Source of the DNA: Bacillaceae bacterium
Lineage (GTDB): Bacteria > Bacillota > Bacilli > JACDOE01
Direction: 5' to 3'
Assembly: GCA_017656255.1 (NCBI GenBank)
Contig: JACDOE010000034.1
Span: forward strand, 1-64,000
Length of the DNA stretch: 64,000 nucleotides
A program made the translations under genes and the position numbers. The notes beneath the pieces were generated by a model. That model had not been told where the DNA came from. It did no database searches and saw nothing but the letters and a program-made list of their open reading frames with translations. Position 1 is the stretch's first letter. The number at the start of each line of letters is the position of its first letter. Positions 1 through 64,000 of this stretch are shown one piece after another.

Positions 1-222
1 TCCTGCATGTCGGAGAACCCGGATTTGAGAGAAGTTATGTCATCCTGCATGTCGGAGAACCCGGATTTGAGAGAAGTTATGTCATCCTGCATGTCGGAGA
101 ACCCGGATTTGAGAGAAGTTATGTCTTCCTGCATGTCGGAGAACCCGGATTTGAAGGAAGCTACGTCATCCTGCATGTCGGAGAATCCGGATTTGAGAGA
201 TGCCATGTCATCCTGCATGTCA
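1..222. repeat. 42-bp tandem repeat, about five copies
   Basis: A 42-bp unit is repeated head to tail about five times. The copies nearest the left edge are almost identical and those towards 222 are more diverged. Each unit encodes 14 residues of the minus-strand coiled-coil gene, so this is an in-frame coding minisatellite. It may continue beyond the left edge. Copy number could vary between strains without disturbing the reading frame. Confidence 0.9.
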
Positions 223-356
223 CCGAACTGAGATTTAAAAGTGCCGAATTCCTTTTGCAATCCACGCAGATCTTTCATATCTGATTTGACATCGTAGATC
301 TGTTCCCGAATATCCCTGATATGTTCCAACAACAGCTTCAAGGTGGGCTCATCCAT
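1..356 (-). CDS. Coiled-coil protein with 14-residue repeats, partial
   Basis: This is a minus-strand gene that starts at ATG 356-354 and runs off the left edge of the window without a stop. AAAGGAG lies 8 bases upstream of the start (complement of 365-371). The first 40 residues are charged and helical (MDEPTLKLLLEHIRDIREQ...). They are followed by at least five 14-residue units of the type DMQDDITSLKSGFS, each two heptads long, so the protein should form an extended coiled coil. No signal peptide or enzyme motif is visible. It resembles the small coiled-coil proteins common in Bacillales and the gene at 5558, which also repeats every 14 codons. The plus-strand open frame over the same repeat is a by-product. 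The function is unknown; the gene call itself is secure because of the start, the ribosome site and the clean heptad pattern. Confidence 0.8.
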   Translation of the reverse strand, partial: MDEPTLKLLLEHIRDIREQIYDVKSDMKDLRGLQKEFGTFKSQFGDMQDDMASLKSGFSDMQDDVASFKSGFSDMQEDITSLKSGFSDMQDDITSLKSGFSDMQDDITSLKSGFSDMQ

Positions 357-549
357 ATTTTTGGCTCCTTTCAACATTCGATTTATCTGTATTTTATCAC
401 GGGATGTCACCCGAGAATAGAACAAAATTTTAAACGTATGTTGCCTCGTCAGGTACAATTTTTTTAAAAAAAGAACAGGAATTCCCTGACAGAGATTGAA
501 TATATCTAGAGTCAGAATGTTACCGTTATATTAAACAAAGGAGGAATTG

Positions 550-2106
550 ATGTTGTTAAGAAAGACTCTGGCTATTTTACTTGTTGCCATGCTAGCTGTT
601 ATGGCCGGATGCAGCAGTACCAACCCGACACTCAAGGATGTCTGGCTGGAAGGACAGCGGTTGAATCAGGATTCATTTGAGTCTCGTGTGACGCTGACGT
701 TCTCAACGGACTTTCCTGCAGATCAGCTTTCAGAAGAAGCCCAATTGCTTTTGCAAATTCTTGAATCCGGTATTGTTCTGGATATGAAACAACAGGATGC
801 CACCCACATGTATGGGAAGATGCAATTATCCAACCCCGATTTCTTGAGAGAGCAAAATCTCTGGGAGCTGGAACAGGATCCGAATCTGGAATTCTATCTC
901 GCTGACAGTGAGATTTATTTCAAAACGTCATCCGAGGATAAATGGATCAAGGGAGATTTTATGGCGGCCACTGTGGCAGCACCCGGACAGGTGTCCGTCT
1001 TTCCTTTCGAAAATCAGGAAGAGATCCAGGAATTTGTGATGGCGTCACTGGAAGATTATCTCGAACAGTTTGATTATGAGCTTCGTGACATAGAGGATAT
1101 GGGAACGGCATATGTCGATACACCGGATGGCGAGAAAAAAACAAGGCATATCCGTGTCTCTTTGAACTTCGAAGACATCACAAACTTTTTGTCCTACCTG
1201 CTTGGAAACCTGGCCGAATATGAAAAACTGGATGACTTCTTCATGCAATTGTACCAGCTGGTTGATGGACAGGGGACAGAAGAACTGACGGAAGAAGAGA
1301 TGGCGGCTAACATTGAACAATTCCGCACTGATTTGTTAAAAATGAAACGGACCATTGATCTGCAACTGAACAAACAAATGATTGCCATGATGACCGGCAT
1401 GGAACCCGATCTTGAGGTGAATCTGGATTATTATGTGGACCGGAATGCACGCATTTACAAACAGGTTACGGATGTAAAACTGACTTTGAATCCGGTCGCA
1501 GAAGATGAAATGGCGATGATGAGTACAGAAATGTCAATCGAGCAACCCGTACAAATCCAGTTTTCGGCGGAAACATTGACCTGGAACCAGCATCAGGATG
1601 TGGAGATCACACTGCCGGAAGGGGAAGAAACGCTGTTGATGGAAGAAGTATTTGCCAGCCGATCTTCACTGAAGCAATTAAATGAAGATTCATTTCTGCG
1701 TCAATTTGGTGAAAAGGTCATGTTCCCTCGCAGAGGGGTCCTGCAGATCGGCAGCAGACATGCAGAAATAAGCAATAGGCCAGTACAGCTGGATGCCGCA
1801 CCCTATGTGGTGGGCGAAGGACATACAATGGTCCCGGTTCGGCAGATTGCCTGGATTGCCGGTACGGAGCCTGAGTGGAATCCGGATACACGGGAAGTTA
1901 CCTTTGAGGTGGATGGCAAAGTGCTGGTCGTTCAAATTGGAAATCGCACTGCCATGCTAAACGGGCAGCCTGTGGAAATGCCTGTGGCACCGGAGATTAA
2001 AAACAGCAGGTCCTTTGTGCCGTTACGTTTTATACTGGAGAACCTGGGAGCAACGGTAGATTATGAACCGCAAACCAGATCCATCACCATTGAATTCCCT
2101 GAATAA
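550..2106 (+). CDS. Lipoprotein with C-terminal copper-amine-oxidase-N domain
   Basis: This is a 518-residue secreted lipoprotein. The N-terminus is a lipoprotein signal peptide ending in the lipobox AVMAGC (Cys near residue 20). The middle, about residues 30-390, is acidic and fits the DUF6612/LolA-like lipoproteins of Bacillales only loosely. Residues about 400-518 hold a copper amine oxidase N-terminal-type domain (PF07833), recognisable from the paired motifs TMVPVRQIAWIAG and SFVPLRFILENLGA. In Firmicutes this domain is a cell-wall-associated module and does not imply amine oxidase activity. I chose ATG 550 because AAAGGAGG at 537-544 is 5 bases upstream; a TTG at 547 is too close. A strong terminator follows directly, so the gene is probably transcribed alone. 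The ligand is unknown. Confidence 0.8.
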   Translation: MLLRKTLAILLVAMLAVMAGCSSTNPTLKDVWLEGQRLNQDSFESRVTLTFSTDFPADQLSEEAQLLLQILESGIVLDMKQQDATHMYGKMQLSNPDFLREQNLWELEQDPNLEFYLADSEIYFKTSSEDKWIKGDFMAATVAAPGQVSVFPFENQEEIQEFVMASLEDYLEQFDYELRDIEDMGTAYVDTPDGEKKTRHIRVSLNFEDITNFLSYLLGNLAEYEKLDDFFMQLYQLVDGQGTEELTEEEMAANIEQFRTDLLKMKRTIDLQLNKQMIAMMTGMEPDLEVNLDYYVDRNARIYKQVTDVKLTLNPVAEDEMAMMSTEMSIEQPVQIQFSAETLTWNQHQDVEITLPEGEETLLMEEVFASRSSLKQLNEDSFLRQFGEKVMFPRRGVLQIGSRHAEISNRPVQLDAAPYVVGEGHTMVPVRQIAWIAGTEPEWNPDTREVTFEVDGKVLVVQIGNRTAMLNGQPVEMPVAPEIKNSRSFVPLRFILENLGATVDYEPQTRSITIEFPE

Positions 2107-2123
2107 GAATGAGAGATAACGTT

Positions 2124-2175
2124 CCCCCCTGCCGGGTGGTCCATTCGGGCCATTTCTGCAGGGGGGATTTTTTTG
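2124..2175 (+). terminator. Rho-independent terminator after the lipoprotein gene
   Basis: A perfect 9-bp stem, CCCCCCTGC (2124-2132) with GCAGGGGGG (2158-2166), is followed by a run of T. It lies 18 bases after the stop codon of the lipoprotein gene. Confidence 0.85.
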
Positions 2176-2270
2176 GCCAGGATCCTTCGACGGTTGCACA
2201 AAATATGTATTTGTCTAATAATAGAGAATGTGAGCGATATTTGTCGCTCGTATTAAGGGGGGATCGTGGA

Positions 2271-2462
2271 ATGGAATATCAATCGACCGATGTGTTTTTT
2301 TGTGACCAGAAAAAAAGACAGGTCAAGGTGTCAAATGAGTACAACGTCGGATCGGGAAAAAGGACGGTTATAAGTAATTGTGAGTATTCACATGAATGCT
2401 TTGCGGAAGGAAGAGAGTGTAAGTATATTCATACACGTCCACATCAATATGAAACGGCCTGA
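2271..2462 (+). CDS. Small four-cysteine protein, hypothetical
   Basis: A 63-residue hydrophilic protein with Cys at positions 11, 37, 43 and 50 and His at 54 and 58. The spacing (C-x25-C-x5-C-x6-C) would suit a small zinc-binding fold, but I recognise no family. I chose ATG 2271 because AAGGGGGG (2255-2262) lies 8 bases upstream. A longer frame from ATG 2109 would read through the preceding terminator and has no ribosome site. An inverted repeat GAGCGA/TCGCTC (2232-2249) sits just upstream of the ribosome site and could be an operator or an RNA hairpin. A terminator follows at 2495, so this is probably a monocistronic unit. Confidence 0.6.
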   Translation: MEYQSTDVFFCDQKKRQVKVSNEYNVGSGKRTVISNCEYSHECFAEGRECKYIHTRPHQYETA

Positions 2463-2494
2463 TTCATTTATCATCATATCTTAAAAAATGTTCC

Positions 2495-2523
2495 AAGCTG
2501 CCATTTACGGCGGCTTTTTTCTT
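2495..2523 (+). terminator. Terminator after the small Cys protein
   Basis: AAGCTGCC pairs with GGCGGCTT (one G-T pair) around the loop ATTTAC, and a T-rich tract follows. Confidence 0.8.
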
Positions 2524-2640
2524 TTTGATCGGCGAGGGTGATATTAATTTAACAAAAAACAGAAATATTTACAGGAAAAATGGATTTTTTTGTCGAATCA
2601 TTGAAACTAGATGAAAGAATGAAAAGAAGGAGTTGGAATT

Positions 2641-5001
2641 TTGAACAAAAGAAAATATCTGAAAAAATTCGTTGTCGTGACTCTGGTTATGATGCTTCTG
2701 GTGGTACAGGCAGTGTTCTTCCCATCAACATCACCCGCTTATGCTTATTCACAGACCGGTGAAAAAGGGGCGGGGCCTGTACACGATGAACCTCGCTTTG
2801 CTGTAAAAACAGAAAGAAATTTTAAAGATGTGGGTAATCACTGGGCTCATGATGCAATACAACGCCTGGTTCAATACGGCATTGTCAGTGGCTATGAAGA
2901 CGGGACATTCCGTCCGGAAGGGACGGTTACCCGTGAGCAGTTTGTGAAAATGCTGGTGGTAACCCGGGGGTACCCCCTGTTTGAAGAACCCGTTGTTTTC
3001 ATAGATGTGAAAGAGGATTCCTGGTCTTTCCCGTATATTTCGGCAGCGGTCACAAGAGGGGTGATCATTGAGGAGGAATACGGTGAACGTTTTAAACCGG
3101 ATGAACCGATTACCCGACTGGAAATGGCAGTGATGGTGGCAAGATCACTGGGACTTGAAGCAGAGGAAGCAAGCAATCTTGCATTTAAGGATAGTCAACA
3201 GATTGACGAAGCCTACCGTGGTCTGGTAGCGGCAGCTGTCAAAGAAGGAATTATATCGGGTTTTCAGGATCAGACTTTCCGTGGTCAGGAATCAGCGACA
3301 CGGGCGCAGGCTACGGTTATCATGAACCGGGTCATTGATTATTATGCCCTTCATTTTGCCGTGATGGTGGACGATCTGGAACTGGCCAAAGCATCTCTGT
3401 CACAGGGACATGATCCGAACCAGAAGGATTTGCAGGGAACCACGCCATTGATGATTGCGGCTTCTTATGGAGATCCTTATTTCGTCAAGCTCCTCATTAA
3501 TGCGGGGGCCGATCTGGAATTAAAAGATGATGATGGCTGGACGGCGCTGATGTATGCCGCCGTCAACGGAAACACGGAAACTGTTAAACAGTTGATCGAA
3601 CAGGGAGCTGATCCCGATGCAACGTCGAATCAAGAAATCAGTTCTTTAATGCTGGCGGCTTACCACGGCTATCTGGATATGATTGATGTCCTGATTGAAG
3701 CCGGTGCCGATCTTGAACATACCGATCAAGATGGAGACACGGCACTATATTTGGCGGTTACCCGGGGAAATGCGGATGTGGTGAAAAAGTTGCTTGAAGA
3801 AGGTGCAGACGCGAATCATCAAAACAATTACGACGTTACCATGCTGATGCAGGCGTCAGTATCGGGGAACCCGGAGATCGTCGACCTGTTGTTGAATGAG
3901 AATATTAAGGTGGATGCACAGGATATAGATGGTGATACGGCGCTTCATTATGTAGCGGAATATGGGTATTCGGAGATTGCAAAGATGTTGCTGGATGAAG
4001 GGGCAAGTCCCGACATTCAGAACATTGATGGTGTGACTCCCCTCATGAAAGCTGCCGGTCACGGTTATGTAGACATCATCGAGGCATTGCTTGATGAACG
4101 GGCGAACCCGGATGACACAGACTATAGAGGTTATACGGCGTTATTCTATGCGGTCAACCTGGATCAGCCCGAGGCCGTAGAAGTGCTTTTGAATGAAGGG
4201 GCTGACCCGAACATCAAGGGTGAAAACGGGGATACGCCGTTAATCGATGCTGTCGCCTATGGTAATGTTGAGATTGTTGAATTACTTCTGGAAGCTGATG
4301 CAGATACCGAAACGTATGTCGAAGGTTATAACGCCCTGGTCCTGGCTGCTGATGAAAATGATGCCGAGGTGGTCCGAGTACTGCTTGAACACGGGGCCGA
4401 TCCGGATTTGCCCCATGAATATTCAGGAGAGACCGCGCTCATTTTTGCTGCAAAGAATCAGAATTCGGAAATGGTCAAACTTCTGCTGAATGCAAATGCA
4501 GACCCTGATATAGAAGATATTATGGGTAATACACCTTTGCTCGAATCTGTTAGCGCAGGGGATATGCCGTCTGTCCAATTACTTCTGAAATCGGGAGCGG
4601 ATCCGACACATACGAATAAAATGGGATTCTTCCCGTTAATGATGGCCGCGAGCTTTGGCCACACAGATATAATCAATCTCCTGCTTGAGTATGACCTGGA
4701 TATTGATCAGGTCGGATTTAATGGGGAAACGTCCCTGATGTTTGCCACAATACTGGCCGAACTGGAGGCTGTGAAAGTTCTGGTTGAGGCCGGAGCTGAT
4801 GTCGGCATCAGAAATGCTGATGGAAAAACGGCATTACAAATGGCCCGGGAACTGAAACAATTGTATGAATCCGACAGGGAGGCCTTTAACAAAAGCTTGT
4901 TTCAACCGGACATGTCATACGAACAGGCCCTGAAAAATTACGATGCCATCATAGCGCTGTTGCAAAAAGCAGAAACAGGCAGTTCTGCAACTGTCAGATA
5001 A
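2641..5001 (+). CDS. SLH-domain surface protein with about 15 ankyrin repeats
   Basis: A 786-residue secreted protein. It has a signal peptide (MNKRKYLKKF... to about residue 37, AYA-type cleavage) and three SLH domains (about residues 60-110, 120-175 and 180-230; motifs such as NHWAHDAIQRL, DGTFRPEGTVTREQ). These are followed by 15 to 16 consecutive ankyrin repeats to about residue 750, each with the usual T-PLM-AA-GH-DIV-LLL-GAD pattern. SLH domains bind pyruvylated secondary cell-wall polymers, so the ankyrin solenoid should be displayed outside the cell as a protein-binding scaffold. The start is TTG 2641, with AAGGAG 8 bases upstream and a perfect signal peptide immediately after. The pairing of SLH with a long ankyrin array is unusual. 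No catalytic domain is present and the binding partner is unknown. Confidence 0.9.
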   Translation: MNKRKYLKKFVVVTLVMMLLVVQAVFFPSTSPAYAYSQTGEKGAGPVHDEPRFAVKTERNFKDVGNHWAHDAIQRLVQYGIVSGYEDGTFRPEGTVTREQFVKMLVVTRGYPLFEEPVVFIDVKEDSWSFPYISAAVTRGVIIEEEYGERFKPDEPITRLEMAVMVARSLGLEAEEASNLAFKDSQQIDEAYRGLVAAAVKEGIISGFQDQTFRGQESATRAQATVIMNRVIDYYALHFAVMVDDLELAKASLSQGHDPNQKDLQGTTPLMIAASYGDPYFVKLLINAGADLELKDDDGWTALMYAAVNGNTETVKQLIEQGADPDATSNQEISSLMLAAYHGYLDMIDVLIEAGADLEHTDQDGDTALYLAVTRGNADVVKKLLEEGADANHQNNYDVTMLMQASVSGNPEIVDLLLNENIKVDAQDIDGDTALHYVAEYGYSEIAKMLLDEGASPDIQNIDGVTPLMKAAGHGYVDIIEALLDERANPDDTDYRGYTALFYAVNLDQPEAVEVLLNEGADPNIKGENGDTPLIDAVAYGNVEIVELLLEADADTETYVEGYNALVLAADENDAEVVRVLLEHGADPDLPHEYSGETALIFAAKNQNSEMVKLLLNANADPDIEDIMGNTPLLESVSAGDMPSVQLLLKSGADPTHTNKMGFFPLMMAASFGHTDIINLLLEYDLDIDQVGFNGETSLMFATILAELEAVKVLVEAGADVGIRNADGKTALQMARELKQLYESDREAFNKSLFQPDMSYEQALKNYDAIIALLQKAETGSSATVR

Positions 5002-5101
5002 AACACGTTGTCAATCATCCGGCTGCTCGTTGATTAACGACAACATATACGGTGTCAATGATATTCTCAATAGAATCGGTGAACAGCAGGGAGGGAGTAT
5101 C

Positions 5102-5245
5102 ATGGAATATTTAAGGGATGATCAACTTCTTGATGTTTATCAGAAGGCAGTCGACTATGATATTGATGAAGACTTTATCCTGCTGTTGCAACAGGAAATC
5201 ATCAGGCGCGGACTTATGGATATCGAACCACAGAACGAGTTGTAG
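5102..5245 (+). CDS. Sda-like sporulation checkpoint protein, copy 1
   Basis: A 47-residue protein of the Sda type: MEYLRDDQLLDVYQKAVDYD followed by IDEDFILLLQQEIIRRGL. Bacillus subtilis Sda has the same length and layout (L-DELL-SY-KA...L---FI-LI--EI-RR-L). It is a helical hairpin that binds sporulation sensor kinases such as KinA and blocks autophosphorylation when replication is perturbed. Identification rests on this motif pattern, which I judge strong. I chose ATG 5102 because GGGAGGGAG lies just upstream and the family starts here. A near-identical gene is at 17555, and the two share downstream DNA including the terminator. A DnaA-box search upstream would test whether it is regulated like B. 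subtilis sda. Confidence 0.8.
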   Translation: MEYLRDDQLLDVYQKAVDYDIDEDFILLLQQEIIRRGLMDIEPQNEL

Positions 5246-5331
5246 TATTTTGATTTGAGATAGAAAGTGATAGATCCGGACATCGACAAGGTGTTGGAGT
5301 TCCGGTTCTTTGGCTCGACATGTCATGTGAT

Positions 5332-5364
5332 GGAAGGGAGAATTGTAGATTCCCCTTCCTTTTT
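5332..5364 (+). terminator. Terminator of Sda-like cassette, dispersed element copy 1
   Basis: GGAAGGGA (from 5332) pairs with TCCCCTTCC (5351-5359), with loop GAATTGTAGAT and then TTTTTG. The stem, loop and following TTTCCCGGGTAA are repeated at 17778 and, less exactly, at 7905. Confidence 0.8.
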
Positions 5365-5454
5365 GTATTTCCCGGGTAATTTTTTGTCAATGTAAACGTA
5401 CAAGTCGTTGTTTTTGGCGAAACAGAACAAGCTTAAGCAAATCTTTGAAAATCG

Positions 5455-5484
5455 TTTACTTCATTTTTTGAGTTATGCTATTAT
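5455..5484 (+). promoter_or_regulatory. Candidate promoter of the coiled-coil gene
   Basis: TTTACT (5455-5460) and an extended -10, TGCTATTAT (-10 hexamer 5479-5484), are separated by 18 bases. Transcription would begin near 5491. That places the GTG at 5558, rather than earlier in-frame starts, as the translation start of the next gene. Confidence 0.45.
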
Positions 5485-5557
5485 TTTTTTACAAGATCGG
5501 GTACGGAATTATATAGCGTTTGTTGGAAAAGTCAAATTCGTTAGGGCGGTGTTTCCC

Positions 5558-6085
5558 GTGAAAGCCATACTTGAGAAGATTTTGGCCAAGGTGGAAGGCG
5601 TCGAAAAAGAAGTGAACGGTGTCAAAGTGGAATTAACCGGATTAAATCAGAAATTTGATGATTTAAAAGAAGAGGTTCATCATTTAAAAGATGACGTTAA
5701 TCTTCTGAAAGAAGACGTTAATCATTTGAAGGATGAAGTTAATGTTTTGAAAGAAGACGTTAATCATTTGAAAGACGAAGTTAATGTTTTAAAAGTTGAA
5801 GTAAATGATTTGAAAGAAGATGTTAATGTTTTAAAAGATGAATTCAAGGTATTAAAATTAGATTTTAAAGGATTGAAAGAAGGACAGCAGGAATTAAAGC
5901 TGATATACGAACAGATTGTCGAACGGTAGGATATCTCCGATTCAAAAGCGGAAGCAAGGTATCATCGTCTGATCCAGGAAATCCACCATATCAAGATTGA
6001 CATCCATTATCTAACTGAAAAAACAGGAAAACATGATGCCGATATTAACAGGCTGTCGAAGCTTGTACAGTCTCCAACAGAATAA
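5558..6085 (+). pseudogene. Coiled-coil gene interrupted by an in-frame amber codon
   Basis: The frame from GTG 5558 encodes a 123-residue coiled coil made of 7/14-residue units (LKEDVNHLKDEVNV), ending at TAG 5927-5929. After the TAG the same frame continues for 51 sense codons to TAA 6083-6085 (DISDSKAEARYHRLIQEI..., ending LVQSPTE). That tail looks like the usual C-terminal helix of related Bacillales coiled-coil proteins, so the gene appears truncated by one nonsense change. The shorter product may still be made. A rho-independent terminator follows the distal TAA and not the TAG, which supports the longer gene as the ancestral unit. The start is uncertain: AGGGCGGTG before GTG 5558 is a weak ribosome site. 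No signal peptide is seen and the function is unknown. Confidence 0.65.
5711..5794 (+). repeat. 42-bp coding repeat, two copies
   Basis: Two near-identical 42-bp units (5711-5752 and 5753-5794) each encode 14 residues of coiled coil. Related, more diverged units flank them. The unit length equals that of the repeat at 1-222, although the sequences differ. Confidence 0.8.
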
Positions 6086-6104
6086 AAAAACAGACACCAG
6101 GACA

Positions 6105-6141
6105 GGGGCTTCTCGGATAGATATACCGGGTCGCCCCTTTT
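6105..6141 (+). terminator. Terminator after the interrupted coiled-coil gene
   Basis: GGGGC-TT-CTCGG pairs with CCGGG-TC-GCCCC and TTTT follows. It lies 20 bases beyond the distal TAA. Confidence 0.65.
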
Positions 6142-6197
6142 GTTTAAATGTCAGATTTGTCGGTTGCAATCAATGACAATAAAGGGGGATTTCTTTC

Positions 6198-7028
6198 ATG
6201 CAGCCCAAAATGGATCATGTCATTGTGCTGGTGAAAAATCTGGAGCAAGCAGTCAAAAACTATGAGGATCTCGGATTCAGGGTTTCAACGGGAGGTGACC
6301 TGGGAGGGGCTCGTAATGCGATTATTCCTTTTTCAGACGGTACCTATCTGGAGCTGATGTCGGTCAGTCAGGGGCTGGCTATCCTGTGTCGTACAGCCAG
6401 AACCCTGGGTTTCTTTCATAAGATCACATCCGGGCGAACACCAATGGAAAAGCGGTTTATGAAACATTTTGCAAAAGAAGAGGGACTGGTTGACTTCGCC
6501 ATATTATCGGATGCAATAGAGCAGGATATCGATCATGTCAGGCAACAGGGAATTGAGATGGAAGGACCTGTTACTGGATCCCGGGTACAATCTGACGGGA
6601 GCGAACTCCACTTTCGCTGGGGGATCCCGCAGGATGACCTGCCCTTTTTAATTCGTGATGAAACGTCAAGGGATAAGCGTGTTCCCGGAGGTTCATCCCG
6701 GGAGCATCCCAACGGGGTTCAGGGGATTGCGATGATTGAGGTTGTCGTTCCCGACTTAAGTAGATATGTCGATTTGTACACCGCACTGCCTGGCATTGAA
6801 GCAACATCTTCTGACAATACTGCAGATACGAACAGGGCCGATTTTAAATCCGGATCGGTCATGATTCGTCTTCTCCAGCCTGAAGCCGGAGATAGGGAAA
6901 GACAGCGATATCTGAAGAAACGGGGGGCCAGTCCGTATTCCCTGCAATTAAAGACCGACGATCCTTCATATACAGGGACACTGGATCAGGCAAAAACAAG
7001 GACTAAAATAGAACTCCTCTCACAGTGA
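6198..7028 (+). CDS. VOC-superfamily (glyoxalase-like) protein
   Basis: A 276-residue cytoplasmic protein of the vicinal-oxygen-chelate superfamily, closest in layout to the glyoxalase-like domain PF13468. The N-terminal half begins MDHVIVLVKNLEQAVKNYED and carries a YLELMSV segment, both typical of the first VOC beta-alpha-beta module. A second module starts near residue 175 (IAMIEVVVPDLSRYVDLY). The length fits a two-module protein. Candidate metal ligands are His in MDHV and Glu in LELM, but the set is not clear enough to predict a reaction. AAAGGGGGA lies upstream of ATG 6198. The gene stands between a terminator and the ComB-type gene. The substrate is unknown. Confidence 0.75.
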   Translation: MQPKMDHVIVLVKNLEQAVKNYEDLGFRVSTGGDLGGARNAIIPFSDGTYLELMSVSQGLAILCRTARTLGFFHKITSGRTPMEKRFMKHFAKEEGLVDFAILSDAIEQDIDHVRQQGIEMEGPVTGSRVQSDGSELHFRWGIPQDDLPFLIRDETSRDKRVPGGSSREHPNGVQGIAMIEVVVPDLSRYVDLYTALPGIEATSSDNTADTNRADFKSGSVMIRLLQPEAGDRERQRYLKKRGASPYSLQLKTDDPSYTGTLDQAKTRTKIELLSQ

Positions 7029-7158
7029 GTAGATAAACTCTAAATGACATGATGAGTTTATGAAATGATACGAAACGTATAAAATAGTTACGGGCATCAT
7101 CCAAATAAAAAGAAAGGGGAACATGAACCTCCCACGACCACAAGAAAGGAAGAGAAAG

Positions 7159-7857
7159 ATGGAAATCAACATCCTGCACCTGATCGAAGGGGCCAAACAG
7201 GCGCGTGGCCTGACCGTCATCATTGATGTATTTCGGGCCTTTTCAGTGGCGTGCTACCTAACGGATAACGGAGCAAAAACGATCATACCGGTTGGTTCGA
7301 TCGACCGAGCCTATCAGTTAAAAGATGAAAATCCCGATTATATCTTAATTGGAGAAAGGGGCGGCAACATTCAGCCTGGCTTCGATTATGGGAACTCACC
7401 CACTCACATCAAAAATGCTGATTTCACGGGTAAAACCGTTGTTCATACCACAAGCGCCGGGACCCAGGGCATTGTGAATGCGGTGCATGCCGATCAGGTG
7501 ATCACCGGCAGTTTTGTCAATGCACAGGCGATCATCGACTATATCAGACAGCAAAATCCGGATCGTGTTTCGCTGGTGTGTATGGGATGGGGCGGAAGGG
7601 AAAAAGCAGACGAGGACACATTATGTGCGCAATATATTAAAAATGGCCTCGAAGGAAGGCCGAATGATTTTAGAGAGATGGTTCGTTTTCTGCGTGAAGA
7701 GAGTAAAACCGGCAATTTTTTAAACTCAGCCAATAAGGACTCGGCTCCGGAAACGGATTTTGATTTGTGTCTCGCTCTTGACAGATTTCGATTTGTTTTA
7801 AAAGTGGAAGACTGGCAGGACGGGTTAAAGTGTTTGCGAAAAATGGAGGTCAGATGA
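7159..7857 (+). CDS. ComB-family 2-phosphosulfolactate phosphatase-like protein
   Basis: A 232-residue protein of the ComB family (PF04029). The founding members are Mg-dependent phosphatases that convert 2-phospho-3-sulfolactate to 3-sulfolactate; Bacillus YitC is a relative. Family signatures are VIIDVFRAFSVACYL near the N-terminus, GERGG and GFDYGNSP, and the TTSAGTQG loop. Sulfolactate is a known spore component in bacilli, but no partner gene (YitD-like synthase, sulfolactate dehydrogenase) is nearby, so the in vivo substrate is open. I prefer ATG 7159, preceded by AAAGGAAGAG, because the family starts here. An in-frame ATG at 7123 with AAAGGGG would add 12 charged residues and cannot be excluded. 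A dispersed-type terminator follows. Confidence 0.8.
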   Translation: MEINILHLIEGAKQARGLTVIIDVFRAFSVACYLTDNGAKTIIPVGSIDRAYQLKDENPDYILIGERGGNIQPGFDYGNSPTHIKNADFTGKTVVHTTSAGTQGIVNAVHADQVITGSFVNAQAIIDYIRQQNPDRVSLVCMGWGGREKADEDTLCAQYIKNGLEGRPNDFREMVRFLREESKTGNFLNSANKDSAPETDFDLCLALDRFRFVLKVEDWQDGLKCLRKMEVR

Positions 7858-7904
7858 CTTCCGACACGTGAAGACACAGGTGACAAAACGATAACCAGCT
7901 GATC

Positions 7905-7938
7905 GGAAGGGGAGGATTGTAGATTCCCCTTCTTTTTT
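7905..7938 (+). terminator. Terminator, dispersed element copy 3
   Basis: GGAAGGGGA (7905-7913) and TCCCCTTC (from 7925) flank the loop GGATTGTAGAT and are followed by TTTTTT. Stem, loop and the downstream TTTCCCGGGT match the elements after the two Sda-like genes, but there is no Sda gene here. Confidence 0.85.
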
Positions 7939-8120
7939 GATTTCCCGGGTTGTCTTGATGAATCATTTTGAGATCAAAAACCCTTCGGGGAAAACTCAAG
8001 TAAAATCGTTCACAATTATTTTAATTTCTATTAAAATCTATTTATATATACCCATTTTCTTATTTTTATAATCAGTTTTCATACTATTCTGATATGTTTA
8101 AAGGCGAGTGATGATGCGTT

Positions 8121-8939
8121 ATGTTGTCCTATGAAGCTTTTTTCATCATTATTATGGTTAGTGTTTTAGGACCGCTGATCGGCCTGTTGATTCTCATTTT
8201 CTATAATTTAATGGAAAAAGAAGTTTATCTGCTTGAAATGGAGAATCGTCGTATTTATCTGGAAAAAGAACTGGATAAAAGTGAATACATTCAACTAACC
8301 CAGCAGATACATCCTCATTTTTTGTTTAATACATTAAACTCCCTTTTAAGCCTGGCCAGGTTGAGAAAAACGGATCAGTTGATCAACTCGTTTGAGCATC
8401 TGGTTTTGTATTTTCGATACAAATATCAGCCCAAAAAACAGCTTCATCCGCTGAACGAAGAGATTGAACATACACGGCATTATCTGGCCATCCAGCAAAT
8501 GCGATATGGTTCGAGATTTGAGATTACTTGGGAAATTGACCCCGTCCTGACCCGGGCCGTCGCACCTCCCTACCTGTTGCAAACTCTTGTAGAAAATGTC
8601 TTTAAACATGCGATCGAAGAGATGGAAGATAAAATCTTGATTCAAATTCGACTACAACAAGTAACAAAAGAAAATCAATCATTTGTTGAACTAAGGGTTA
8701 AAGATAATGGGCCCGGTTTTCAACATAACCCTCTGAAACAAGAGAATGATTCAGGAGGAGAGGGGATTGGCCTCTTTAATATTAACAAACGTTTAAAACT
8801 ATTATTTCATGATCAAGTCAGCATCGACATACCGACAGGTCGTCATCAGAATGGCGGCCTGGTTGTGGTTACATGGCCGCTTGTATTTCAGGATTTTAGT
8901 GATCCAAAAAGAGTATTGAAAGAAGGTGATCCATTGTGA
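8121..8939 (+). CDS. LytS/YesM-type sensor histidine kinase
   Basis: A 272-residue membrane kinase. One transmembrane helix (about residues 6-30) is followed by a short coiled linker and the His_kinase domain (PF06580) with the box QIHPHFLFNTLNSL; His66 is the likely phospho-acceptor. The HATPase domain has N box TLVENVFKHAI, G1 VKDNGPGF and G2 GEGIGLFNINKRL. There is no extracellular sensor domain, so the signal must come from the membrane or a partner. The stop overlaps the start of the response regulator by 4 bases (GTGA), so the pair is translationally coupled. No strong ribosome site precedes ATG 8121, and the region upstream is very AT-rich with a TATAAT at 8067-8072. Its position before a permease and a peptide ABC transporter suggests control of uptake. 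Confidence 0.9.
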   Translation: MLSYEAFFIIIMVSVLGPLIGLLILIFYNLMEKEVYLLEMENRRIYLEKELDKSEYIQLTQQIHPHFLFNTLNSLLSLARLRKTDQLINSFEHLVLYFRYKYQPKKQLHPLNEEIEHTRHYLAIQQMRYGSRFEITWEIDPVLTRAVAPPYLLQTLVENVFKHAIEEMEDKILIQIRLQQVTKENQSFVELRVKDNGPGFQHNPLKQENDSGGEGIGLFNINKRLKLLFHDQVSIDIPTGRHQNGGLVVVTWPLVFQDFSDPKRVLKEGDPL

Positions 8940-9649
8940 ATGTATTGCTTCTGGATGATGAACCACTGGAACTTGAACAGATGGAACTTTTGATCACAAG
9001 GCATTATCCGGATTGGCATATTAAAAAGGCAATGAATGCCACCACGGCCATTCATACACTGGAAGACATAAAAGAAAATCAGGAATCGGTACATCTGGCC
9101 TTTATTGACATCCGATTACCCGGAAAATCAGGTCTTGAAGTAGCCGAAGTCTCGAAACAGATCCATCCTAATATCGATATAATCATTGTTTCTGCCTACC
9201 AGGATTTTCATTATGCCAAATCATCCATTCAGCTGGGTGTTGTCGATTACCTTGTTAAGCCGATAATCGAAGAGGAACTGGTCAGATTATTAAAAGGATA
9301 CATGAAGAAACATCCGGAATTTCAGGTTCAATCTGATATCATCCATCAGGTCATTAAGCGAGTTCAAAAACGGTATGCTGAACAATTACGTCTTTCTGAC
9401 GTTGCTAAAGAATTACATATAAATAATTCTTATTTAAGTCGAAGATTCAGTGAAGAAATGGGAATCTCTTTTTCTGATTATTTATTAAATTACCGAATTG
9501 AAGTTGCCCAAAAATTTCTTAAAGAAAAAGACTGGAGTATTCAGCGTGTGGCAGAAGAAACGGGTTTTAACAGTCAGCATTATTTCAGTACCGTTTTTAA
9601 AAAACAGACCGGTAAAACGCCGAAAGATTATCGAAATTTACATCGGTAG
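8936..9649 (+). CDS. YesN-type response regulator, AraC DNA-binding domain
   Basis: A 237-residue response regulator and partner of the kinase just upstream (4-base overlap; GTG start). The receiver domain occupies residues 1-115, with the acidic pair D7/D8, phospho-acceptor D58 in FIDIRLPG and the conserved K108 in YLVKPI. Residues about 130-237 hold two helix-turn-helix motifs of the AraC family (LSDVAKELHINNSYLSRRF, then IQRVAEETGFNSQHYFSTVF) ending with KKQTGKTPKDYR, the usual AraC C-terminal signature. It probably activates transcription of the downstream transporter genes in response to the kinase. The inter-domain linker is short compared with typical YesN proteins. Confidence 0.92.
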   Translation: MNVLLLDDEPLELEQMELLITRHYPDWHIKKAMNATTAIHTLEDIKENQESVHLAFIDIRLPGKSGLEVAEVSKQIHPNIDIIIVSAYQDFHYAKSSIQLGVVDYLVKPIIEEELVRLLKGYMKKHPEFQVQSDIIHQVIKRVQKRYAEQLRLSDVAKELHINNSYLSRRFSEEMGISFSDYLLNYRIEVAQKFLKEKDWSIQRVAEETGFNSQHYFSTVFKKQTGKTPKDYRNLHR

Positions 9650-9661
9650 GAGAGGGATCGG

Positions 9662-10897
9662 ATGGAAGATAGAAAACCGATCAGTATCGTATTGCTCGTT
9701 TCAGGACTGCTGTCCGGTAGTATCATTCTTGCATCCGGAGAAGCAGTTCTTAAATATGGCGCGTTCGGAGGGCTATTTCTTGCTCTTACATTACCCGCAG
9801 CTTATCTTATTTTATTGCTTCTTACACAGGGAATGAGAGAAAAAACACTGTTTGGGTGTCTTAGCCAGATCCTTTCTCCGCCTCATAAAATGGGGTTTGT
9901 TCTGTTTTTGTTTCTACTATGGATAGAACTTATGATCACGCAGGTAATAACCAGCGGATTAATTTTAAAAAATGTGTTTTCTGTTTCGTTCACAGGTGTT
10001 ACGCTTGTGGTTCTAATTCTTTTCTCTCTTTTCAGCTTTTTGGGTTTGCGATGGGAATGGGAAGACCGCTGGTTTGAATTTATTAAATTAATTTTACTGT
10101 TCGTGCTGGCTATTTTCTTGCCCAACTACATCTATTTACAAAAAGGGCTTGAGACAGTCTATCATAACCTCCTTCACTATCATCCCCGTGTTTTGCATCT
10201 GGACCAGCCTGGAATCTATGTTTTTTTGGCCGCAGGGATCATTGTGATGTTTACAAGATGGCTCGTTTATTTTCCTTTACTCGAAAAAGAGCTGGCTAAT
10301 CACAAGAAAAAAGGGTTGAATAAACTGGGGTTGGCCAGTATCAGCTGGTCGACTATTGTACTGGCTTTTTCCACCATGACCATCGTGGCAATCACGGAGA
10401 AAATCAGAGGAGAATATGTGAACGAACAGATGATCCTGATTGTAAAAGATATTGCCTCATCTACTATTTTTATCAGTGTGAGCGCCATTTGGATTTATAT
10501 TAGTTTTTCTACCTTTTATCACGGTATCCATATTATGAACCATCTCTGGAAAGAAGTTTCAATAAGAAAAAACACCTTCATGGTTAACGGATTAACCATT
10601 CTGTTTGTTGGTGTAGGGGTTGCAGCGATTGAACATTTTCGCCTGAGTATTCTGGATCTCTACTTTTTATTCGGGTTTCTTCATGTTGCACCGGGTATCC
10701 TACTGGCCTATATCTATCGAATTGGTTATTTTAAGCCCATTTTATGGATGGTTCCTGTTATTGGGATCACGCTCTCTGTCCCATTAGGGATGATCAAACT
10801 TTCTTTTTCCTGGCCGGATATCATTCTATTGGAAAGTAGTCTCACCCTGCTAACACTTATGTTTCATAGATTTTCCCTCTTTTTACGTCAAAATTAG
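9662..10897 (+). CDS. Polytopic membrane protein, GerAB/APC-like
   Basis: A 411-residue integral membrane protein with about ten or eleven hydrophobic segments and very short loops. The length, the N-terminal start (ISIVLLVSGLLSGSIILASG) and the helix spacing fit the APC superfamily, in the style of spore-germination permeases (GerAB, PF03845), but I see no decisive motif. A ribosome site, GGAGAGG, precedes ATG 9662. It lies 12 bases after the response regulator and so belongs to the same operon. A permease co-expressed with a kinase that lacks a sensor domain could act as a co-sensor; this is inference. About 100 AT-rich bases separate it from the peptide-binding protein gene. Confidence 0.6.
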   Translation: MEDRKPISIVLLVSGLLSGSIILASGEAVLKYGAFGGLFLALTLPAAYLILLLLTQGMREKTLFGCLSQILSPPHKMGFVLFLFLLWIELMITQVITSGLILKNVFSVSFTGVTLVVLILFSLFSFLGLRWEWEDRWFEFIKLILLFVLAIFLPNYIYLQKGLETVYHNLLHYHPRVLHLDQPGIYVFLAAGIIVMFTRWLVYFPLLEKELANHKKKGLNKLGLASISWSTIVLAFSTMTIVAITEKIRGEYVNEQMILIVKDIASSTIFISVSAIWIYISFSTFYHGIHIMNHLWKEVSIRKNTFMVNGLTILFVGVGVAAIEHFRLSILDLYFLFGFLHVAPGILLAYIYRIGYFKPILWMVPVIGITLSVPLGMIKLSFSWPDIILLESSLTLLTLMFHRFSLFLRQN

Positions 10898-11001
10898 TAA
10901 AAAAAGCTTAAAAAAAAGAAATCATTATTAAAAAAATATTCCGACAACTATATTAAAATTTAGACATAGCTATCAATACAGTAAAAAAGGGGGATTTAAT
11001 A

Positions 11002-12609
11002 ATGAAAAAGTGGCTATTGTTATTACTGTCTGTGGTAATGATATTTACCGTTTTTACCGGTTGTTCGTCTGAACCGGCTGCAGACAGCAATAATAGTCAA
11101 AACGAACAAGAAGGTGGCAAAAAGGTTATAGTCGTAGGACTTCAGGCTGAACCGACATCCTTGGACGCCCATCAAATTTCAGATTATAACTCAAGTCGGG
11201 CAGCTATGGAAATTTATGACCAGCTGGTCCAGTTTAAAGATGAAAGTACCGAGCTGGAGCCGGATCTGGCGGAAAAATGGGATGTATCAGATGATGGGAT
11301 GGAATATACGTTTTATCTAAAAAAAGACATTAAATTTCATGATGGCACACCGTTTAATGCAGAAGCGGTCAAATTTAGTATTGAGCGACAGATTGATCCC
11401 GATCATCCGTACCATGATACCGGTCAATTTGCCTATGCTGAATTTACATTTGGACCCGTTGACCGTGTCGAAGTCGTGGATGATTATACGGTTAAAATTT
11501 ACCTGAAGGAACCGTTCGCTCCATTTTTGAGCAATATGGCTATGCATGCAGCCAGTATCGTTAGCCCGGAAGCAGTTAAAAAGTACGGAAAGGATTTTTC
11601 CAGAAACCCGGTGGGAACAGGACCTTATAAGTATGTGAGATGGGATCCCGGCGTCGAAGTGGTACTGGAGAAAAACCCTGATTATTTTAAAGGGGAACCG
11701 AAAGTAGATCAGCTGATCTTTAAACCGATCACGGATGATCAGACACGTCTCGCTGAACTGGAAGCGGGCAATCTGGACCTGATTGTAAATGTGACGCCCG
11801 ATGATCTGGTTCGATTAAAAGAGGATGGAAATTTCCAGGTGATTGAACAGGCCGGTATGCACGTATGGTGGACGGCTTTCAACACTCAGAAAGAACCATT
11901 CAACAACAAAAAAGTTCGCCAGGCAATCAATTACGCGGTGAACAAAGAAGCTATCGTTAATGAAATCCTTAAAGGGACCGGTGAACTGGCAAACTCACCG
12001 CTTCCACCTACAGTCTGGGGACATAACCCCAATGTCAAGAATTATGAGTATAATCCGGAAAAAGCAAGGCAGTTGCTTGAAGAAGCCGGTTATCCAAATG
12101 GATTTGAAGCGACCTACTGGATTCCGGAATCCGGATCAGGTATGCAACAACCGGCAACCATGGCAGCAGCTATTCAGGCAGACCTTGCAAAAGTTGGTAT
12201 CGAGTTAAATATACAGACGCTGGAATGGGGTTCCTATCTGGATAAAGTATTTGTTCCGCCGTCTGAGAATGACATGGATATGCATCAGATGTCCTGGATC
12301 GGAGACAATGGAGACCCGGACAACTTCCTGTACATTTTGCTCAGCAGTGAGCAATGGCCAACAGCTGGATTTAATGACGCCTATTACAAAAACGAGCGTG
12401 TTGATGAACTGCTAAGTCAGGCTCGAGTAACATCGGACAAAGAAAAACGAACCCAGATGTATGAAGAAGCACAGGAAATTATCATGGAAGATGCACCGTG
12501 GATTGTCCTTGATCACGAAAAACAGATCGTCATTGCGCAAAAAAATATCAAAAACTTCAAACTGCATCCGACCGGTGTCTTCCGTTTCTCCAATGTCGAT
12601 GTAGAGTAA
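11002..12609 (+). CDS. Peptide ABC transporter substrate-binding lipoprotein
   Basis: A 535-residue extracellular binding protein of SBP family 5 (PF00496), the peptide/nickel/glutathione class. It has a lipoprotein signal with lipobox VFTGC (Cys21), then a Ser/Asn-rich tether, then the family signature KFHDGTPFNAEAVKFSIERQ. A further typical segment is RNPVGTGPYKYVRWDPG. AAAAGGGGGA precedes ATG 11002. The binding protein delivers substrate to the permeases and ATPases encoded at 12734-17520. It is separated from them by two stem-loops, which would raise its expression relative to the membrane components. The substrate cannot be read from sequence; di- or oligopeptides or glutathione are the usual candidates. 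Confidence 0.92.
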   Translation: MKKWLLLLLSVVMIFTVFTGCSSEPAADSNNSQNEQEGGKKVIVVGLQAEPTSLDAHQISDYNSSRAAMEIYDQLVQFKDESTELEPDLAEKWDVSDDGMEYTFYLKKDIKFHDGTPFNAEAVKFSIERQIDPDHPYHDTGQFAYAEFTFGPVDRVEVVDDYTVKIYLKEPFAPFLSNMAMHAASIVSPEAVKKYGKDFSRNPVGTGPYKYVRWDPGVEVVLEKNPDYFKGEPKVDQLIFKPITDDQTRLAELEAGNLDLIVNVTPDDLVRLKEDGNFQVIEQAGMHVWWTAFNTQKEPFNNKKVRQAINYAVNKEAIVNEILKGTGELANSPLPPTVWGHNPNVKNYEYNPEKARQLLEEAGYPNGFEATYWIPESGSGMQQPATMAAAIQADLAKVGIELNIQTLEWGSYLDKVFVPPSENDMDMHQMSWIGDNGDPDNFLYILLSSEQWPTAGFNDAYYKNERVDELLSQARVTSDKEKRTQMYEEAQEIIMEDAPWIVLDHEKQIVIAQKNIKNFKLHPTGVFRFSNVDVE

Positions 12610-12622
12610 ACGGATTCTGGCT

Positions 12623-12689
12623 CTGCGGCGGCAATCTATTAAGCCGCAGGGCAATGTTTCTTAAAAAAGAGGGACCCTCCCTCTTTTTT
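12623..12689 (+). terminator. Two stem-loops between binding protein and permease genes
   Basis: First, CTGCGGC (12623-12629) pairs with GCCGCAG (12643-12649). Second, AAAAAAGAGGGA (12663-12674) pairs perfectly with TCCCTCTTTTTT (12678-12689) around a 3-base loop, giving a bidirectional terminator shape. Because the ABC genes continue on the same strand with no obvious new promoter, I read this as a partial terminator that limits expression of the downstream genes. Confidence 0.75.
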
Positions 12690-12733
12690 ACAATAAACTA
12701 AACTTAATAAACCTGCTGAGAGAGGGGACCGAC

Positions 12734-13681
12734 ATGGCAGGCTATATACTGAGAAGGCTGGTTGCGTTAATCCCGGTACTTCTGGGAGTTACCATACTTG
12801 TTTTTTCCATTATGCATCTTTCCCCCGGAGATCCCGCAAAAATTATTCTGGGGCCAAAAGCTACAGAGGAATCGTTGCAACAATTAAGAACGGAACTCGG
12901 GTTGAATCTTCCCGTACATGAACAGTACCTCAGGTGGATAGGTAACGTGTTTAAGGGAGATTGGGGAAGGTCCATCCAGTTGAAAATGGAAGTCCTCCCA
13001 CTTATCCTGGACCGGTTTGGAGCAACGTTAATTTTAACTGCCGCCAGCATTTTTCTGGCCGCTTTTTTCGGCATTCTGTTTGGAGTGATTGCAGCTGCCA
13101 GGAAATATACGTTTGTGGATCGGTTTTTAATGCTTATCATCCTGATTGGTTTTTGCATGCCGGTGTTCTGGCTGGGGATTCTTTTACAAATTGGATTTGG
13201 GCTGAAACTGGACTGGCTTCCGATATCCGGCATGTACCCTCCCGGCGAAAGAGGTGCAGGAGAATTACTGAAACATTTGATTTTGCCTGCCATAAGTCTT
13301 TCTATGGGTTCCGGGGCAATCATTGCAAGGATGACCCGTTCGAGTATGCTGGAAGTCTTGGACCATGATTATATTCGAACAGCGTATGCAAAAGGGATCC
13401 GGGAACGAAAAGTCGTTTTTAAACACGCGTTGAAAAATGCATTCATCCCGGTTATTACCGTTCTGGGTATGCAAATCGGATTTTTGCTTGCAGGTGCGGT
13501 TCTGGTTGAAATTGTTTTTTCGTGGCCCGGAATTGGAACTTTGATGATCAACGGCATTCTAGCCCGGGACTTTCCGCTGGTACAGGGGATCATTTTGTTT
13601 GTAGCGACGACTTATGTCGTAATCAACCTGCTGGTGGACATCATTTACGCCTTTTTAGATCCACGTATTTCTTATGAATAG
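12734..13681 (+). CDS. Peptide ABC transporter permease, DppB/OppB type
   Basis: A 315-residue inner-membrane permease of the BPD_transp_1 family (PF00528), DppB subclass. It starts MAGYILRRLVALIPVLLGVTI, the usual N-terminal helix, and includes LSPGDPAKIILGPKATEE. The permease loop that contacts the ATPase is DYIRTAYAKGIRERKVVFKH, matching the EAA motif. About six membrane helices are visible. A GAGAGGGG ribosome site precedes ATG 12734. The gene is 9 bases upstream of the DppC-type permease and the two form the translocation pore. Confidence 0.93.
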   Translation: MAGYILRRLVALIPVLLGVTILVFSIMHLSPGDPAKIILGPKATEESLQQLRTELGLNLPVHEQYLRWIGNVFKGDWGRSIQLKMEVLPLILDRFGATLILTAASIFLAAFFGILFGVIAAARKYTFVDRFLMLIILIGFCMPVFWLGILLQIGFGLKLDWLPISGMYPPGERGAGELLKHLILPAISLSMGSGAIIARMTRSSMLEVLDHDYIRTAYAKGIRERKVVFKHALKNAFIPVITVLGMQIGFLLAGAVLVEIVFSWPGIGTLMINGILARDFPLVQGIILFVATTYVVINLLVDIIYAFLDPRISYE

Positions 13682-13690
13682 GAGGTCAAG

Positions 13691-14638
13691 ATGGGGAACA
13701 CACATGATGATCCGTCTAAAAATGTAGCTTACGACACAACGGATACTGTTCCGGTGGGACACCATCATGAATCCCTCTCATTTCAGGTGAAAAAGAAGGG
13801 TCCCTGGCAGACCGCCTGGAAAAAGCTGAAACGTGATCGTGCTGCGATGACCGGAGTCGTTATTTTATCCGTGATGATTTTGCTGTCAATCCTGGCTCCG
13901 ATCCTTCCATTGCCTGATCCGGAGGAGACCGATCTGGCTAACCGTTTGAAACCGCCGGGAACAGAAGGACATATTCTTGGGACGGACGAACTGGGACGGG
14001 ATATGTTGAGCCGTCTCATCTGGGGTGGAAGACTTTCCATTACAGTAGGGTTTGTGGCGGTAGGGATCGCCATGTTCATCGGGACAATACTGGGCCTGAT
14101 CGCCGGTTATTTTAAACGTTTTTTTGATACCGTCATTATGAGGACGATTGATGTTCTGATGGCGTTTCCCTATGTTCTTCTGGCCATCGCCATTATAGCA
14201 GCTCTTGGCCCGGGTCTTATGAATACGATGATCGCTATAAGTGTCGTTGGGATTCCCTATTATGCCAGAATTGTACGGGGAAGCACCCTTACCTTTCGGG
14301 AAATGGAATTTGTGATGGCGGAGAGAGCAATTGGGGCCAATCATTTTCATATTATTTTCTATCACATTCTTCCCAATTGTCTGCCACCTCTGATTGTAGC
14401 GGCCAGTCTGGATGTGGGGTGGATGATCCTGGCTGCTTCAGGCATGAGCTTTCTTGGGCTGGGAGCACAGCCCCCTGATGCGGAATGGGGTGTGATGTTA
14501 AGTGAAGGACGAAAATTTATCCGGGTGGCTCCTCATGTCAGTGTCCTGCCTGGAATGGCCATCTTTCTGGTTGTGTTATCACTAAATCTGATCGGGGATG
14601 GACTGCGGGACGCACTGGATCCGAAGTCCAAATCATAA
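13691..14638 (+). CDS. Peptide ABC transporter permease, DppC/OppC type
   Basis: A 315-residue permease of the DppC subclass and partner of the gene just upstream. A hydrophilic N-terminal tail of about 45 residues precedes the first helix, as is typical. The motif HILGTDELGRDMLSRLIWG is a DppC hallmark. The EAA-type loop is around MEFVMAERAIGANHFHIIFY, and SFLGLGAQPPDAEWGVML near the C-terminus is another family signature. GGAGG lies immediately before ATG 13691. It is followed by the DUF1028 gene after 28 bases. Confidence 0.93.
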   Translation: MGNTHDDPSKNVAYDTTDTVPVGHHHESLSFQVKKKGPWQTAWKKLKRDRAAMTGVVILSVMILLSILAPILPLPDPEETDLANRLKPPGTEGHILGTDELGRDMLSRLIWGGRLSITVGFVAVGIAMFIGTILGLIAGYFKRFFDTVIMRTIDVLMAFPYVLLAIAIIAALGPGLMNTMIAISVVGIPYYARIVRGSTLTFREMEFVMAERAIGANHFHIIFYHILPNCLPPLIVAASLDVGWMILAASGMSFLGLGAQPPDAEWGVMLSEGRKFIRVAPHVSVLPGMAIFLVVLSLNLIGDGLRDALDPKSKS

Positions 14639-14666
14639 TGAATTATAATGAAAAGGAGGAATTCTT

Positions 14667-15560
14667 ATGGCAAAACAAGTTATTCCCAGAGATTTTGTCA
14701 ACACATTTTCTATTGTCGGTTATGATCCTGACACCGGAGAATTGGGAGTAGCGGTTGCATCCAAATTTTTGGCGGCCGGTTCTCTGGTTCCATGGGCTAA
14801 AGCGGGAGTGGGGGCCGTGGCTACCCAGTCCTGGGTGAACACCGCTTATGGTACAAAAGGACTTGAACTGCTATCTCAGGGTTATACCCCCCAGGAGGCT
14901 CTGGATAAGCTGGTGGAAGAGGATGACGGACGAGCAGTTCGACAGGTGGGAATTGTTGATGTGAAAGGGAACAGCGCTACTTACACCGGAGAGGAATGCT
15001 ATGAATGGGCCGGTGGCGTGACCGGACCCAATTTTGCCTGTCAGGGAAATATCCTCGTCAATGAAGATACCGTAACCGCGATGGCGGAAACCTTTCAACG
15101 TGAAAAAGGGGATTTGTCAGACCGTCTTTTAAAAGCGATGCTGGCGGGACAGGAAGCAGGCGGAGACAAAAGAGGTAAACAGTCCGCCGGTATTCTCGTG
15201 GTTAAAGAAGGCGGTGGATACGGCGGGTTTGATGATAAATATATGGATCTGCGTGTCGATGATCATCCGGATCCCATCCGTGAATTAATGCGTATCCATG
15301 ACCTTCATAAGCTCTATTTTAAAAAATCGGCTCCCGAAGACATTCTGGACATTAAAGGGGATTTAAGAGAACAGCTAGTAGACCACCTCTATCAGCTCAA
15401 ATATTTGACTGAGAAAAATGTTTCGGATGACCAACTTTTCGAGGCATTGAAATCCTTCCACCTCATCGAAAATTTTGATGAAAGGATTCAAGAGCCTGGC
15501 CGGGTGGATAAAAAAGTAATCGCGTTTATGGAAACGTTAGTCCGGGAAAAAAAGGTGTGA
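14667..15560 (+). CDS. DUF1028-family Ntn-hydrolase-like protein
   Basis: A 297-residue cytoplasmic protein. Residues 8-205 are the DUF1028 domain (PF06267), marked by NTFSIVGYDPDTGELGVAVA, a KAGVGAVATQSW segment and ESGCGK-like glycine turns (GPNFACQGNILV). The fold belongs to the Ntn-hydrolase group, whose members often self-process at a Thr/Ser; here the candidate is in NTFSIV. Residues about 210-297 are a helical extension with possible peptidoglycan-binding character, as in some relatives. Excellent ribosome site AAAAGGAGG. DUF1028 genes are often found next to peptide transporters, and here the gene sits between the permeases and the ATPases, so a role in hydrolysing imported peptide or amide is reasonable. 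The activity is not established. Confidence 0.85.
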   Translation: MAKQVIPRDFVNTFSIVGYDPDTGELGVAVASKFLAAGSLVPWAKAGVGAVATQSWVNTAYGTKGLELLSQGYTPQEALDKLVEEDDGRAVRQVGIVDVKGNSATYTGEECYEWAGGVTGPNFACQGNILVNEDTVTAMAETFQREKGDLSDRLLKAMLAGQEAGGDKRGKQSAGILVVKEGGGYGGFDDKYMDLRVDDHPDPIRELMRIHDLHKLYFKKSAPEDILDIKGDLREQLVDHLYQLKYLTEKNVSDDQLFEALKSFHLIENFDERIQEPGRVDKKVIAFMETLVREKKV

Positions 15561-15567
15561 GATACCG

Positions 15568-16533
15568 GTGACGGCCTTACTGGAAGTCAACAACTTGCAT
15601 ATTGCCTTTCGTAAAGAAAAATCATTCATTCCCACGGTGGAAGGCGTCAGTTTCCACGTTAATTCTAGAGAAACAGTCGGGATTGTAGGGGAATCAGGTT
15701 GTGGTAAAAGTGTAACCTCCCTGGCTATCATGGGTTTGTTACCCCGGGGAATAAGCCGGATAGATTACGGAGAAATACTGTTTGAAGGACAAAATCTGGT
15801 CGGGTTATCTTCCGAAGAATATCGGAAGATACGAGGAAGAGAAATTAGCATGATTTTTCAGGAACCGATGACCTCATTGAACCCGGTTTTTACGATCGGA
15901 GATCAACTGATGGAAATGGTACTCGAACATACGGCACAGCCAAAAAAGCAAGCATTTAAACATAGTGTCGAGATGCTTGAAAAAGTGGGAATCCCCCGTG
16001 CAGAAGAGATTATGCATGATTACCCACATCAACTGTCCGGCGGGATGAGGCAGCGTGTGATGATTGCCATGGCCCTTTCATTAAATCCCAAACTGCTTAT
16101 TGCTGATGAACCGACCACGGCACTGGATGTGACGATTCAGGCCCAGATACTTGAACTCATGCAGCAAATAAAAAACGATTTTGATACGTCGGTAATTATG
16201 ATCACTCACGATCTGGGTGTGGTCGCTGAAGTCTGCGATCGAGTGGTTGTGATGTATGCTGGAAAAGTAGTAGAGCAGGGAGACGTCAAAGCTATTTTTA
16301 AAAATCCACGGCATCCATATACTATTGGGTTATTGCAATCAGTTCCCAGCCTGACCGAAGAACGGGATCAACTTTATTCCATCCGGGGATCTGTGCCGCT
16401 TCCGGAAAACATGCCGGCGGGGTGTCGTTTTGCTTCCCGATGTGATCATGCAAAACCGGAATGTTTTGAACATGAACCACCTGAAGTGCAGATTGAAGGC
16501 GATCATACTACCAGTTGCTGGCTGTATAGATAA
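15568..16533 (+). CDS. Peptide ABC transporter ATPase, DppD/OppD type
   Basis: A 321-residue ATPase. Walker A is [11 protein letters not shown], the Q-loop follows in [16 protein letters not shown], the ABC signature is [15 protein letters not shown], Walker B is [12 protein letters not shown] and the switch His is in MITHDLG. The C-terminal oligo_HPY region ([14 protein letters not shown] with three further Cys) is specific to the Opp/Dpp subfamily. Start is GTG 15568, 7 bases after the DUF1028 stop, with AAAGGTG within the end of that gene. It pairs with the ATPase at 16552. Confidence 0.94.
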
Positions 16534-16551
16534 AAGAAAGGAGGGACGGTG

Positions 16552-17520
16552 GTGACAGAACCCTTGCTGGAAGTTGAGAACTTGAAAAAATATTTTCCGA
16601 TTAAAAAAGGTTTGTTTCGCCGTACCCGGGGCTATGTTAAAGCGGTCGATGACGTAAGCTTTCAACTGGAGGAAGGAGAGACTCTGGGACTTGTAGGGGA
16701 AAGTGGTTGTGGTAAGTCCACGACCGGCCGCACCATATTACAGCTGTTGCGACCTACCTCAGGTCGGGTTTTGTACCGTGGTCAGGATCTGACCGGACTT
16801 AATTTTCAACAGTTGCGGCCGATTCGACGGGAGATGCAGATGATTTTTCAAGATCCTTATTCATCTTTAAATTCTCGTATGACGATCCGAAATATCCTGC
16901 TGGAGCCGATGAAAATTCACGGCTTGTATACCAAAAAAGAACGTGAGGAAAGAGTGGAAGAACTGCTGGAGCTTGTCGGATTAGACCGTGGGGTTGCGGA
17001 TCGCTATCCCCATGAGTTCAGCGGTGGACAGAGACAACGCATCGGGATTGCACGGGCACTTACCTTTCAGCCCCGACTGATTATAGCAGACGAGCCTGTC
17101 TCAGCACTGGATGTGTCGGTACAAGCTCAGGTATTGAATTTGTTGCAGGAATTGCAGGAAACTTTTAAACTCACCTATCTGTTTATTGCCCATGATCTAA
17201 GTGTCGTCAAACACTTCAGTACTCGAGTGGGGGTTATGTATCTGGGTAGACTAGTAGAAATCGCTGATAAACGAAGACTTTATCAATCCCCAAGGCATCC
17301 ATACACACAGGCACTTCTGTCAGCCGTCCCAGTCCCTGATCCTGAAATTAAAAGGGAGAGAATCGTTCTTTCCGGAGATGTGCCTAACCCTAAAAATCCA
17401 CCGGAAGGTTGTGCTTTTCATACCCGTTGCCCGGAATGTATGGAGATTTGCAGGGTGGAGAGACCTCCAATGATAGAGGTGGAACCGGGCCAATTCACGG
17501 CCTGTCACCTGTACTCGTGA
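16552..17520 (+). CDS. Peptide ABC transporter ATPase, DppF/OppF type
   Basis: A 322-residue ATPase, second of the pair. Walker A is [11 protein letters not shown], signature [14 protein letters not shown], Walker [13 protein letters not shown], switch FIAHDLS, and a C-terminal oligo_HPY Cys cluster ([17 protein letters not shown]). The N-terminus [18 protein letters not shown] is characteristic of OppF. There are two tandem GTG codons (16549, 16552); AAAGGAGGGA is better spaced for 16552. It closes the transporter operon, and the second Sda-like gene begins 34 bases downstream. Confidence 0.93.
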
Positions 17521-17554
17521 TGATGTGCCATTTTTGAAGCATGGAGGAAGTATC

Positions 17555-17698
17555 ATGGAATATTTAATGGATAATGAGCTGTTGGATGTGTATCAGAAGG
17601 CAGTTCATTATGACATTGATGAAGACTTTGTCCTACTTTTGCAACAGGAACTCATCAGAAGAGGACTGATGGATTTCGAACAAACGAATGAGTTGTAG
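17555..17698 (+). CDS. Sda-like sporulation checkpoint protein, copy 2
   Basis: A 47-residue protein (MEYLMDNELLDVYQKAVHYD...) that differs from the protein at 5102 at only about nine positions. It has the same two-helix Sda layout and the same C-terminal -NEL. ATG 17555 follows GGAGGAAG by 5 bases. The upstream 15 bases and the downstream 150 bases, including the terminator, also resemble the first copy, so a whole cassette was duplicated. It lies 34 bases after the OppF-type gene and could be read through from the transporter operon, which would link peptide uptake with sporulation control; this is inference. If functional it would inhibit a sporulation histidine kinase. Confidence 0.78.
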   Translation: MEYLMDNELLDVYQKAVHYDIDEDFVLLLQQELIRRGLMDFEQTNEL

Positions 17699-17777
17699 TA
17701 TTTTGAAAGTAGATACCAGGCGATGGATCCGGGCTTTGTTAACGTTCCGGTTTCAGTCGCGCAATATGCCATGTGAT

Positions 17778-17811
17778 GGAAGGGGAGAATTGTAGATTCC
17801 CCTTCCTTTTT
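17778..17811 (+). terminator. Terminator of Sda-like cassette, dispersed element copy 2
   Basis: A perfect 9-bp stem, GGAAGGGGA with TCCCCTTCC, encloses the loop GAATTGTAGAT and is followed by TTTTTG. It is also followed by TTTCCCGGGTAA, as at 5332. Confidence 0.9.
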
Positions 17812-17873
17812 GATTTCCCGGGTAATTTCTTGTCAAAACAGCCCCGCATGACGTCAAAACTTCAGGTTGCCTT

Positions 17874-17903
17874 TTATCACATTTCCCATCCTGATTGTAT
17901 AAT
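17874..17903 (+). promoter_or_regulatory. Candidate promoter of the amidohydrolase operon
   Basis: TTATCA (17874-17879) and TATAAT (17898-17903) are spaced by 18 bases, about 90 bases before the amidohydrolase start and beyond the terminator of the preceding unit. Confidence 0.5.
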
Positions 17904-17992
17904 CAACGAATTTTGTCATTTGTCTTATTACCGGTCATAAAATTGATGGAACAGGCTTATGTATTAAATACCTGAAATCTGTAAAGGAGAGG

Positions 17993-19021
17993 ATGAATGT
18001 GTACAGGACGGAAAGCGGGGAAGAGATTTTTGTTATCGATAGCCATGTGCATTATTGGGACGGTAGCCCGGAAAATCAGGAGAATATCCACGGCAAGCAG
18101 TTTATTGATTGTTTCTATGACTATCATCGGAATTTGAGTCCTGAAGATTACGTGTGGCCGAAGGACAAGTTCGAAAAGTATGACAGCCAGACCATGGCCC
18201 ATGATTTGTTCGTCAAAGGATATGTGGATATGGCGATTTTCCAGCCCACTTATCTCTCAGAATTCTACAAGAACGGATTTAATACCACGGAACAAAATGC
18301 GGAACTGGCCAAACTTTATCCCGATCGGTTTATTGTTAACGGTGCCTTTGACCCCCGGGACGGAGAACGTGGCCTGGCGTACCTCGAACAACTTTCCGAA
18401 ACCTATGGCATCAAAGGGGTCAAGTTATATACGGCAGAATGGAAGGGCAGTTCCAAAGGATACAAACTGTCTGACCCCATGACGTACAAATATCTCGAAA
18501 AATGTTGTGAACTGGGGATTCAAAACATCCATGTCCATAAAGGACCGACTATCACACCGCTTAATCGAGACGCCTTTGATGTGGCGGATGTGGATGAAGC
18601 GGCCAGTGCATTTCCCGAATTAAACTTTATTGTAGAGCACGTCGGACTTCCCCGTCTGGAAGATTTCTGCTGGATCGCCACCCAGGAACCGAATGTCTAT
18701 GGCGGACTGGCGGTTGCGATGCCGTTCGTCCATGCCCGTCCCCGCTACTTTGCCACCATTATCAGTGAACTTCTGTATTGGCTTGATGAGGACCGAATTC
18801 TGTTTGCCAGTGACTATGCCATCTGGGAACCAAAATGGCTGATTGAAAAATTCATGGCATTTGAACTTCCGGAAGATATTCAGGAAGAGACGGGTATCAC
18901 GTTAACCCTGGACATCAAGAAAAAGATTCTTGGCGAAAATGCAGCCAGACTCTACGGTATCGACATTGATTCGCAAAAGGAAAAATTGAAAGCGGATGCA
19001 GGGCTAAAAGGGGCCTCGTGA
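17993..19021 (+). CDS. Amidohydrolase family protein (Amidohydro_2)
   Basis: A 342-residue TIM-barrel metal hydrolase of the Amidohydro_2 family (PF04909). Likely metal ligands are the HxH of IDSHVHYWDG, His in IHVHKGPT, His in IVEHVGLPR and Asp in LFASDYAIWEP. Relatives act on carboxylated aromatic rings or lactone-like bonds, but the substrate here is not evident. The gene is followed after 6 and 4 bases by DUF59 and alcohol dehydrogenase genes. That trio is, from what I know, the set that follows the four subunit genes of propane/acetone/phenol-type binuclear-iron monooxygenases in actinobacteria. ATG 17993 is very close to AAAGGAGAGG (3 bases); GTG 17999 is an alternative start. Confidence 0.85.
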   Translation: MNVYRTESGEEIFVIDSHVHYWDGSPENQENIHGKQFIDCFYDYHRNLSPEDYVWPKDKFEKYDSQTMAHDLFVKGYVDMAIFQPTYLSEFYKNGFNTTEQNAELAKLYPDRFIVNGAFDPRDGERGLAYLEQLSETYGIKGVKLYTAEWKGSSKGYKLSDPMTYKYLEKCCELGIQNIHVHKGPTITPLNRDAFDVADVDEAASAFPELNFIVEHVGLPRLEDFCWIATQEPNVYGGLAVAMPFVHARPRYFATIISELLYWLDEDRILFASDYAIWEPKWLIEKFMAFELPEDIQEETGITLTLDIKKKILGENAARLYGIDIDSQKEKLKADAGLKGAS

Positions 19022-19027
19022 TCAAAG

Positions 19028-19741
19028 ATGAAGACGAAGGTGGATCGGAGAAAAGAAGTAGAAGACCGATTGGCTCAGGTGATGGACCCGGAACTGGATG
19101 AATCTCTGATTGAACTGGGATTCATCGATGAAATCCGGATTGACGGTAGACGGGTGACTGTTTCTTTCAAGCTTCCCACTTACTGGTGTTCCCCTAATTT
19201 TGCTTTCTTGATGGCTTCCGACATTCGGGACCGCATCCGGGAACTGGACTGGGTAGATGAAGTATCGGTGAGGTTAAAAGATCATCTGTATGCGGATGCG
19301 ATTAATGACGGGGTTTCTAAAAACCGATCCTTTGCCGAAACATTCCCCGAATTTTCATCCGGGGAACTCAACCAACTGAGAAAAACGTTTCGAGATAAAG
19401 CGTTTCTTGCCCGCCAGGACAGACTGATCCGTTATTTGTTAAAACGAGGGATGACAAAGACAGCCATTTTGAATTTCACTATTCAGGATCTGCAGGAATT
19501 GTCAGGCGATTATCCTGCTTTGAAAAATCACATCGAATCTTATTTGTCTATACGGCGTGAGTGCCTCGGTACAGGTGAGGCGCATGATACCGCATTCGTC
19601 AAAAAAGATGGCAGGCGGATCGCCCTGCAGGAATTTGCAGATTACTTAAAAGAAACCCAGCGAACCCGGGTGAGTATGGAATTTAATGCGATCCATTGCA
19701 GGGGGCTTTTCCAGACACGTTATCACAAGGAGGAGGAATGA
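19028..19741 (+). CDS. DUF59 (MIP18-like) metal-sulfur assembly protein
   Basis: A 237-residue cytoplasmic protein. Residues about 8-85 form a DUF59/FeS_assembly_P domain (PF01883): RLAQVMDPELDESLIELGFI, then the conserved Cys in LPTYWCSPN. This domain occurs in SufT, PaaD and MIP18 proteins that help insert iron or Fe-S cofactors. The remaining 150 residues are basic and helical with no domain I recognise. It lies between the amidohydrolase and alcohol dehydrogenase genes, spaced by 6 and 4 bases. In monooxygenase operons the equivalent protein is thought to help mature the iron enzyme; here no such enzyme is encoded nearby. Confidence 0.8.
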   Translation: MKTKVDRRKEVEDRLAQVMDPELDESLIELGFIDEIRIDGRRVTVSFKLPTYWCSPNFAFLMASDIRDRIRELDWVDEVSVRLKDHLYADAINDGVSKNRSFAETFPEFSSGELNQLRKTFRDKAFLARQDRLIRYLLKRGMTKTAILNFTIQDLQELSGDYPALKNHIESYLSIRRECLGTGEAHDTAFVKKDGRRIALQEFADYLKETQRTRVSMEFNAIHCRGLFQTRYHKEEE

Positions 19742-19745
19742 GTAA

Positions 19746-20771
19746 ATGAAAGCATGGCGCTTATATGAGTATAACCAGCCGCTACGTTTTGAAGAAGTGG
19801 AAGATCCGGTGATCACGGATCCCCATGATGTCGTTGTTAAAATCGGGGGTGCCGGTGTCTGTCATACAGATCTGCACCTGATCGAAGGCATCTGGGCAGA
19901 AACACTGGGAACCCCTTTACCCTATATTATTGGACACGAAAATGCCGGCTGGGTTCATGCCGTCGGATCATCCGTAACTGAATATGAAGTGGGAGATCCC
20001 GTGATAGTTCATCCGGTGATGAGCTGTGGCAAATGTCTGAGTTGCCGTTCAGGTGAGGATATGCACTGTGTAAATCTTAAGTTTCCAGGACTGACGGTGG
20101 ACGGGGGATATGCCGAGTATCTGAAAACCTCAGAACGTGCTTTGATAAAACTGGATGACCATGTAAAGCCCCACGAGGTAGCGCCTCTGGCTGATGCGGG
20201 CATTACTGCTTACCGGGCGGTGAAAAAAGTGGTTCCGCTGGCCAACCCGGGTACAAAAGTGGTCATGATTGGCATGGGTGGACTCGGTCACATCGCAGTT
20301 CAACTTATGCGTGAACTGGGTAATTCAGATATCATAGCCGTAGACATCAACGATGAACGGCTCAATATGGCCCTGGAATATGGGGCGGATGAAGCCGTCC
20401 GGGCCGATGATGGTCTGGTGTCCCAGGTGCAGGGACTGACGGGGAATGAGGGAGCCGATATCATTGTCGATCTGGTGGGCAGTGATCAGACTCATGCCGA
20501 CAGTATGCAAATGCTACGAAAAGGTGGCTCTTATTTTGTGATCGGATATGGTGGTGAACTGAAAGTACCGTCTCTCAATATGATCAACAATGAGTTTAAC
20601 ATCATCGGCAACCTGGTTGGAAATTATGTTGAGCTATATGAGTTGATGCAGTTGCATGCTCGGGGAAAGGTGAAGTTACATGCCACCCAGTATGGTCTTG
20701 AAGAGGCCGGAGATGTGCTGAAACTGTTGCATGATGGAAAGATAAATGGACGGGCAGTGCTGGTGCCGTAG
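19746..20771 (+). CDS. Zinc-dependent alcohol dehydrogenase
   Basis: A 341-residue medium-chain dehydrogenase. Catalytic zinc ligands are Cys and His in GVCHTDLHLIEG and the GHENAGWV signature. Four Cys in CGKCLSCRSGEDMHC hold the structural zinc. The Rossmann motif is VVMIGMGGLGHIAVQL, followed by the acidic DIN, which favours NAD(H). Overall the protein matches the NAD-dependent secondary or primary alcohol dehydrogenases that oxidise the product of hydrocarbon or ketone monooxygenases. ATG 19746 follows AAGGAGGAG. It is the last gene of the three-gene operon; a terminator lies at 20797. Confidence 0.93.
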   Translation: MKAWRLYEYNQPLRFEEVEDPVITDPHDVVVKIGGAGVCHTDLHLIEGIWAETLGTPLPYIIGHENAGWVHAVGSSVTEYEVGDPVIVHPVMSCGKCLSCRSGEDMHCVNLKFPGLTVDGGYAEYLKTSERALIKLDDHVKPHEVAPLADAGITAYRAVKKVVPLANPGTKVVMIGMGGLGHIAVQLMRELGNSDIIAVDINDERLNMALEYGADEAVRADDGLVSQVQGLTGNEGADIIVDLVGSDQTHADSMQMLRKGGSYFVIGYGGELKVPSLNMINNEFNIIGNLVGNYVELYELMQLHARGKVKLHATQYGLEEAGDVLKLLHDGKINGRAVLVP

Positions 20772-20796
20772 GTTAAGACAATGTGGAGCCTTGAAA

Positions 20797-20833
20797 AGGA
20801 GGGGAATCCGAGTTGTACGGGTTCCCCCTCTTC
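20797..20833 (+). terminator. Terminator after the alcohol dehydrogenase gene
   Basis: AGGAGGGGAA and TTCCCCCTCT flank the loop region around GAGTTGTAC; a T-rich stretch follows. The symporter gene begins 25 bases later. Confidence 0.7.
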
Positions 20834-20857
20834 TTAACAAGAAAGGAGCGTGACATA

Positions 20858-22339
20858 ATGAATCAAATTCAAACATACATGTGGATCGGACTAATAATCC
20901 TGATTGCCATTACCATCTGGCTTGGTTATCTCGGGTTTAAGAGGACGAAGAATGTCTCAGATTTTGCGATTGCAGGCGGCAATATGGGGCCGGTTATATT
21001 AGGCCTTGCTTTTGCCAGCACGTTCTTTAGTGCTGCTACTTTTATTGGTTATACAGGTTGGGCTTATCAGTGGGGGTTTTCGTCGCTATGGATTTACCTC
21101 GCTCTCATTGGAGCATCCCCCCTGGGGTTAATTTTAATAGCAAAAAAAGCCCGGGAGTTGAACATTAAACAAAAATCACTGTCTCTATCGGACTGGCTTG
21201 GAGATCGTTATAATAGTGATTTTTTAAGAGTTGGAACAGCCTTGATCAGCCTGTTTAACATTTTTTATATTGCTGCTCAGTTTGCGGCGGGAGCCTGGAT
21301 TTTTAATACGTTATTAGGTCTTCCCTATACAGCTGGTTTAACCATAATAGCCCTGATTGTTGTCTTGTACACTTATGGAGGCGGTTCATATGCCGATATT
21401 TATACGGATGCGTTTCAGGCTGTGTTGATGGCTATTATGGGGATTCTCGTTTTGGTTTCAGGATTTTGGATGATTAAAGGGGATGGGTTTACAGGTATTC
21501 TGGAAAACCTGTCAGCCAATCTAAGTGAACAGGGCGAACAGATGATTGCCGTGATTAATCCTGAGTCAGCTGTTTTCTATTCCGTGTCCGCCATTATCGG
21601 AGCGTTTATCATCGAATTTGCCTTTTCATCTCAACCCCAATTATTTAACAAAGTTCTGGCTCTCAAGCATCCGAAAGACATGGCAAAAATGATCATCGTT
21701 TATGTTTTGGCAACTATCTGTTTTTTGTCAGTCATATTTGGAGGATTATATGCCGCCATGTTTGTCCCTTCCGTGGATCATCCGGATAAAGCTTTACTGG
21801 AGTATGTAGCCATTGCTTTTCCACCTGCTATAGCAGCCTTTTTGGGATTGGTTGTCATTGCGGCAGCCATGTCAACGACCGATGGAATCTTTGTCGTTAT
21901 GTCAATGGTTATAGCCAATGATATTTACCGAAAATTTCTGGTTCCCAGGAAATGGGTTAAAACAGCTGACGATCAGGTTGAAAAAACGGCGCTCAAATTA
22001 AGTCGCTGGGTCACGATTGTAGTTGGGGTTATTGCTTATATACTGGTGTTAAATCCTCCTGAATCAATGGGAACGTTTATCTGGATTGGAATATCAGGTG
22101 TTGCTTCCGGAACGCTGGGTCCATTGATTGTCGGCCTGTTTTTTCCTCGGAGGGCCAGTGCGATAGCTGCCAACATTTCCATGATTTCCGGAGTGGTTTC
22201 CTATTTGATTATCTTAATGCTGGGATTTGAGAGAAGTACCATGGCTGCCGGTGCCTGGGCAGTTTGTGTCGGGGTTGTGGCCATGATCATTGCGGGATTC
22301 TTTTTTCCCGGAGAGAAAAAATCAGAATCAACCGTATAA
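20858..22339 (+). CDS. Sodium:solute symporter family protein
   Basis: A 493-residue membrane transporter of the SSS family (PF00474), with about 13 helices. Family features are the N-terminal FKRTKNVSDFAIAGGNMGP, the FFSAATFIGYTGWAY segment and YTYGGGSYADIYTDAFQAVL near helix 5/6. These transporters use the sodium gradient to import acids, sugars, amino acids or proline; substrate is not evident. ATG 20858 follows AAAGGAG by 9 bases. A tiny membrane-protein gene follows after 15 bases, and an amidase gene after that, suggesting import and hydrolysis of an amide-containing compound. Confidence 0.92.
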   Translation: MNQIQTYMWIGLIILIAITIWLGYLGFKRTKNVSDFAIAGGNMGPVILGLAFASTFFSAATFIGYTGWAYQWGFSSLWIYLALIGASPLGLILIAKKARELNIKQKSLSLSDWLGDRYNSDFLRVGTALISLFNIFYIAAQFAAGAWIFNTLLGLPYTAGLTIIALIVVLYTYGGGSYADIYTDAFQAVLMAIMGILVLVSGFWMIKGDGFTGILENLSANLSEQGEQMIAVINPESAVFYSVSAIIGAFIIEFAFSSQPQLFNKVLALKHPKDMAKMIIVYVLATICFLSVIFGGLYAAMFVPSVDHPDKALLEYVAIAFPPAIAAFLGLVVIAAAMSTTDGIFVVMSMVIANDIYRKFLVPRKWVKTADDQVEKTALKLSRWVTIVVGVIAYILVLNPPESMGTFIWIGISGVASGTLGPLIVGLFFPRRASAIAANISMISGVVSYLIILMLGFERSTMAAGAWAVCVGVVAMIIAGFFFPGEKKSESTV

Positions 22340-22354
22340 TAGGAGGAAATGATG

Positions 22355-22456
22355 ATGTGGGTTAACGAAATGATGACTATCTGGTTATGGGGAACTATTA
22401 TTTCTTTAGCGTTAATATTTTATAGTTTATGGAAATGGTATTTCCCCAAAAAATAA
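22355..22456 (+). CDS. Small single-helix symporter accessory protein
   Basis: A 33-residue protein with one transmembrane helix (MWVNEMMTIWLWGTIISLAL, then IFYSLWKWYFPKK). Three tandem ATG codons (22349, 22352, 22355) follow AGGAGG at 22341-22346; 22355 has the best spacing. It begins 15 bases after the SSS symporter stop. Short membrane proteins in this position are known partners of some sodium:solute symporters, with a helix followed by a Trp/Lys-rich cytoplasmic end, so I read it as the symporter's small subunit. It is too short for most gene finders. Confidence 0.65.
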   Translation: MWVNEMMTIWLWGTIISLALIFYSLWKWYFPKK

Positions 22457-22485
22457 TAAATGGTTCGTTTAAAGGAGAGAAAAAG

Positions 22486-23919
22486 ATGTCTACTTGTCAA
22501 AGTAATGAGATGTTAAAGTGGGATCTTGTTCATCTGTCAAAGTCTTTGGAGAAAAAAGAAGTTTCTCCGGTAGAAGTGATAAAAGAACTTTTAAAGAGAA
22601 TTAAAAGGGTGGACGTTCATTTAAACTCGTTTATTACCATCATGGAAGAAGAAGCACTAAAGTCGGCTCGGAAGGCTGAAAAGGAAATTATGCAAAATGG
22701 TATGAAAAGCCCTTTGCACGGGGTTCCAATAGGCTTAAAAGACATCATAAATACACGCGGCACCTCTACAACAATGGGGTCGGAGATATTTAAGAATTAT
22801 ATTCCTGACGCAGATGCAACGGTGGTAGAAAAATTGAAGGAAGCCGGGGCCATCATCATTGGGAAATTGAACCTTCATCAATTTGCTTACGGTCCTACAG
22901 GGGATCGGTCATATTATGGAGCTGTCCGTAATCCTTATAATCTCTTTAAGATGACGGGAGGTTCAAGTAGCGGATCAGGCGCGTCTGTTGCTGCCTTTTT
23001 ATGTTACGGTGCTTTGGGTACGGATACCGGTGGTTCCATAAGAATTCCGTCATCCTGTTGTGGCATTGTAGGAATGAAACCAACATTTGGCAGAGTGAGT
23101 AAACACGGGGTTTTTCCTTTAAGCTGGTCGCTTGATCATATTGGTCCCATGACGAGGACGGTGAAGGATAATGCGATTATGTTAGGAATTTTATCAGGGT
23201 ATGATGACAGAGACCCTTACTCCAAAAAAAGTGAAGCAGAAGATTTTACACGAATGATCGGAAAAAGTATTAAAAATAAAAAGATTGGAGTTCCCACGTC
23301 CTTTTTCTTTGAAAATGTTGAGAAGGAAGTAGCTATAATAGTCACAAAAACCATTAAAAGTTATCAGGATCTCGGAGCAGAAGTTATACATGTGGATATT
23401 CCTTATTTGTCTGATATGTTGTGGGCGCACCAAACTATCTTAAAAACAGAGGCTTTTGCCGTACATCAAAAACGACTTCAGACGTATCCGGATAAATGGG
23501 AACCGGAGGTCAGGGAACGGTTGATGACAGGCCTCGAACCGAAAGGATATGACTATGCAAATGCCCGGTATATTCAAATGAATTCAATTAAAATATTTCA
23601 AAGGATATTGAATCAGGTAGATGCCGTTATCGCTCCAACAATACCGATTTTGCCACCTGATATCGATCACAGAGATATTGATATTTATGGGTACAAAGAA
23701 CATGTTCGTGTTTCTATGACCAGGCTTACAGGTATCGCAGATCTTAATGGTTTTCCAAGTCTGTCTCTCCCCTGTGGTTTCTCCGCTGAAGGGCTTCCTG
23801 TAGGTGTACAACTGATAGGAAAACCGTTTGATGAAAGTATTTTGTATCAATTGGGAGGTGCACTGGAGCAGTATTTAAACCTTCCAAAAGGAGTCTGGGA
23901 CAACTGCGAACAGGAATAA
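22486..23919 (+). CDS. Amidase signature family hydrolase
   Basis: A 477-residue amidase (PF01425). The Ser-cisSer-Lys catalytic triad is visible: Lys in GVPIGLKDIINT, cis-Ser in the MTGGSSSGSGAS stretch and the nucleophile Ser in GTDTGGSIRIPSS. GatA, the tRNA amidotransferase subunit, has the same fold, but no gatC or gatB is adjacent, so a catabolic amidase is more likely. I chose ATG 22486 because AAAGGAG lies 8 bases upstream; an earlier in-frame ATG at 22429 overlaps the small membrane protein gene. The gene is preceded by the symporter unit and followed by a new promoter at 23943. Confidence 0.9.
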   Translation: MSTCQSNEMLKWDLVHLSKSLEKKEVSPVEVIKELLKRIKRVDVHLNSFITIMEEEALKSARKAEKEIMQNGMKSPLHGVPIGLKDIINTRGTSTTMGSEIFKNYIPDADATVVEKLKEAGAIIIGKLNLHQFAYGPTGDRSYYGAVRNPYNLFKMTGGSSSGSGASVAAFLCYGALGTDTGGSIRIPSSCCGIVGMKPTFGRVSKHGVFPLSWSLDHIGPMTRTVKDNAIMLGILSGYDDRDPYSKKSEAEDFTRMIGKSIKNKKIGVPTSFFFENVEKEVAIIVTKTIKSYQDLGAEVIHVDIPYLSDMLWAHQTILKTEAFAVHQKRLQTYPDKWEPEVRERLMTGLEPKGYDYANARYIQMNSIKIFQRILNQVDAVIAPTIPILPPDIDHRDIDIYGYKEHVRVSMTRLTGIADLNGFPSLSLPCGFSAEGLPVGVQLIGKPFDESILYQLGGALEQYLNLPKGVWDNCEQE

Positions 23920-23942
23920 ATACATACAACCCCCATCACTTA

Positions 23943-23951
23943 TGTTATAAT
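23943..23951 (+). promoter_or_regulatory. Extended -10 promoter of the SDR gene
   Basis: TGTTATAAT is a perfect extended -10 (TGnTATAAT). The -35 region is poor, as expected for this class. Transcription would begin near 23957, which excludes an in-frame ATG at 23955 and supports the start at 23994. Confidence 0.6.
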
Positions 23952-23993
23952 TTCATGAAATCGCATTCATCACACAAACCGGGGAGTGAGAAA

Positions 23994-24761
23994 ATGACCA
24001 CGAATTCATTATTTGATTTATCAGGAAAAGTCGCCGTCGTCACAGGTGCCAGCAAAGGAATCGGAAAAGATGTCGCCGTTTATCTGTCTGAATCCGGCGC
24101 GGATATGGTCCTGATCGCACGGGACCAACAGGAGCTGGAATCGGTGGCCGATACCATCGAAAAACGGGGAAGAAAAGCGTTGCCCATAGCTTATGATCTG
24201 GCTGATGTGTCAGGTCTTGATTCCATCACCGACCGAATCCTCCGTCATTACGGCCACATCGATATTCTATTTAATAATGCCGGCACCAATATTCCCAAAC
24301 CGGCGCTCGACGTCACGGAGGAAGACTGGGATACAGTGCTGGGTCTCAACCTGAAAAGCGCTTTTTTCATGACCCAGTCCGTCGGACGCCACATGGTCAG
24401 CCGCAAAAAGGGGAAAATCATCAACATGTCATCGCAGATGGCCCTGGTCGGGTATCAGAACAGAAGTGCCTATGCGGCAAGTAAAGCAGGTTTATCCCAA
24501 TTAACCCGGCAGCTGGCCATAGAATGGGCTCCCTATCACATCAATGTAAATGCCGTTGCCCCGACTTTTGTCGAGACTCCGTTGACCCGTCCGATGCTTG
24601 AGAATGAGGCATTCAGACAGGAGGTCATCAACCGGATTCCGCTGGGTCGTGTCGGAAAAACGGAGGACCTGTTCGGAGCCGTGTTGTATCTTGCGTCGGA
24701 GGCTTCGGATATGGTCACCGGACAGACGCTGGTGGTCGACGGGGGATGGACCGTCTGGTAG
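23994..24761 (+). CDS. Short-chain dehydrogenase/reductase
   Basis: A 255-residue classical SDR. The cofactor motif is VTGASKGIGKDVAV, NNAG follows at about residue 90, and the catalytic residues are Ser in IINMSSQMALVG and the YAASK motif. Downstream VNAVAPTFVETPLT and VVDGGWTVW close the domain, as in glucose dehydrogenase/3-oxoacyl reductase-like SDRs. The acid-neutral residue after the second strand does not settle NAD versus NADP. ATG 23994 follows GGGGAGTGAG. Next to an M20 peptidase gene; the substrate is unknown. Confidence 0.9.
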   Translation: MTTNSLFDLSGKVAVVTGASKGIGKDVAVYLSESGADMVLIARDQQELESVADTIEKRGRKALPIAYDLADVSGLDSITDRILRHYGHIDILFNNAGTNIPKPALDVTEEDWDTVLGLNLKSAFFMTQSVGRHMVSRKKGKIINMSSQMALVGYQNRSAYAASKAGLSQLTRQLAIEWAPYHINVNAVAPTFVETPLTRPMLENEAFRQEVINRIPLGRVGKTEDLFGAVLYLASEASDMVTGQTLVVDGGWTVW

Positions 24762-24822
24762 GAGTTATTGCATCAAACATCATCCCTGATATTCACTTCA
24801 AAATAAGGTGGTGAACGAATTC

Positions 24823-25986
24823 ATGCCTCATCTCTCATTACAAACCTGGCTCGAAAAGCATAACGCCGTCCCATTTCTGCAGGAGGCCGTTCAGTGCAAC
24901 ACAGTTAATCCACCGGGAAATGAACGCCTGCTGGCTTCCCGCATCCAGGATGTCCTCCATCAGCATGGCATTGACAGTCACATGTATGTCCATGAAAACG
25001 AACGGGTCAACCTGGTCGCCCGGATCGCCGGCAAAAACCCGGGAAAAAGACTGGTGTTCAGCGGCCATCTTGACACCGTGCCGGTGGGGGAAGTTCCCTG
25101 GGAAGTCCCGCCTTTCTCCGGAGAGATCATCGATGGCCGTCTCTATGGCCGGGGGTCCACTGATATGAAAAGTGGGCTGCTCGCCTTAATGTATGCGTTC
25201 ATTTATATGAAAGAGACAGACGTGCCGTTCAACGGAGAACTTGTGTTTGCCGCCAGTTTTGGCGAGGAAACCGGCAGTGAAGGGGCAGCCGTGATGGTGG
25301 AGGAAAAACAGATTCCCCCTTTTGATGCCATGGTGATCGGGGAACCGACGGCCAATCAGATTTTCGTCGCCCACAAAGGGGTGCTGTGGGTGGAAGTCAG
25401 CAGCAAAGGTAAAACCGCCCATGGTTCCATGCCGGATCAGGGGGTCAACGCCATCCTCCCGATCAATCATTTTATGAACGGATTGCAGGAGATTCGGTTT
25501 ACATACCAGAAACATCCCCTGCTGACCGATCCCACCATGAGTGTCACAACGATAAAAGGGGGCATGAAAACCAATGTCATCCCTGATCAGTGTACGCTCA
25601 CGCTGGACATTCGCACGCTGCCCGACCAGAAACACGATCAGATCCTTGCGCAGTTGCAGGAGGTCGCCGACAGGGTGATGACCCATAACCCGTCAGCTTC
25701 CCTTGAGATCAAGCCGATCTTGAACCTTCCCGGGATTGGAACGGATCCCGAAGCGGAGATCGTTCAGGCGGCCTGTTCCGTGATGAACAAGAGCAGGGAC
25801 GATGTAAAAGGGGTTAATTATTTTACGGACGGGTCTGTGTTTTCCCGTTACGCAGCCGGGGACATTGTGATTCTGGGCCCGGGAATTCCGGAACTGGCCC
25901 ACCAACCGGATGAGTATGTGGACATTGAGCGGTATCTGGAGGCGGTATCGATTTATTATGGGATGGCGCAGGCGTATTTGAAGTGA
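24823..25986 (+). CDS. M20-family metallopeptidase (ArgE/DapE-like)
   Basis: A 387-residue enzyme of peptidase family M20. Zinc ligands appear as His in LVFSGHLDTVP, the bridging Asp in GRGSTDMKSGL, the catalytic and ligand Glu pair in FGEETGSEGA and the distal His in LAHQPDEYV. The insert domain with PDQGVNAI...MKTNVIPDQCTLTLDIRT is typical of ArgE/DapE/CPG2 proteins, which remove an acyl group from amino acids or hydrolyse small peptides. I chose ATG 24823 because AAGGTGGTGA lies 8 bases upstream and is itself the anti-SD match; two GTG codons inside that sequence are unlikely starts. A terminator lies 145 bases downstream. Confidence 0.88.
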   Translation: MPHLSLQTWLEKHNAVPFLQEAVQCNTVNPPGNERLLASRIQDVLHQHGIDSHMYVHENERVNLVARIAGKNPGKRLVFSGHLDTVPVGEVPWEVPPFSGEIIDGRLYGRGSTDMKSGLLALMYAFIYMKETDVPFNGELVFAASFGEETGSEGAAVMVEEKQIPPFDAMVIGEPTANQIFVAHKGVLWVEVSSKGKTAHGSMPDQGVNAILPINHFMNGLQEIRFTYQKHPLLTDPTMSVTTIKGGMKTNVIPDQCTLTLDIRTLPDQKHDQILAQLQEVADRVMTHNPSASLEIKPILNLPGIGTDPEAEIVQAACSVMNKSRDDVKGVNYFTDGSVFSRYAAGDIVILGPGIPELAHQPDEYVDIERYLEAVSIYYGMAQAYLK

Positions 25987-26130
25987 TGAAAATCATCTAA
26001 TAGTCACGATTAATCTGAGTTATAACGTTATCACGGTTATAACCGTTTCACAAAATTGAATTGAAAAAAACGAGATGGATCACAGCGATCTGATGAGCAA
26101 TATAATCCATTTTTCATCCAACGTGTTTAG

Positions 26131-26160
26131 GAAGGGGAAAAGGTTCCCCTTCTTTTTTTT
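26131..26160 (+). terminator. Terminator after the M20 peptidase unit
   Basis: GAAGGGGAA (26131-26139) pairs with TTCCCCTTC (26144-26152) around a 4-base loop, followed by eight T. Confidence 0.88.
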
Positions 26161-26260
26161 GTGCTTATCGGCGAAACAAACCTGGGAACCCGTTCAGTAC
26201 AAATCTGGATTACATAGACTCTAGCAGAATCAAAAGATAACCATATTCCCTCACCTGTTC

Positions 26261-26294
26261 TGTTACATCCATACTCATCAGTATGGATGTAACA
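26261..26294. repeat. Dispersed palindrome, copy 1
   Basis: Perfect 14-bp arms, TGTTACATCCATAC and GTATGGATGTAACA, flank a 6-base centre. The family has further members at 39095, 40512 and 46389. No T tract follows, so it is not a standard terminator. Confidence 0.9.
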
Positions 26295-26301
26295 ATACTT
26301 A

Positions 26302-26328
26302 ATTGATGAATGAAATTTCAACATCAAT
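26302..26328. promoter_or_regulatory. Candidate operator upstream of the Liv/beta-oxidation operon
   Basis: An inverted repeat, ATTGATG with CATCAAT, encloses the 10-bp palindrome TGAAATTTCA. The left part TGAATGAAATTTCA partly resembles the FadR-like boxes at 36855-37054. A second related box is at 26548-26561. Confidence 0.4.
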
Positions 26329-26635
26329 TAACTTAATATAAAAAATTGATTGACTATTTCGCCATATTCCATTATGATTATTAAAAAATGAACAAGACAT
26401 CAGTTTAACATAGTATATGAAGAAATAATTATAACTAATCGCTTTACTAAAGCTTTCAACTGGTGAATAATAGTTCATTTTAAAGTCATTAAAACGCACA
26501 AAATTACCCTTAAAATCGTTCTTAAAACAAACCTTTCATCACGATTATGAATCAAATTTCACTTTAACAGGGAGGTGACTTGGCTTAAGTCAGGTGGTAA
26601 ACAATAAGATTTTAAATACGGAATGGGGGACATTT

Positions 26636-27910
26636 ATGAAAGCGAATACAAGAAAAATCGCAATGGGTTTGCTCAGCTTGTTAATCGTGACCATGTTAGC
26701 CGCATGTGGCGGCGGGCAAACAACCGGCGGCAATGGATCGGAGAATTCAGGTGATCAGACCGATGAGTCGAATGCGGTCCAGGGGGTAACGGATAGTGAA
26801 ATTCTGGTGGGACTGGTCGGGCCGCAAACGGGACCGGCTGCCTTCTTCGACGCCTCGCGTAAAGGGGTTCAGTCTTATATCAATTACGTTAACGAAAACG
26901 GAGGCGTAAACGGTAAACAATTAAAACTGATTGCTTATGATGACCAGTATCAACCGGCCAAAACCGTTCAGTTAGTCAAACGGCTGGTCGAAGAAGATAA
27001 AGTATTTGCCCTGCTCAGCCCGGTTGGATCCGCGCCCAACCTCGCAGCCCTTGATTACTACAAACAGAGTGGGATTCCGGTGATCATGATGGGAACCGGA
27101 CAGGGGAAACTGGTCGATCCGCCGGTGAAAAACATCATTGGTGAAAGTGTCATTAACTATGGTGCCGAAGCCAAAGTATTCCTCGACTATGCGGTGAATG
27201 AACTGGGCGCCAAAAAAATCGCCATCGCCTATCAGAATGATGATCTGGGGAAAGAAGGATTGACTGCGGTCAAAGACAGACTGGGTCAATATGACGGTGT
27301 TGAAATCGTGGAAGAGGTCAATTATCTCGCTTCTGATGCCGACTTCAGTTCACAGGCGCAAAAACTTAAGAATGCAGACCCGGATGTGGTGATGAATTTC
27401 GGCACACCGGCGACATCAGCCAACTTAAAGAAGGCCATGTACAAAATCGGTCTGAAAGATGTCCCGTATATCAACAACTCCGTCGGGGCGAATGACCCGA
27501 ACCTGTTTAAACTGGCCGGTGAAGAGGTCTGGAATGGGACCATCTCCGGGGCGACTCTGCCGATGCCGGAACAATCCGATGATGAGAGTGCCAGACTCTA
27601 CGTTGAAAGATTCAGCCAGGATTATCCGGATGATCCTTTGATTGGGGTCGGGCAATCCGGATGGGCCTCTGCTGAAGTATTTGTCGAAGCCTTAAAACGG
27701 ACCGAGGGAGAGTTGAACTGGAATAACTTCCTCGACGCCTTCTACACGTTCGACAACTGGGACGGGTCGATGTATGTGGGGGTCACCTTCTCTGAGAACA
27801 ATCACTTTGGTCTGACATCATTGTTTATGACAGAGGCCATCGATGGTGAAATCGTCCCGATTTCCGACACGATTCATTTCAATCCGGAAACAGGTGACAT
27901 TTCGTATTAG
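26636..27910 (+). CDS. Liv-type ABC transporter substrate-binding lipoprotein
   Basis: A 424-residue extracellular binding protein of the Leu/Ile/Val-binding family (Peripla_BP_6, PF13458). The signal peptide ends in the lipobox MLAAC, followed by a Gly/Ser/Asp-rich tether. The mature part starts DSEILVGLVGPQTGPAA and includes GGVNGKQLKLIAYDDQYQP, a standard family signature. Relatives bind branched-chain amino acids, amides, urea or aromatic and short-chain acids. Because the operon continues into beta-oxidation genes, a carboxylic acid is a plausible ligand here (inference). The start at ATG 26636 gives a normal lipoprotein signal; a GTG at 26594 would add 14 residues in front of it. Confidence 0.9.
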   Translation: MKANTRKIAMGLLSLLIVTMLAACGGGQTTGGNGSENSGDQTDESNAVQGVTDSEILVGLVGPQTGPAAFFDASRKGVQSYINYVNENGGVNGKQLKLIAYDDQYQPAKTVQLVKRLVEEDKVFALLSPVGSAPNLAALDYYKQSGIPVIMMGTGQGKLVDPPVKNIIGESVINYGAEAKVFLDYAVNELGAKKIAIAYQNDDLGKEGLTAVKDRLGQYDGVEIVEEVNYLASDADFSSQAQKLKNADPDVVMNFGTPATSANLKKAMYKIGLKDVPYINNSVGANDPNLFKLAGEEVWNGTISGATLPMPEQSDDESARLYVERFSQDYPDDPLIGVGQSGWASAEVFVEALKRTEGELNWNNFLDAFYTFDNWDGSMYVGVTFSENNHFGLTSLFMTEAIDGEIVPISDTIHFNPETGDISY

Positions 27911-27920
27911 GTTTGTCCGG

Positions 27921-27964
27921 GAGAAAGACAGATAAGGCCTGGTAATATCTGTCTTTCTCTTTTT
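27921..27964 (+). terminator. Stem-loop between the binding protein and LivH genes
   Basis: A perfect 13-bp stem, GAGAAAGACAGAT with ATCTGTCTTTCTC, is followed by TTTTT. As in the peptide transporter operon, a terminator separates the binding-protein gene from the membrane genes and probably allows partial read-through. Confidence 0.88.
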
Positions 27965-28033
27965 ACAAAACAGGAGCTCTTGATCTATCACACACCATCT
28001 TTTTAACTATCGATTGAGGGTAGGGATTCGCTT

Positions 28034-28900
28034 ATGCAAATCATTGTCAGTGGTTTGATCTTTGGTTTTGTCTATGGCCTGGCCGCACTGGGACTCGTTT
28101 TGATTTATAAAACAACAGATATTGTCAATTTTGCACAGGGCGAAATGGCGATGGTCACCACCTTTATGAGTTTTGTTTTGCTGTCGCAACTGGGCATGCC
28201 CTACTTTGTTGCCTTTGCCCTGGCACTGCTGTTTGCCGCTCTGTTTGGGATGATTATCTATCACGTCTTTATGAAGCGGGTGCAAACGTCCCCGCCGCTA
28301 AACCAGATGGTCCTCACCCTGGGTCTGTTTCTGGTGATCAACGGCATTGCCGGGTTGATCTGGGGATATCATCCGAGGAGTTATCCGGAAGCCTTTGCAG
28401 GTGATCCCTTTCAAATCGGCTCCGTGTTTATCACCTTTAACGAACTGTTTATGGTCGGGCTGACGTTTATCCTGATGCTGGTGTTTTACCTGATTTTCCG
28501 CTATACCCGAATCGGCCTCGCCATGCGGGCCTCGTCCCAGGACATGGTGGCCGCCGAGCTGATGGGAATTAAAGTCTCGCATGTCTTCATGTCGGCGTGG
28601 GCCATCGGTGCCGTTCTGGGCGGTGTGGCCGGGATCATGACCGCTCCGTTTATCTTTTTAAATACGACGATGATGATGGATATTTTGATCATGGCCTTTG
28701 CCGGAGCGGTGATCGGGGGTTTCATCAGTTTGCCCGGCGCCGTAGTCGGCGGATTAATCGTCGGTGTTTATGAGAATCTGGTCAGTTACTACATCGCACC
28801 GGAGCTGAAAATGGTCTACACATTTATTTTAATCATTGTCATTCTGTACGTTCGGCCACAGGGAATTCTGGGTGGTCCGAAATTTGTCAAAAAGGTGTGA
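28034..28900 (+). CDS. Liv-type ABC transporter permease LivH
   Basis: A 288-residue permease of BPD_transp_2 (PF02653), LivH subclass, with eight or so helices. Typical motifs are GFVYGLAALGLVLIYKTTDI with VNFAQGEMAM and, late in the protein, the ATPase-contact segment with GAVIGGFISLPGAVVGGLI. ATG 28034 follows GGGTAGGG. It pairs with LivM, which begins 6 bases after its stop. Confidence 0.92.
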   Translation: MQIIVSGLIFGFVYGLAALGLVLIYKTTDIVNFAQGEMAMVTTFMSFVLLSQLGMPYFVAFALALLFAALFGMIIYHVFMKRVQTSPPLNQMVLTLGLFLVINGIAGLIWGYHPRSYPEAFAGDPFQIGSVFITFNELFMVGLTFILMLVFYLIFRYTRIGLAMRASSQDMVAAELMGIKVSHVFMSAWAIGAVLGGVAGIMTAPFIFLNTTMMMDILIMAFAGAVIGGFISLPGAVVGGLIVGVYENLVSYYIAPELKMVYTFILIIVILYVRPQGILGGPKFVKKV

Positions 28901-28906
28901 GATGAC

Positions 28907-29863
28907 ATGAAAAGAATCCTGGGCGAAAGAAAGCTGTATCTGTTCCTGCTTGTGTTGTCGATGGTGATTTTCCCCTTTCTGGTCGGACAATCGGGATATT
29001 TCATGTCATTATTCGTGACGGCCTGTATCTTTGTCATTTCGGCCATGGCGTTAAATCTGCTGGTTGGCTACGGCGGGCAAATCTCGGTGGGGCAGGCCGG
29101 TTTTTTATCAGCCGGCGGTTATGCGGTGGCGATCCTGTCGCAGAAATTTGGCTTGTCCATCTGGTTGTTGCTGCCCCTGGCCGGGGTAATCACCGCCATC
29201 ATCAGTCTGGTGATCGGATTGCCGGCGGTCCGCCTGAGAGGGCATTTCCTCGCGGTTGCGACGATGGGATTCGGGTTGTCGATCCCGCAGATTGCCCTGA
29301 ACTGGGAAAGTTTGACCATGGGATACAACGGCATGTCTGTTATGCGTCCGCCGTGGTTATCCGGTGATTTGCCGTTTTTCTATCTGATTGTCGTCACCAC
29401 ACTGGTTGTGGCGTGGATCATCACCAATATCGTGAAAAGCGGGATGGGAAGAGCGTTTGTCGCCATACGTGACAGCGAAGTGGCGGCCCAGGCCACCGGG
29501 ATCAATGTGGCCTTCTACAAAACGATCATGTTTGTGATCAGTGCCTTTTTTACCGGAATTGCCGGCGGGCTTTATGCCTACTGGTTCGGCTATGTCAGTC
29601 CCCAGGACTTTACCATCCTGACCTCGCTCCTGATTCTGGGGATGGTGGTCGTAGGTGGCCTCGCCTCTATTCCGGGAGCGGTGATCGGGGCAGTCCTGTT
29701 TACGGTGATTCCCCACTTTACGGACGCGTTTATCGGGGTGACCAACATTGTGATTGGCATCGCTATTATTCTGATTATTATGTATCGTTCCGAAGGGCTT
29801 GTCTCTCTGGTCAATCACGTCAGGGTTCCGGGGAAGGATGACCGGGTGAAAGGGGGCGTTTAA
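28907..29863 (+). CDS. Liv-type ABC transporter permease LivM
   Basis: A 318-residue permease of the LivM subclass. Signatures are NLLVGYGGQISVGQAGFLSA, GLPAVRLRGHFLAVATMGF and LTSLLILGMVVVGGLASIPG. About ten helices. It starts 6 bases after LivH, with the ribosome site AAAGGTGTGAG overlapping the LivH stop, and it is followed by the two ATPase genes. Confidence 0.92.
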   Translation: MKRILGERKLYLFLLVLSMVIFPFLVGQSGYFMSLFVTACIFVISAMALNLLVGYGGQISVGQAGFLSAGGYAVAILSQKFGLSIWLLLPLAGVITAIISLVIGLPAVRLRGHFLAVATMGFGLSIPQIALNWESLTMGYNGMSVMRPPWLSGDLPFFYLIVVTTLVVAWIITNIVKSGMGRAFVAIRDSEVAAQATGINVAFYKTIMFVISAFFTGIAGGLYAYWFGYVSPQDFTILTSLLILGMVVVGGLASIPGAVIGAVLFTVIPHFTDAFIGVTNIVIGIAIILIIMYRSEGLVSLVNHVRVPGKDDRVKGGV

Positions 29864-29865
29864 CG

Positions 29866-30642
29866 GTGCTCGATTTTGAAAATGTAGTCGTACAATTTGC
29901 CGGACTGACGGCCATTAACCAATTATCTTTTCATGTTCCGGAAGGCAGCATCTATTCCATTATCGGACCCAACGGCGCCGGCAAAACCACGATATTCAAC
30001 TGTATCAGCCGGTTCTATACACCCACTCAGGGATCGATGACGTTTGCCGGCGTCGATCTATTGAAACGCAAACCGCATCAGGTCATCCATGAAGGCATCG
30101 CACGCAGTTTTCAAAACGTGGAGCTTTTTTCAAAAATGACGGTGATGGACAACCTGCTCACCGGTTTGCATCCGATAACAAAACGTAACATTTTTTCCAT
30201 CTCATTCAATTTGCCGTCCGTTCGCCGGTCCGAAGCGGCCTCGCGAAAAAAAGCGTTTGAAGTGATGGAACTGCTGGGGGTGACCCACCTGGCCGACGAG
30301 AAAGTGTCCAACCTTTCGTTTGGGTATCAAAAAATGGTTGATATCGGCCGGGCGATGATGGCTGATCCCAGGCTACTTTTACTTGATGAACCGGTTGCGG
30401 GCATGAATCCGGTGGAAACCGAGCGGATCAGTGACTTGATCCTTCGTTTAAAAAATGAGATGAATTATACCATTCTCTTGATTGAACATGACATGTCACT
30501 GGTTATGAAAGTGTCCGATTACGTGACTGTGATGAACTTTGGTCAAAAGATTGCAGAGGGTCAACCCGGTGATGTGCAGAATGATCCGGTCGTGATTGAA
30601 GCCTATTTGGGGGAGATGGATGCCGATGTTGAAGCTGACTGA
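29866..30642 (+). CDS. Liv-type ABC transporter ATPase LivG
   Basis: A 258-residue ATPase. Walker A is GPNGAGKTTIF, the signature is reduced to NLSFGYQKMVDIGRAM (as is normal for LivG), Walker B is LLLLDEPVAGMN and the switch His is in LIEHDMS. GTG 29866 follows AAAGGGGG and lies 2 bases after the LivM stop. It overlaps the LivF gene by 17 bases, so the two ATPases are translated together. Confidence 0.93.
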   Translation: MLDFENVVVQFAGLTAINQLSFHVPEGSIYSIIGPNGAGKTTIFNCISRFYTPTQGSMTFAGVDLLKRKPHQVIHEGIARSFQNVELFSKMTVMDNLLTGLHPITKRNIFSISFNLPSVRRSEAASRKKAFEVMELLGVTHLADEKVSNLSFGYQKMVDIGRAMMADPRLLLLDEPVAGMNPVETERISDLILRLKNEMNYTILLIEHDMSLVMKVSDYVTVMNFGQKIAEGQPGDVQNDPVVIEAYLGEMDADVEAD

Positions 30643-31330
30643 TATCCACAGTTATTACGGTCATGTCCATGCCCTGCGGGGAGTTTCTATCGAACTGAAA
30701 AAAGGGAGCATCGTCTCGCTGTTAGGGGCGAACGGGGCCGGCAAATCCACCACATTAAAAGTGATCTCAAGGCTAATCAACCCAAAGCAGGGAGTCTATG
30801 AATATCAGCAGGGTTCTATGTTAAGAACGTCTCCCGGTGATGTTGTCAAAAAAGGCATCATTCATTGCCCGGAAGGAAGAAGGGTCTTCCCGCTGCTATC
30901 AGTCGAAGAAAACCTTCGCATCGGCGCCTACCAGGTTAAAGATCGAGACCAGATCAAACAGGGGATGGAAAGAGCGTTTCATTATTTCCCCAGACTTAAG
31001 GAACGCATGCACCAGAAAGCAGGAACACTCAGTGGCGGTGAACAACAAATGCTGGCCATCGGCCGGGCATTGATGGGCCAACCGAAGGTTCTGCTTCTTG
31101 ATGAACCATCCCTGGGGATTGCCCCGCTTCTGGTCAAAGAGATTTTCAATATTATTCAATCGATCAACCGGGAAGGGATTACCATTTTGCTGGTGGAACA
31201 GAACGCCAGAAAGGCCCTGGAAATTTCAGATTATGCCTATGTACTGGAAAATGGGGAAGTGGCCCTCGAAGGCGAATCGGAAGCACTCCGGGACAATGAT
31301 CGTGTACGGCAGCTGTATCTGGGAGGATAA
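30626..31330 (+). CDS. Liv-type ABC transporter ATPase LivF
   Basis: A 234-residue ATPase. Walker A is GANGAGKSTTL, signature LSGGEQQMLAIGRAL, Walker B LLLDEPSLGIAP and switch LLVEQNARKAL (Glu-Gln in place of His, usual for LivF). ATG 30626 and ATG 30620 are both possible, after GGGGGAG at 30609-30615. It completes a full Liv-type importer. Thirty bases later the enoyl-CoA hydratase gene follows without a terminator. Confidence 0.92.
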   Translation: MLKLTDIHSYYGHVHALRGVSIELKKGSIVSLLGANGAGKSTTLKVISRLINPKQGVYEYQQGSMLRTSPGDVVKKGIIHCPEGRRVFPLLSVEENLRIGAYQVKDRDQIKQGMERAFHYFPRLKERMHQKAGTLSGGEQQMLAIGRALMGQPKVLLLDEPSLGIAPLLVKEIFNIIQSINREGITILLVEQNARKALEISDYAYVLENGEVALEGESEALRDNDRVRQLYLGG

Positions 31331-31360
31331 AGGGACAAAGACAGGGATCAGGAGGAATAC

Positions 31361-32143
31361 ATGATGAAAACCAATCTTCATACAGACAAAAAAGTCAAGA
31401 TGGACATACAAGACAGCATGGCTGTGTTAACGATAAACAATCCGCCGGTCAATACCCTGAGTACCCCGACCATGCAGGATCTCAAAGAAGCCTTCACCGA
31501 GGTTGAAAAACATCCCGATGTGAAAGTGGTCCTGCTCAGGGGAAGTAACGGCCATTTTATGGCCGGCGCCGAGTTGAATGAATTCAACGAAATTGAAACC
31601 CGGGATAAAGCAACGGAGGCTTCCTACCTGGGTTATCAGTTAATGGACAAAATCGAGTCTTTTTCTAAACCGGTGATTGCCTTAATTGAAGGGGCCTGCC
31701 TTGGCGGCGGACTGGAACTGGCACTGGCCTGCCATATCCGTCTGGGGGCGGCCAACAGTGTGTATGGATTTCCGGAAATCACACTGGGCCTGATTCCGGG
31801 GGCGGGGGGCACACAGCGTTTGCCCAAAGTGGTCGGATTATCCAAAGCCAAGCGGATGATTCTCACCGGAGAACGAATCGGTCCGGAGGAAGCGGAGCAA
31901 CTGGGAATCCTGGATGGTGTCTATCCGGAGGAGCAGCTTTTTGAAGAAGCCCGAAAACTGGCAGATAACATATCGCGACACGGATCGACGTCCATTTCCT
32001 ATGCGTTGCGTGCCATTAACACGGGATTTCTTGCATCGGCCAGAGAGGGATATCGGGTCGAGGCGGAACTGTTTGGCGCGTGTTTTGAAACAGAAGACAA
32101 GAAAGAAAGAGTGCGCAGGTTTCTGGAAAAAAAGCATAAATAA
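31361..32143 (+). CDS. Enoyl-CoA hydratase/isomerase family protein
   Basis: A 260-residue crotonase-fold enzyme. The CoA-oxyanion motif GHFMAGAELNEF and both catalytic Glu positions of hydratases are present (GGGLELALACHI and FPEITLGLIPGAGGTQRLP), so it should hydrate trans-2-enoyl-CoA to 3-hydroxyacyl-CoA. Two in-frame ATG codons (31361, 31364) follow CAGGAGG. It is the first metabolic gene after the transporter and is followed by thiolase and 3-hydroxyacyl-CoA dehydrogenase, giving the last three steps of a beta-oxidation turn. Confidence 0.92.
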   Translation: MMKTNLHTDKKVKMDIQDSMAVLTINNPPVNTLSTPTMQDLKEAFTEVEKHPDVKVVLLRGSNGHFMAGAELNEFNEIETRDKATEASYLGYQLMDKIESFSKPVIALIEGACLGGGLELALACHIRLGAANSVYGFPEITLGLIPGAGGTQRLPKVVGLSKAKRMILTGERIGPEEAEQLGILDGVYPEEQLFEEARKLADNISRHGSTSISYALRAINTGFLASAREGYRVEAELFGACFETEDKKERVRRFLEKKHK

Positions 32144-32168
32144 ATGAATTGTGCAGGAGGGCTGTACG

Positions 32169-33353
32169 ATGGAAGATGTCTATATTATTGACGGAGTCCG
32201 AACACCGGTCGGCGATTTTCTAGGGTCGTTAAAAGATGTTTCGGCCAAAGACCTGGCCAAAACGGTCATGGCTGAAGTGAAGGAACGGACACAGCTGGAT
32301 GTCCATATCATTGACGAAATCATCGCCGGCTGTGCCGCCCAACCGACCAACTCCCCCAATATCGGGCGTACCGCGGCGCTGGACCTTGGTTTTCCCAAAG
32401 AAATCCCGGGTTATGTGGTGAATCGCAATTGTGCATCAGGCATGCAAGCTGTCGTTAACAGCTTTCAGGGAATCAGAGCCGGAGATGCCGATGTAAACCT
32501 GGTGGTGGGAACGGAAAACATGAGTCAGATTCCCTATATCATGAGAGGGGCCCGGGAAGGTTATGGCATGCGGCACCAGACGATCATCGACAGCCTGTGG
32601 GAAATGCTGGAGGACCCCAATGTGCATCTCATGATGGGGCAAACCGCTGAAGTGATCGCAAGGGAAACAGGCATTACCCGGGAGCAGCAGGATGTATTCG
32701 CCATGATGAGTCATCAACGTGCCTGTGACGCACGGGGCAAAGGAATTTTTGACAGGGAGATAGTCCCGGTCATAATCCGGGATAAAAAGGGAAAGGAACA
32801 GCTGGTCACCACCGATGACGGTCCTGATGCGACCCTGACCCTCGATCGGCTGGCAAAGATGAGGCCGGCCTTTGAGAAAGACGGAACGGTCACTCCCGGA
32901 AACGCCTGTGGCCTGAATGATGCTGCGGCGGCGATGGTGTTAATGAGTGAGCGGAAAGTAAAGGAACTGGATTATAAGCCTCGTGCCCGCATTCTGTCCT
33001 ATGCTTTCGCCGGGCTGGAACCGGAAAGAATGGGATTGGGTCCGGTCTATGCCGTCCCAAAGGCCCTGGACAAAGCCGGTTTGACACTGGAAGATATCGA
33101 TTTGTTTGAATTAAATGAAGCCTTTGCTGCCCAGTCCCTGGCCTGTATCAATCTGTTAAGTCTGGATTTGAAAAAAGTGAATATTCATGGCGGTGCCATC
33201 GCCATCGGTCATCCCGTAGGCGCCACCGGCGTCCGCTTGATTCTCGCCCTGATGAATGCGCTGGAGACGACACAACAACGCTACGGGGTTGCCACACTGT
33301 GTATTGGTGGCGGCATGGGTGGTGCTGTGGTCATTGAGAATCTGAACCTTTAA
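32169..33353 (+). CDS. Acetyl-CoA acyltransferase (thiolase)
   Basis: A 394-residue thiolase. The nucleophile is Cys88 in NRNCASGMQAV, the catalytic His is in GGAIAIGHPVGATG and the second Cys in LCIGGGMGGA. Full-length degradative or biosynthetic thiolase; it cleaves 3-ketoacyl-CoA to acetyl-CoA or condenses two acetyl-CoA. I chose ATG 32169 because AGGAGGG lies 7 bases upstream and the family begins with MEDVYIIDGVRTPVG. Context favours beta-oxidation. Confidence 0.94.
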   Translation: MEDVYIIDGVRTPVGDFLGSLKDVSAKDLAKTVMAEVKERTQLDVHIIDEIIAGCAAQPTNSPNIGRTAALDLGFPKEIPGYVVNRNCASGMQAVVNSFQGIRAGDADVNLVVGTENMSQIPYIMRGAREGYGMRHQTIIDSLWEMLEDPNVHLMMGQTAEVIARETGITREQQDVFAMMSHQRACDARGKGIFDREIVPVIIRDKKGKEQLVTTDDGPDATLTLDRLAKMRPAFEKDGTVTPGNACGLNDAAAAMVLMSERKVKELDYKPRARILSYAFAGLEPERMGLGPVYAVPKALDKAGLTLEDIDLFELNEAFAAQSLACINLLSLDLKKVNIHGGAIAIGHPVGATGVRLILALMNALETTQQRYGVATLCIGGGMGGAVVIENLNL

Positions 33354-33403
33354 AAAGGGGCTTGATTCTATCATTTAATGAATAAGGTAGACATGGAGGT
33401 ATT

Positions 33404-34276
33404 ATGACACCAACACATACGGAACAAACAGTGAAACAAGTAGGCGTGGTCGGTTCTGGCATCATGGGTTCCGGGATTGCGCAGGTCTGTGTTCAGGCTG
33501 GATATCGCGTTGTCATCCATGACATCGATACAGCCGGACTGAAGCAATCTTATGCGAAAATCATCGCAAATCTGGAAAAATGGTGTCACAAACACGACCA
33601 GGCGGAACAGATGGATGTGTTTACAAACAATTTAATAGCCGGTGCTGCTTTAACGGATCTTCAAGACACCGACATCGTGATTGAAGCGGTCACCGAACGT
33701 CTGGAAGTGAAGCAGTCCCTTTTCTGCGCTCTTGAAAACGTGGTCAGGGAGAATGCGATTCTCGCTTCCAATACATCCGGCCTATCTGTGACGGAAATCG
33801 CATCGGCCTGTACAAGGCCTCAACGGGTGGTCGGGACCCATTTTTTTAACCCGGCACCGGTGATGCCCCTCGTGGAAGTGATTCAGGGAGAAAAAACGGA
33901 TGACGATACGATCAACCGGGTGGTGACGTTCATCGAGCGTTTAAACAAAAAGCCGATCAAGGTGAAGGATGTATCCGGGTTTGTCGTCAATCGTATCATC
34001 ACCCCCATGCTGAATGAGGCGATGCATACGCTTGAAGCGGGCATCGCCAGCCGAGAGGACATTGATGAGGCCATCAAGTTATCGATGCGGCATCCGATGG
34101 GACCGCTGGCCCTGTCCGATTATATCGGCCTCGATACATTGCTTTATTTTATGGAATCCGCCTATCAAGAAACGGGAAAGGAATCTTTGAAACCCTCCCA
34201 TCTGTTAAAAAAAATGGTTGCTGAAGGGCATCTCGGTGTTAAAACGGGAAAAGGATTTTACGAGTATTACAAGTAA
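33404..34276 (+). CDS. 3-hydroxyacyl-CoA dehydrogenase (Hbd-like)
   Basis: A 290-residue NAD-dependent dehydrogenase of the 3-hydroxybutyryl-CoA type. The Rossmann motif is GVVGSGIMGSGIAQVC with Asp in IHDID for NAD. The catalytic His is in VGTHFFNPAPVMPLVEVI, and the C-terminal dimerisation domain has HPMGPLALSDYIGLD and GKGFYEYYK. It oxidises 3-hydroxyacyl-CoA to 3-ketoacyl-CoA, between the hydratase and thiolase steps encoded just upstream. GGAGG precedes ATG 33404. Confidence 0.93.
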   Translation: MTPTHTEQTVKQVGVVGSGIMGSGIAQVCVQAGYRVVIHDIDTAGLKQSYAKIIANLEKWCHKHDQAEQMDVFTNNLIAGAALTDLQDTDIVIEAVTERLEVKQSLFCALENVVRENAILASNTSGLSVTEIASACTRPQRVVGTHFFNPAPVMPLVEVIQGEKTDDDTINRVVTFIERLNKKPIKVKDVSGFVVNRIITPMLNEAMHTLEAGIASREDIDEAIKLSMRHPMGPLALSDYIGLDTLLYFMESAYQETGKESLKPSHLLKKMVAEGHLGVKTGKGFYEYYK

Positions 34277-34369
34277 AAGATGGACGGGACTGTTTTGAAT
34301 TCTGCCATTTTTCAGGGTATTATGGAATTAGAATTTTACTCCGAATCTATTGTATGAAAGGATAAGACT

Positions 34370-34978
34370 ATGTCCAAAAGAAATGGTGACAAGAAAGAAA
34401 TCATCCTTGAAGCTGCCAAAATTGTATTTGCAGAATCGGGATACCACGGCGCGTCTATTTCGAAAATAGCCAAACGCGCCGGCATCGGTGACGGTACCGT
34501 TTATCTCTATTTTAAAAATAAGGAAGATATATTGATCACCCTGTTTCATGATACGATTCACAACAAGTTTGCCGAGCAGGTGGAGCAGGCAATTCGTTAT
34601 TATGACGACGCCAGGCTGGCCTTGCTGGAACTGGTGCGCAATCATTTTGATTTTTTCGGCCGGGATATTCATTTGTCCCGTGTGATCCAGATTGAATCCC
34701 GTCAATCAGAACAGAATGTTCGTGAAGGGATGAAACCGGGGATTCAGAAGTACTTCAGAATTATTGAATCGGTTGTGGAGCGGGGGCAGGAACAGGGGCA
34801 TTTTCGAAAGGATGTTTCCAGTCGCAACAGCCGTAAGATGATTTTCGGCACGCTGGATGAAATGGTCACATCCTGGGTGCTATCAACCAAGGAGTACCCA
34901 TTAATCCAGATGGTGGAACCGGCTTACAAGCTGTTTATTCAGGGGTTGTTGGAGTGTGGCAAGTCGGATGGGATTTGA
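34370..34978 (+). CDS. TetR-family regulator, FadR (YsiA)-like
   Basis: A 202-residue transcriptional repressor. The N-terminal TetR helix-turn-helix (IILEAAKIVFAESGYHGASI then SKIAKRAGIGDGTVYLYFK) is very close in pattern to B. subtilis FadR, including YLYFKNKEDIL. That protein represses beta-oxidation genes and is released by long-chain acyl-CoA. The C-terminal ligand domain is of the FadR size. Palindromes like the FadR box lie upstream of the ligase and acyl-CoA dehydrogenase genes 2 kb away, so this is their likely regulator (inference). It has its own terminator and may autoregulate, but I see no clear box in its own 90-base leader. Confidence 0.85.
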   Translation: MSKRNGDKKEIILEAAKIVFAESGYHGASISKIAKRAGIGDGTVYLYFKNKEDILITLFHDTIHNKFAEQVEQAIRYYDDARLALLELVRNHFDFFGRDIHLSRVIQIESRQSEQNVREGMKPGIQKYFRIIESVVERGQEQGHFRKDVSSRNSRKMIFGTLDEMVTSWVLSTKEYPLIQMVEPAYKLFIQGLLECGKSDGI

Positions 34979-34999
34979 AATGTGTGAAATGATGTGAAA

Positions 35000-35037
35000 A
35001 AAACAACGACCTGCAGATAAGCGCAGGTCGTTGTTTT
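35000..35037 (+). terminator. Terminator after the FadR-like gene
   Basis: A 15-bp stem, AAAACAACGACCTGC with GCAGGTCGTTGTTTT, has an 8-base loop. The A and T ends make it usable in both directions. Confidence 0.92.
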
Positions 35038-35251
35038 ATGATAGTCTCTCAGGAGCCGAAATTCGCAAGTCGGTTAGGATAACGGAATTTTTTTCCGATA
35101 TTATGCGAAGTATTCGATCACGCGCCCACTATTTCTACCTAACGGTCATCCTGTCATCATTCCCCCTGTCGCGTCAACCTGTAGATTCGGAAACCATGTC
35201 TTCCCTGTCATTCTTGGCCGATCGGGATTTCAAATCGATAGTTTCCTGAAC

Positions 35252-35290
35252 TATAACAAAGCCTGCCGGCAAATAGACCTGCCGACAAGC
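35252..35290 (-). terminator. Terminator after the acyl-CoA ligase gene
   Basis: Read on the minus strand, GCTTGTCGGCA (from 35290) pairs with TGCCGGCAGGC (to 35261) including two G-T pairs, then TTTGTTAT follows. It lies 21 bases after the ligase stop. Confidence 0.7.
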
Positions 35291-35311
35291 TGCTTATTTC
35301 ATAAAAAAGCT

Positions 35312-36832
35312 TTACTGTACCGCTTTCTGCTCATGCCACTGACGAAGATCCGTCTTCTTGATTTTCCCGCTCAGTGTTTTCGGCATCTCATCCAGGACTT
35401 CGTACAGCCGGGGGATTTTATACGGAGCCAGATGTTTTCTGCAGAACTCAGACAATGCATCAAAATCAATCGAATCCTCAGGATTGCGCAGGGTGATGCA
35501 GGCCTTGATTTCTTCTCCCATAACCGGGTCCGGTACGCCGATCACGCTGGCTTCCAGGACCTGAGGATGCTGATACAACACCTCTTCCACTTCGCGCGGA
35601 TAGATTTTCATGCCGCCCCGATTAATCATATCCTTTTGACGGTCCGCAATATAGAAGAAATTATCATCATCCCGGTAGCCCAGGTCACCCGTGTGGAACC
35701 ATCCGTTGCGGATCGCTTTTTCTGTGGCGTCAGGGCGTCGCCAGTAACCTTTCATCACATTGGGGCCTCTCACAATCAGTTCGCCCACTTCTCCATTCGG
35801 CAATTCTTCCCCGTTTTCATTGACAATCTTGACCTCAACCCCATCAATGGTCGGACCGATCGAACCCGGCTTTTTGATGCCGTCCGGTGTATGCATGGTC
35901 ACAACCGGCGAACACTCGGACAGTCCGTATCCTTCCAGTATCTCAAATCCAAATATGTCCTTCCATTTGTGAAACACTTCAACCGGTAGCGGAGAAGAGC
36001 CGGTAAAGGCGATACGGAGATTCAGATCATATTTTTCAAGGTCCGGATTATTCAGGATGATGGTATACATGGTCGGCGGCCCGAAGAAATAGGTGATTTC
36101 TTCTTCCTCAATCGTTTGCAAGATAGTTTTCGGGTCAAATTTAGGCAACAGAAAATTGGTCGCACCTGCCAGAACCAGGGTATTCATGCAATTGGTCTGG
36201 GCGGCGGCATGGTAAAGCGGTGCCACGATCAAGGATTTGTCGCTCTCAACCACTTGCATCGTCTCTTTATAGGTGTCGGCGTTCGTGTACAGGCTGTGGT
36301 GCGTCAACATCGCACCTTTCGGTTTTCCTGTCGTCCCGGAGGTGTACAGAATTTCGCATACATCATGTTCGTCAAAATCGGCACGGGTATAATCGGGAGC
36401 CTGTCGATCAATCCAGTTCTGGAAGTTCATATCTTCATCCTCATGATCAAGCACGAGGCTTTTAATCAGTTTCGCTGATTTCTCTTCGACGGTTCTTATG
36501 TTTCCCTGGCTGCTATGTTCACACACGTAAATGGCAGGTTCGCTGTTTTCCGCGATATAAGAGATTTCTGAAGGGGTATACAGCGGGTTGATCGGGACAA
36601 TGATCGCTCCCATTTTCATTGCCGCAAAATAGCAGTACATAAATTCCGGCCGGTTTGAAATCTGGATGAGGACGCGTTCACCTTTTTCTAAACCGATCGT
36701 TTTGAAAGCGTTTGCAGTCTGGTTAATTTTTTGTTCCAGTTCCAGATAAGAAAGCCGGATATCAGGTGTTTCGACGGCAGATTTTTCAGGATTCTCACTG
36801 GCGATCCGGGTAATGGTATCAGCGAAATTCAT
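35312..36832 (-). CDS. Acyl-CoA synthetase (AMP-forming)
   Basis: A 506-residue ligase that activates a carboxylic acid to its CoA thioester through an acyl-adenylate. Motifs are ILYTSGTTGKPKGAM (P-loop), GYGLSECSPV (A5), WFHTGDLGYRD (A7/A8), GGMKIYPREVEEVL and the catalytic Lys in PKTLSGKIKKTDLR. Medium- or long-chain fatty acids are the usual substrates. On the minus strand GAGGAGG lies 7 bases before ATG 36832. A FadR-like palindrome at 36855-36868 sits just upstream of that ribosome site. It supplies the first step for the beta-oxidation genes on either side. Confidence 0.93.
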   Translation of the reverse strand: MNFADTITRIASENPEKSAVETPDIRLSYLELEQKINQTANAFKTIGLEKGERVLIQISNRPEFMYCYFAAMKMGAIIVPINPLYTPSEISYIAENSEPAIYVCEHSSQGNIRTVEEKSAKLIKSLVLDHEDEDMNFQNWIDRQAPDYTRADFDEHDVCEILYTSGTTGKPKGAMLTHHSLYTNADTYKETMQVVESDKSLIVAPLYHAAAQTNCMNTLVLAGATNFLLPKFDPKTILQTIEEEEITYFFGPPTMYTIILNNPDLEKYDLNLRIAFTGSSPLPVEVFHKWKDIFGFEILEGYGLSECSPVVTMHTPDGIKKPGSIGPTIDGVEVKIVNENGEELPNGEVGELIVRGPNVMKGYWRRPDATEKAIRNGWFHTGDLGYRDDDNFFYIADRQKDMINRGGMKIYPREVEEVLYQHPQVLEASVIGVPDPVMGEEIKACITLRNPEDSIDFDALSEFCRKHLAPYKIPRLYEVLDEMPKTLSGKIKKTDLRQWHEQKAVQ

Positions 36833-36854
36833 TTATTTTCCTCCTCAACAAAAG

Positions 36855-36868
36855 TGAATGTATATTCA
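36855..36868. promoter_or_regulatory. FadR-like box 1
   Basis: TGAATGTATATTCA is a near-perfect palindrome similar to the half-sites of the B. subtilis FadR operator (TGAATGA with TCATTCA). It lies 23 bases upstream of the ligase start codon, in its leader. Confidence 0.6.
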
Positions 36869-36928
36869 ATAACAGCTTTAATATTAAATTATCAAAAAAT
36901 AATAAACATTTCAACTAGCAATTAAATA

Positions 36929-36957
36929 TTGACAAAATCAACTGTTCAGCATATTAT
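36929..36957 (+). promoter_or_regulatory. Sigma-A promoter of the acyl-CoA dehydrogenase gene
   Basis: A consensus TTGACA (36929-36934) and TATTAT (36952-36957) are spaced by exactly 17 bases. Transcription would begin near 36964, and FadR-like box 2 begins 6 bases later, a classic repressor position. The mRNA leader would be about 200 bases. Confidence 0.75.
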
Positions 36958-36969
36958 TTATAAAAATAA

Positions 36970-36983
36970 TGAATAATCATTCA
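36970..36983. promoter_or_regulatory. FadR-like box 2
   Basis: TGAATAATCATTCA overlaps the start region of the transcript from the promoter at 36929. The right half TCATTCA equals the B. subtilis consensus half-site. Confidence 0.65.
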
Positions 36984-37036
36984 CCTTATTATAAAAGGGT
37001 TAAATAAGGTTATAGGTGTTATATTAATCACGTATA

Positions 37037-37054
37037 TGAATGTATATTCATTAA
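37037..37054. promoter_or_regulatory. FadR-like box 3
   Basis: TGAATGTATATTCATTAA repeats box 1 with a longer right arm and lies within the leader of the acyl-CoA dehydrogenase gene. The following AACAGGTA also echoes the bases beside box 1. Confidence 0.65.
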
Positions 37055-37165
37055 CAGGTATATGTTGGAATCAATTAGAAGTATCACAGGATATTTTAGA
37101 TGTAATTGCGTTAATTTTTGAATCATGTTTCATCAACACGAATACTAATGAGCGGGTGATTAAAG

Positions 37166-38296
37166 ATGAATCAGGAAATGCAAATTTTTAGAGAGACCAT
37201 TGAACGTTTTGCCAGAGAAAAACTAGCACCTGAAGCAGAGGCCATTGACCGACATCACAAAATACCGGAAACGCTTATGCAGGAAGCAGCAAAGATGGGA
37301 TTGTTCGGTGTCCCTTTTTCAGAGGAGTACGGAGGCAGTGGGTTCGGATGGCGAGCCTATTACATGATGATCGAAGAACTGGCGAAAGTGGAAGGTTCAC
37401 TGCCTTCCGTGATCGGTGCCCATACCACGATTGCGTCCAATAGTATCAATGTATCAGGTTCTGAGGAACAAAAGAAGGCCTATTTAAAACCGCTGGCGGA
37501 GGGGACATATCTGGGTGCCTTCGCGATCACGGAACCGGGAGCGGGTTCCGATGCAGCCGGTTTGCGAACCCGAGCGGAAAAGCAGGGGGAATACTGGGTT
37601 CTCAACGGAACGAAGTGTTTTATTACCAATGCCCCTTCAGCCGGTGTTATTGTTGTTTTTGCGGCCAACGATTTAAGCAAGGGAGCGCGGGGAGGCATCA
37701 CGGCCTTTATTGTTGAAAAAGATACACCCGGGCTCTCGATTGGAAAAATCGAAGATAAATTCGGGATTCGCGGCTCGGAGACCAGTGAAGTGATTCTGGA
37801 GGATGTCAAAGTCCATGAAAGCCAGATACTCGGAGAAGTGGGGCAGGGTTTCAAAACGGCGATGCGGGTGATGCAAAACGGACGGCTATCCATTGCGGCC
37901 GGAGCTCTGGGTGCCGCGAAGGGGGCGTTCGAACTGGCCGTCAATTATGCGAAAGAAAGAAAACAATTCGGGAGACCGATCGCCGACTTTCAAATGATCC
38001 AGAGCAAAATTGCCGAAATGAAAATGGAAATCTACGCAATGGAGTCGATGCTTTTTCGAACGATTGACCTTCTGGAACAGGGAAAACCGTTCAACATGGA
38101 AGCGTCGATCATCAAGGCTTATGCTTCTGAAAAAGCGGACTGGATCATTAATGAATCGATGCAGGTGCTGGGCGGAAACGGGTATATCAAAGAGTACCCG
38201 GTTGAGCGGATGCTCAGGGATGCACGGATTAACCGAATTTTTGAAGGGACCAGTGAAGTCCAGCGGGTTGTGATCGCGCGTGAAGTGCTGCGTTAG
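37166..38296 (+). CDS. Acyl-CoA dehydrogenase
   Basis: A 376-residue FAD enzyme that oxidises acyl-CoA to trans-2-enoyl-CoA. Signatures are FAITEPGAGSDAAGLRT (flavin/substrate contact), the KERKQFGRPIADFQMIQ segment and QVLGGNGYIKEYPVERMLRD. The catalytic Glu of the short/medium-chain class is in RIFEGTSEVQR. GAGCGGGTGA precedes ATG 37166. It is transcribed away from the ligase gene and is probably repressed by the FadR-like protein. With the genes at 31361-34276 it completes beta-oxidation apart from an electron-transfer flavoprotein, which is not in the window. Confidence 0.94.
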   Translation: MNQEMQIFRETIERFAREKLAPEAEAIDRHHKIPETLMQEAAKMGLFGVPFSEEYGGSGFGWRAYYMMIEELAKVEGSLPSVIGAHTTIASNSINVSGSEEQKKAYLKPLAEGTYLGAFAITEPGAGSDAAGLRTRAEKQGEYWVLNGTKCFITNAPSAGVIVVFAANDLSKGARGGITAFIVEKDTPGLSIGKIEDKFGIRGSETSEVILEDVKVHESQILGEVGQGFKTAMRVMQNGRLSIAAGALGAAKGAFELAVNYAKERKQFGRPIADFQMIQSKIAEMKMEIYAMESMLFRTIDLLEQGKPFNMEASIIKAYASEKADWIINESMQVLGGNGYIKEYPVERMLRDARINRIFEGTSEVQRVVIAREVLR

Positions 38297-38324
38297 AGCG
38301 ATCAATAATTGCTTAAAATATAAA

Positions 38325-38360
38325 AAGAAGAAGGGGGAAAGCTTTCCCTCTTCTTTTTTA
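38325..38360. terminator. Bidirectional terminator between convergent genes
   Basis: AAGAAGAAGGGGGAAAGC and TTTCCCTCTTCTTTTTT form a long stem with A and T tails at either end. It serves the acyl-CoA dehydrogenase gene and the convergent minus-strand gene at 38371. Confidence 0.88.
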
Positions 38361-38370
38361 ACTCAAATGG

Positions 38371-38808
38371 TTAATTTAAACGATCATGTAAACTCTGATA
38401 AAGCTCCGATTCATATTGCGAGAATTGATCATCAATCTGATCCTGCTGGTTTTCGATGACCTGTTTCTGTTTATCTTTCAATTCCTTCTTCAGGTCTTCT
38501 TTGATTTTTTCGATGTTCTTTTTATAGTCTTCCAGTCGTTTGGCCACATATTGTTCCACTTCCTGGTCCGTTTCCAGTTTTGCCTCATCCATTTCCTTCT
38601 GGATTTCCTGCATAACTTCCTGCTTTAACTTCTGGATCTCCGGTTCAATTTCAGCCAGCTTCGCTTCTTTCGTTGCTTCCGCACTCCGGTTCAGCAGCTG
38701 CTCAAACTTTTCCAGCACATCGGTCTGGGTCATGGCAAATACGGTACCTGAAAAAGATACCAGCGCAACAACGGCGATTAAGATCAGTTTGTTGCGTAAA
38801 CCGTTCAT
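38371..38808 (-). CDS. Secreted coiled-coil protein, hypothetical
   Basis: A 145-residue exported protein. It has a signal peptide (NKLILIAVVALVSFSGTVFA, cleavage after about residue 25). The rest is almost wholly charged helix (KEAKLAEIEPEIQKLKQEV onward) with heptad character. On the minus strand AAAGGGGGAG lies 7 bases before ATG 38808. There is no Cys and no anchor, so it may be released or bind the cell wall. The C-terminal half of the protein at 43153 has a similar helical character. The function is unknown. Confidence 0.75.
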   Translation of the reverse strand: MNGLRNKLILIAVVALVSFSGTVFAMTQTDVLEKFEQLLNRSAEATKEAKLAEIEPEIQKLKQEVMQEIQKEMDEAKLETDQEVEQYVAKRLEDYKKNIEKIKEDLKKELKDKQKQVIENQQDQIDDQFSQYESELYQSLHDRLN

Positions 38809-39374
38809 TAAAGCTCCCCCTTTATGAAATAAAATATGAATAATTGCACAAGCGTCCTATCAAATTTTATCTATTTAATTCATATTGATAGGGATAGACA
38901 CATAGACCAGCAAGTTAAACGGATGAATGAGTAAACCCCGGGCAGGGTTAGATGAGAGGAAAATGGGGACGGGTCAGGTTCTCTTTTTTTATCCTGACCT
39001 GATATGTAATCGGATCCGATATCAACGTTTAGTCCCACCTTATTCATAGTACCAGAGAACCAGGGCCTGTCACAATCCCTATTTTAATAAACTTTGTTAC
39101 ATCCATACCCGCGGGTATGGTTGTAACATCCATCCTCCTATTCTCTTCACAACCATCCCCTGGAAAACGTCTTTTTCCCTTGCAAAATTTCCCGAAACAT
39201 AGGTCTGCCTGAAAAACCATAAAACTACAAAATTCTTATCATCGCCGCTTAACCCAATTTTTTGTCACACCGTCCCTCCTATATTTCGACTGATTACTTA
39301 AACAACCGTTGATATGATAGACAAAGCTGTTTTTTTTACAAATCTATCAATCTCACGAAATGGGGAGGGGACAG
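38809..39374. other. Intergenic region before the small hydrophobic peptide
   Basis: This 566-base stretch carries dispersed palindrome copy 2 (39095-39128) and an inverted repeat GGTCAGG/CCTGACC (38972-38999) with T-rich loop. No convincing gene or strong promoter was found, although TATGAT at 39313-39318 could be a -10. Confidence 0.5.
39095..39128. repeat. Dispersed palindrome, copy 2
   Basis: TGTTACATCCATACCC and GGGTATGGTTGTAACA flank a 2-base centre. There is one mismatch (T opposite T) at the variable position of the family. Confidence 0.9.
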
Positions 39375-39476
39375 ATGAAACACAGGATCTGGGTCATCTT
39401 ATTAGTCGTACTGTTCATGATCATGGGCATGTTTTCAAGTATTCTGGCGGTAGAAAGGGGATTGCCACCCTATTAG
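39375..39476 (+). CDS. 33-residue hydrophobic peptide with signal-like helix
   Basis: The frame MKHRIWVILLVVLFMIMGMF, then SSILAVERGLPPY, ends at TAG 39474-39476. GGGGAGGGGA lies 4 bases before ATG 39375, a stronger ribosome site than many genes here. The peptide has a basic start, a 17-residue hydrophobic core and a short polar tail. It could be a membrane microprotein or a secreted-peptide precursor with the signal cleaved near SSILA and VERGLPPY released; the sequence cannot decide. It lies 44 bases before the binding-protein gene at 39521 and is probably co-transcribed with it. Confidence 0.55.
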   Translation: MKHRIWVILLVVLFMIMGMFSSILAVERGLPPY

Positions 39477-39520
39477 GGATTGATCTTCATATTAAATAAG
39501 AAAGGATGGATGCATCTGAC

Positions 39521-40480
39521 ATGAAACCAACCAGCCCGATTTTCAAAACATTTCTGGCCATCACGCTTCTACTCACCGGATTCATATCAGGTATCTTATT
39601 ACCTGAAGCCGACGCGCAGCAGGGGGCCAATCACGTTACAGTTGAAGCCGATGTCCATCATATCAACGGCCAACTAATCAACGGAACCACCATCGTATCG
39701 GCCCGCTCACTGGGTGAGGCACTTGGACGCCAGGTCTCCTGGGATCCTGAAGCCCACACCGTCCATATCGAGTCCCGCCTGGATACGATTTTAAAAAGGG
39801 GGTATATCCGCGTCGGGACAACCGGCGATTACAAACCCTTCACCTATCTCAATCCGGAGACCGGCGAGTACGAAGGGTTTGACATCGACGCAGCCAAAAA
39901 ACTGGCCCGGGATCTGGGCGTCGAGGTCCGGTTTGTCCAGACCTCCTGGCCTACGCTGATGGATGATCTGCTGGCCGACAAATTCGATATCGCGATGGGT
40001 GGCATCAGCCGCAATGTGGAGCGCCAGAAAACCGCCCATCTGTCCCAACCGTATATGACCTTTGGCAAATCACCGCTGATCCGGGCGGAAGATAAGGATA
40101 AATATCAGAGTCTGGAAGATATTGATCAACCGGATGTCAAAATTGCGGTCAATCCCGGTGGAACCAATCAGAAGTTTGTCAATGCCAACATTAAACAGGC
40201 CCAGGTGACGGTTGTGGAAAACAATCTCGATATCCCCGGCCTGATTGCTTCCGGGGAGTATGATGTCATGATTACCGACAATATTGAAGCGATTCTGTAT
40301 GCCAATCAGGACCCCCGCCTGTATGCAGCTTTGAGTGACAATCCGTTCACCATTAATCAGAAGGGGTATCTGATGCACCGCGGCGATCCCATCTTTGCCA
40401 ACTGGGTCGACCTGTGGATGGAAGAGATGATCTTAAAAGGGGAATTTGAGGCGCTTGAGGAGAAGTGGATTTATAATTGA
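39521..40480 (+). CDS. PheC-like binding protein with copper-amine-oxidase-N domain
   Basis: A 319-residue exported protein. A signal peptide (to about residue 34) is followed by a short copper-amine-oxidase-N-type domain (residues 40-90; TIVSARSLGEALGRQVSWDP). Next comes a periplasmic-binding-fold domain from about residue 95 to the end. This domain matches the PheC (cyclohexadienyl dehydratase) pattern step by step: GYIRVGTTGDYKPFTYL, SWPTLMDDLLADKFDIAMGG, VAVNPGGTNQKF-like and VMITDNIEA. PheC enzymes convert prephenate or arogenate outside the cytoplasm, but close relatives are plain amino-acid-binding proteins. Start chosen at ATG 39521 with AAAGGATGG 11 bases upstream. No transporter genes adjoin it, which favours an enzyme or sensor role over transport. 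Confidence 0.82.
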   Translation: MKPTSPIFKTFLAITLLLTGFISGILLPEADAQQGANHVTVEADVHHINGQLINGTTIVSARSLGEALGRQVSWDPEAHTVHIESRLDTILKRGYIRVGTTGDYKPFTYLNPETGEYEGFDIDAAKKLARDLGVEVRFVQTSWPTLMDDLLADKFDIAMGGISRNVERQKTAHLSQPYMTFGKSPLIRAEDKDKYQSLEDIDQPDVKIAVNPGGTNQKFVNANIKQAQVTVVENNLDIPGLIASGEYDVMITDNIEAILYANQDPRLYAALSDNPFTINQKGYLMHRGDPIFANWVDLWMEEMILKGEFEALEEKWIYN

Positions 40481-40511
40481 GGTGTTTTGACCTCAATCCG
40501 CACAGGCACAC

Positions 40512-40549
40512 CGTGTTACAACCATACCCGCCAGTATGGTTGTAACACG
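40512..40549. repeat. Dispersed palindrome, copy 3
   Basis: Perfect 16-bp arms, CGTGTTACAACCATAC and GTATGGTTGTAACACG, flank the centre CCGCCA. It lies 31 bases after the PheC-like gene and 152 bases before the Wzz gene start. A smaller hairpin TTGAGGT/ACCTCAA (40477-40496) overlaps the preceding stop. Confidence 0.92.
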
Positions 40550-40700
40550 TCCTGTCCCCTGCCCGTACCCGTAAAAATTCACTTGAATTTATAAAATAGT
40601 ATTGATATTCTAAATATTAGTAAACAAAAATTCCATTTTCTTTCTTTTTATACATAGTTCGACAAAAACCACATCATGCATCATGGGACGGAGGGCTCAT

Positions 40701-41483
40701 ATGGAATCCAATCAAGATTACATGGAAATTGATCTGAGAGATATCTTCCGTATCATTAAGAAACGCATCTGGATCATCCTCGTGGTTACCCTTCTCAGCT
40801 CCATTACAGCAGCCATCATCAGCTATTTCTACATCACACCCATCTATGAATCATCAACGCAACTGCTGGTCAACAAGTCGGAACGCAATCCCGAAAACAT
40901 CTACAATCTCAGTGACATCAATACAGACCTCAAACTGGTGGATACATACAGTGTGATCATCAAAAGTCCGCGCATCATGGAACTGGTCGTGCAGGATCTC
41001 GACCTTAACATGAACGCCGGTCAGCTAACGCAGAAAGTACGGGTCAGCCCCGTGAAAAACTCACAGGTCATTTCCATCACCGTCCAGGACCCGGACCCGC
41101 AAATGGCGGCGACCATTGCCAATGGTGTCGCACAGGTTTTTAAAAAGGAAATTGTCAACATCATGAACGTGGATAATGTCCAGATCCTTAATACGGCCAA
41201 CGTCGGGGAAAACCCGGCTCCCGTTAAACCCAAACCCGGATTGAATATCATGATTGCGTTTGTGGTCGGCATCATGTTAAGCCTGGGCATCATTTTTCTG
41301 CTGGAGTTTCTGGACAACACCCTCCATACAGAGCAGGATGTTGAATGCGTGTTGAATCTGCCGGTGCTGGGAAGCATCCCAAAAATTGAAGAAACCAAAA
41401 CCGCCCATGCCGGTTCCACCTATCCGAACACGCAGGTGTCGGCAGAACTGGCGGCAGGAAGTGATATCAATGAAAAGAAATAA
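40701..41483 (+). CDS. Wzz-type chain-length protein, CpsC/YveK class
   Basis: A 260-residue membrane protein of the Wzz family (PF02706). One helix lies near residues 20-45 (IWIILVVTLLSSITAAIISY) and another near 180-205, enclosing an extracellular domain. The NPAPVKPKPGLNIMIAF segment before the second helix is the Pro-rich family signature. In Gram-positives this protein is the activator of the separate tyrosine kinase CpsD, encoded next with a 14-base overlap. The pair controls polymer length. I chose ATG 40701 because GGAGGG lies 5 bases upstream. Confidence 0.92.
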   Translation: MESNQDYMEIDLRDIFRIIKKRIWIILVVTLLSSITAAIISYFYITPIYESSTQLLVNKSERNPENIYNLSDINTDLKLVDTYSVIIKSPRIMELVVQDLDLNMNAGQLTQKVRVSPVKNSQVISITVQDPDPQMAATIANGVAQVFKKEIVNIMNVDNVQILNTANVGENPAPVKPKPGLNIMIAFVVGIMLSLGIIFLLEFLDNTLHTEQDVECVLNLPVLGSIPKIEETKTAHAGSTYPNTQVSAELAAGSDINEKK

Positions 41484-42174
41484 GAGAAAAAAATCAGATC
41501 GCTTCAGAACACTGGTAGCCTTTCGCGATGAACGCTCAAACGCTTCCGAGGCCTATCGGACGTTACGTACCAACCTGCAGTTTGCCAGCGTCGACCGTGA
41601 AGTCAAGTCTATTCTGGTGACCAGCTCTGGACCGGCGGAAGGCAAGTCTACCACCATTACGAATCTGGCGGTCGTGCTGGCTCAGTCCGGAAAAAAGGTG
41701 CTACTGATCGATGCCGACATGAGAAAGCCGACGGTTCATCATTATTTTCGCGTCCCCAATCACCGGGGGTTAAGCAATATGCTGGCGGGCGTAAACACGC
41801 TTGAAGAGGTTATCACGAAAACAGGCGTGAACAACCTCCATGTGGTTACGTCAGGCCCCGTTCCGCCCAACCCCGCTGAAATACTGGCTTCCAAAAAGAT
41901 GTCCCAATTTGTGAAAAATGTCGTCAGTGACTATGACTATGTCTTGATTGACGCCCCTCCCGTGGTGGCTGTCACCGACGCACAGATACTGGCCGGTTAT
42001 GTCGACGGGGTGGTGCTTGTGATCCATGCCGGCAAAACCAATAAAGATATGGCAGTCAAAGCGAAGCACCTATTGGAAAATGTGCATGCACGAATCCTCG
42101 GGACGGTGCTGAATAATCGCAAACTGGATCACAACGGATACTACGAGTATTATCACTATGAACAGGAATCATAA
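41470..42174 (+). CDS. CpsD/YveL-type BY tyrosine kinase
   Basis: A 234-residue cytoplasmic bacterial tyrosine kinase. Walker A is SSGPAEGKSTT, Walker A' is VLLIDADMRKP and Walker B is YVLIDAPP. The C-terminal tail NGYYEYYHYEQES is the tyrosine cluster that is autophosphorylated. It needs the CpsC-type protein encoded just upstream for activity, and is dephosphorylated by CpsB-type phosphatases such as the one encoded next. ATG 41470 lies inside the end of the Wzz gene. A terminator follows, so the phosphatase gene is probably expressed separately. Confidence 0.94.
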   Translation: MKRNKRKKSDRFRTLVAFRDERSNASEAYRTLRTNLQFASVDREVKSILVTSSGPAEGKSTTITNLAVVLAQSGKKVLLIDADMRKPTVHHYFRVPNHRGLSNMLAGVNTLEEVITKTGVNNLHVVTSGPVPPNPAEILASKKMSQFVKNVVSDYDYVLIDAPPVVAVTDAQILAGYVDGVVLVIHAGKTNKDMAVKAKHLLENVHARILGTVLNNRKLDHNGYYEYYHYEQES

Positions 42175-42192
42175 AATAACACAACCATGACA

Positions 42193-42223
42193 TGAGATCT
42201 CTTAAAAAGAGGTCTCATTTTTT
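42193..42223 (+). terminator. Terminator after the BY-kinase gene
   Basis: TGAGATCTCTT pairs with AAGAGGTCTCA (one G-T pair) around three A, then TTTTTT. Confidence 0.88.
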
Positions 42224-42366
42224 GTCAAAAAAATCAGATAAATAAATAGGCTATTCAACAATATTTTACAATTTAAACATTTTACTCCTTGAAAGGGCCT
42301 GTGATAGCATATTTATTGTAACGATTGTCCCGGTACGATTGGCAGGGGGGAGCGAGGTGATTTGCG

Positions 42367-43137
42367 ATTATCGATATACACTGTCACATATTACCGCAGC
42401 TGGATGATGGGTCACAGGACATCGAACAGTCGGTTCGCATGGCGGAAGTGGCGGTTGAGGACGGAATTACCACCATCGTGGCCACACCCCATTATAATGA
42501 GTCCTATCGAACGGATCCGTCACGCATTAAAGAGAAAGTGATGGAAGTCAATCAGGCGATTGAAGAGAGAGGCATCCCACTGCGGCTGCTTCCGGGAATG
42601 GAAGCCCATTATCATTACGATCTGATCGATCAACTGCAGGATGGGCAGCTCTTGCCTCTCGGACTGAACAGTAAGTATGTCTTGCTGGAACTTCCTTTTC
42701 AACAGATTCCACATCATCTGAACAACCTGGTTTATCAGATTAAACTGGCCGGTTATACGCCGATTATCCCTCATCCGGAACGCTCAGTCTTTTTTCATAA
42801 ACATCCCGCCCAACTCTATGAACTGGTTAAAAACGGTGTCATCACACAGGTCAACGCAGGCAGTGTGACCGGTCTATTCGGTAAAAAAGTCAAAAAATTC
42901 ACGAAAAAGATGTTTGATTACGGATTGCTTCATTTGCTGGCATCCGATGCCCACGATGACAAGAAACGACCGCCTTGTCTGTCTGATGCCTATCGCACCA
43001 TTGCCCAGTTTGCCGGCCATTCTTTCGTCACCATGATGAAACGGAATGCGGAGTATGTGGCTTACGGCAGGGAGTTCTGGGTGGAGGAACCGGTGCGGCC
43101 GCAGAAAAGGAAGTTCTGGCTGCTGGGATACAGATAA
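42367..43137 (+). CDS. CpsB/YwqE-type PHP tyrosine phosphatase, apparent ATT start
   Basis: A 256-residue manganese-dependent phosphatase of the PHP class that dephosphorylates CpsD-type kinases. Metal motifs are IDIHCHILPQLDDGS at the N-terminus, IVATPHYNE, GMEAHYHYD, IPHPERS and LLASDAHDD. In frame, the only codons between the stop TGA (42358-42360) and the conserved D-I-H-C-H are TTT, GCG, ATT and ATC. No ATG, GTG or TTG is available. GAGGTGAT (42354-42361) is an excellent ribosome site 5 bases before ATT 42367, so translation seems to begin at ATT. The first in-frame ATG (42439) would remove the HxH metal ligands. A single-base loss of the ATG or a sequencing error is the alternative. Confidence 0.85.
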   Translation: MIDIHCHILPQLDDGSQDIEQSVRMAEVAVEDGITTIVATPHYNESYRTDPSRIKEKVMEVNQAIEERGIPLRLLPGMEAHYHYDLIDQLQDGQLLPLGLNSKYVLLELPFQQIPHHLNNLVYQIKLAGYTPIIPHPERSVFFHKHPAQLYELVKNGVITQVNAGSVTGLFGKKVKKFTKKMFDYGLLHLLASDAHDDKKRPPCLSDAYRTIAQFAGHSFVTMMKRNAEYVAYGREFWVEEPVRPQKRKFWLLGYR

Positions 43138-43140
43138 AAT

Positions 43141-43193
43141 AGGCGGAGGCGGCTAATCTTTCATCACCCGGTTTTTAAGTTCCGCCTTTTTTT
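43141..43193 (+). terminator. Possible terminator after the CpsB-type gene
   Basis: AGGCGGA (43141-43147) and TCCGCCT (43181-43187) flank a 33-base loop, with a T run after. It overlaps the 3' end of the convergent gene, and the long loop makes it uncertain. Confidence 0.4.
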
Positions 43194-43887
43194 GTTCGAT
43201 TAACTTGCGATAGGTGGCTTCGGCTTCATCGGCTAGATCCATGGGTAGTCCGTTTGCTTTTAATTCGTTTTTCATCTGATCTAACAGGAGATAAAAAGTG
43301 GCATCCACCTGTTTTTGCAATTTCTTCGCGGCACTGCTGTACCTGGAAATCACATCAGCGACCGGCGGTTCTCCTGTTTTTTTACTTTGTTTATATTCGG
43401 CATAACCATTGGCGAACAGCTCGTCCAGGCGGGCGTTGGCCAGGTTTTTTAACCGGTTGAATTTTACATAGTATTTGTCTCGGATTTTTTGTTCGATCGA
43501 TTGGGAGTCAGGCTGGATTTTTTCAACAGCGTTTGTGTGCCTGGTTTGAATTGAGGAAGGGGAGTTTTCTTCACCTGGTGCTGTGACGGGTTGCGACGAT
43601 GACGAACGGTCATGACGATCTGTGTCTTGCCGGCCTGTCTGTTGACTCGGCGCTTGATCTGACAGTGCTGTCGGATCGCCGGAAAGTGCCGGTGTTGGTG
43701 AATTGTCTGTCTGAACCGGATTATCGTCGATCACGGATGAGAAATCAAAGAATTCTTCACTGACGTGGACGTCTTCCGGTGTAACATCCCGGTTGAAAAA
43801 ATAGTGATAGACCAGATAGCCGGAGGAGGCCACGATCAGAAATACCGAGGTCAAGATCAGCACCAGTTTCTTTTTCAAAATAGCCAT
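43153..43887 (-). CDS. Membrane-anchored secreted protein, hypothetical
   Basis: A 244-residue protein with one N-terminal membrane helix (KLVLILTSVFLIVASSGYLV). A Ser/Thr/Pro/Gln-rich linker follows (about residues 55-125), then a helical C-terminal domain from about 128 (IEQKIRDKYYVKFNRLKNLA). The linker looks like an extracellular spacer. On the minus strand AAGGGGA precedes ATG 43887. It converges on the CpsB-type gene and diverges from the SLH protein gene, so it belongs to the surface-protein group here. No family is recognised. Confidence 0.7.
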   Translation of the reverse strand: MAILKKKLVLILTSVFLIVASSGYLVYHYFFNRDVTPEDVHVSEEFFDFSSVIDDNPVQTDNSPTPALSGDPTALSDQAPSQQTGRQDTDRHDRSSSSQPVTAPGEENSPSSIQTRHTNAVEKIQPDSQSIEQKIRDKYYVKFNRLKNLANARLDELFANGYAEYKQSKKTGEPPVADVISRYSSAAKKLQKQVDATFYLLLDQMKNELKANGLPMDLADEAEATYRKLIEQKKAELKNRVMKD

Positions 43888-44008
43888 GATATCGCATCCC
43901 CTTCAAAAAAATTCTTATTCATGATCATAACCATCTGCGATGGCCGGTTATACCCCTTGTTGTGAATCGCATGCGGCATACATGTACAACTTAACGGAGG
44001 TGTCTTTC

Positions 44009-46270
44009 ATGAAAAAATGGACGAGTATGATATTAACTTTTATGCTTATTGTTACTAGTTTTGGAAGTATTGTCAATGGAGCGACGACAGTTGACAGCCT
44101 GGCAGATCGCCTGACTCGTATCTATAATTACCTGAACGATCAGGAGAAAGAGGCAATTTATAAGGCCAGAGAAAGAGCGGCAGATTTGTCGATGGAGGAA
44201 TGGAAAGACATTTTTGGAGAAACGGTGTTTGAAAATATTAATCATAAGACCGGCGATCAGGGTGCGGCTGAAAGTATCATCACCGATCTGGTCAATATCA
44301 TCTATGCAACGCCGCAGACGGATTTCAAGGATGCCATTGACGATTTCAGAGAGACATACGCGGATGAATTTGATGCTGTTTTTGGCGGGGATGTCACGGT
44401 AGATACGATGCTAGGTTTTATCGATACGTTTGAAACAAAGCTGGAAGCGGTGATTGCGGCAACGATGATATCCGGAGATGAAGCCACGTTTGATCAGGTG
44501 GTACAGGAAGCGATTGAGTGGACGATTGCGGATGGGTATGAAGATTTGGACGGGAAATTATATGAAGGGATTGGGATCGGAATTGACGGATTATTCCAGA
44601 TCAAAGACCGTTTAAATGATGCGATTGATCCTGATGGGGATGCCCGGGATGCTTTAATTTCAGGAGTCGCCCGTGGCAAGGGGGCGGCGATTAACGGCCC
44701 CGACGCTGTAACGGCAGGAGAAACGGCGAGTTATACATTTACTGTGAATTATCAGGGGAGCGAACTTGATCTGACGGATGATGTGAAGTGGACGGTATCA
44801 GATGAATCGGTTGCGTCTCTGTCAGGCAATAGTTTGACGGCTCATGCTGAAGGGCAGGTCACCATCGAAGTAATCGCATTGGGAGTCACGATTCTATCAA
44901 AGGATGTTGATGTCATCGCTGAAAGTGGAGCCGGCGGCGGGGGTGCCGGCGGTGGTGGAGCAGGAGGCGGAGGTGGTGGCGGTGGAGCGCTGTTGCCTCC
45001 GGGTAAAGATCGAGTTGACTGGATAATGTCCGGTGAGGTGATCGATGTCTCTGCCGCTGCCCAGGTGGAACAGACAACAACGGAAGAAGGTCGTTCCAGA
45101 ACCGAGGTTAACGTGGATGCGGCGGCGTTTATTGAACGGCTGGAACAATCCGAATCAGATCATGACATTGTTTTACTGAAAGTAGAACAAGACTCCGATG
45201 ATTTTACCATCAACTTACCGGACGATGCGTTCAGAGCCCTTCAGGAAAACAATAAAACACTGGCGGTCTGGACATCCAATGGCATTTATCTGTTACCGGG
45301 TCAGGTACTGGACCTGGATCAGCTGGCAGAAGAGATGGGAACTGAGACGGATGATTTACAGATTGAACTTATGATTAACAAAGCGGTTCCGGAGACGGCT
45401 GACAAAGTGAAGCAAAAAGCAGCGGAAGCACAGGCTCTCGTTGTTGCTGAATATATCGATTTTAATTTACGGGTCACCGCAGGTACAAATACAAAAACCA
45501 TTACCTCATTTGGTTACACTTATGTAGACCGGATGCTGAAGGTAGACGGGTCGGCCGAGAGGGACAACATGGTCGGTGTCATGTATGATGACAAGAGCGG
45601 ACGATTGATTCCCGTCCCCACCGTATTCACGGAAACAGAGGATGGGGTGTATGCGATTGTGAAGCGAAATGGAAATAGCACCTATACGGTTGTGAGCAGA
45701 ACGAAGACCTTCCATGATATTGAGGGTCACTGGGCACAGGATACGATTGAGAAGCTGGCATCCAAAATGATTGTTGAGGGGATGACAGAAACGGAATATC
45801 GCCCGCAGGAGAATCTGACCCGTGCGCAACTAGCCACGCTGGTGGTCCGGGCTCTGGGACTTGTGGAAGTTGAGGGTGAGTCTCCGTTCACAGATGTGAA
45901 ACAGAATGACTGGTTTGCGGGATATGTCAATGCTGCGGTGGAAGCGGGATTAATTGAAGGGTATATGGATGGCACCTTCCAACCGGATCGTCTGGTTACC
46001 CGGCAGGAAACGGCTGCGATTATGGTACGTGCGGCCCGGTATGCGGGTAAGGACATGACCATGAATGAGACGGAACAGGAGATTGTGCTGACGGGTTATG
46101 AGGATCATGAACAGGTGGATGCCTGGGCGAGAAATGAGATTGCAACGGCGATTGAAAAAGGTTTGATGAGCGGTTACCAGGGCCAGATTCGTCCGCAGGC
46201 TCATTCCACCCGGGCTGAGTCAGCGGCGTTTATTGAGAAATTGATGCAAGCTGTTGGGTTTATGGATTAG
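44009..46270 (+). CDS. Large SLH surface protein with Big-like domain
   Basis: A 753-residue exported protein. A signal peptide (MKKWTSMILTFMLIVTSFGS) is followed by a mainly helical region (about 25-230). A bacterial-Ig-like (Big_2) domain spans about 235-310 (DDVKWTVSDESVASLSGNSL). A glycine-rich linker near 313-330 joins it to a second globular region (about 335-565) and three C-terminal SLH domains: DIEGHWAQDTIEKLA, FTDVKQNDWFAGYVNAAVEA and VDAWARNEIATAIEKGL. The SLH domains should bind the pyruvylated wall polymer. ATG 44009 follows CGGAGGTG; earlier in-frame starts lack a ribosome site. It lies between the CpsB region and the polysaccharide operon. No catalytic domain is recognised. Confidence 0.88.
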   Translation: MKKWTSMILTFMLIVTSFGSIVNGATTVDSLADRLTRIYNYLNDQEKEAIYKARERAADLSMEEWKDIFGETVFENINHKTGDQGAAESIITDLVNIIYATPQTDFKDAIDDFRETYADEFDAVFGGDVTVDTMLGFIDTFETKLEAVIAATMISGDEATFDQVVQEAIEWTIADGYEDLDGKLYEGIGIGIDGLFQIKDRLNDAIDPDGDARDALISGVARGKGAAINGPDAVTAGETASYTFTVNYQGSELDLTDDVKWTVSDESVASLSGNSLTAHAEGQVTIEVIALGVTILSKDVDVIAESGAGGGGAGGGGAGGGGGGGGALLPPGKDRVDWIMSGEVIDVSAAAQVEQTTTEEGRSRTEVNVDAAAFIERLEQSESDHDIVLLKVEQDSDDFTINLPDDAFRALQENNKTLAVWTSNGIYLLPGQVLDLDQLAEEMGTETDDLQIELMINKAVPETADKVKQKAAEAQALVVAEYIDFNLRVTAGTNTKTITSFGYTYVDRMLKVDGSAERDNMVGVMYDDKSGRLIPVPTVFTETEDGVYAIVKRNGNSTYTVVSRTKTFHDIEGHWAQDTIEKLASKMIVEGMTETEYRPQENLTRAQLATLVVRALGLVEVEGESPFTDVKQNDWFAGYVNAAVEAGLIEGYMDGTFQPDRLVTRQETAAIMVRAARYAGKDMTMNETEQEIVLTGYEDHEQVDAWARNEIATAIEKGLMSGYQGQIRPQAHSTRAESAAFIEKLMQAVGFMD

Positions 46271-46292
46271 GTTTAGACGAAAGAAGATGAAA

Positions 46293-46341
46293 AGGACTCC
46301 CCTCTGTCAGATTGGTAGAAGGCGACAATGGTGGGAGTCCT
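46293..46341 (+). other. Long hairpin after the SLH gene
   Basis: AGGACTCCC (46293-46301) pairs with GGGAGTCCT (46333-46341) and an inner TGTC/GACA pair lies in the loop. Without a T run, it may be a weak terminator or an mRNA-stabilising structure. Confidence 0.45.
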
Positions 46342-46388
46342 CTATGAGATAAATTGTAGAAGTGAAAATAACGACGGATTGGAACGCT

Positions 46389-46422
46389 TGTTACACCCAT
46401 ACCCACGGGTATGGGTGTAACA
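46389..46422. repeat. Dispersed palindrome, copy 4
   Basis: Perfect 16-bp arms, TGTTACACCCATACCC and GGGTATGGGTGTAACA, flank a 2-base centre. It lies about 60 bases before the candidate promoter of the polysaccharide operon. Confidence 0.92.
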
Positions 46423-46482
46423 GAAACGTAGCGTGAACAAAACCGAAATATACAAAATTAGCATTTCCTGCCTCCGGGAGAT

Positions 46483-46491
46483 ATGGTAGAA
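46483..46491 (+). promoter_or_regulatory. Candidate extended -10 of the polysaccharide operon
   Basis: TGGTAGAAT fits the extended -10 form (TGnTAnAAT) and is 62 bases before the start codon of the second Wzz gene. The -35 region is poor. Confidence 0.45.
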
Positions 46492-46553
46492 TAATCATTG
46501 TCGAAACATACTAAACAATTGTCGATTTGACGATACATAACCCGGAGGTCATC

Positions 46554-47816
46554 ATGGAAGAAGAAATCAGCTTACGAGAACTCATAGACATTATCTGGCG
46601 CGGTAAATGGTTGATTATATTGATAACCGCTTTTGCCGTAGTAGCCAGCGGCATATTAAGTTTCTTCGTACTCGATCCGCAATATGAAGCCAAAGCGACC
46701 CTGATGGTCCAGGATATCAATCGGAGGCCGGCAGCCCAGGGAAATACCCTTGAGGATATGCTGTCTTCCCTGGCGGAATACCCTAGCCTCACGATGGATA
46801 CATATAAGACGCAAATAACAGGTGTGTCCATGATGCGACAGGTGGTCCATGAACTGAACCTGGAAGATCAATACGGGATCACACCGGAACAGCTTAAAAA
46901 TATGATCCATATTAATGTTCCCAATAACACAAACTTAATGGAAGTCAAAGTACAGCATACCAACCCGGCTCTGGCAGCTGATATTGTCAACTCCGTTTCT
47001 CGACAATTCACGCAATTTGTGACAGAACAGAGCCGAAAACAGATACAAAAATCCGTTACCTATATCGAAGAACAATTAATAGAGGAAGAAAAACATTACA
47101 AGCAGGTTGAAGAGGAATGGAAGGCTTTCCTTCAGCAGCCTAACGGCGTGGATGAACTTGAGCAGGAAATCAGCGCCAAACTTAAAAAATTGACGGAATT
47201 TAAAACGGAGCTTCTTGAGAATCAGATTTTAATTGATAGCAAACTGGCAGCCTATGAGAAATCCACGCAACAGTTGGCCAATATGGATCAAAAAGTGGTC
47301 ACGGAGGATTCGCTGGCCAATCATCCGCTCTTAAATGAACTATCTGAGTCCAGTGAGAGTCTGAAGGATCTGTCCAGCTTGAAAATTGAGTCGGAGCAAT
47401 TAAATCAATCCTATGTGGCACTAGAAGGAAAGTCTCATGAGTTAATGATCGAATTACGGGAATTGCAGGTGAAACAGACTTCTTTGCAAAAGCAAATTGA
47501 GAGCCTGCAAAACAACCTGGATGATCTTCAGATTCAGCTGGTTGAGAAACAACTGGAACATGATCGGTTAAGCCAGAAACTGGAGAGTGCCCGTAACAGT
47601 TATCGTGCGTTTTTGAACAAGCTGAATGAAGTTCGCCTGGCGACGTCGGTGGATGTCGGAGAGAAGAATGTGATGATTGTTGCGGAAGCTGAAGTGCCGG
47701 AGAATCCGGTTGGGCCTAAGAAGTTGCTTAATATGGCTATTGCTGCTGTTGTGGGTGGGATGGTTTCGGTGTTTGTGGTGTTTATTAGGGAGTATTGGAA
47801 TCGCCAGGAACCTTAA
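46554..47816 (+). CDS. Second Wzz-type protein with long coiled coil
   Basis: A 420-residue Wzz/GNVR-type membrane protein. Two membrane helices (about residues 20-45 and 395-415) bracket a large extracytoplasmic domain that includes a coiled coil of more than 150 residues (about 165-370; ELRELQVKQTSLQKQIESLQ). The conserved ENPVGPKKLLNMAIA before the last helix is the Wzz Pro-rich signature. It lacks a kinase domain, and no second kinase gene is nearby. I chose ATG 46554 because CGGAGGTC lies 3 bases upstream. It heads the polysaccharide operon, which begins 22 bases after its stop, and probably sets chain length or links polymerase and export. Confidence 0.88.
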   Translation: MEEEISLRELIDIIWRGKWLIILITAFAVVASGILSFFVLDPQYEAKATLMVQDINRRPAAQGNTLEDMLSSLAEYPSLTMDTYKTQITGVSMMRQVVHELNLEDQYGITPEQLKNMIHINVPNNTNLMEVKVQHTNPALAADIVNSVSRQFTQFVTEQSRKQIQKSVTYIEEQLIEEEKHYKQVEEEWKAFLQQPNGVDELEQEISAKLKKLTEFKTELLENQILIDSKLAAYEKSTQQLANMDQKVVTEDSLANHPLLNELSESSESLKDLSSLKIESEQLNQSYVALEGKSHELMIELRELQVKQTSLQKQIESLQNNLDDLQIQLVEKQLEHDRLSQKLESARNSYRAFLNKLNEVRLATSVDVGEKNVMIVAEAEVPENPVGPKKLLNMAIAAVVGGMVSVFVVFIREYWNRQEP

Positions 47817-47838
47817 ATGTAGTGGAGGTTATTTTGCT

Positions 47839-48519
47839 ATGTCGTATCTGATTGTTGTTGCACATCCCGACGATGAGGTTTTAGGTGCGGGAGCCACCAT
47901 GTATAAACTTGCAAATGAAGGGTATTCCGTTAATGTTTGTATATTATCTGGTGAAGTAGATGCTAGAAACAACAGGCCTACTACTGATGAACTTAATCAA
48001 GATGTAAACAAGTCAATGAAAATCTTAGGTATAAACGATGTAATTAAAGGAAATTTCCCTAATATCAAGTTCAATACAGTGCCTCATTTAGAGATAGTTC
48101 AATTTATCGAGCGTACTATAGTTGAGACAAAAGCGGAAGTAGTATTTACTCACCATCCCGCAGATTTAAATAATGATCATTTACATACCTCCCTTGCTTG
48201 TCAGGCTGCTGTCCGCCTGTTTCAAAGAAGATCTGATGTCACCCCGCTTAAAGAATTACTCTTTATGGAAGTCCCATCTTCTACGGAATGGGCTTTAAAT
48301 AAGACGATGAATCAGTTCTCACCGAATACATTTATTGAAGTTGGAGAAAAAGGTGTCGATAAAAAGATTGAAGCATTAGCTGCGTATAGAGGTGTCATGC
48401 GAGATTATCCTCACCCTAGAAGTAATGAAGTTATTAAAGGCTTAGCAGCATACCGTGGCGGCCAGGCAGGAATGGTTTATGCTGAAGCCTTTGAGAGTGT
48501 ATTTAGACGTGGATTCTAG
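47839..48519 (+). CDS. PIG-L/LmbE-family deacetylase
   Basis: A 226-residue zinc deacetylase (PF02585). The zinc-site motif AHPDDEVLGAG and the distal HHPADLNNDH are both present. The family removes acetyl groups from N-acetyl amino sugars such as GlcNAc in glycolipids and wall precursors. I chose ATG 47839 because GGAGG lies 10 bases upstream and this gives the canonical N-terminus. The gene begins 22 bases after the second Wzz gene. From here to the right edge the DNA is more AT-rich. The formyltransferase gene follows directly, so the amine it exposes may be formylated. Confidence 0.9.
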   Translation: MSYLIVVAHPDDEVLGAGATMYKLANEGYSVNVCILSGEVDARNNRPTTDELNQDVNKSMKILGINDVIKGNFPNIKFNTVPHLEIVQFIERTIVETKAEVVFTHHPADLNNDHLHTSLACQAAVRLFQRRSDVTPLKELLFMEVPSSTEWALNKTMNQFSPNTFIEVGEKGVDKKIEALAAYRGVMRDYPHPRSNEVIKGLAAYRGGQAGMVYAEAFESVFRRGF

Positions 48520-48544
48520 TGGCTGGAGAGGATGAAATAAAAAA

Positions 48545-49372
48545 ATGAAGAAAATGGCCTTTGCAACTTGTGTTAAATTAGGATTAAGTTGCATTGAAGA
48601 GATATATCGGATTGGTGGGGAATTGGACCTGCTCATTACACTTAAAGATGAAAAAGCAAAGAAGAAGTCAGGAAGAATATACCTTGATGATATCGCGAGC
48701 AGGTATAATGTTCCGCTTATAAAAATAGATAATATTAACGATCATGAAGTTGTTGAAGCATTAAAAAAATATCGCATAGATTGGTTATTTATCATTGGAT
48801 GGTCCCAAATTGCTAAAAAAGAAGTTCTTGAAACACCTACTTATGGTTGTATTGGGATGCATCCAACTTTATTGCCTAAAGGCAGAGGCAGAGCTGCTAT
48901 CCCCTGGGCAATCATAAAAGGTCTTAAAGAAACTGGTGTCACGATGTTTAAAATGGATGAAGGTGTCGATACCGGAGATATTATTGGGAAGGGGGTTATT
49001 CCCCTTGATAATAAAACAACAGCAACTGAACTTTATCAAAAAGTAAATGATATGCACATAAAACTCATATCTAGGTATTGGGATGATATTATTAATAATA
49101 ATATTACATTAACTAAACAAAATGAAGAAGAAGCGACGGAGTGGCCTAGAAGAAAACCGGAAGATGGAGAAATATTCCCCAGCATGACAATGGATGAAGC
49201 TGATAAAATGGTGAGGGCTGTGACACATCCTTATCCGGGAGCTTTTTATAGAGATGGAGATACAATAATAAGAATCTGGTCAGCTGACGTAAATGAAGAA
49301 AAGGGCAAAATCAAACTTAAAGACGGTTATTTAAATCCTGTTGATTATGAGGTCGAGTATGTCGATGAATAA
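48545..49372 (+). CDS. Formyltransferase-family protein, probably acting on a sugar
   Basis: A 275-residue protein of the Fmt/PurN formyltransferase fold. The core motif is IGMHPTLLPKGRGRAAIPWA with GVTMFKMDEGVDTGDII, equal to the HxSLLP and D-TG blocks of folate-dependent formyltransferases. The Asn normally two residues before the His (N-x-H) is Gly here. A C-terminal extension (MTMDEADKMVRAVTHPYPGA) resembles the sugar-formyltransferase group. As the gene follows a deacetylase gene in a polysaccharide operon, I infer that it formylates an amino sugar and not Met-tRNA. Its end overlaps the next gene by 14 bases. Confidence 0.8.
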   Translation: MKKMAFATCVKLGLSCIEEIYRIGGELDLLITLKDEKAKKKSGRIYLDDIASRYNVPLIKIDNINDHEVVEALKKYRIDWLFIIGWSQIAKKEVLETPTYGCIGMHPTLLPKGRGRAAIPWAIIKGLKETGVTMFKMDEGVDTGDIIGKGVIPLDNKTTATELYQKVNDMHIKLISRYWDDIINNNITLTKQNEEEATEWPRRKPEDGEIFPSMTMDEADKMVRAVTHPYPGAFYRDGDTIIRIWSADVNEEKGKIKLKDGYLNPVDYEVEYVDE

Positions 49373-50024
49373 TAAAAAGTTACAAAAATTAATCAAACGG
49401 TTTATTGATATATTAATATCTTTAATTGTACTGATAGGCTTTTTACCAATTTGGATTATAGTTGTGATTTTGATTAAGGTTACATCACCTGGCCCTGTTT
49501 TTTTCTTACAAGACCGCCCTGGTCAATATAAGAAAATTTTTAAAATTTATAAATTCCGAACTATGAAACCCGGATCGGAGAGAATGGTTAAAGGCCAGGA
49601 AGTAATGTTGGATGACCATCGTATAACCGCTATTGGGAAGTTTCTCAGAAGAAGTAAAATTGATGAAATTCCTCAATTGTTAAATGTATTAAAGGGTGAA
49701 ATGAGTCTGGTGGGTCCAAGACCTGAACGTATCCAATCTCTTGATGATTATACAGAAGAAATTGCTAAAAGGCTTGATATGAAACCGGGATTAACCGGAT
49801 TGGCACAGGTGAGTGGCAATATATATATTCCTCTCGAAGATCGATATAAGTTAGACGTTTACTATGTGGAACATTTTAGTCTCTGGCTTGACTTTAAAAT
49901 AATTGTGAGAACAGTTGGTGTCGTTTGGTTTGGAGAAGATAGATACGTTAACAGGAACCTTGTCGACATTTATTCGGGAGCTGCTGAGGAAGTCGCTACA
50001 TCTAAAGAGGGGTCCTCAATATGA
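49359..50024 (+). CDS. Initiating sugar-phosphate transferase (PglC/WcaJ-like)
   Basis: A 221-residue membrane protein of the bacterial sugar transferase family (PF02397). A single membrane-inserted helix near the start is followed by SPGPVFFLQDRPG, KIYKFRTM, SKIDEIPQLLNVLKGEMSLV and GPRPE, the complete family core. It transfers a sugar-1-phosphate to undecaprenyl phosphate and so starts each repeat unit. The length fits the short PglC class, not the long WbaP class. I chose ATG 49359, 6 bases after GAGG, inside the end of the formyltransferase gene. The last 4 bases overlap the next gene. Confidence 0.93.
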   Translation: MSMNNKKLQKLIKRFIDILISLIVLIGFLPIWIIVVILIKVTSPGPVFFLQDRPGQYKKIFKIYKFRTMKPGSERMVKGQEVMLDDHRITAIGKFLRRSKIDEIPQLLNVLKGEMSLVGPRPERIQSLDDYTEEIAKRLDMKPGLTGLAQVSGNIYIPLEDRYKLDVYYVEHFSLWLDFKIIVRTVGVVWFGEDRYVNRNLVDIYSGAAEEVATSKEGSSI

Positions 50025-50884
50025 AAAAAATATTAATAACAGGTGCTAATAGTTATATTGGAACTTCATTTAAAAAATGGGTTTCCAAATTCCCTGAACA
50101 TTATTCCATAGATACGATTAGTTTAAGAGATGATAGATGGAAAGAAATGTCGTTTGAAGGTTATGATGTTGTGCTACATACGGTCGGTATAGCGCATGTA
50201 GATGCCAGACAAAAAATGGAACCCATTTATTATAAAGTGAATCGAGATTTAGCCATAGAAGCTGCGAAGAAAGCGAAATGCGATAGTGTAAAGCAATTTA
50301 TATTTATGAGCAGTATTATCGTGTACGGTGACAGTAGCAGAATTAATAAACCGCGTGTTATTAACAAAAGTACAATCCCAAAACCTGCTAATTTTTATGG
50401 GGACAGCAAGCTTCAAGCAGAACAAGGGCTGAATAGATTAAAAAGCAATAATTTTAAAGTGGCTATCATAAGGCCACCCATGATTTATGGTAGGGGATCC
50501 AAAGGGAATTATCCCAAACTATCTAAACTAGCTAGAATCTTACCTTTATTTCCTGATATCGATAACGAGCGCAGTATGCTTCATATTGATAACCTTTGTG
50601 AATTTATTCGACTTATAATTGATAATGAGGAAGATGGATTGTTTTTTCCGCAAAACAATGAATATGTTAAGACGAGTGAAATGGTCAGATTAATCGCTGA
50701 AATGCATGGTAAAAAGATTTTACTGACGAAGGTATTTAATCCCCTTATAATAGTTTTGAGCCGAAAAATAAGACTTGTTAACAAAGTTTTTGGTAATTTG
50801 ATATATGAAAAAAGTATGAGTACTTATAAAGAAGATTATAGCATTAGGAACCTTCGAGAATCCATCATTGTGACGGAAAAATAA
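50021..50884 (+). CDS. NAD-dependent sugar epimerase/dehydratase
   Basis: A 287-residue extended SDR. The Rossmann motif is ILITGANSYIGTSF, and catalytic Ser and Y-x3-K appear as FMSSIIVYG and FYGDSK. RPPMIYGRGSKGNYPKL completes the substrate loop. It resembles the WbpV/galE-like NAD-dependent epimerases often encoded beside an initiating transferase, where they make UDP-FucNAc or UDP-QuiNAc by 4-keto reduction. Start ATG 50021 overlaps the transferase stop by 4 bases. Exact product not known. Confidence 0.82.
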   Translation: MKKILITGANSYIGTSFKKWVSKFPEHYSIDTISLRDDRWKEMSFEGYDVVLHTVGIAHVDARQKMEPIYYKVNRDLAIEAAKKAKCDSVKQFIFMSSIIVYGDSSRINKPRVINKSTIPKPANFYGDSKLQAEQGLNRLKSNNFKVAIIRPPMIYGRGSKGNYPKLSKLARILPLFPDIDNERSMLHIDNLCEFIRLIIDNEEDGLFFPQNNEYVKTSEMVRLIAEMHGKKILLTKVFNPLIIVLSRKIRLVNKVFGNLIYEKSMSTYKEDYSIRNLRESIIVTEK

Positions 50885-50904
50885 GCGGAAGGGTGCATAC
50901 TGTA

Positions 50905-52116
50905 TTGAAGAAACATATTTTGGTTATATCGCAATATTTCTACCCTGAACAATTTCGTATTAATGATATTTGTTTGGAATGGGTTAAACGTGGTTATAAC
51001 GTAACGGTTATTACAGGAATTCCAAACTATCCGCAGGGCAAATATTTTGAAGGGTATGGATTATTTAAAAAAAGAAAGGAAAACTATAAAGGCATTAATA
51101 TTATAAGAATACCCCTCATACCAAGGGGGAACAGTTCAATAATGCTTGCTTTAAACTATATATCGTTTGTTGTTTCAGGATTCTTCTGGATGCTGTTTAC
51201 CTCCATCAAAGCTGATTACGTATATATATTTGAAGTGTCTCCGATGACACAGGCTTTGCCGGGTATATGGTATTCTAAAAAAAACAAAATTCCATGTTAC
51301 ATTTATGTACAGGACTTGTGGCCGGAAAATTTTGAGATTTTATCAGGGATCAAGAACAAATTTGTAATTAATATGGTAGGAAAAATGGTTGATTATATTT
51401 ACAGCAATTGCACAAAAATATTTACAACATCTAGGAGCTTTATTACTTCTATCGTTAATCGCGGAGTTTCAAAGGATAAAATTGAGTACTGGCCCCAGTA
51501 TGCAGAAGACTTTTATAAGCCGCTTAAAAAAAAACATGTTTCTGAAATTCCAAATGACAATTCATTTAATATCATTTTCACAGGTAATATTGGAACTTCT
51601 CAGGGTTTAGATATATTGCCTGAAGTTGCTTTTAAATTAAAAAAATATGGTTTGGATCATAAGGTTCGGTTTAATATAGTGGGTGATGGAAGATATAAAG
51701 ATACGCTGGTAGATCTAGTAAAATTAAACAATGTATCCGATATGTTTAATTTTATTCCCAAACAGCCGCCAACTAAAATTCCTGAAATGATAGCAGCTAG
51801 TGATGCTGCGTTGCTGTGTTTAAAAGACAATCCGCTATTCTCCATGACAATACCGGCCAAACTACAGTCCTATATGGCTTGTGGGATCCCCGTTATTGCT
51901 TCTTCCAATGGGGAGACAAACAGAATAATCAAAGAAGCGAGTGCGGGTGTCTTTAGTGATGCCGGAGACGCACAGAAACTAGCGGAAAATATAGTATTAT
52001 TATCAAAACTACCAGCTAACCAATTAGATAAATTAGGTGAGAATGCAAGAAACTATTATGAAAATAATTTTAATAAGCAGGAGCTCTTAAATAAAATGGA
52101 TAAATATTTTAGTTAA
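50905..52116 (+). CDS. Glycosyltransferase family 4, WbuB-like
   Basis: A 403-residue GT-B glycosyltransferase. The N-terminus HILVISQYFYPEQFRINDIC and the VQDLWPENF segment are typical of WbuB proteins, which attach L-FucNAc. The C-terminal GT4 motif with the donor site is around SMTIPAKLQSYMACGIPVIA. I chose TTG 50905, which gives the family N-terminus, with AAGGG 11 bases upstream; a GTG at 50893 lacks a ribosome site. The next three genes make UDP-L-FucNAc, so that sugar is the likely donor (inference). Confidence 0.85.
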   Translation: MKKHILVISQYFYPEQFRINDICLEWVKRGYNVTVITGIPNYPQGKYFEGYGLFKKRKENYKGINIIRIPLIPRGNSSIMLALNYISFVVSGFFWMLFTSIKADYVYIFEVSPMTQALPGIWYSKKNKIPCYIYVQDLWPENFEILSGIKNKFVINMVGKMVDYIYSNCTKIFTTSRSFITSIVNRGVSKDKIEYWPQYAEDFYKPLKKKHVSEIPNDNSFNIIFTGNIGTSQGLDILPEVAFKLKKYGLDHKVRFNIVGDGRYKDTLVDLVKLNNVSDMFNFIPKQPPTKIPEMIAASDAALLCLKDNPLFSMTIPAKLQSYMACGIPVIASSNGETNRIIKEASAGVFSDAGDAQKLAENIVLLSKLPANQLDKLGENARNYYENNFNKQELLNKMDKYFS

Positions 52117-52140
52117 AGTATTCAGTGGGGGATTAATATT

Positions 52141-53160
52141 ATGTTTAAAAATAAAACATTGCTCATTACAGGCGGTACAGGCTCCTTTGGTAATGCTGTC
52201 ATGCGGACATTTATAGAATCGGATATTCAAGAAATTCGTATTTTTTCCAGAGATGAGAAGAAACAGGATGATATGAGAAGACGCTATAAGAATGACAAAC
52301 TTAAATTTTATATAGGTGATGTCAGGGACATTGATAGTGTTAGAAATGCCATGCATGGTGTGGACTATATTTTTCATGCTGCGGCTCTAAAACAGGTCCC
52401 CTCTTGTGAGTTTTTTCCTTTAGAAGCTGTGAAAACTAATGTCATAGGAACAGACAATGTCCTGACTAGTGCTATTGAATTTGGAGTGAAAAAAGTCATT
52501 TGTTTATCGACTGATAAAGCAGCTTACCCCATAAATGCCATGGGAATCTCTAAAGCCATGATGGAAAAGGTTTTTGTGGCTAAATCAAAAACTGTTGAAC
52601 CGGATAGAACACTTATTTGCGGAACTCGTTATGGAAATGTGATGGCATCAAGAGGTTCTGTGATACCATTATTTATTGATCAGATTAAGAAAGGACATCC
52701 ATTAACGGTCACTGATCCTAATATGACAAGATTTTTGATGACGCTTGAGGAAGCGGTTGAACTTGTCACATATGCTTTTGAAAACGCCGAAGCAGGAGAT
52801 ATTATGGTACAAAAAGCACCTGCTTCAACTATTGGAGATCTAGCGCAAGCATTAAAAGAGTTGTTCAACGTAGATAACGAAATAAAAATCATAGGTACCC
52901 GACATGGTGAAAAGTTATATGAAACCTTACTCACCAGAGAGGAAAATGTTGTAGCCGAAGATTTAGGGAACTTCTACAGAGTTCCTGCTGATAAAAGGGA
53001 CCTTAATTACGACAAGTATTTTGTAGAAGGTGATCAAAAATTAACTTTGGTTGATGAGTATAACTCTCACAACACAGAAAGGTTAAACGTTGAACAAATC
53101 AAAGAAAAGTTATTAATGGTTGATTATGTTCAAGAAGAGTTGAAAGGTTGGAATCAATAA
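52141..53160 (+). CDS. UDP-GlcNAc 4,6-dehydratase/5-epimerase, FnlA/CapE type
   Basis: A 339-residue extended SDR. The nucleotide motif is ITGGTGSFGNAVM and the catalytic block reads LSTDKAAYPINAMGISKAMM. The usual Tyr of Y-x3-K is Met, as in CapE/FnlA (M-x3-K). The latter is the first enzyme of the UDP-L-FucNAc pathway. A 5-base run of GGGGGA precedes ATG 52141. Its TAA shares a base with the ATG of the next gene, the second enzyme of the same pathway. Confidence 0.92.
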   Translation: MFKNKTLLITGGTGSFGNAVMRTFIESDIQEIRIFSRDEKKQDDMRRRYKNDKLKFYIGDVRDIDSVRNAMHGVDYIFHAAALKQVPSCEFFPLEAVKTNVIGTDNVLTSAIEFGVKKVICLSTDKAAYPINAMGISKAMMEKVFVAKSKTVEPDRTLICGTRYGNVMASRGSVIPLFIDQIKKGHPLTVTDPNMTRFLMTLEEAVELVTYAFENAEAGDIMVQKAPASTIGDLAQALKELFNVDNEIKIIGTRHGEKLYETLLTREENVVAEDLGNFYRVPADKRDLNYDKYFVEGDQKLTLVDEYNSHNTERLNVEQIKEKLLMVDYVQEELKGWNQ

Positions 53161-54269
53161 TGAATATACTTGTGACCGGAGCCGGGGGATTTATAGGAAA
53201 AAATCTCATAGCGGAACTAAGAAATCGTAATTATGAGAATATCTTTGAATTTACCAAGGAAACAGATGCGTCCTTATTAGATGAATACTGCAAAATAGCG
53301 GACTTCGTGTTTCATCTTGCAGGAGTAAACCGTCCAAAAGAACATTCAGAGTTTATGAAAGGGAACTTCGGTTTAACGTCAAAATTACTGGGTTGTTTAA
53401 AAAAACATCAAAACACCTGTCCGGTTATGTTTTCATCATCTATTCAGGCTGAATTAGACAATCCGTATGGCCGGAGTAAGAAGGCAGGAGAGGAAGCTCT
53501 TTTTAACTATAGTCGTGAGACAGGAGCAAAAGTACTTGTCTATCGTTTTCCAAATGTCTTTGGTAAATGGTGCAAACCTAATTACAACAGTGCCGTAGCC
53601 ACATTCTGCCACAATATAGCCAGTGATGTGCCGATAACTGTAAGAGATCCTGACGTTGTGTTGAACCTCGTTTATATTGATGATGTAGTAGAAGAACTTA
53701 TAAATGCACTGAATGGTAAAGAAAATCGGGTCGGTGATTTTTGTGAAATTCCAGTCGTTCATAAGATTACCCTCGGTGAAATTGTTGATTTAATTTATTC
53801 TTTTAAAAACAGTCGTGAAGAACTTTCGATTCCAGATATGTCAAATGGTTTCATTAAAAAACTTTATAGTACATACTTAAGCTATCTACCAGAAGATCAA
53901 TTCAATTATGATTTAAAGATGAATGTAGACCAGAGGGGTTCTTTTACAGAATTCATTAAGACTCCGGATAGAGGACAGGTTTCTGTGAATATAACTAAAC
54001 CGGGGATAACAAAAGGAAATCACTGGCATCATACAAAGAATGAGAAGTTTCTTGTTGTAAGTGGAAAAGGAGTTATTCGATTTAGAAAAGTTGATTCGGA
54101 TGAAGTGATAGAATATTTTGTAAGTGGCGATAAGCTAGAAGTCGTCGATATACCTACAGGATATGTTCATAATATTGAAAATCTTGGTGATACTGATTTA
54201 ATCACGATTATGTGGGCAAATGAATGCTTTGATCCTGAAAAGCCTGATACGTACTACTCGGAGGTTTAA
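53160..54269 (+). CDS. FnlB/CapF-type reductase-epimerase with cupin
   Basis: A 369-residue bifunctional protein. The N-terminal 240 residues are an SDR (MNILVTGAGGFIGKNLIAEL, NPYGRSKKAGEE), and the C-terminal 120 residues a cupin with the metal motif KGNHWHHTKNEKFLV. This fusion is diagnostic of CapF/FnlB, the second enzyme of the UDP-L-FucNAc pathway, in which the cupin 3-epimerises and the SDR reduces the 4-keto sugar. ATG 53160 overlaps the preceding stop. It is followed 4 bases later by the third enzyme. Confidence 0.93.
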   Translation: MNILVTGAGGFIGKNLIAELRNRNYENIFEFTKETDASLLDEYCKIADFVFHLAGVNRPKEHSEFMKGNFGLTSKLLGCLKKHQNTCPVMFSSSIQAELDNPYGRSKKAGEEALFNYSRETGAKVLVYRFPNVFGKWCKPNYNSAVATFCHNIASDVPITVRDPDVVLNLVYIDDVVEELINALNGKENRVGDFCEIPVVHKITLGEIVDLIYSFKNSREELSIPDMSNGFIKKLYSTYLSYLPEDQFNYDLKMNVDQRGSFTEFIKTPDRGQVSVNITKPGITKGNHWHHTKNEKFLVVSGKGVIRFRKVDSDEVIEYFVSGDKLEVVDIPTGYVHNIENLGDTDLITIMWANECFDPEKPDTYYSEV

Positions 54270-54273
54270 AACA

Positions 54274-55398
54274 ATGAACAAACTTAAAGTGATGACAGTC
54301 GTTGGAACAAGACCGGAGATCATAAGACTGTCTGCTGTTATCAATAAGCTGGAAGAATCGGAAGTAATAGATCATACACTGGTACATACGGGACAAAATT
54401 ACGATTTTGAACTTAATGAAGTGTTTTTTAAAGATTTTAATTTGAAAAAGCCTGATTATTTTCTTAATGCAGCATTTGGAACAGCAGTGGAAACGATAGG
54501 GAATATACTTGTTAAAATTGATCCGATTATGGATGAAGTTAATCCAGATGCATTCCTGGTACTAGGAGATACTAATAGTTGTTTATGTGCAATTGCTGCT
54601 AAAAGGAGACATATTCCCATATTCCACATGGAGGCTGGGAATCGATGTTTTGATCAGAGGGTACCAGAGGAAACTAACAGGAAGATTGTTGATCATATCG
54701 CGGATATTAATTTGACTTATAGTGATATTGCAAGAGAATACTTATTAAGAGAAGGTTTGCCAGCAGATCGAATCATAAAAACTGGAAGCCCAATGTTTGA
54801 AGTTCTTAATTCAAGAAAACAAGATATTGAAAAATCTGATGTAATCGACAGGCTAGGACTTGATGAGGAAAAATATTTTGTAGTATCTGCTCACAGAGAA
54901 GAGAATATTAATTCCGAAAGGAACTTTATCGATTTAATTGACAGTCTAAATGCAGTTGCAAAAAAATATAATATGCCTGTTATTTTCAGTACACATCCCA
55001 GAACTAAAAAAATGATTGAAACGAAAGGGATTAAATTTAACCCATTAATAAAAACAGTTAAGCCTTTAGGTTTTAATGACTATGTCAAGCTCCAAATCAA
55101 AGCAAAAGCCGTTCTTAGTGATAGCGGGACAATTAGTGAAGAATCTTCAATTCTCGGGTTTAAAGCCCTTAATATAAGGGAAGCCCATGAAAGACCGGAA
55201 GCTATGGAAGAGGCAGCAGTCATGATGGTTGGTTTAAAGAAGAACAGAATATTACAGGGCCTCGAAGTGCTGGAAATACAAAGAAAAGATACACTAAGGG
55301 TTGTTGAAGATTATAATATGCCAAATGTGTCGGATAAAGTACTCAGGATAATTTTGTCCTATACTGATTATGTAAATCGAGTTGTGTGGGGGAAATAA
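54274..55398 (+). CDS. UDP-N-acetylglucosamine 2-epimerase-like, FnlC/CapG type
   Basis: A 374-residue enzyme of the UDP-GlcNAc 2-epimerase family (PF02350). Signatures are VVGTRPEIIRLSAV, VHTGQNYDFELN, HMEAGNRCFDQRVPEETNRK and SDSGTISEESSILG. After FnlA and FnlB it would convert UDP-L-PneNAc to UDP-L-FucNAc. Position and family match FnlC/WbjD/CapG. I chose ATG 54274 because CGGAGG lies 9 bases upstream. It completes the three-gene pathway (52141-55398). Confidence 0.92.
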   Translation: MNKLKVMTVVGTRPEIIRLSAVINKLEESEVIDHTLVHTGQNYDFELNEVFFKDFNLKKPDYFLNAAFGTAVETIGNILVKIDPIMDEVNPDAFLVLGDTNSCLCAIAAKRRHIPIFHMEAGNRCFDQRVPEETNRKIVDHIADINLTYSDIAREYLLREGLPADRIIKTGSPMFEVLNSRKQDIEKSDVIDRLGLDEEKYFVVSAHREENINSERNFIDLIDSLNAVAKKYNMPVIFSTHPRTKKMIETKGIKFNPLIKTVKPLGFNDYVKLQIKAKAVLSDSGTISEESSILGFKALNIREAHERPEAMEEAAVMMVGLKKNRILQGLEVLEIQRKDTLRVVEDYNMPNVSDKVLRIILSYTDYVNRVVWGK

Positions 55399-55399
55399 A

Positions 55400-56545
55400 A
55401 TGAAGAAAAAAGTTTTGGTATTTACCAACTTCTATGTTCCAAGCGTTAAAGGTGGCGGTCCCATACAATCAATAAAGAATCTTGTAGACAATCTTTCAGA
55501 TAAGATTGATTTTTTTATCGTTACATCTGACAGGGACTTGGGTGATAACGTACCCTTTGAAAATATAAAGACTGATGAATGGAATCAAGTCAGAAAGGCC
55601 AGAGTATTTTATACTAATCCAAAAACATTAACATGGAAAAAAACAATAAATATTATTAACAGCGTTGACTGTGATGTTATATATTTAAACAGCTTTTTTT
55701 CATATAGATTTAGCATTATTCCTGTTTTATTAAGAAAAATCAAAAGAATACCTCATAAACCAATCGTTCTGGCACCAAGAGGGGAGTTTTCTACGGGAGC
55801 TTTAAGCTTAAAATTTAGAAAGAAGAAACTTTTTATTAGAATAACACAGGCTTTTAATATACATAAAAATATCACCTGGCATGCAACAACAGCTACTGAA
55901 AAAACAGATATAGAAGGTATTTTCGGGAAGAGAGAAAAAATTTTGGTTGCTAACAATTTAACTGCAAATTACCAGGAATTAAACTATGATATAAGTATAG
56001 AAAAAGAAATAGGCAAACTGAAAATTGTATTTATTTCCAGAATACATCCAAAAAAAAATTTAAAGAGTGCAATTGAATATTTAAAACATGTTAAAGGACA
56101 GATTCAGTTTAATATATATGGACCTATTGAAGATCAGGATTATTGGTTAAAATGTCAAAAAATAATAGAAAGCTTACCTGAGAACATAAAGGTTTCTTAC
56201 AAGGGTATCATAGGTCATGAAAGAGTGATTGAAATTTTTAAAGAAAATCATGTATTTCTTTTTCCAACTTTAGGAGAAAATTTTGGACATGTTATCTCTG
56301 AAGCCCTTATCGGAGGTTGCCCTCTTATAATAAGCGACCAAACTCCTTGGAGGGATTTGGAGAGCAAACAAGTTGGTTGGGATATTAGTCTGACAGATGA
56401 AAAAAAGTTCGTTGAAGTTTTACAACAATGTGTGGAACTGGATCATGATCAATATCAAGAGTTATCAAGAAACGCATTTGAATATGGTAAGTTAAAGTCG
56501 GACAATATAAAAAATGCTATGGATTCATATGGGTTATTTGAATAG
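55400..56545 (+). CDS. Glycosyltransferase family 4
   Basis: A 381-residue GT-B enzyme. It starts KKVLVFTNFYVPSVKGGGPI, a typical GT4 acceptor-side loop, and carries the donor motif TLGENFGHVISEALIGGCPL near residue 295. ATG 55400 follows GGGGGAAA and lies 1 base after the previous stop. Sugar specificity cannot be read. It is probably one of the two transferases that extend the repeat unit after WbuB. Confidence 0.88.
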   Translation: MKKKVLVFTNFYVPSVKGGGPIQSIKNLVDNLSDKIDFFIVTSDRDLGDNVPFENIKTDEWNQVRKARVFYTNPKTLTWKKTINIINSVDCDVIYLNSFFSYRFSIIPVLLRKIKRIPHKPIVLAPRGEFSTGALSLKFRKKKLFIRITQAFNIHKNITWHATTATEKTDIEGIFGKREKILVANNLTANYQELNYDISIEKEIGKLKIVFISRIHPKKNLKSAIEYLKHVKGQIQFNIYGPIEDQDYWLKCQKIIESLPENIKVSYKGIIGHERVIEIFKENHVFLFPTLGENFGHVISEALIGGCPLIISDQTPWRDLESKQVGWDISLTDEKKFVEVLQQCVELDHDQYQELSRNAFEYGKLKSDNIKNAMDSYGLFE

Positions 56546-56614
56546 CAGAACTCTGTTTTTAAGTGCAAATCCAGGTTTTTCTTAGTGTAAAAAATTATAG
56601 GAAAGGTTAAATTA

Positions 56615-57805
56615 ATGAGAAAATCTGTTTTTTATCATGGATTAACCATATATTATTGGGCATTAACAGTATTCATAGATTATTCTTCGGATAATTATGA
56701 CAACTCTGGGGTTAAGTATTATTTATTAGTTATACCTGTTATACTTTTTGTTATTTACAATATAGATGATCTGTTGAAGAAAAAAATTTTGAAAGAAAGT
56801 CTATACTTGTATTTGTTTGTATTATTTGCGTCAATTTTTGCAATAATAAAACTGGATTTTAAAGCGGTTTTAAGTCTCATGAGCTGGGTTTTGCCAATTA
56901 TTATCATTTTTAATTCAGGTATGTTTTTGAAACTACGAGTCATTAATTTGCTTTTTATTATAACGGTCATTGCTGGTGTGGTATCATATCATTTAGGAAT
57001 TAATGATTTTGGTTATATCCCCGGACAGACATCGAGAAATTTGCACCAAGGACTGTGGTGGAGAGTGTCTATTTTTCCTCATAGCACTCCCCCATTAACA
57101 GGTATCTTCTCATTAATTGTTTTATTATTTAATTACTTTCATAATAGTAACCTGAAATCTAAGATGTTTTTTATGACATTAAGTTCGTATTTTTTAATAT
57201 TGAGTGGTTCGAGAACAGCACTGTTAATATTATTCGTTATTATACTAACTTTACTTATGAAAAGATTAATAATATTACGAGAAAAATTCATCAAGAAAGT
57301 CATATCTGTTCTGCCGGTGTTGTTAATATTGTTTATCTTTATATTTCCCCAGTTTTTACTAAAAATTAGTTTGGAAAATGATTTTTTAAACAGCTTAATA
57401 TTTAGAAGCACAAATTCACTAAGTTCAATTGAAGCAATTGAAAGAACCCTTAATAGACACTACATTTGGAATGCATATATAAATCATTACTTCAGCAGCC
57501 CTGTTATTGGCATAGATACGGAAACAGTAAGATCCGTTGGTCAATCAGAAACGATGTTTTTTGCCTATTTAGCTCATCACGGTATAAGTTTGATATTTCT
57601 AATTATATTTATGTATTCATTGATGAAAGATTCACTGTTGAAAAAAAAATATTTAAGATATTCCATTATTGTTACGTTTGTCATATTAATGCTTACGTAT
57701 TCAAGTTACCTTCAACCATATAATTTGATTTACTTATTATTAATAGGATTGATTAATACAGATAAAGTAACCAAAAAAATGGATATATTACCAAATAATT
57801 ATTAG
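56615..57805 (+). CDS. Wzy-like O-antigen/EPS polymerase
   Basis: A 396-residue membrane protein with about ten helices and one larger loop. The GSRTALLILFVIILTLLMKR segment resembles the PF04932 pattern, with an Arg in a membrane-edge position, as in O-antigen polymerases. A conserved arginine-rich loop with RHYIWNAYI follows. It is the only polymerase candidate in the operon and sits next to the glycosyltransferases. GAAAGG precedes ATG 56615. Identification is by topology and context; no strong motif exists in this family. Confidence 0.75.
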   Translation: MRKSVFYHGLTIYYWALTVFIDYSSDNYDNSGVKYYLLVIPVILFVIYNIDDLLKKKILKESLYLYLFVLFASIFAIIKLDFKAVLSLMSWVLPIIIIFNSGMFLKLRVINLLFIITVIAGVVSYHLGINDFGYIPGQTSRNLHQGLWWRVSIFPHSTPPLTGIFSLIVLLFNYFHNSNLKSKMFFMTLSSYFLILSGSRTALLILFVIILTLLMKRLIILREKFIKKVISVLPVLLILFIFIFPQFLLKISLENDFLNSLIFRSTNSLSSIEAIERTLNRHYIWNAYINHYFSSPVIGIDTETVRSVGQSETMFFAYLAHHGISLIFLIIFMYSLMKDSLLKKKYLRYSIIVTFVILMLTYSSYLQPYNLIYLLLIGLINTDKVTKKMDILPNNY

Positions 57806-57822
57806 TAAAGAGATGATAAATG

Positions 57823-59262
57823 ATGGAAGGGATTATCCAGAAATTTTTAGATTTCGAGAAAAAAAATAATTTACTGAACGATCGTATTAAAGATATTCAG
57901 TACTGGGCTATTATCAGAGAAAATATATATAACGACATTCTCAATCATACACATGATATCGGGGTTGCTCATACTACTTATAGTAACAGGCCTTTTATTG
58001 AAAAAATCAAGCTTGTATCAGAGTTTGCATTTAATGTATTTATTAACAACACTTTGTTTCTTAGAGAAAAAGATATCCTAATCATGAATCATCCTAGAAG
58101 AGTAAAGAACGGGAAATACTTTGAATGTTTATACACAGATCAAATATTGGAAACCATTCCTTACTCTTATTATGTATTCGAAAATACAAGTTTAGAAAAG
58201 CATTTAAAACCTGCCAAAACAAAAAACTTGAAATACACAGATTCATTAAATTTTAATTTCTACTTTTCTTTTTTTCTTTCAAAAATTACTGGGGGACCTA
58301 AACTTAATCGTTTTGAAGAAGAATATATAAAAAAACTGATTACAAAGATAAATAACTGTTTTAATGTACACTTTGATCCTGATGAATATTTGATTAAAAT
58401 AAAAAATCAATTATTGATGCATTTATTATTATATAAACAATACGAAAGAATTCTTAGAAAAATAAAACCGAAATTGATTGTCCAAGTTATCTCTTATGAG
58501 AGGAGAAGAAAAGCGCTAAATTCAGTTGCGAAAAAAATGAAGGTTCCAACTGTTGAGTTACAGCATGGGGTTATGGGAAAGTATCATATAGCATATAACT
58601 TTGCTGAGCGGACAAAGGTAGATACTTTTCCGGATTACATATTCTTATTCGGTGAGTTTTGGAAAGATACAACAAGTTTTCCTGTAGACGATTCAAAAAT
58701 TAAAGTGGTTGGTTGGCCATATTATGAACAAAAAGCAAATATACATAGAAACAATGTAAATAAGAATAATAAAAAGGTTATATTATTTATTTCACAGGGG
58801 ACAATAGGCAAGGATTTAAGCAAAATTGCTGTTCAGATATCTGAAAGAATAAATACAGATGAATATAAAGTGATATATAAACTTCATCCAGGTGAATATG
58901 CAAGGTGGAAAACAGAATATCCATGGTTAAAAAGTGCTGATATAGAGGTTATAGACAATAACAATTATGATATGCATTACTATTTTGCGCAGTCTGATAT
59001 ACAAATCGGTGTATATTCTACTGCACTCTTTGAAGGTTTGGGTTATGGATTAAAAACTTATATATTCAAGCTTTTTGGTCATAAATATATGAATGAACTA
59101 TATAATAAAAATTTAGCAACATTAATTGAGTCGCCTGAGCAATTCATTAATACTTTACATAAAGAAAAAAGAAACCAAAGTATTCAAATTGAATATTTTT
59201 GGAAAAGAAACAGTAAACAAAATATTTATATAGAAATTGAAAAAATTATGAAAAGTTTATAA
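57823..59262 (+). CDS. Putative GT-B surface-polysaccharide transferase
   Basis: A 479-residue cytoplasmic protein. LQHGVMGKYHIAYNF near residue 250 and VIYKLHPGEYARWK near 355, with YSTALFEGLGYG near 405, resemble the GT-B capsule/teichoic transferases (for example CDP-glycerol or polysialyl types). The first 200 residues match nothing I recognise. ATG 57823 or 57820 follows AAAGAG. It could add a sugar, glycerol phosphate or similar group to the repeat unit. The family is only loosely assigned. Confidence 0.6.
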   Translation: MEGIIQKFLDFEKKNNLLNDRIKDIQYWAIIRENIYNDILNHTHDIGVAHTTYSNRPFIEKIKLVSEFAFNVFINNTLFLREKDILIMNHPRRVKNGKYFECLYTDQILETIPYSYYVFENTSLEKHLKPAKTKNLKYTDSLNFNFYFSFFLSKITGGPKLNRFEEEYIKKLITKINNCFNVHFDPDEYLIKIKNQLLMHLLLYKQYERILRKIKPKLIVQVISYERRRKALNSVAKKMKVPTVELQHGVMGKYHIAYNFAERTKVDTFPDYIFLFGEFWKDTTSFPVDDSKIKVVGWPYYEQKANIHRNNVNKNNKKVILFISQGTIGKDLSKIAVQISERINTDEYKVIYKLHPGEYARWKTEYPWLKSADIEVIDNNNYDMHYYFAQSDIQIGVYSTALFEGLGYGLKTYIFKLFGHKYMNELYNKNLATLIESPEQFINTLHKEKRNQSIQIEYFWKRNSKQNIYIEIEKIMKSL

Positions 59263-59439
59263 TTTTATAGCTTCCATACATTGGAACAACGTAATGAAGT
59301 AAAGCCGATATCACAGAATTTGTAAACCAAACAGAAATTAAAACTTTAATGAGTTTTAATTTTAATTGGCAACAATAAGGTTGGTTTACAATTCCCCTCG
59401 TCGAGAAGTATTATAATTTTAAGATACTGGGGAGGTAAC

Positions 59440-60555
59440 ATGCATCATAATAGAATTGATTTTCTAGATTATCTAAGGGGAATAATGGCTTTATGTGTAT
59501 TAATCTATCATTATTCAGCATGGTCAGGCTTTCATTATATGTATCCTTTTGATCAACTATTATCTAGGCTTGGAATTTATGCTGTTTCAACCTTCTATAT
59601 AATTAGTGGCGCAAGCTTAGCTTATGTTTATTCAAATTATTTAGTAAGCTCTGCATTTATAAAAGCTTTTTCAATAAAAAGGGCATTTAGAATTGTTCCG
59701 TTATTTTATTTAGCCACAACACTCACTATTTTATTAAGAATGTATATTTCAAATAGAAATAGTAATTTTACAGGTGTGCCTAGTCTAGATGTTATATTAA
59801 AAAACTTTTCATTACTATTTAGTTGGATTTGGCCAAAAGATTATATCGCAACAGGAGCATGGTCTATTGGTAATGAATTAGTCTTTTATTCATTATTTCC
59901 TTTAATGCTATTTTTGTATAATAAATCATTAAAACACTACTTGTTATTTTTCACAATTACAATTTTAATTAGTGGATTTATATCTGAGGTATTACTAAAT
60001 AAAAACTTAAGTCTTACTGAACAATGGGGGGAGTATATTAACCCTTTAAACCAACTTTATCTATTTGCTGGTGGATTTTTAATTGGTGTTTATGCAAAGA
60101 GAGATATAAATATAAACCGAAAAATGTTAATGTCCCTTTTGGTAGTTTCTGTAATCATATTTGTTTTTCTGCCTGAAGGAGATAATCGTATAGCTTACGT
60201 AATAGGTCATCGATGGATAATATTTTCTGTAGCAATTTTTTCCATGTGCATTTTTGCTGTGTTCTGGGGGAATGTAAAATATAACCCGTTTACATTTATA
60301 TTAAAGTATTTGGGAGATATTTCCTATTCAATTTACCTTTTGCACCCAATAGTGTATTTATCAATATACGAATTTAATTTAATAATACCTATCTATGAAT
60401 CAAAAATAACTCATGCATTGTGGGCTGTGATTTTGTCCTTTGTTTTTTCAACTCTAGTTTATTATTTTTTTGAAAAACCGTTAATTGAAATCGGAAAAAA
60501 ATTTTTAAAAAATTATCGTTCAAGAGAAAATAAGACTAATAAAATAACTATATAA
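59440..60555 (+). CDS. Acyltransferase family 3 membrane protein
   Basis: A 371-residue membrane O-acyltransferase (PF01757). It starts HHNRIDFLDYLRGIMALCVL with the family motif RxxxLDYLRG and has ten helices. The catalytic His is probably in LIYHYSAW. Members transfer acetyl or succinyl groups to sugars of surface polymers, for example O-acetylation. GGGGAGG lies 6 bases before ATG 59440. The 177 bases upstream contain no gene. Confidence 0.9.
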   Translation: MHHNRIDFLDYLRGIMALCVLIYHYSAWSGFHYMYPFDQLLSRLGIYAVSTFYIISGASLAYVYSNYLVSSAFIKAFSIKRAFRIVPLFYLATTLTILLRMYISNRNSNFTGVPSLDVILKNFSLLFSWIWPKDYIATGAWSIGNELVFYSLFPLMLFLYNKSLKHYLLFFTITILISGFISEVLLNKNLSLTEQWGEYINPLNQLYLFAGGFLIGVYAKRDININRKMLMSLLVVSVIIFVFLPEGDNRIAYVIGHRWIIFSVAIFSMCIFAVFWGNVKYNPFTFILKYLGDISYSIYLLHPIVYLSIYEFNLIIPIYESKITHALWAVILSFVFSTLVYYFFEKPLIEIGKKFLKNYRSRENKTNKITI

Positions 60556-60850
60556 AAAATATTTAGGAGAAAGCAACTTTTGAATGTTTGATCATTTTGC
60601 ATTTAATTTAAGCCTTGAATCTCAAAAAATGACTTCCCCCCTGCTTGTAAAATTTTTAGTAATCAAATTCCTAAGAGGAGGAAGTCACTTTGTATAGTCT
60701 AAAAATAGAACAATTGCCTCCTTTTTCAGCTCGTTAGACAGGTCCATATGCTAGGAAGCTTATTCATGTCCTTTTTAGGTTTTCACTTTTTTCAAAGTCT
60801 CAAATAAAATTATGCAAAATGCTAATATTACTAAATAGAGGATTTTTTCT
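60556..60850 (+). other. Gap with an inverted repeat and short decayed frame
   Basis: A near-perfect inverted repeat, AAAATGACTTCC (60626-60637) with GGAAGTCACTTT (60680-60691), is followed by a good ribosome site (AGAGGAGG). After it comes a 15-codon frame (TTG, YSLKIEQLPPFSAR, stop). The layout looks like the start of a lost coding region, possibly a decayed insertion sequence. No transposase core is present, so I do not call one. Confidence 0.35.
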
Positions 60851-62251
60851 ATGAAAATAAAGGCATTACTTAAAAATAAAGTAGTTAAAGCGGGTAGTTG
60901 GTACACATTAACAGAATTTTTTATAAAAGGGATAACATTTCTAACTATACCGATTTTCACTCGCCTATTAACCCCTGCAGATTATGGGGTTGTTTCGTTA
61001 TATGAAACCTGGGTGGCGATATTCACTATCATTATAGGTCTTAATTTAAATACAAGTATTACAAAAGGTAAGTATGATTTTAAGGATAATTACGATGCTT
61101 TTGTTTCTAGTATAATTTTTTTATCAGTTCTTTTGTTTTTTGGTTACATAGTTATCTTTTTTTTATTTGGTAATTTCATAGAAAATATCATAGGATTAAG
61201 TCCAATACTTTTATATTTTTTGATATTCCAAGCGTATTTCACCTTTGTTAGAAATTCTTTGATAGCAAAATTAAGGGTTGAATATAATTATAAATTAGTA
61301 TCTGTAATACTAATATTAATTAGTATTCTGGGAACTTTATTATCAATATACTTTATTTTATTTGTTTTTCAAGAACGACCTTTTTTAGGGAAAATATTAG
61401 GTAGCGGTATTTTAATATTGATTGTAGGATTAGTTTCTTTAATATATATTATCACTAGAAGTAGAGAAAAATTATGGAACTTCACCTATTGGAAGTATGG
61501 GTTAGCATTATCAACTCCCCTAATATTCGCCTCACTTTCTGGACTTTTAAATGCACAATTCGATAGAGTTATTATTAATAAATATATTGGAGAAGTTGCT
61601 ACAGGGTTATATAGTTTTGCATATAATATCGGAATGATTGTCACAGTTTTAGCCCATGCTTTGGATCAAGCTTGGTCTCCGTGGGTCTATGAATCAATGG
61701 AAAACAAAAAATTTGATAAAATAAAATCTAGAGGAGTCACTTATCGAAACGTCTTTAGCATTGCTTATGCGGGATTGTTATTTATTAGTCCTGAATTAAT
61801 TAAAATAATGGCAGATGAAAGTTATTGGAAATCCTTAGATATAATACCGTATATTTTTATAGGGTATTATTTTAGCTATATGTACACCTTGGAAGTAAAA
61901 ACTGAATTTTTTTATAGAAAAACTGGATTGATTTCAGTAGGAACTTTATTATCCGCAATTATTAATATTATTCTAAATATTATTTTTGTACCAAAATACG
62001 GTTATGTTGCTGCAGCTATTACAACTTCCATTTCATTTTTATTCTTATTTATTTTCCATTATTTAATTACATGGAAAATTATAAAAAGAAGTATTTATGG
62101 ATTTAAGTTTCATGTCATATCTATTGCATATGTGATAGTTATTACCTTATATTATTTAATGTTTATGGATTCGTTATTAATGAGGATAATAGGTATTATT
62201 ATAATTTTGACAATTGCACTTTATATATTGAGACGGAGTTACATTCATTAA
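60851..62251 (+). CDS. Wzx-type polysaccharide flippase
   Basis: A 466-residue membrane protein with about 14 helices of the Polysacc_synt/MOP superfamily. The N-terminus KAGSWYTLTEFFIKGITFLT then PIFTRLLTPADYGVVSLYE is a Wzx signature. It moves the lipid-linked repeat unit across the membrane for polymerisation by Wzy. AGAGGA precedes ATG 60851. With the Wzy-like gene and two Wzz genes it completes a Wzx/Wzy pathway. Confidence 0.93.
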   Translation: MKIKALLKNKVVKAGSWYTLTEFFIKGITFLTIPIFTRLLTPADYGVVSLYETWVAIFTIIIGLNLNTSITKGKYDFKDNYDAFVSSIIFLSVLLFFGYIVIFFLFGNFIENIIGLSPILLYFLIFQAYFTFVRNSLIAKLRVEYNYKLVSVILILISILGTLLSIYFILFVFQERPFLGKILGSGILILIVGLVSLIYIITRSREKLWNFTYWKYGLALSTPLIFASLSGLLNAQFDRVIINKYIGEVATGLYSFAYNIGMIVTVLAHALDQAWSPWVYESMENKKFDKIKSRGVTYRNVFSIAYAGLLFISPELIKIMADESYWKSLDIIPYIFIGYYFSYMYTLEVKTEFFYRKTGLISVGTLLSAIINIILNIIFVPKYGYVAAAITTSISFLFLFIFHYLITWKIIKRSIYGFKFHVISIAYVIVITLYYLMFMDSLLMRIIGIIIILTIALYILRRSYIH

Positions 62252-62310
62252 AAAGACAATCGGTAAATTGTCTCTATAAAGTTGCACTGTACAGCGAAAG
62301 GATGAACAAA

Positions 62311-63471
62311 ATGGATAGAAGAGATAATAAGTACTTTATTGCTCTTAGCGGAGCAAAAAAAAATGTAGGAGACTTTTTAATTACATATAGAGCCGTTAAT
62401 TTATTAAAAAATGTAGCTCCAGAATATGAATTCATAATTTACCCGCATTGGAAAGAGTTCGAAAACATTGAATTTGTAAATAAAAGTGAGGGTATTATCA
62501 TCTTAGGTGGTCCGGGATTTCAAATCAATATGTATCCGGGTGTGTATAAATTAGTGAAGAACCTTGAAGATATTAAGGTTCCTATTTATATATTGGGTTC
62601 AGGTTGGAAAGGTATCCCTGGGGATAAAGTAACGGAGAAATTATATAGTTTTTCAAGTTCTTCAAAAGAATTACTCAAAAAGATGGATAGTAACTATGCA
62701 GGAATGAGTTGTAGAGACTATCAGACTCAACGAGTTTTAAAGAATAATGGATATAAAAACATAACTATGACAGGTTGTCCCGCGTGGTATGACCTGGATT
62801 CAACTGGAAAAGAATTTATTGCTCCTAAAAAAATAGAAAAGATTGTCTTTACGCCTGCACAAAATGAATTATTTTCGGAGCAAAGTATTAAAGTCTTGGA
62901 ATATATAAAAGATAGGTACAAAGGAGTTGAGCTAATCGTATCCTTTCATAGAGGAATAGGAAAGGTTGATCAATACACGAATGAAATTGATGCCAGGAAC
63001 ACGCAAAAAATGGCTGATAAAGCAATAAGTATGGGTGCAAAAGTTATTGATGTGTCGTATGATGTTGGTAAATTACACCTCTATGATGATTGTCATCTTC
63101 ATATTGGTTATCGCGTTCATGCGCACATCTATTTCTTAAGTAAACGCCTCCCGAGTATATTACTCCATGAAGATGGTAGAGGAAATGGTGTATCAGAAGC
63201 ACTAAAAACGCCAGGGATAAATGCTTACCGTATCCCCAAAATGTATTCACATATATTTAATTTATTTAGAGTTAACACACTGATTGCTTCTGTTTATGGG
63301 AGATTGGGTCTGAAAATTAATGAAAGTATAATTCATGATTTGGATTGTTTGATTACTGAACTTGAAGATACCCAATACAAATGTTTTCAAAAGACTTCAC
63401 AATACATTGATGAACATTATAAAGTGATGGAAAAATTTATTAAACGTATGATATACAAAAGGGAGATGTAA
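62311..63471 (+). CDS. Polysaccharide pyruvyl transferase family protein
   Basis: A 386-residue protein of PF04230. The start FIALSGAKKNVGDFLITYRA, the IIILGGPGFQINMYPGV segment and the HIGYRVHAHIYFLSKRLPSI motif fit the CsaB/PvpA/AmsJ class. These add pyruvate ketals to sugars from phosphoenolpyruvate. SLH domains bind pyruvylated wall polymers, but a locus-specific pyruvylation of the capsule repeat is equally possible. I chose ATG 62311 because GAAAGGATG is spaced for it; ATG 62302 lies inside that ribosome site. It lies 3 bases before the cytidylyltransferase gene. Confidence 0.85.
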   Translation: MDRRDNKYFIALSGAKKNVGDFLITYRAVNLLKNVAPEYEFIIYPHWKEFENIEFVNKSEGIIILGGPGFQINMYPGVYKLVKNLEDIKVPIYILGSGWKGIPGDKVTEKLYSFSSSSKELLKKMDSNYAGMSCRDYQTQRVLKNNGYKNITMTGCPAWYDLDSTGKEFIAPKKIEKIVFTPAQNELFSEQSIKVLEYIKDRYKGVELIVSFHRGIGKVDQYTNEIDARNTQKMADKAISMGAKVIDVSYDVGKLHLYDDCHLHIGYRVHAHIYFLSKRLPSILLHEDGRGNGVSEALKTPGINAYRIPKMYSHIFNLFRVNTLIASVYGRLGLKINESIIHDLDCLITELEDTQYKCFQKTSQYIDEHYKVMEKFIKRMIYKREM

Positions 63472-63474
63472 TAA

Positions 63475-64000
63475 ATGAAGATATTGGCTGTAATACCTGC
63501 ACGAGGTGGCTCAAAAGGTATACCAAGAAAAAATGTCAGATTAATGTGTGGAAAACCTTTAATTAGTTATAGTATAATGAATGCTTTAAATAGTCAGTTT
63601 GATCTGGAAGTTGTTGTGTCAACTGATAGTGAAGAAATTGAAAGGATTGCTGTAATATACGGCGCTCAAGTGATAAACAGACCTTCCGAATTAGCCACTG
63701 ATGAAGTCACTCTAGACCCTGTTGTTCATCATGCATTGCTTGAAATGGAAAAAACACAAAAAAAAACATACGATATAGTTATAACGATGCAACCTACATC
63801 GCCATTATTAAGACCATCTACACTTGATAGTGCCATTAAATATTTTATTGATAATAATTATGACACAGTGATAAGTGGAATTAACCATCCACACTTGGCC
63901 TGGACCGAGATAGATGGGGAAATTGTTCCTATATACAAAGAACGACTCAACAGGCAATATCTTCCGAAAAATTTAATAGAAACTGGTGCGTTTTTCATTA
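63475..64000 (+). CDS. CMP-nonulosonate (acylneuraminate) cytidylyltransferase, partial
   Basis: The frame from ATG 63475 is open to the right edge of the window (175 codons seen; the family is about 230 long). It begins MKILAVIPARGGSKGIPRKN, the NeuA/PseF/LegF signature, followed by STDSEEI and TMQPTSPLLRPSTL. The enzyme activates a sialic-acid-like sugar with CTP. A ribosome site GGGAG lies 10 bases upstream. It is the first gene of a nonulosonic acid step in this operon. The sugar synthase and other genes, if present, lie beyond the edge. Confidence 0.9.
   Translation, partial: MKILAVIPARGGSKGIPRKNVRLMCGKPLISYSIMNALNSQFDLEVVVSTDSEEIERIAVIYGAQVINRPSELATDEVTLDPVVHHALLEMEKTQKKTYDIVITMQPTSPLLRPSTLDSAIKYFIDNNYDTVISGINHPHLAWTEIDGEIVPIYKERLNRQYLPKNLIETGAFFI

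Follow-up and report, generated by a model that had tools for sequence, protein, structure and literature searches.

The window, a stretch of 64,000 nucleotides from a Bacillaceae bacterium, contained a cpsB/ywqE-like gene that is most probably intact and translated from an AUU codon at position 42367. The sequence around the start read ...GAGGTGATTTGCG ATT ATC GAT ATA CAC TGT CAC... The features of this region and of its neighbourhood are listed in Table 1.

The initial annotation had noted that an in-frame TGA left only TTT, GCG, ATT and ATC before the D-I-H-C-H motif, and this was borne out by both the bases and the translation; no ATG, GTG or TTG codon occurred in the cpsB frame between that TGA and the ATG at 42439. 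The ribosome site, which had been described as excellent and as lying five bases upstream of ATT, proved to be an 8-nt extended Shine-Dalgarno sequence (SD), which ended five bases 5' of the ATT, gave a spacing of 9 and included the TGA as part of itself. The accompanying proposal, that ATT had replaced ATG at the N-terminus typical of the family, gained support from homology, from the spacing of the SD and from the infC of this genome, which also begins with ATT. The position of the start was set by homology, because relatives start there, and this was independent of the SD.

Two other candidates were tried for this region and rejected. Readthrough of the TGA from a mini-ORF (TTG at 42325 to TGA at 42358) was discounted because no SD was evident for the mini-ORF and because the start of the family falls on the ATT codon. 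Sequestration of the SD was considered because a small hairpin paired it with the start; the energy of this hairpin was ordinary when compared with shuffled sequences.

Table 1. Features of the cps region, in coordinates of the window
Feature	Position	Strand	Remarks
cpsC/ywqC-like gene, Wzz-type kinase activator	40683..41483	+	TIGR01006 4.8e-61 (score below the model's own cut-off); PF02706 2.1e-20
cpsD/ywqD-like gene, tyrosine autokinase	41470..42174	+	TIGR01007 8e-71
Terminator-like hairpin with T tail	42192..42226	+	Between cpsD and cpsB; 1 found, 0.2 expected
Extended SD GAGGTGAT	42354..42361	+	GAGG-to-ATT gap 9 nt; genome mode 7-9
In-frame TGA within the SD	42358..42360	+	Rules out any start 5' of the TGA
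cpsB/ywqE-like gene, PHP-type protein-tyrosine phosphatase	42367..43137	+	256 codons from ATT, plus stop
Proposed ATT (AUU) start codon	42367..42369	+	Aligned to the ATG/GTG/TTG starts of relatives
First in-frame ATG (Met-Ala-Glu)	42439..42441	+	Without SD; a start there loses the metal-binding D-I-H-C-H

Identity, condition and neighbourhood of cpsB

By similarity, the product of cpsB is predicted to be a PHP-type tyrosine phosphatase of the CpsB/YwqE kind. It matched PF19567 (CpsB_CapC; 1e-62) over residues 1-228, covering positions 1-229 of a profile of 234, and it matched the YwqE structure 3qy6 (3.6e-57) in an alignment that placed Met1 of YwqE against the ATT codon; the solved structure of Cps4B was also matched. 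The gene looked intact, with no sign of decay. It matched 35 of the 37 columns conserved among 26 relatives, and these included all of the metal-binding and catalytic residues (D3, H5, H7, E79, E108, H136, R139, D194 and H196). Among 533 long ORFs its codon-usage score stood at the 56th percentile. In the tree of relatives its branch, though long, was not the longest and fell inside their range.

Both cpsC and cpsD lay directly upstream on the same strand, and the neighbouring cps frames were open; the likely start of cpsD was the ATG at 41470, within a longer ORF beginning at TTG (41386-42174). Since a terminator-like hairpin lies in the gap after cpsD, expression of cpsB may need a promoter of its own, or readthrough. 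The family and the metal site are common to this product, to YwqE (PtpZ) of B. subtilis and to Cps4B of S. pneumoniae. This locus differs from theirs in two respects: their aligned proteins open with Met at the position taken here by ATT, and in this genome the hairpin stands between the kinase and phosphatase genes.

Ribosome sites and ATT starts in the host genome

The frequency of such sites was judged from a sample of the host genome comprising 41 stretches (864 kb, of which 824 kb was readable); 40 of these were 20 kb in length, and two of the 20-kb stretches were essentially N (40,000 N in total). Within the 824 kb, an SD match of at least 8 nt stood in range of only 25 of 17,913 ATT triplets (0.14%). 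A match of this length preceded 44 of 458 long genes, which places the 8-nt SD of cpsB in the top 10%. The spacing between GGAGG and the start was modally 7-9 among host genes, and that of cpsB was 9. The 16S rRNA, from which the anti-SD would be read, was not found in the assembly.

The same sample was scanned for frames that lacked a canonical start upstream and had instead ATT, ATC, ATA or CTG with an SD, and 25 candidates were obtained. Among these, cpsB and infC alone combined an ATT start with an SD of at least 7 nt and no canonical start upstream. Another candidate was a 149-codon frame (L110:1130-1576) that had no canonical start close to the 5' end, and in which a CTG followed GAGGTGA at a spacing of 9; no Pfam match was found for it.

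The gene infC, which encodes IF3 and is known for its non-canonical start in E. coli, was found on the minus strand of L039 near 2006 (G000:C3) and also in L080, with the SD GGAGGTG and a location upstream of apparent rpmI and rplT genes. It read GGAGGTGGCAGGCG-ATT-AGC-AAA-GAA; the distance from GAGG to ATT was 9 nt, as in cpsB, and GCG preceded the ATT in both genes. It serves as an internal positive control, that is, as an apparently ATT-started gene of the host, where initiation at ATT is predicted on the basis of its sequence and by analogy with infC genes already known. The resemblance extends to the ATT, the GAGGTG-type SD and the 9-nt spacing, infC being known for AUU or AUA starts with a strong SD. 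However, the rare start of infC is a conserved autoregulatory device, whereas the ATT of cpsB occurred in this genome only among those surveyed, and cpsB has no known feedback loop.

The start codon among relatives of cpsB

The codon corresponding to the cpsB ATT was ATG, GTG or TTG in 23 of 26 relatives of the same class that carried the motif; two more relatives of the class had an ATG one codon upstream. When a pattern with ATH at the start was searched for in 399 genomes of the class, the window held the only CpsB without a canonical start among the 30 loci read, 18 further matches being seen only as short motifs. Three other copies of cpsB had ATA at the start position, one intact and two visibly decayed. 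The intact copy was ywqE/cpsB of Bacillus sp. FJAT-29937 (L031:3001-3756), where an ATA start followed the SD GGAGGGG and opened an intact frame of 252 aa; the sole canonical codon of that frame was a TTG five codons upstream, inside the SD. The ATA is a lineage-specific change, since the closest relatives (82%, 76% and 70%) carry GTG, GTG and ATG, respectively. In the genus of this strain, 27 of 28 homologues had ATG, GTG or TTG at the codon that is ATT in the window. The scan by which this case was found had been seeded with the I-I-D-I-H-C-H-I of the window and was thereby biased toward such cases.

A stricter, CpsB-specific pattern applied to 193 genomes of the family of this Bacillus strain recovered L031 itself and G517, in which the copy (L141:1501-1600) had an ATA start and ended after about 30 codons. 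The third copy came from a Tepidibacter MAG (L032:2998-3170) and combined an ATA start with an internal TAG; with the CpsB-specific pattern, it was the only one without a canonical start in 391 genomes of its class. A non-canonical start common to the whole family was rejected, because the other homologues examined, save the window and the three ATA copies, were canonical at or near this codon. Judged from these searches, non-canonical starts in the CpsB family are sporadic and sometimes accompany decay.

Alternative explanations and biological meaning

A recent loss of the start codon through a real ATG-to-ATT mutation, leaving a silenced or crippled gene on the way to becoming a pseudogene, would accord with the two decayed ATA copies, in which decay and a non-canonical start of this family are seen to go together, and with the fact that L031 was the only other intact case found. 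Yet 256 codons have stayed open with every metal ligand, average codon usage and a branch that is not the longest; the extended SD has been retained at modal spacing, the host appears to use ATT in infC, and the Bacillus homologue combines ATA with an intact gene. Such a loss was consequently thought unlikely. An error of sequencing or assembly was given still less credence. It would conceal either a true ATG or, through a one-base indel, an in-frame start at GTG 42357 or TTG 42362; the ATT is known from a single assembly of one genome and most relatives carry ATG at this codon. However, wrong substitutions in a draft of 36 contigs should, by our own estimate, occur far less often than genuine non-AUG starts, and the adjoining cps genes are open. 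An indel would serve poorly in any case, because the TTG is only 4 nt from GAGG, the GTG sits inside the SD without an SD of its own, and the resulting start would be a few codons away from that of the family.

Translation from the ATG at 42439 is extremely improbable, although this is the first canonical start in frame and the probable choice of an automatic annotator. It has no SD, and a start there would forgo 24 conserved codons, which encode the metal-site residues D3, H5 and H7 and the beginning of the Pfam match, at position 1 of the model; the 232-aa protein so produced should be inactive.

Under initiation at AUU, which remains the preferred reading, the extended SD GAGGUGAU would place ribosomes at 42367 with normal spacing, and initiator tRNA-fMet would read AUU as a near-cognate codon to give fMet-Ile-Asp-Ile-His-Cys-His. 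Published AUU and AUA starts suggest that the yield would be reduced and that the level of IF3 would influence it, the outcome being a low dose of the phosphatase that opposes the CpsD kinase. YwqE (PtpZ) and Cps4B are tyrosine phosphatases opposing the CpsD/YwqD kinase, and YwqE removes phosphate from its cognate kinase as well as from its substrates (PMC4304235). Because of this activity, a lower dose of a YwqE-type enzyme would favour the phosphorylated state.

The initial annotation had called ATT starts very rare, with infC as the known case; infC is indeed known, but it is not the sole example, the published cases including pcnB and cvfC1 with AUU, ccpN and citZ with AUA, and a proposed lepA. 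In S. aureus, an extended SD accompanies infC (AUA), cvfC1 (AUU) and ccpN (AUA); in poor medium, reporters for the cvfC1, ccpN and citZ (AUA) sites reached about 10% of the level obtained with AUG (PMC13009471). An AUU start has been proposed for lepA of B. licheniformis (PMC1780047), and the AUU of E. coli pcnB is cited as limiting the amount of enzyme (Binns and Masters 2002, via PMC13009471 and PMC1780047). The S. aureus genes resemble cpsB as non-canonical starts in a Firmicute, in cvfC1 and ccpN also with an extended SD; in contrast, ribosome profiling and reporters were used to map those sites, while cpsB is unrelated to them and known from sequence alone. The pcnB gene shares the AUU start proposed for cpsB and differs in gene, phylum and experimental status. 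The ATT of cpsB is thus a well-supported further example of a start type already known.

Annotators readily overlook starts outside the set ATG, GTG and TTG; in this case they would remove 24 residues from the enzyme, and with them part of its metal site. The finding would give this genome two ATT-started genes, infC and cpsB, to which Bacillus adds an intact homologue starting at ATA. Together these would offer a clean case, open to testing, in which the start codon sets dosage within a kinase/phosphatase pair. It is doubtful that the AUU is a selected control point, an infC-like site through which the level of CpsB follows the availability of IF3; if it were, the balance between kinase and phosphatase in polysaccharide export would be coupled to the condition of the translation apparatus.
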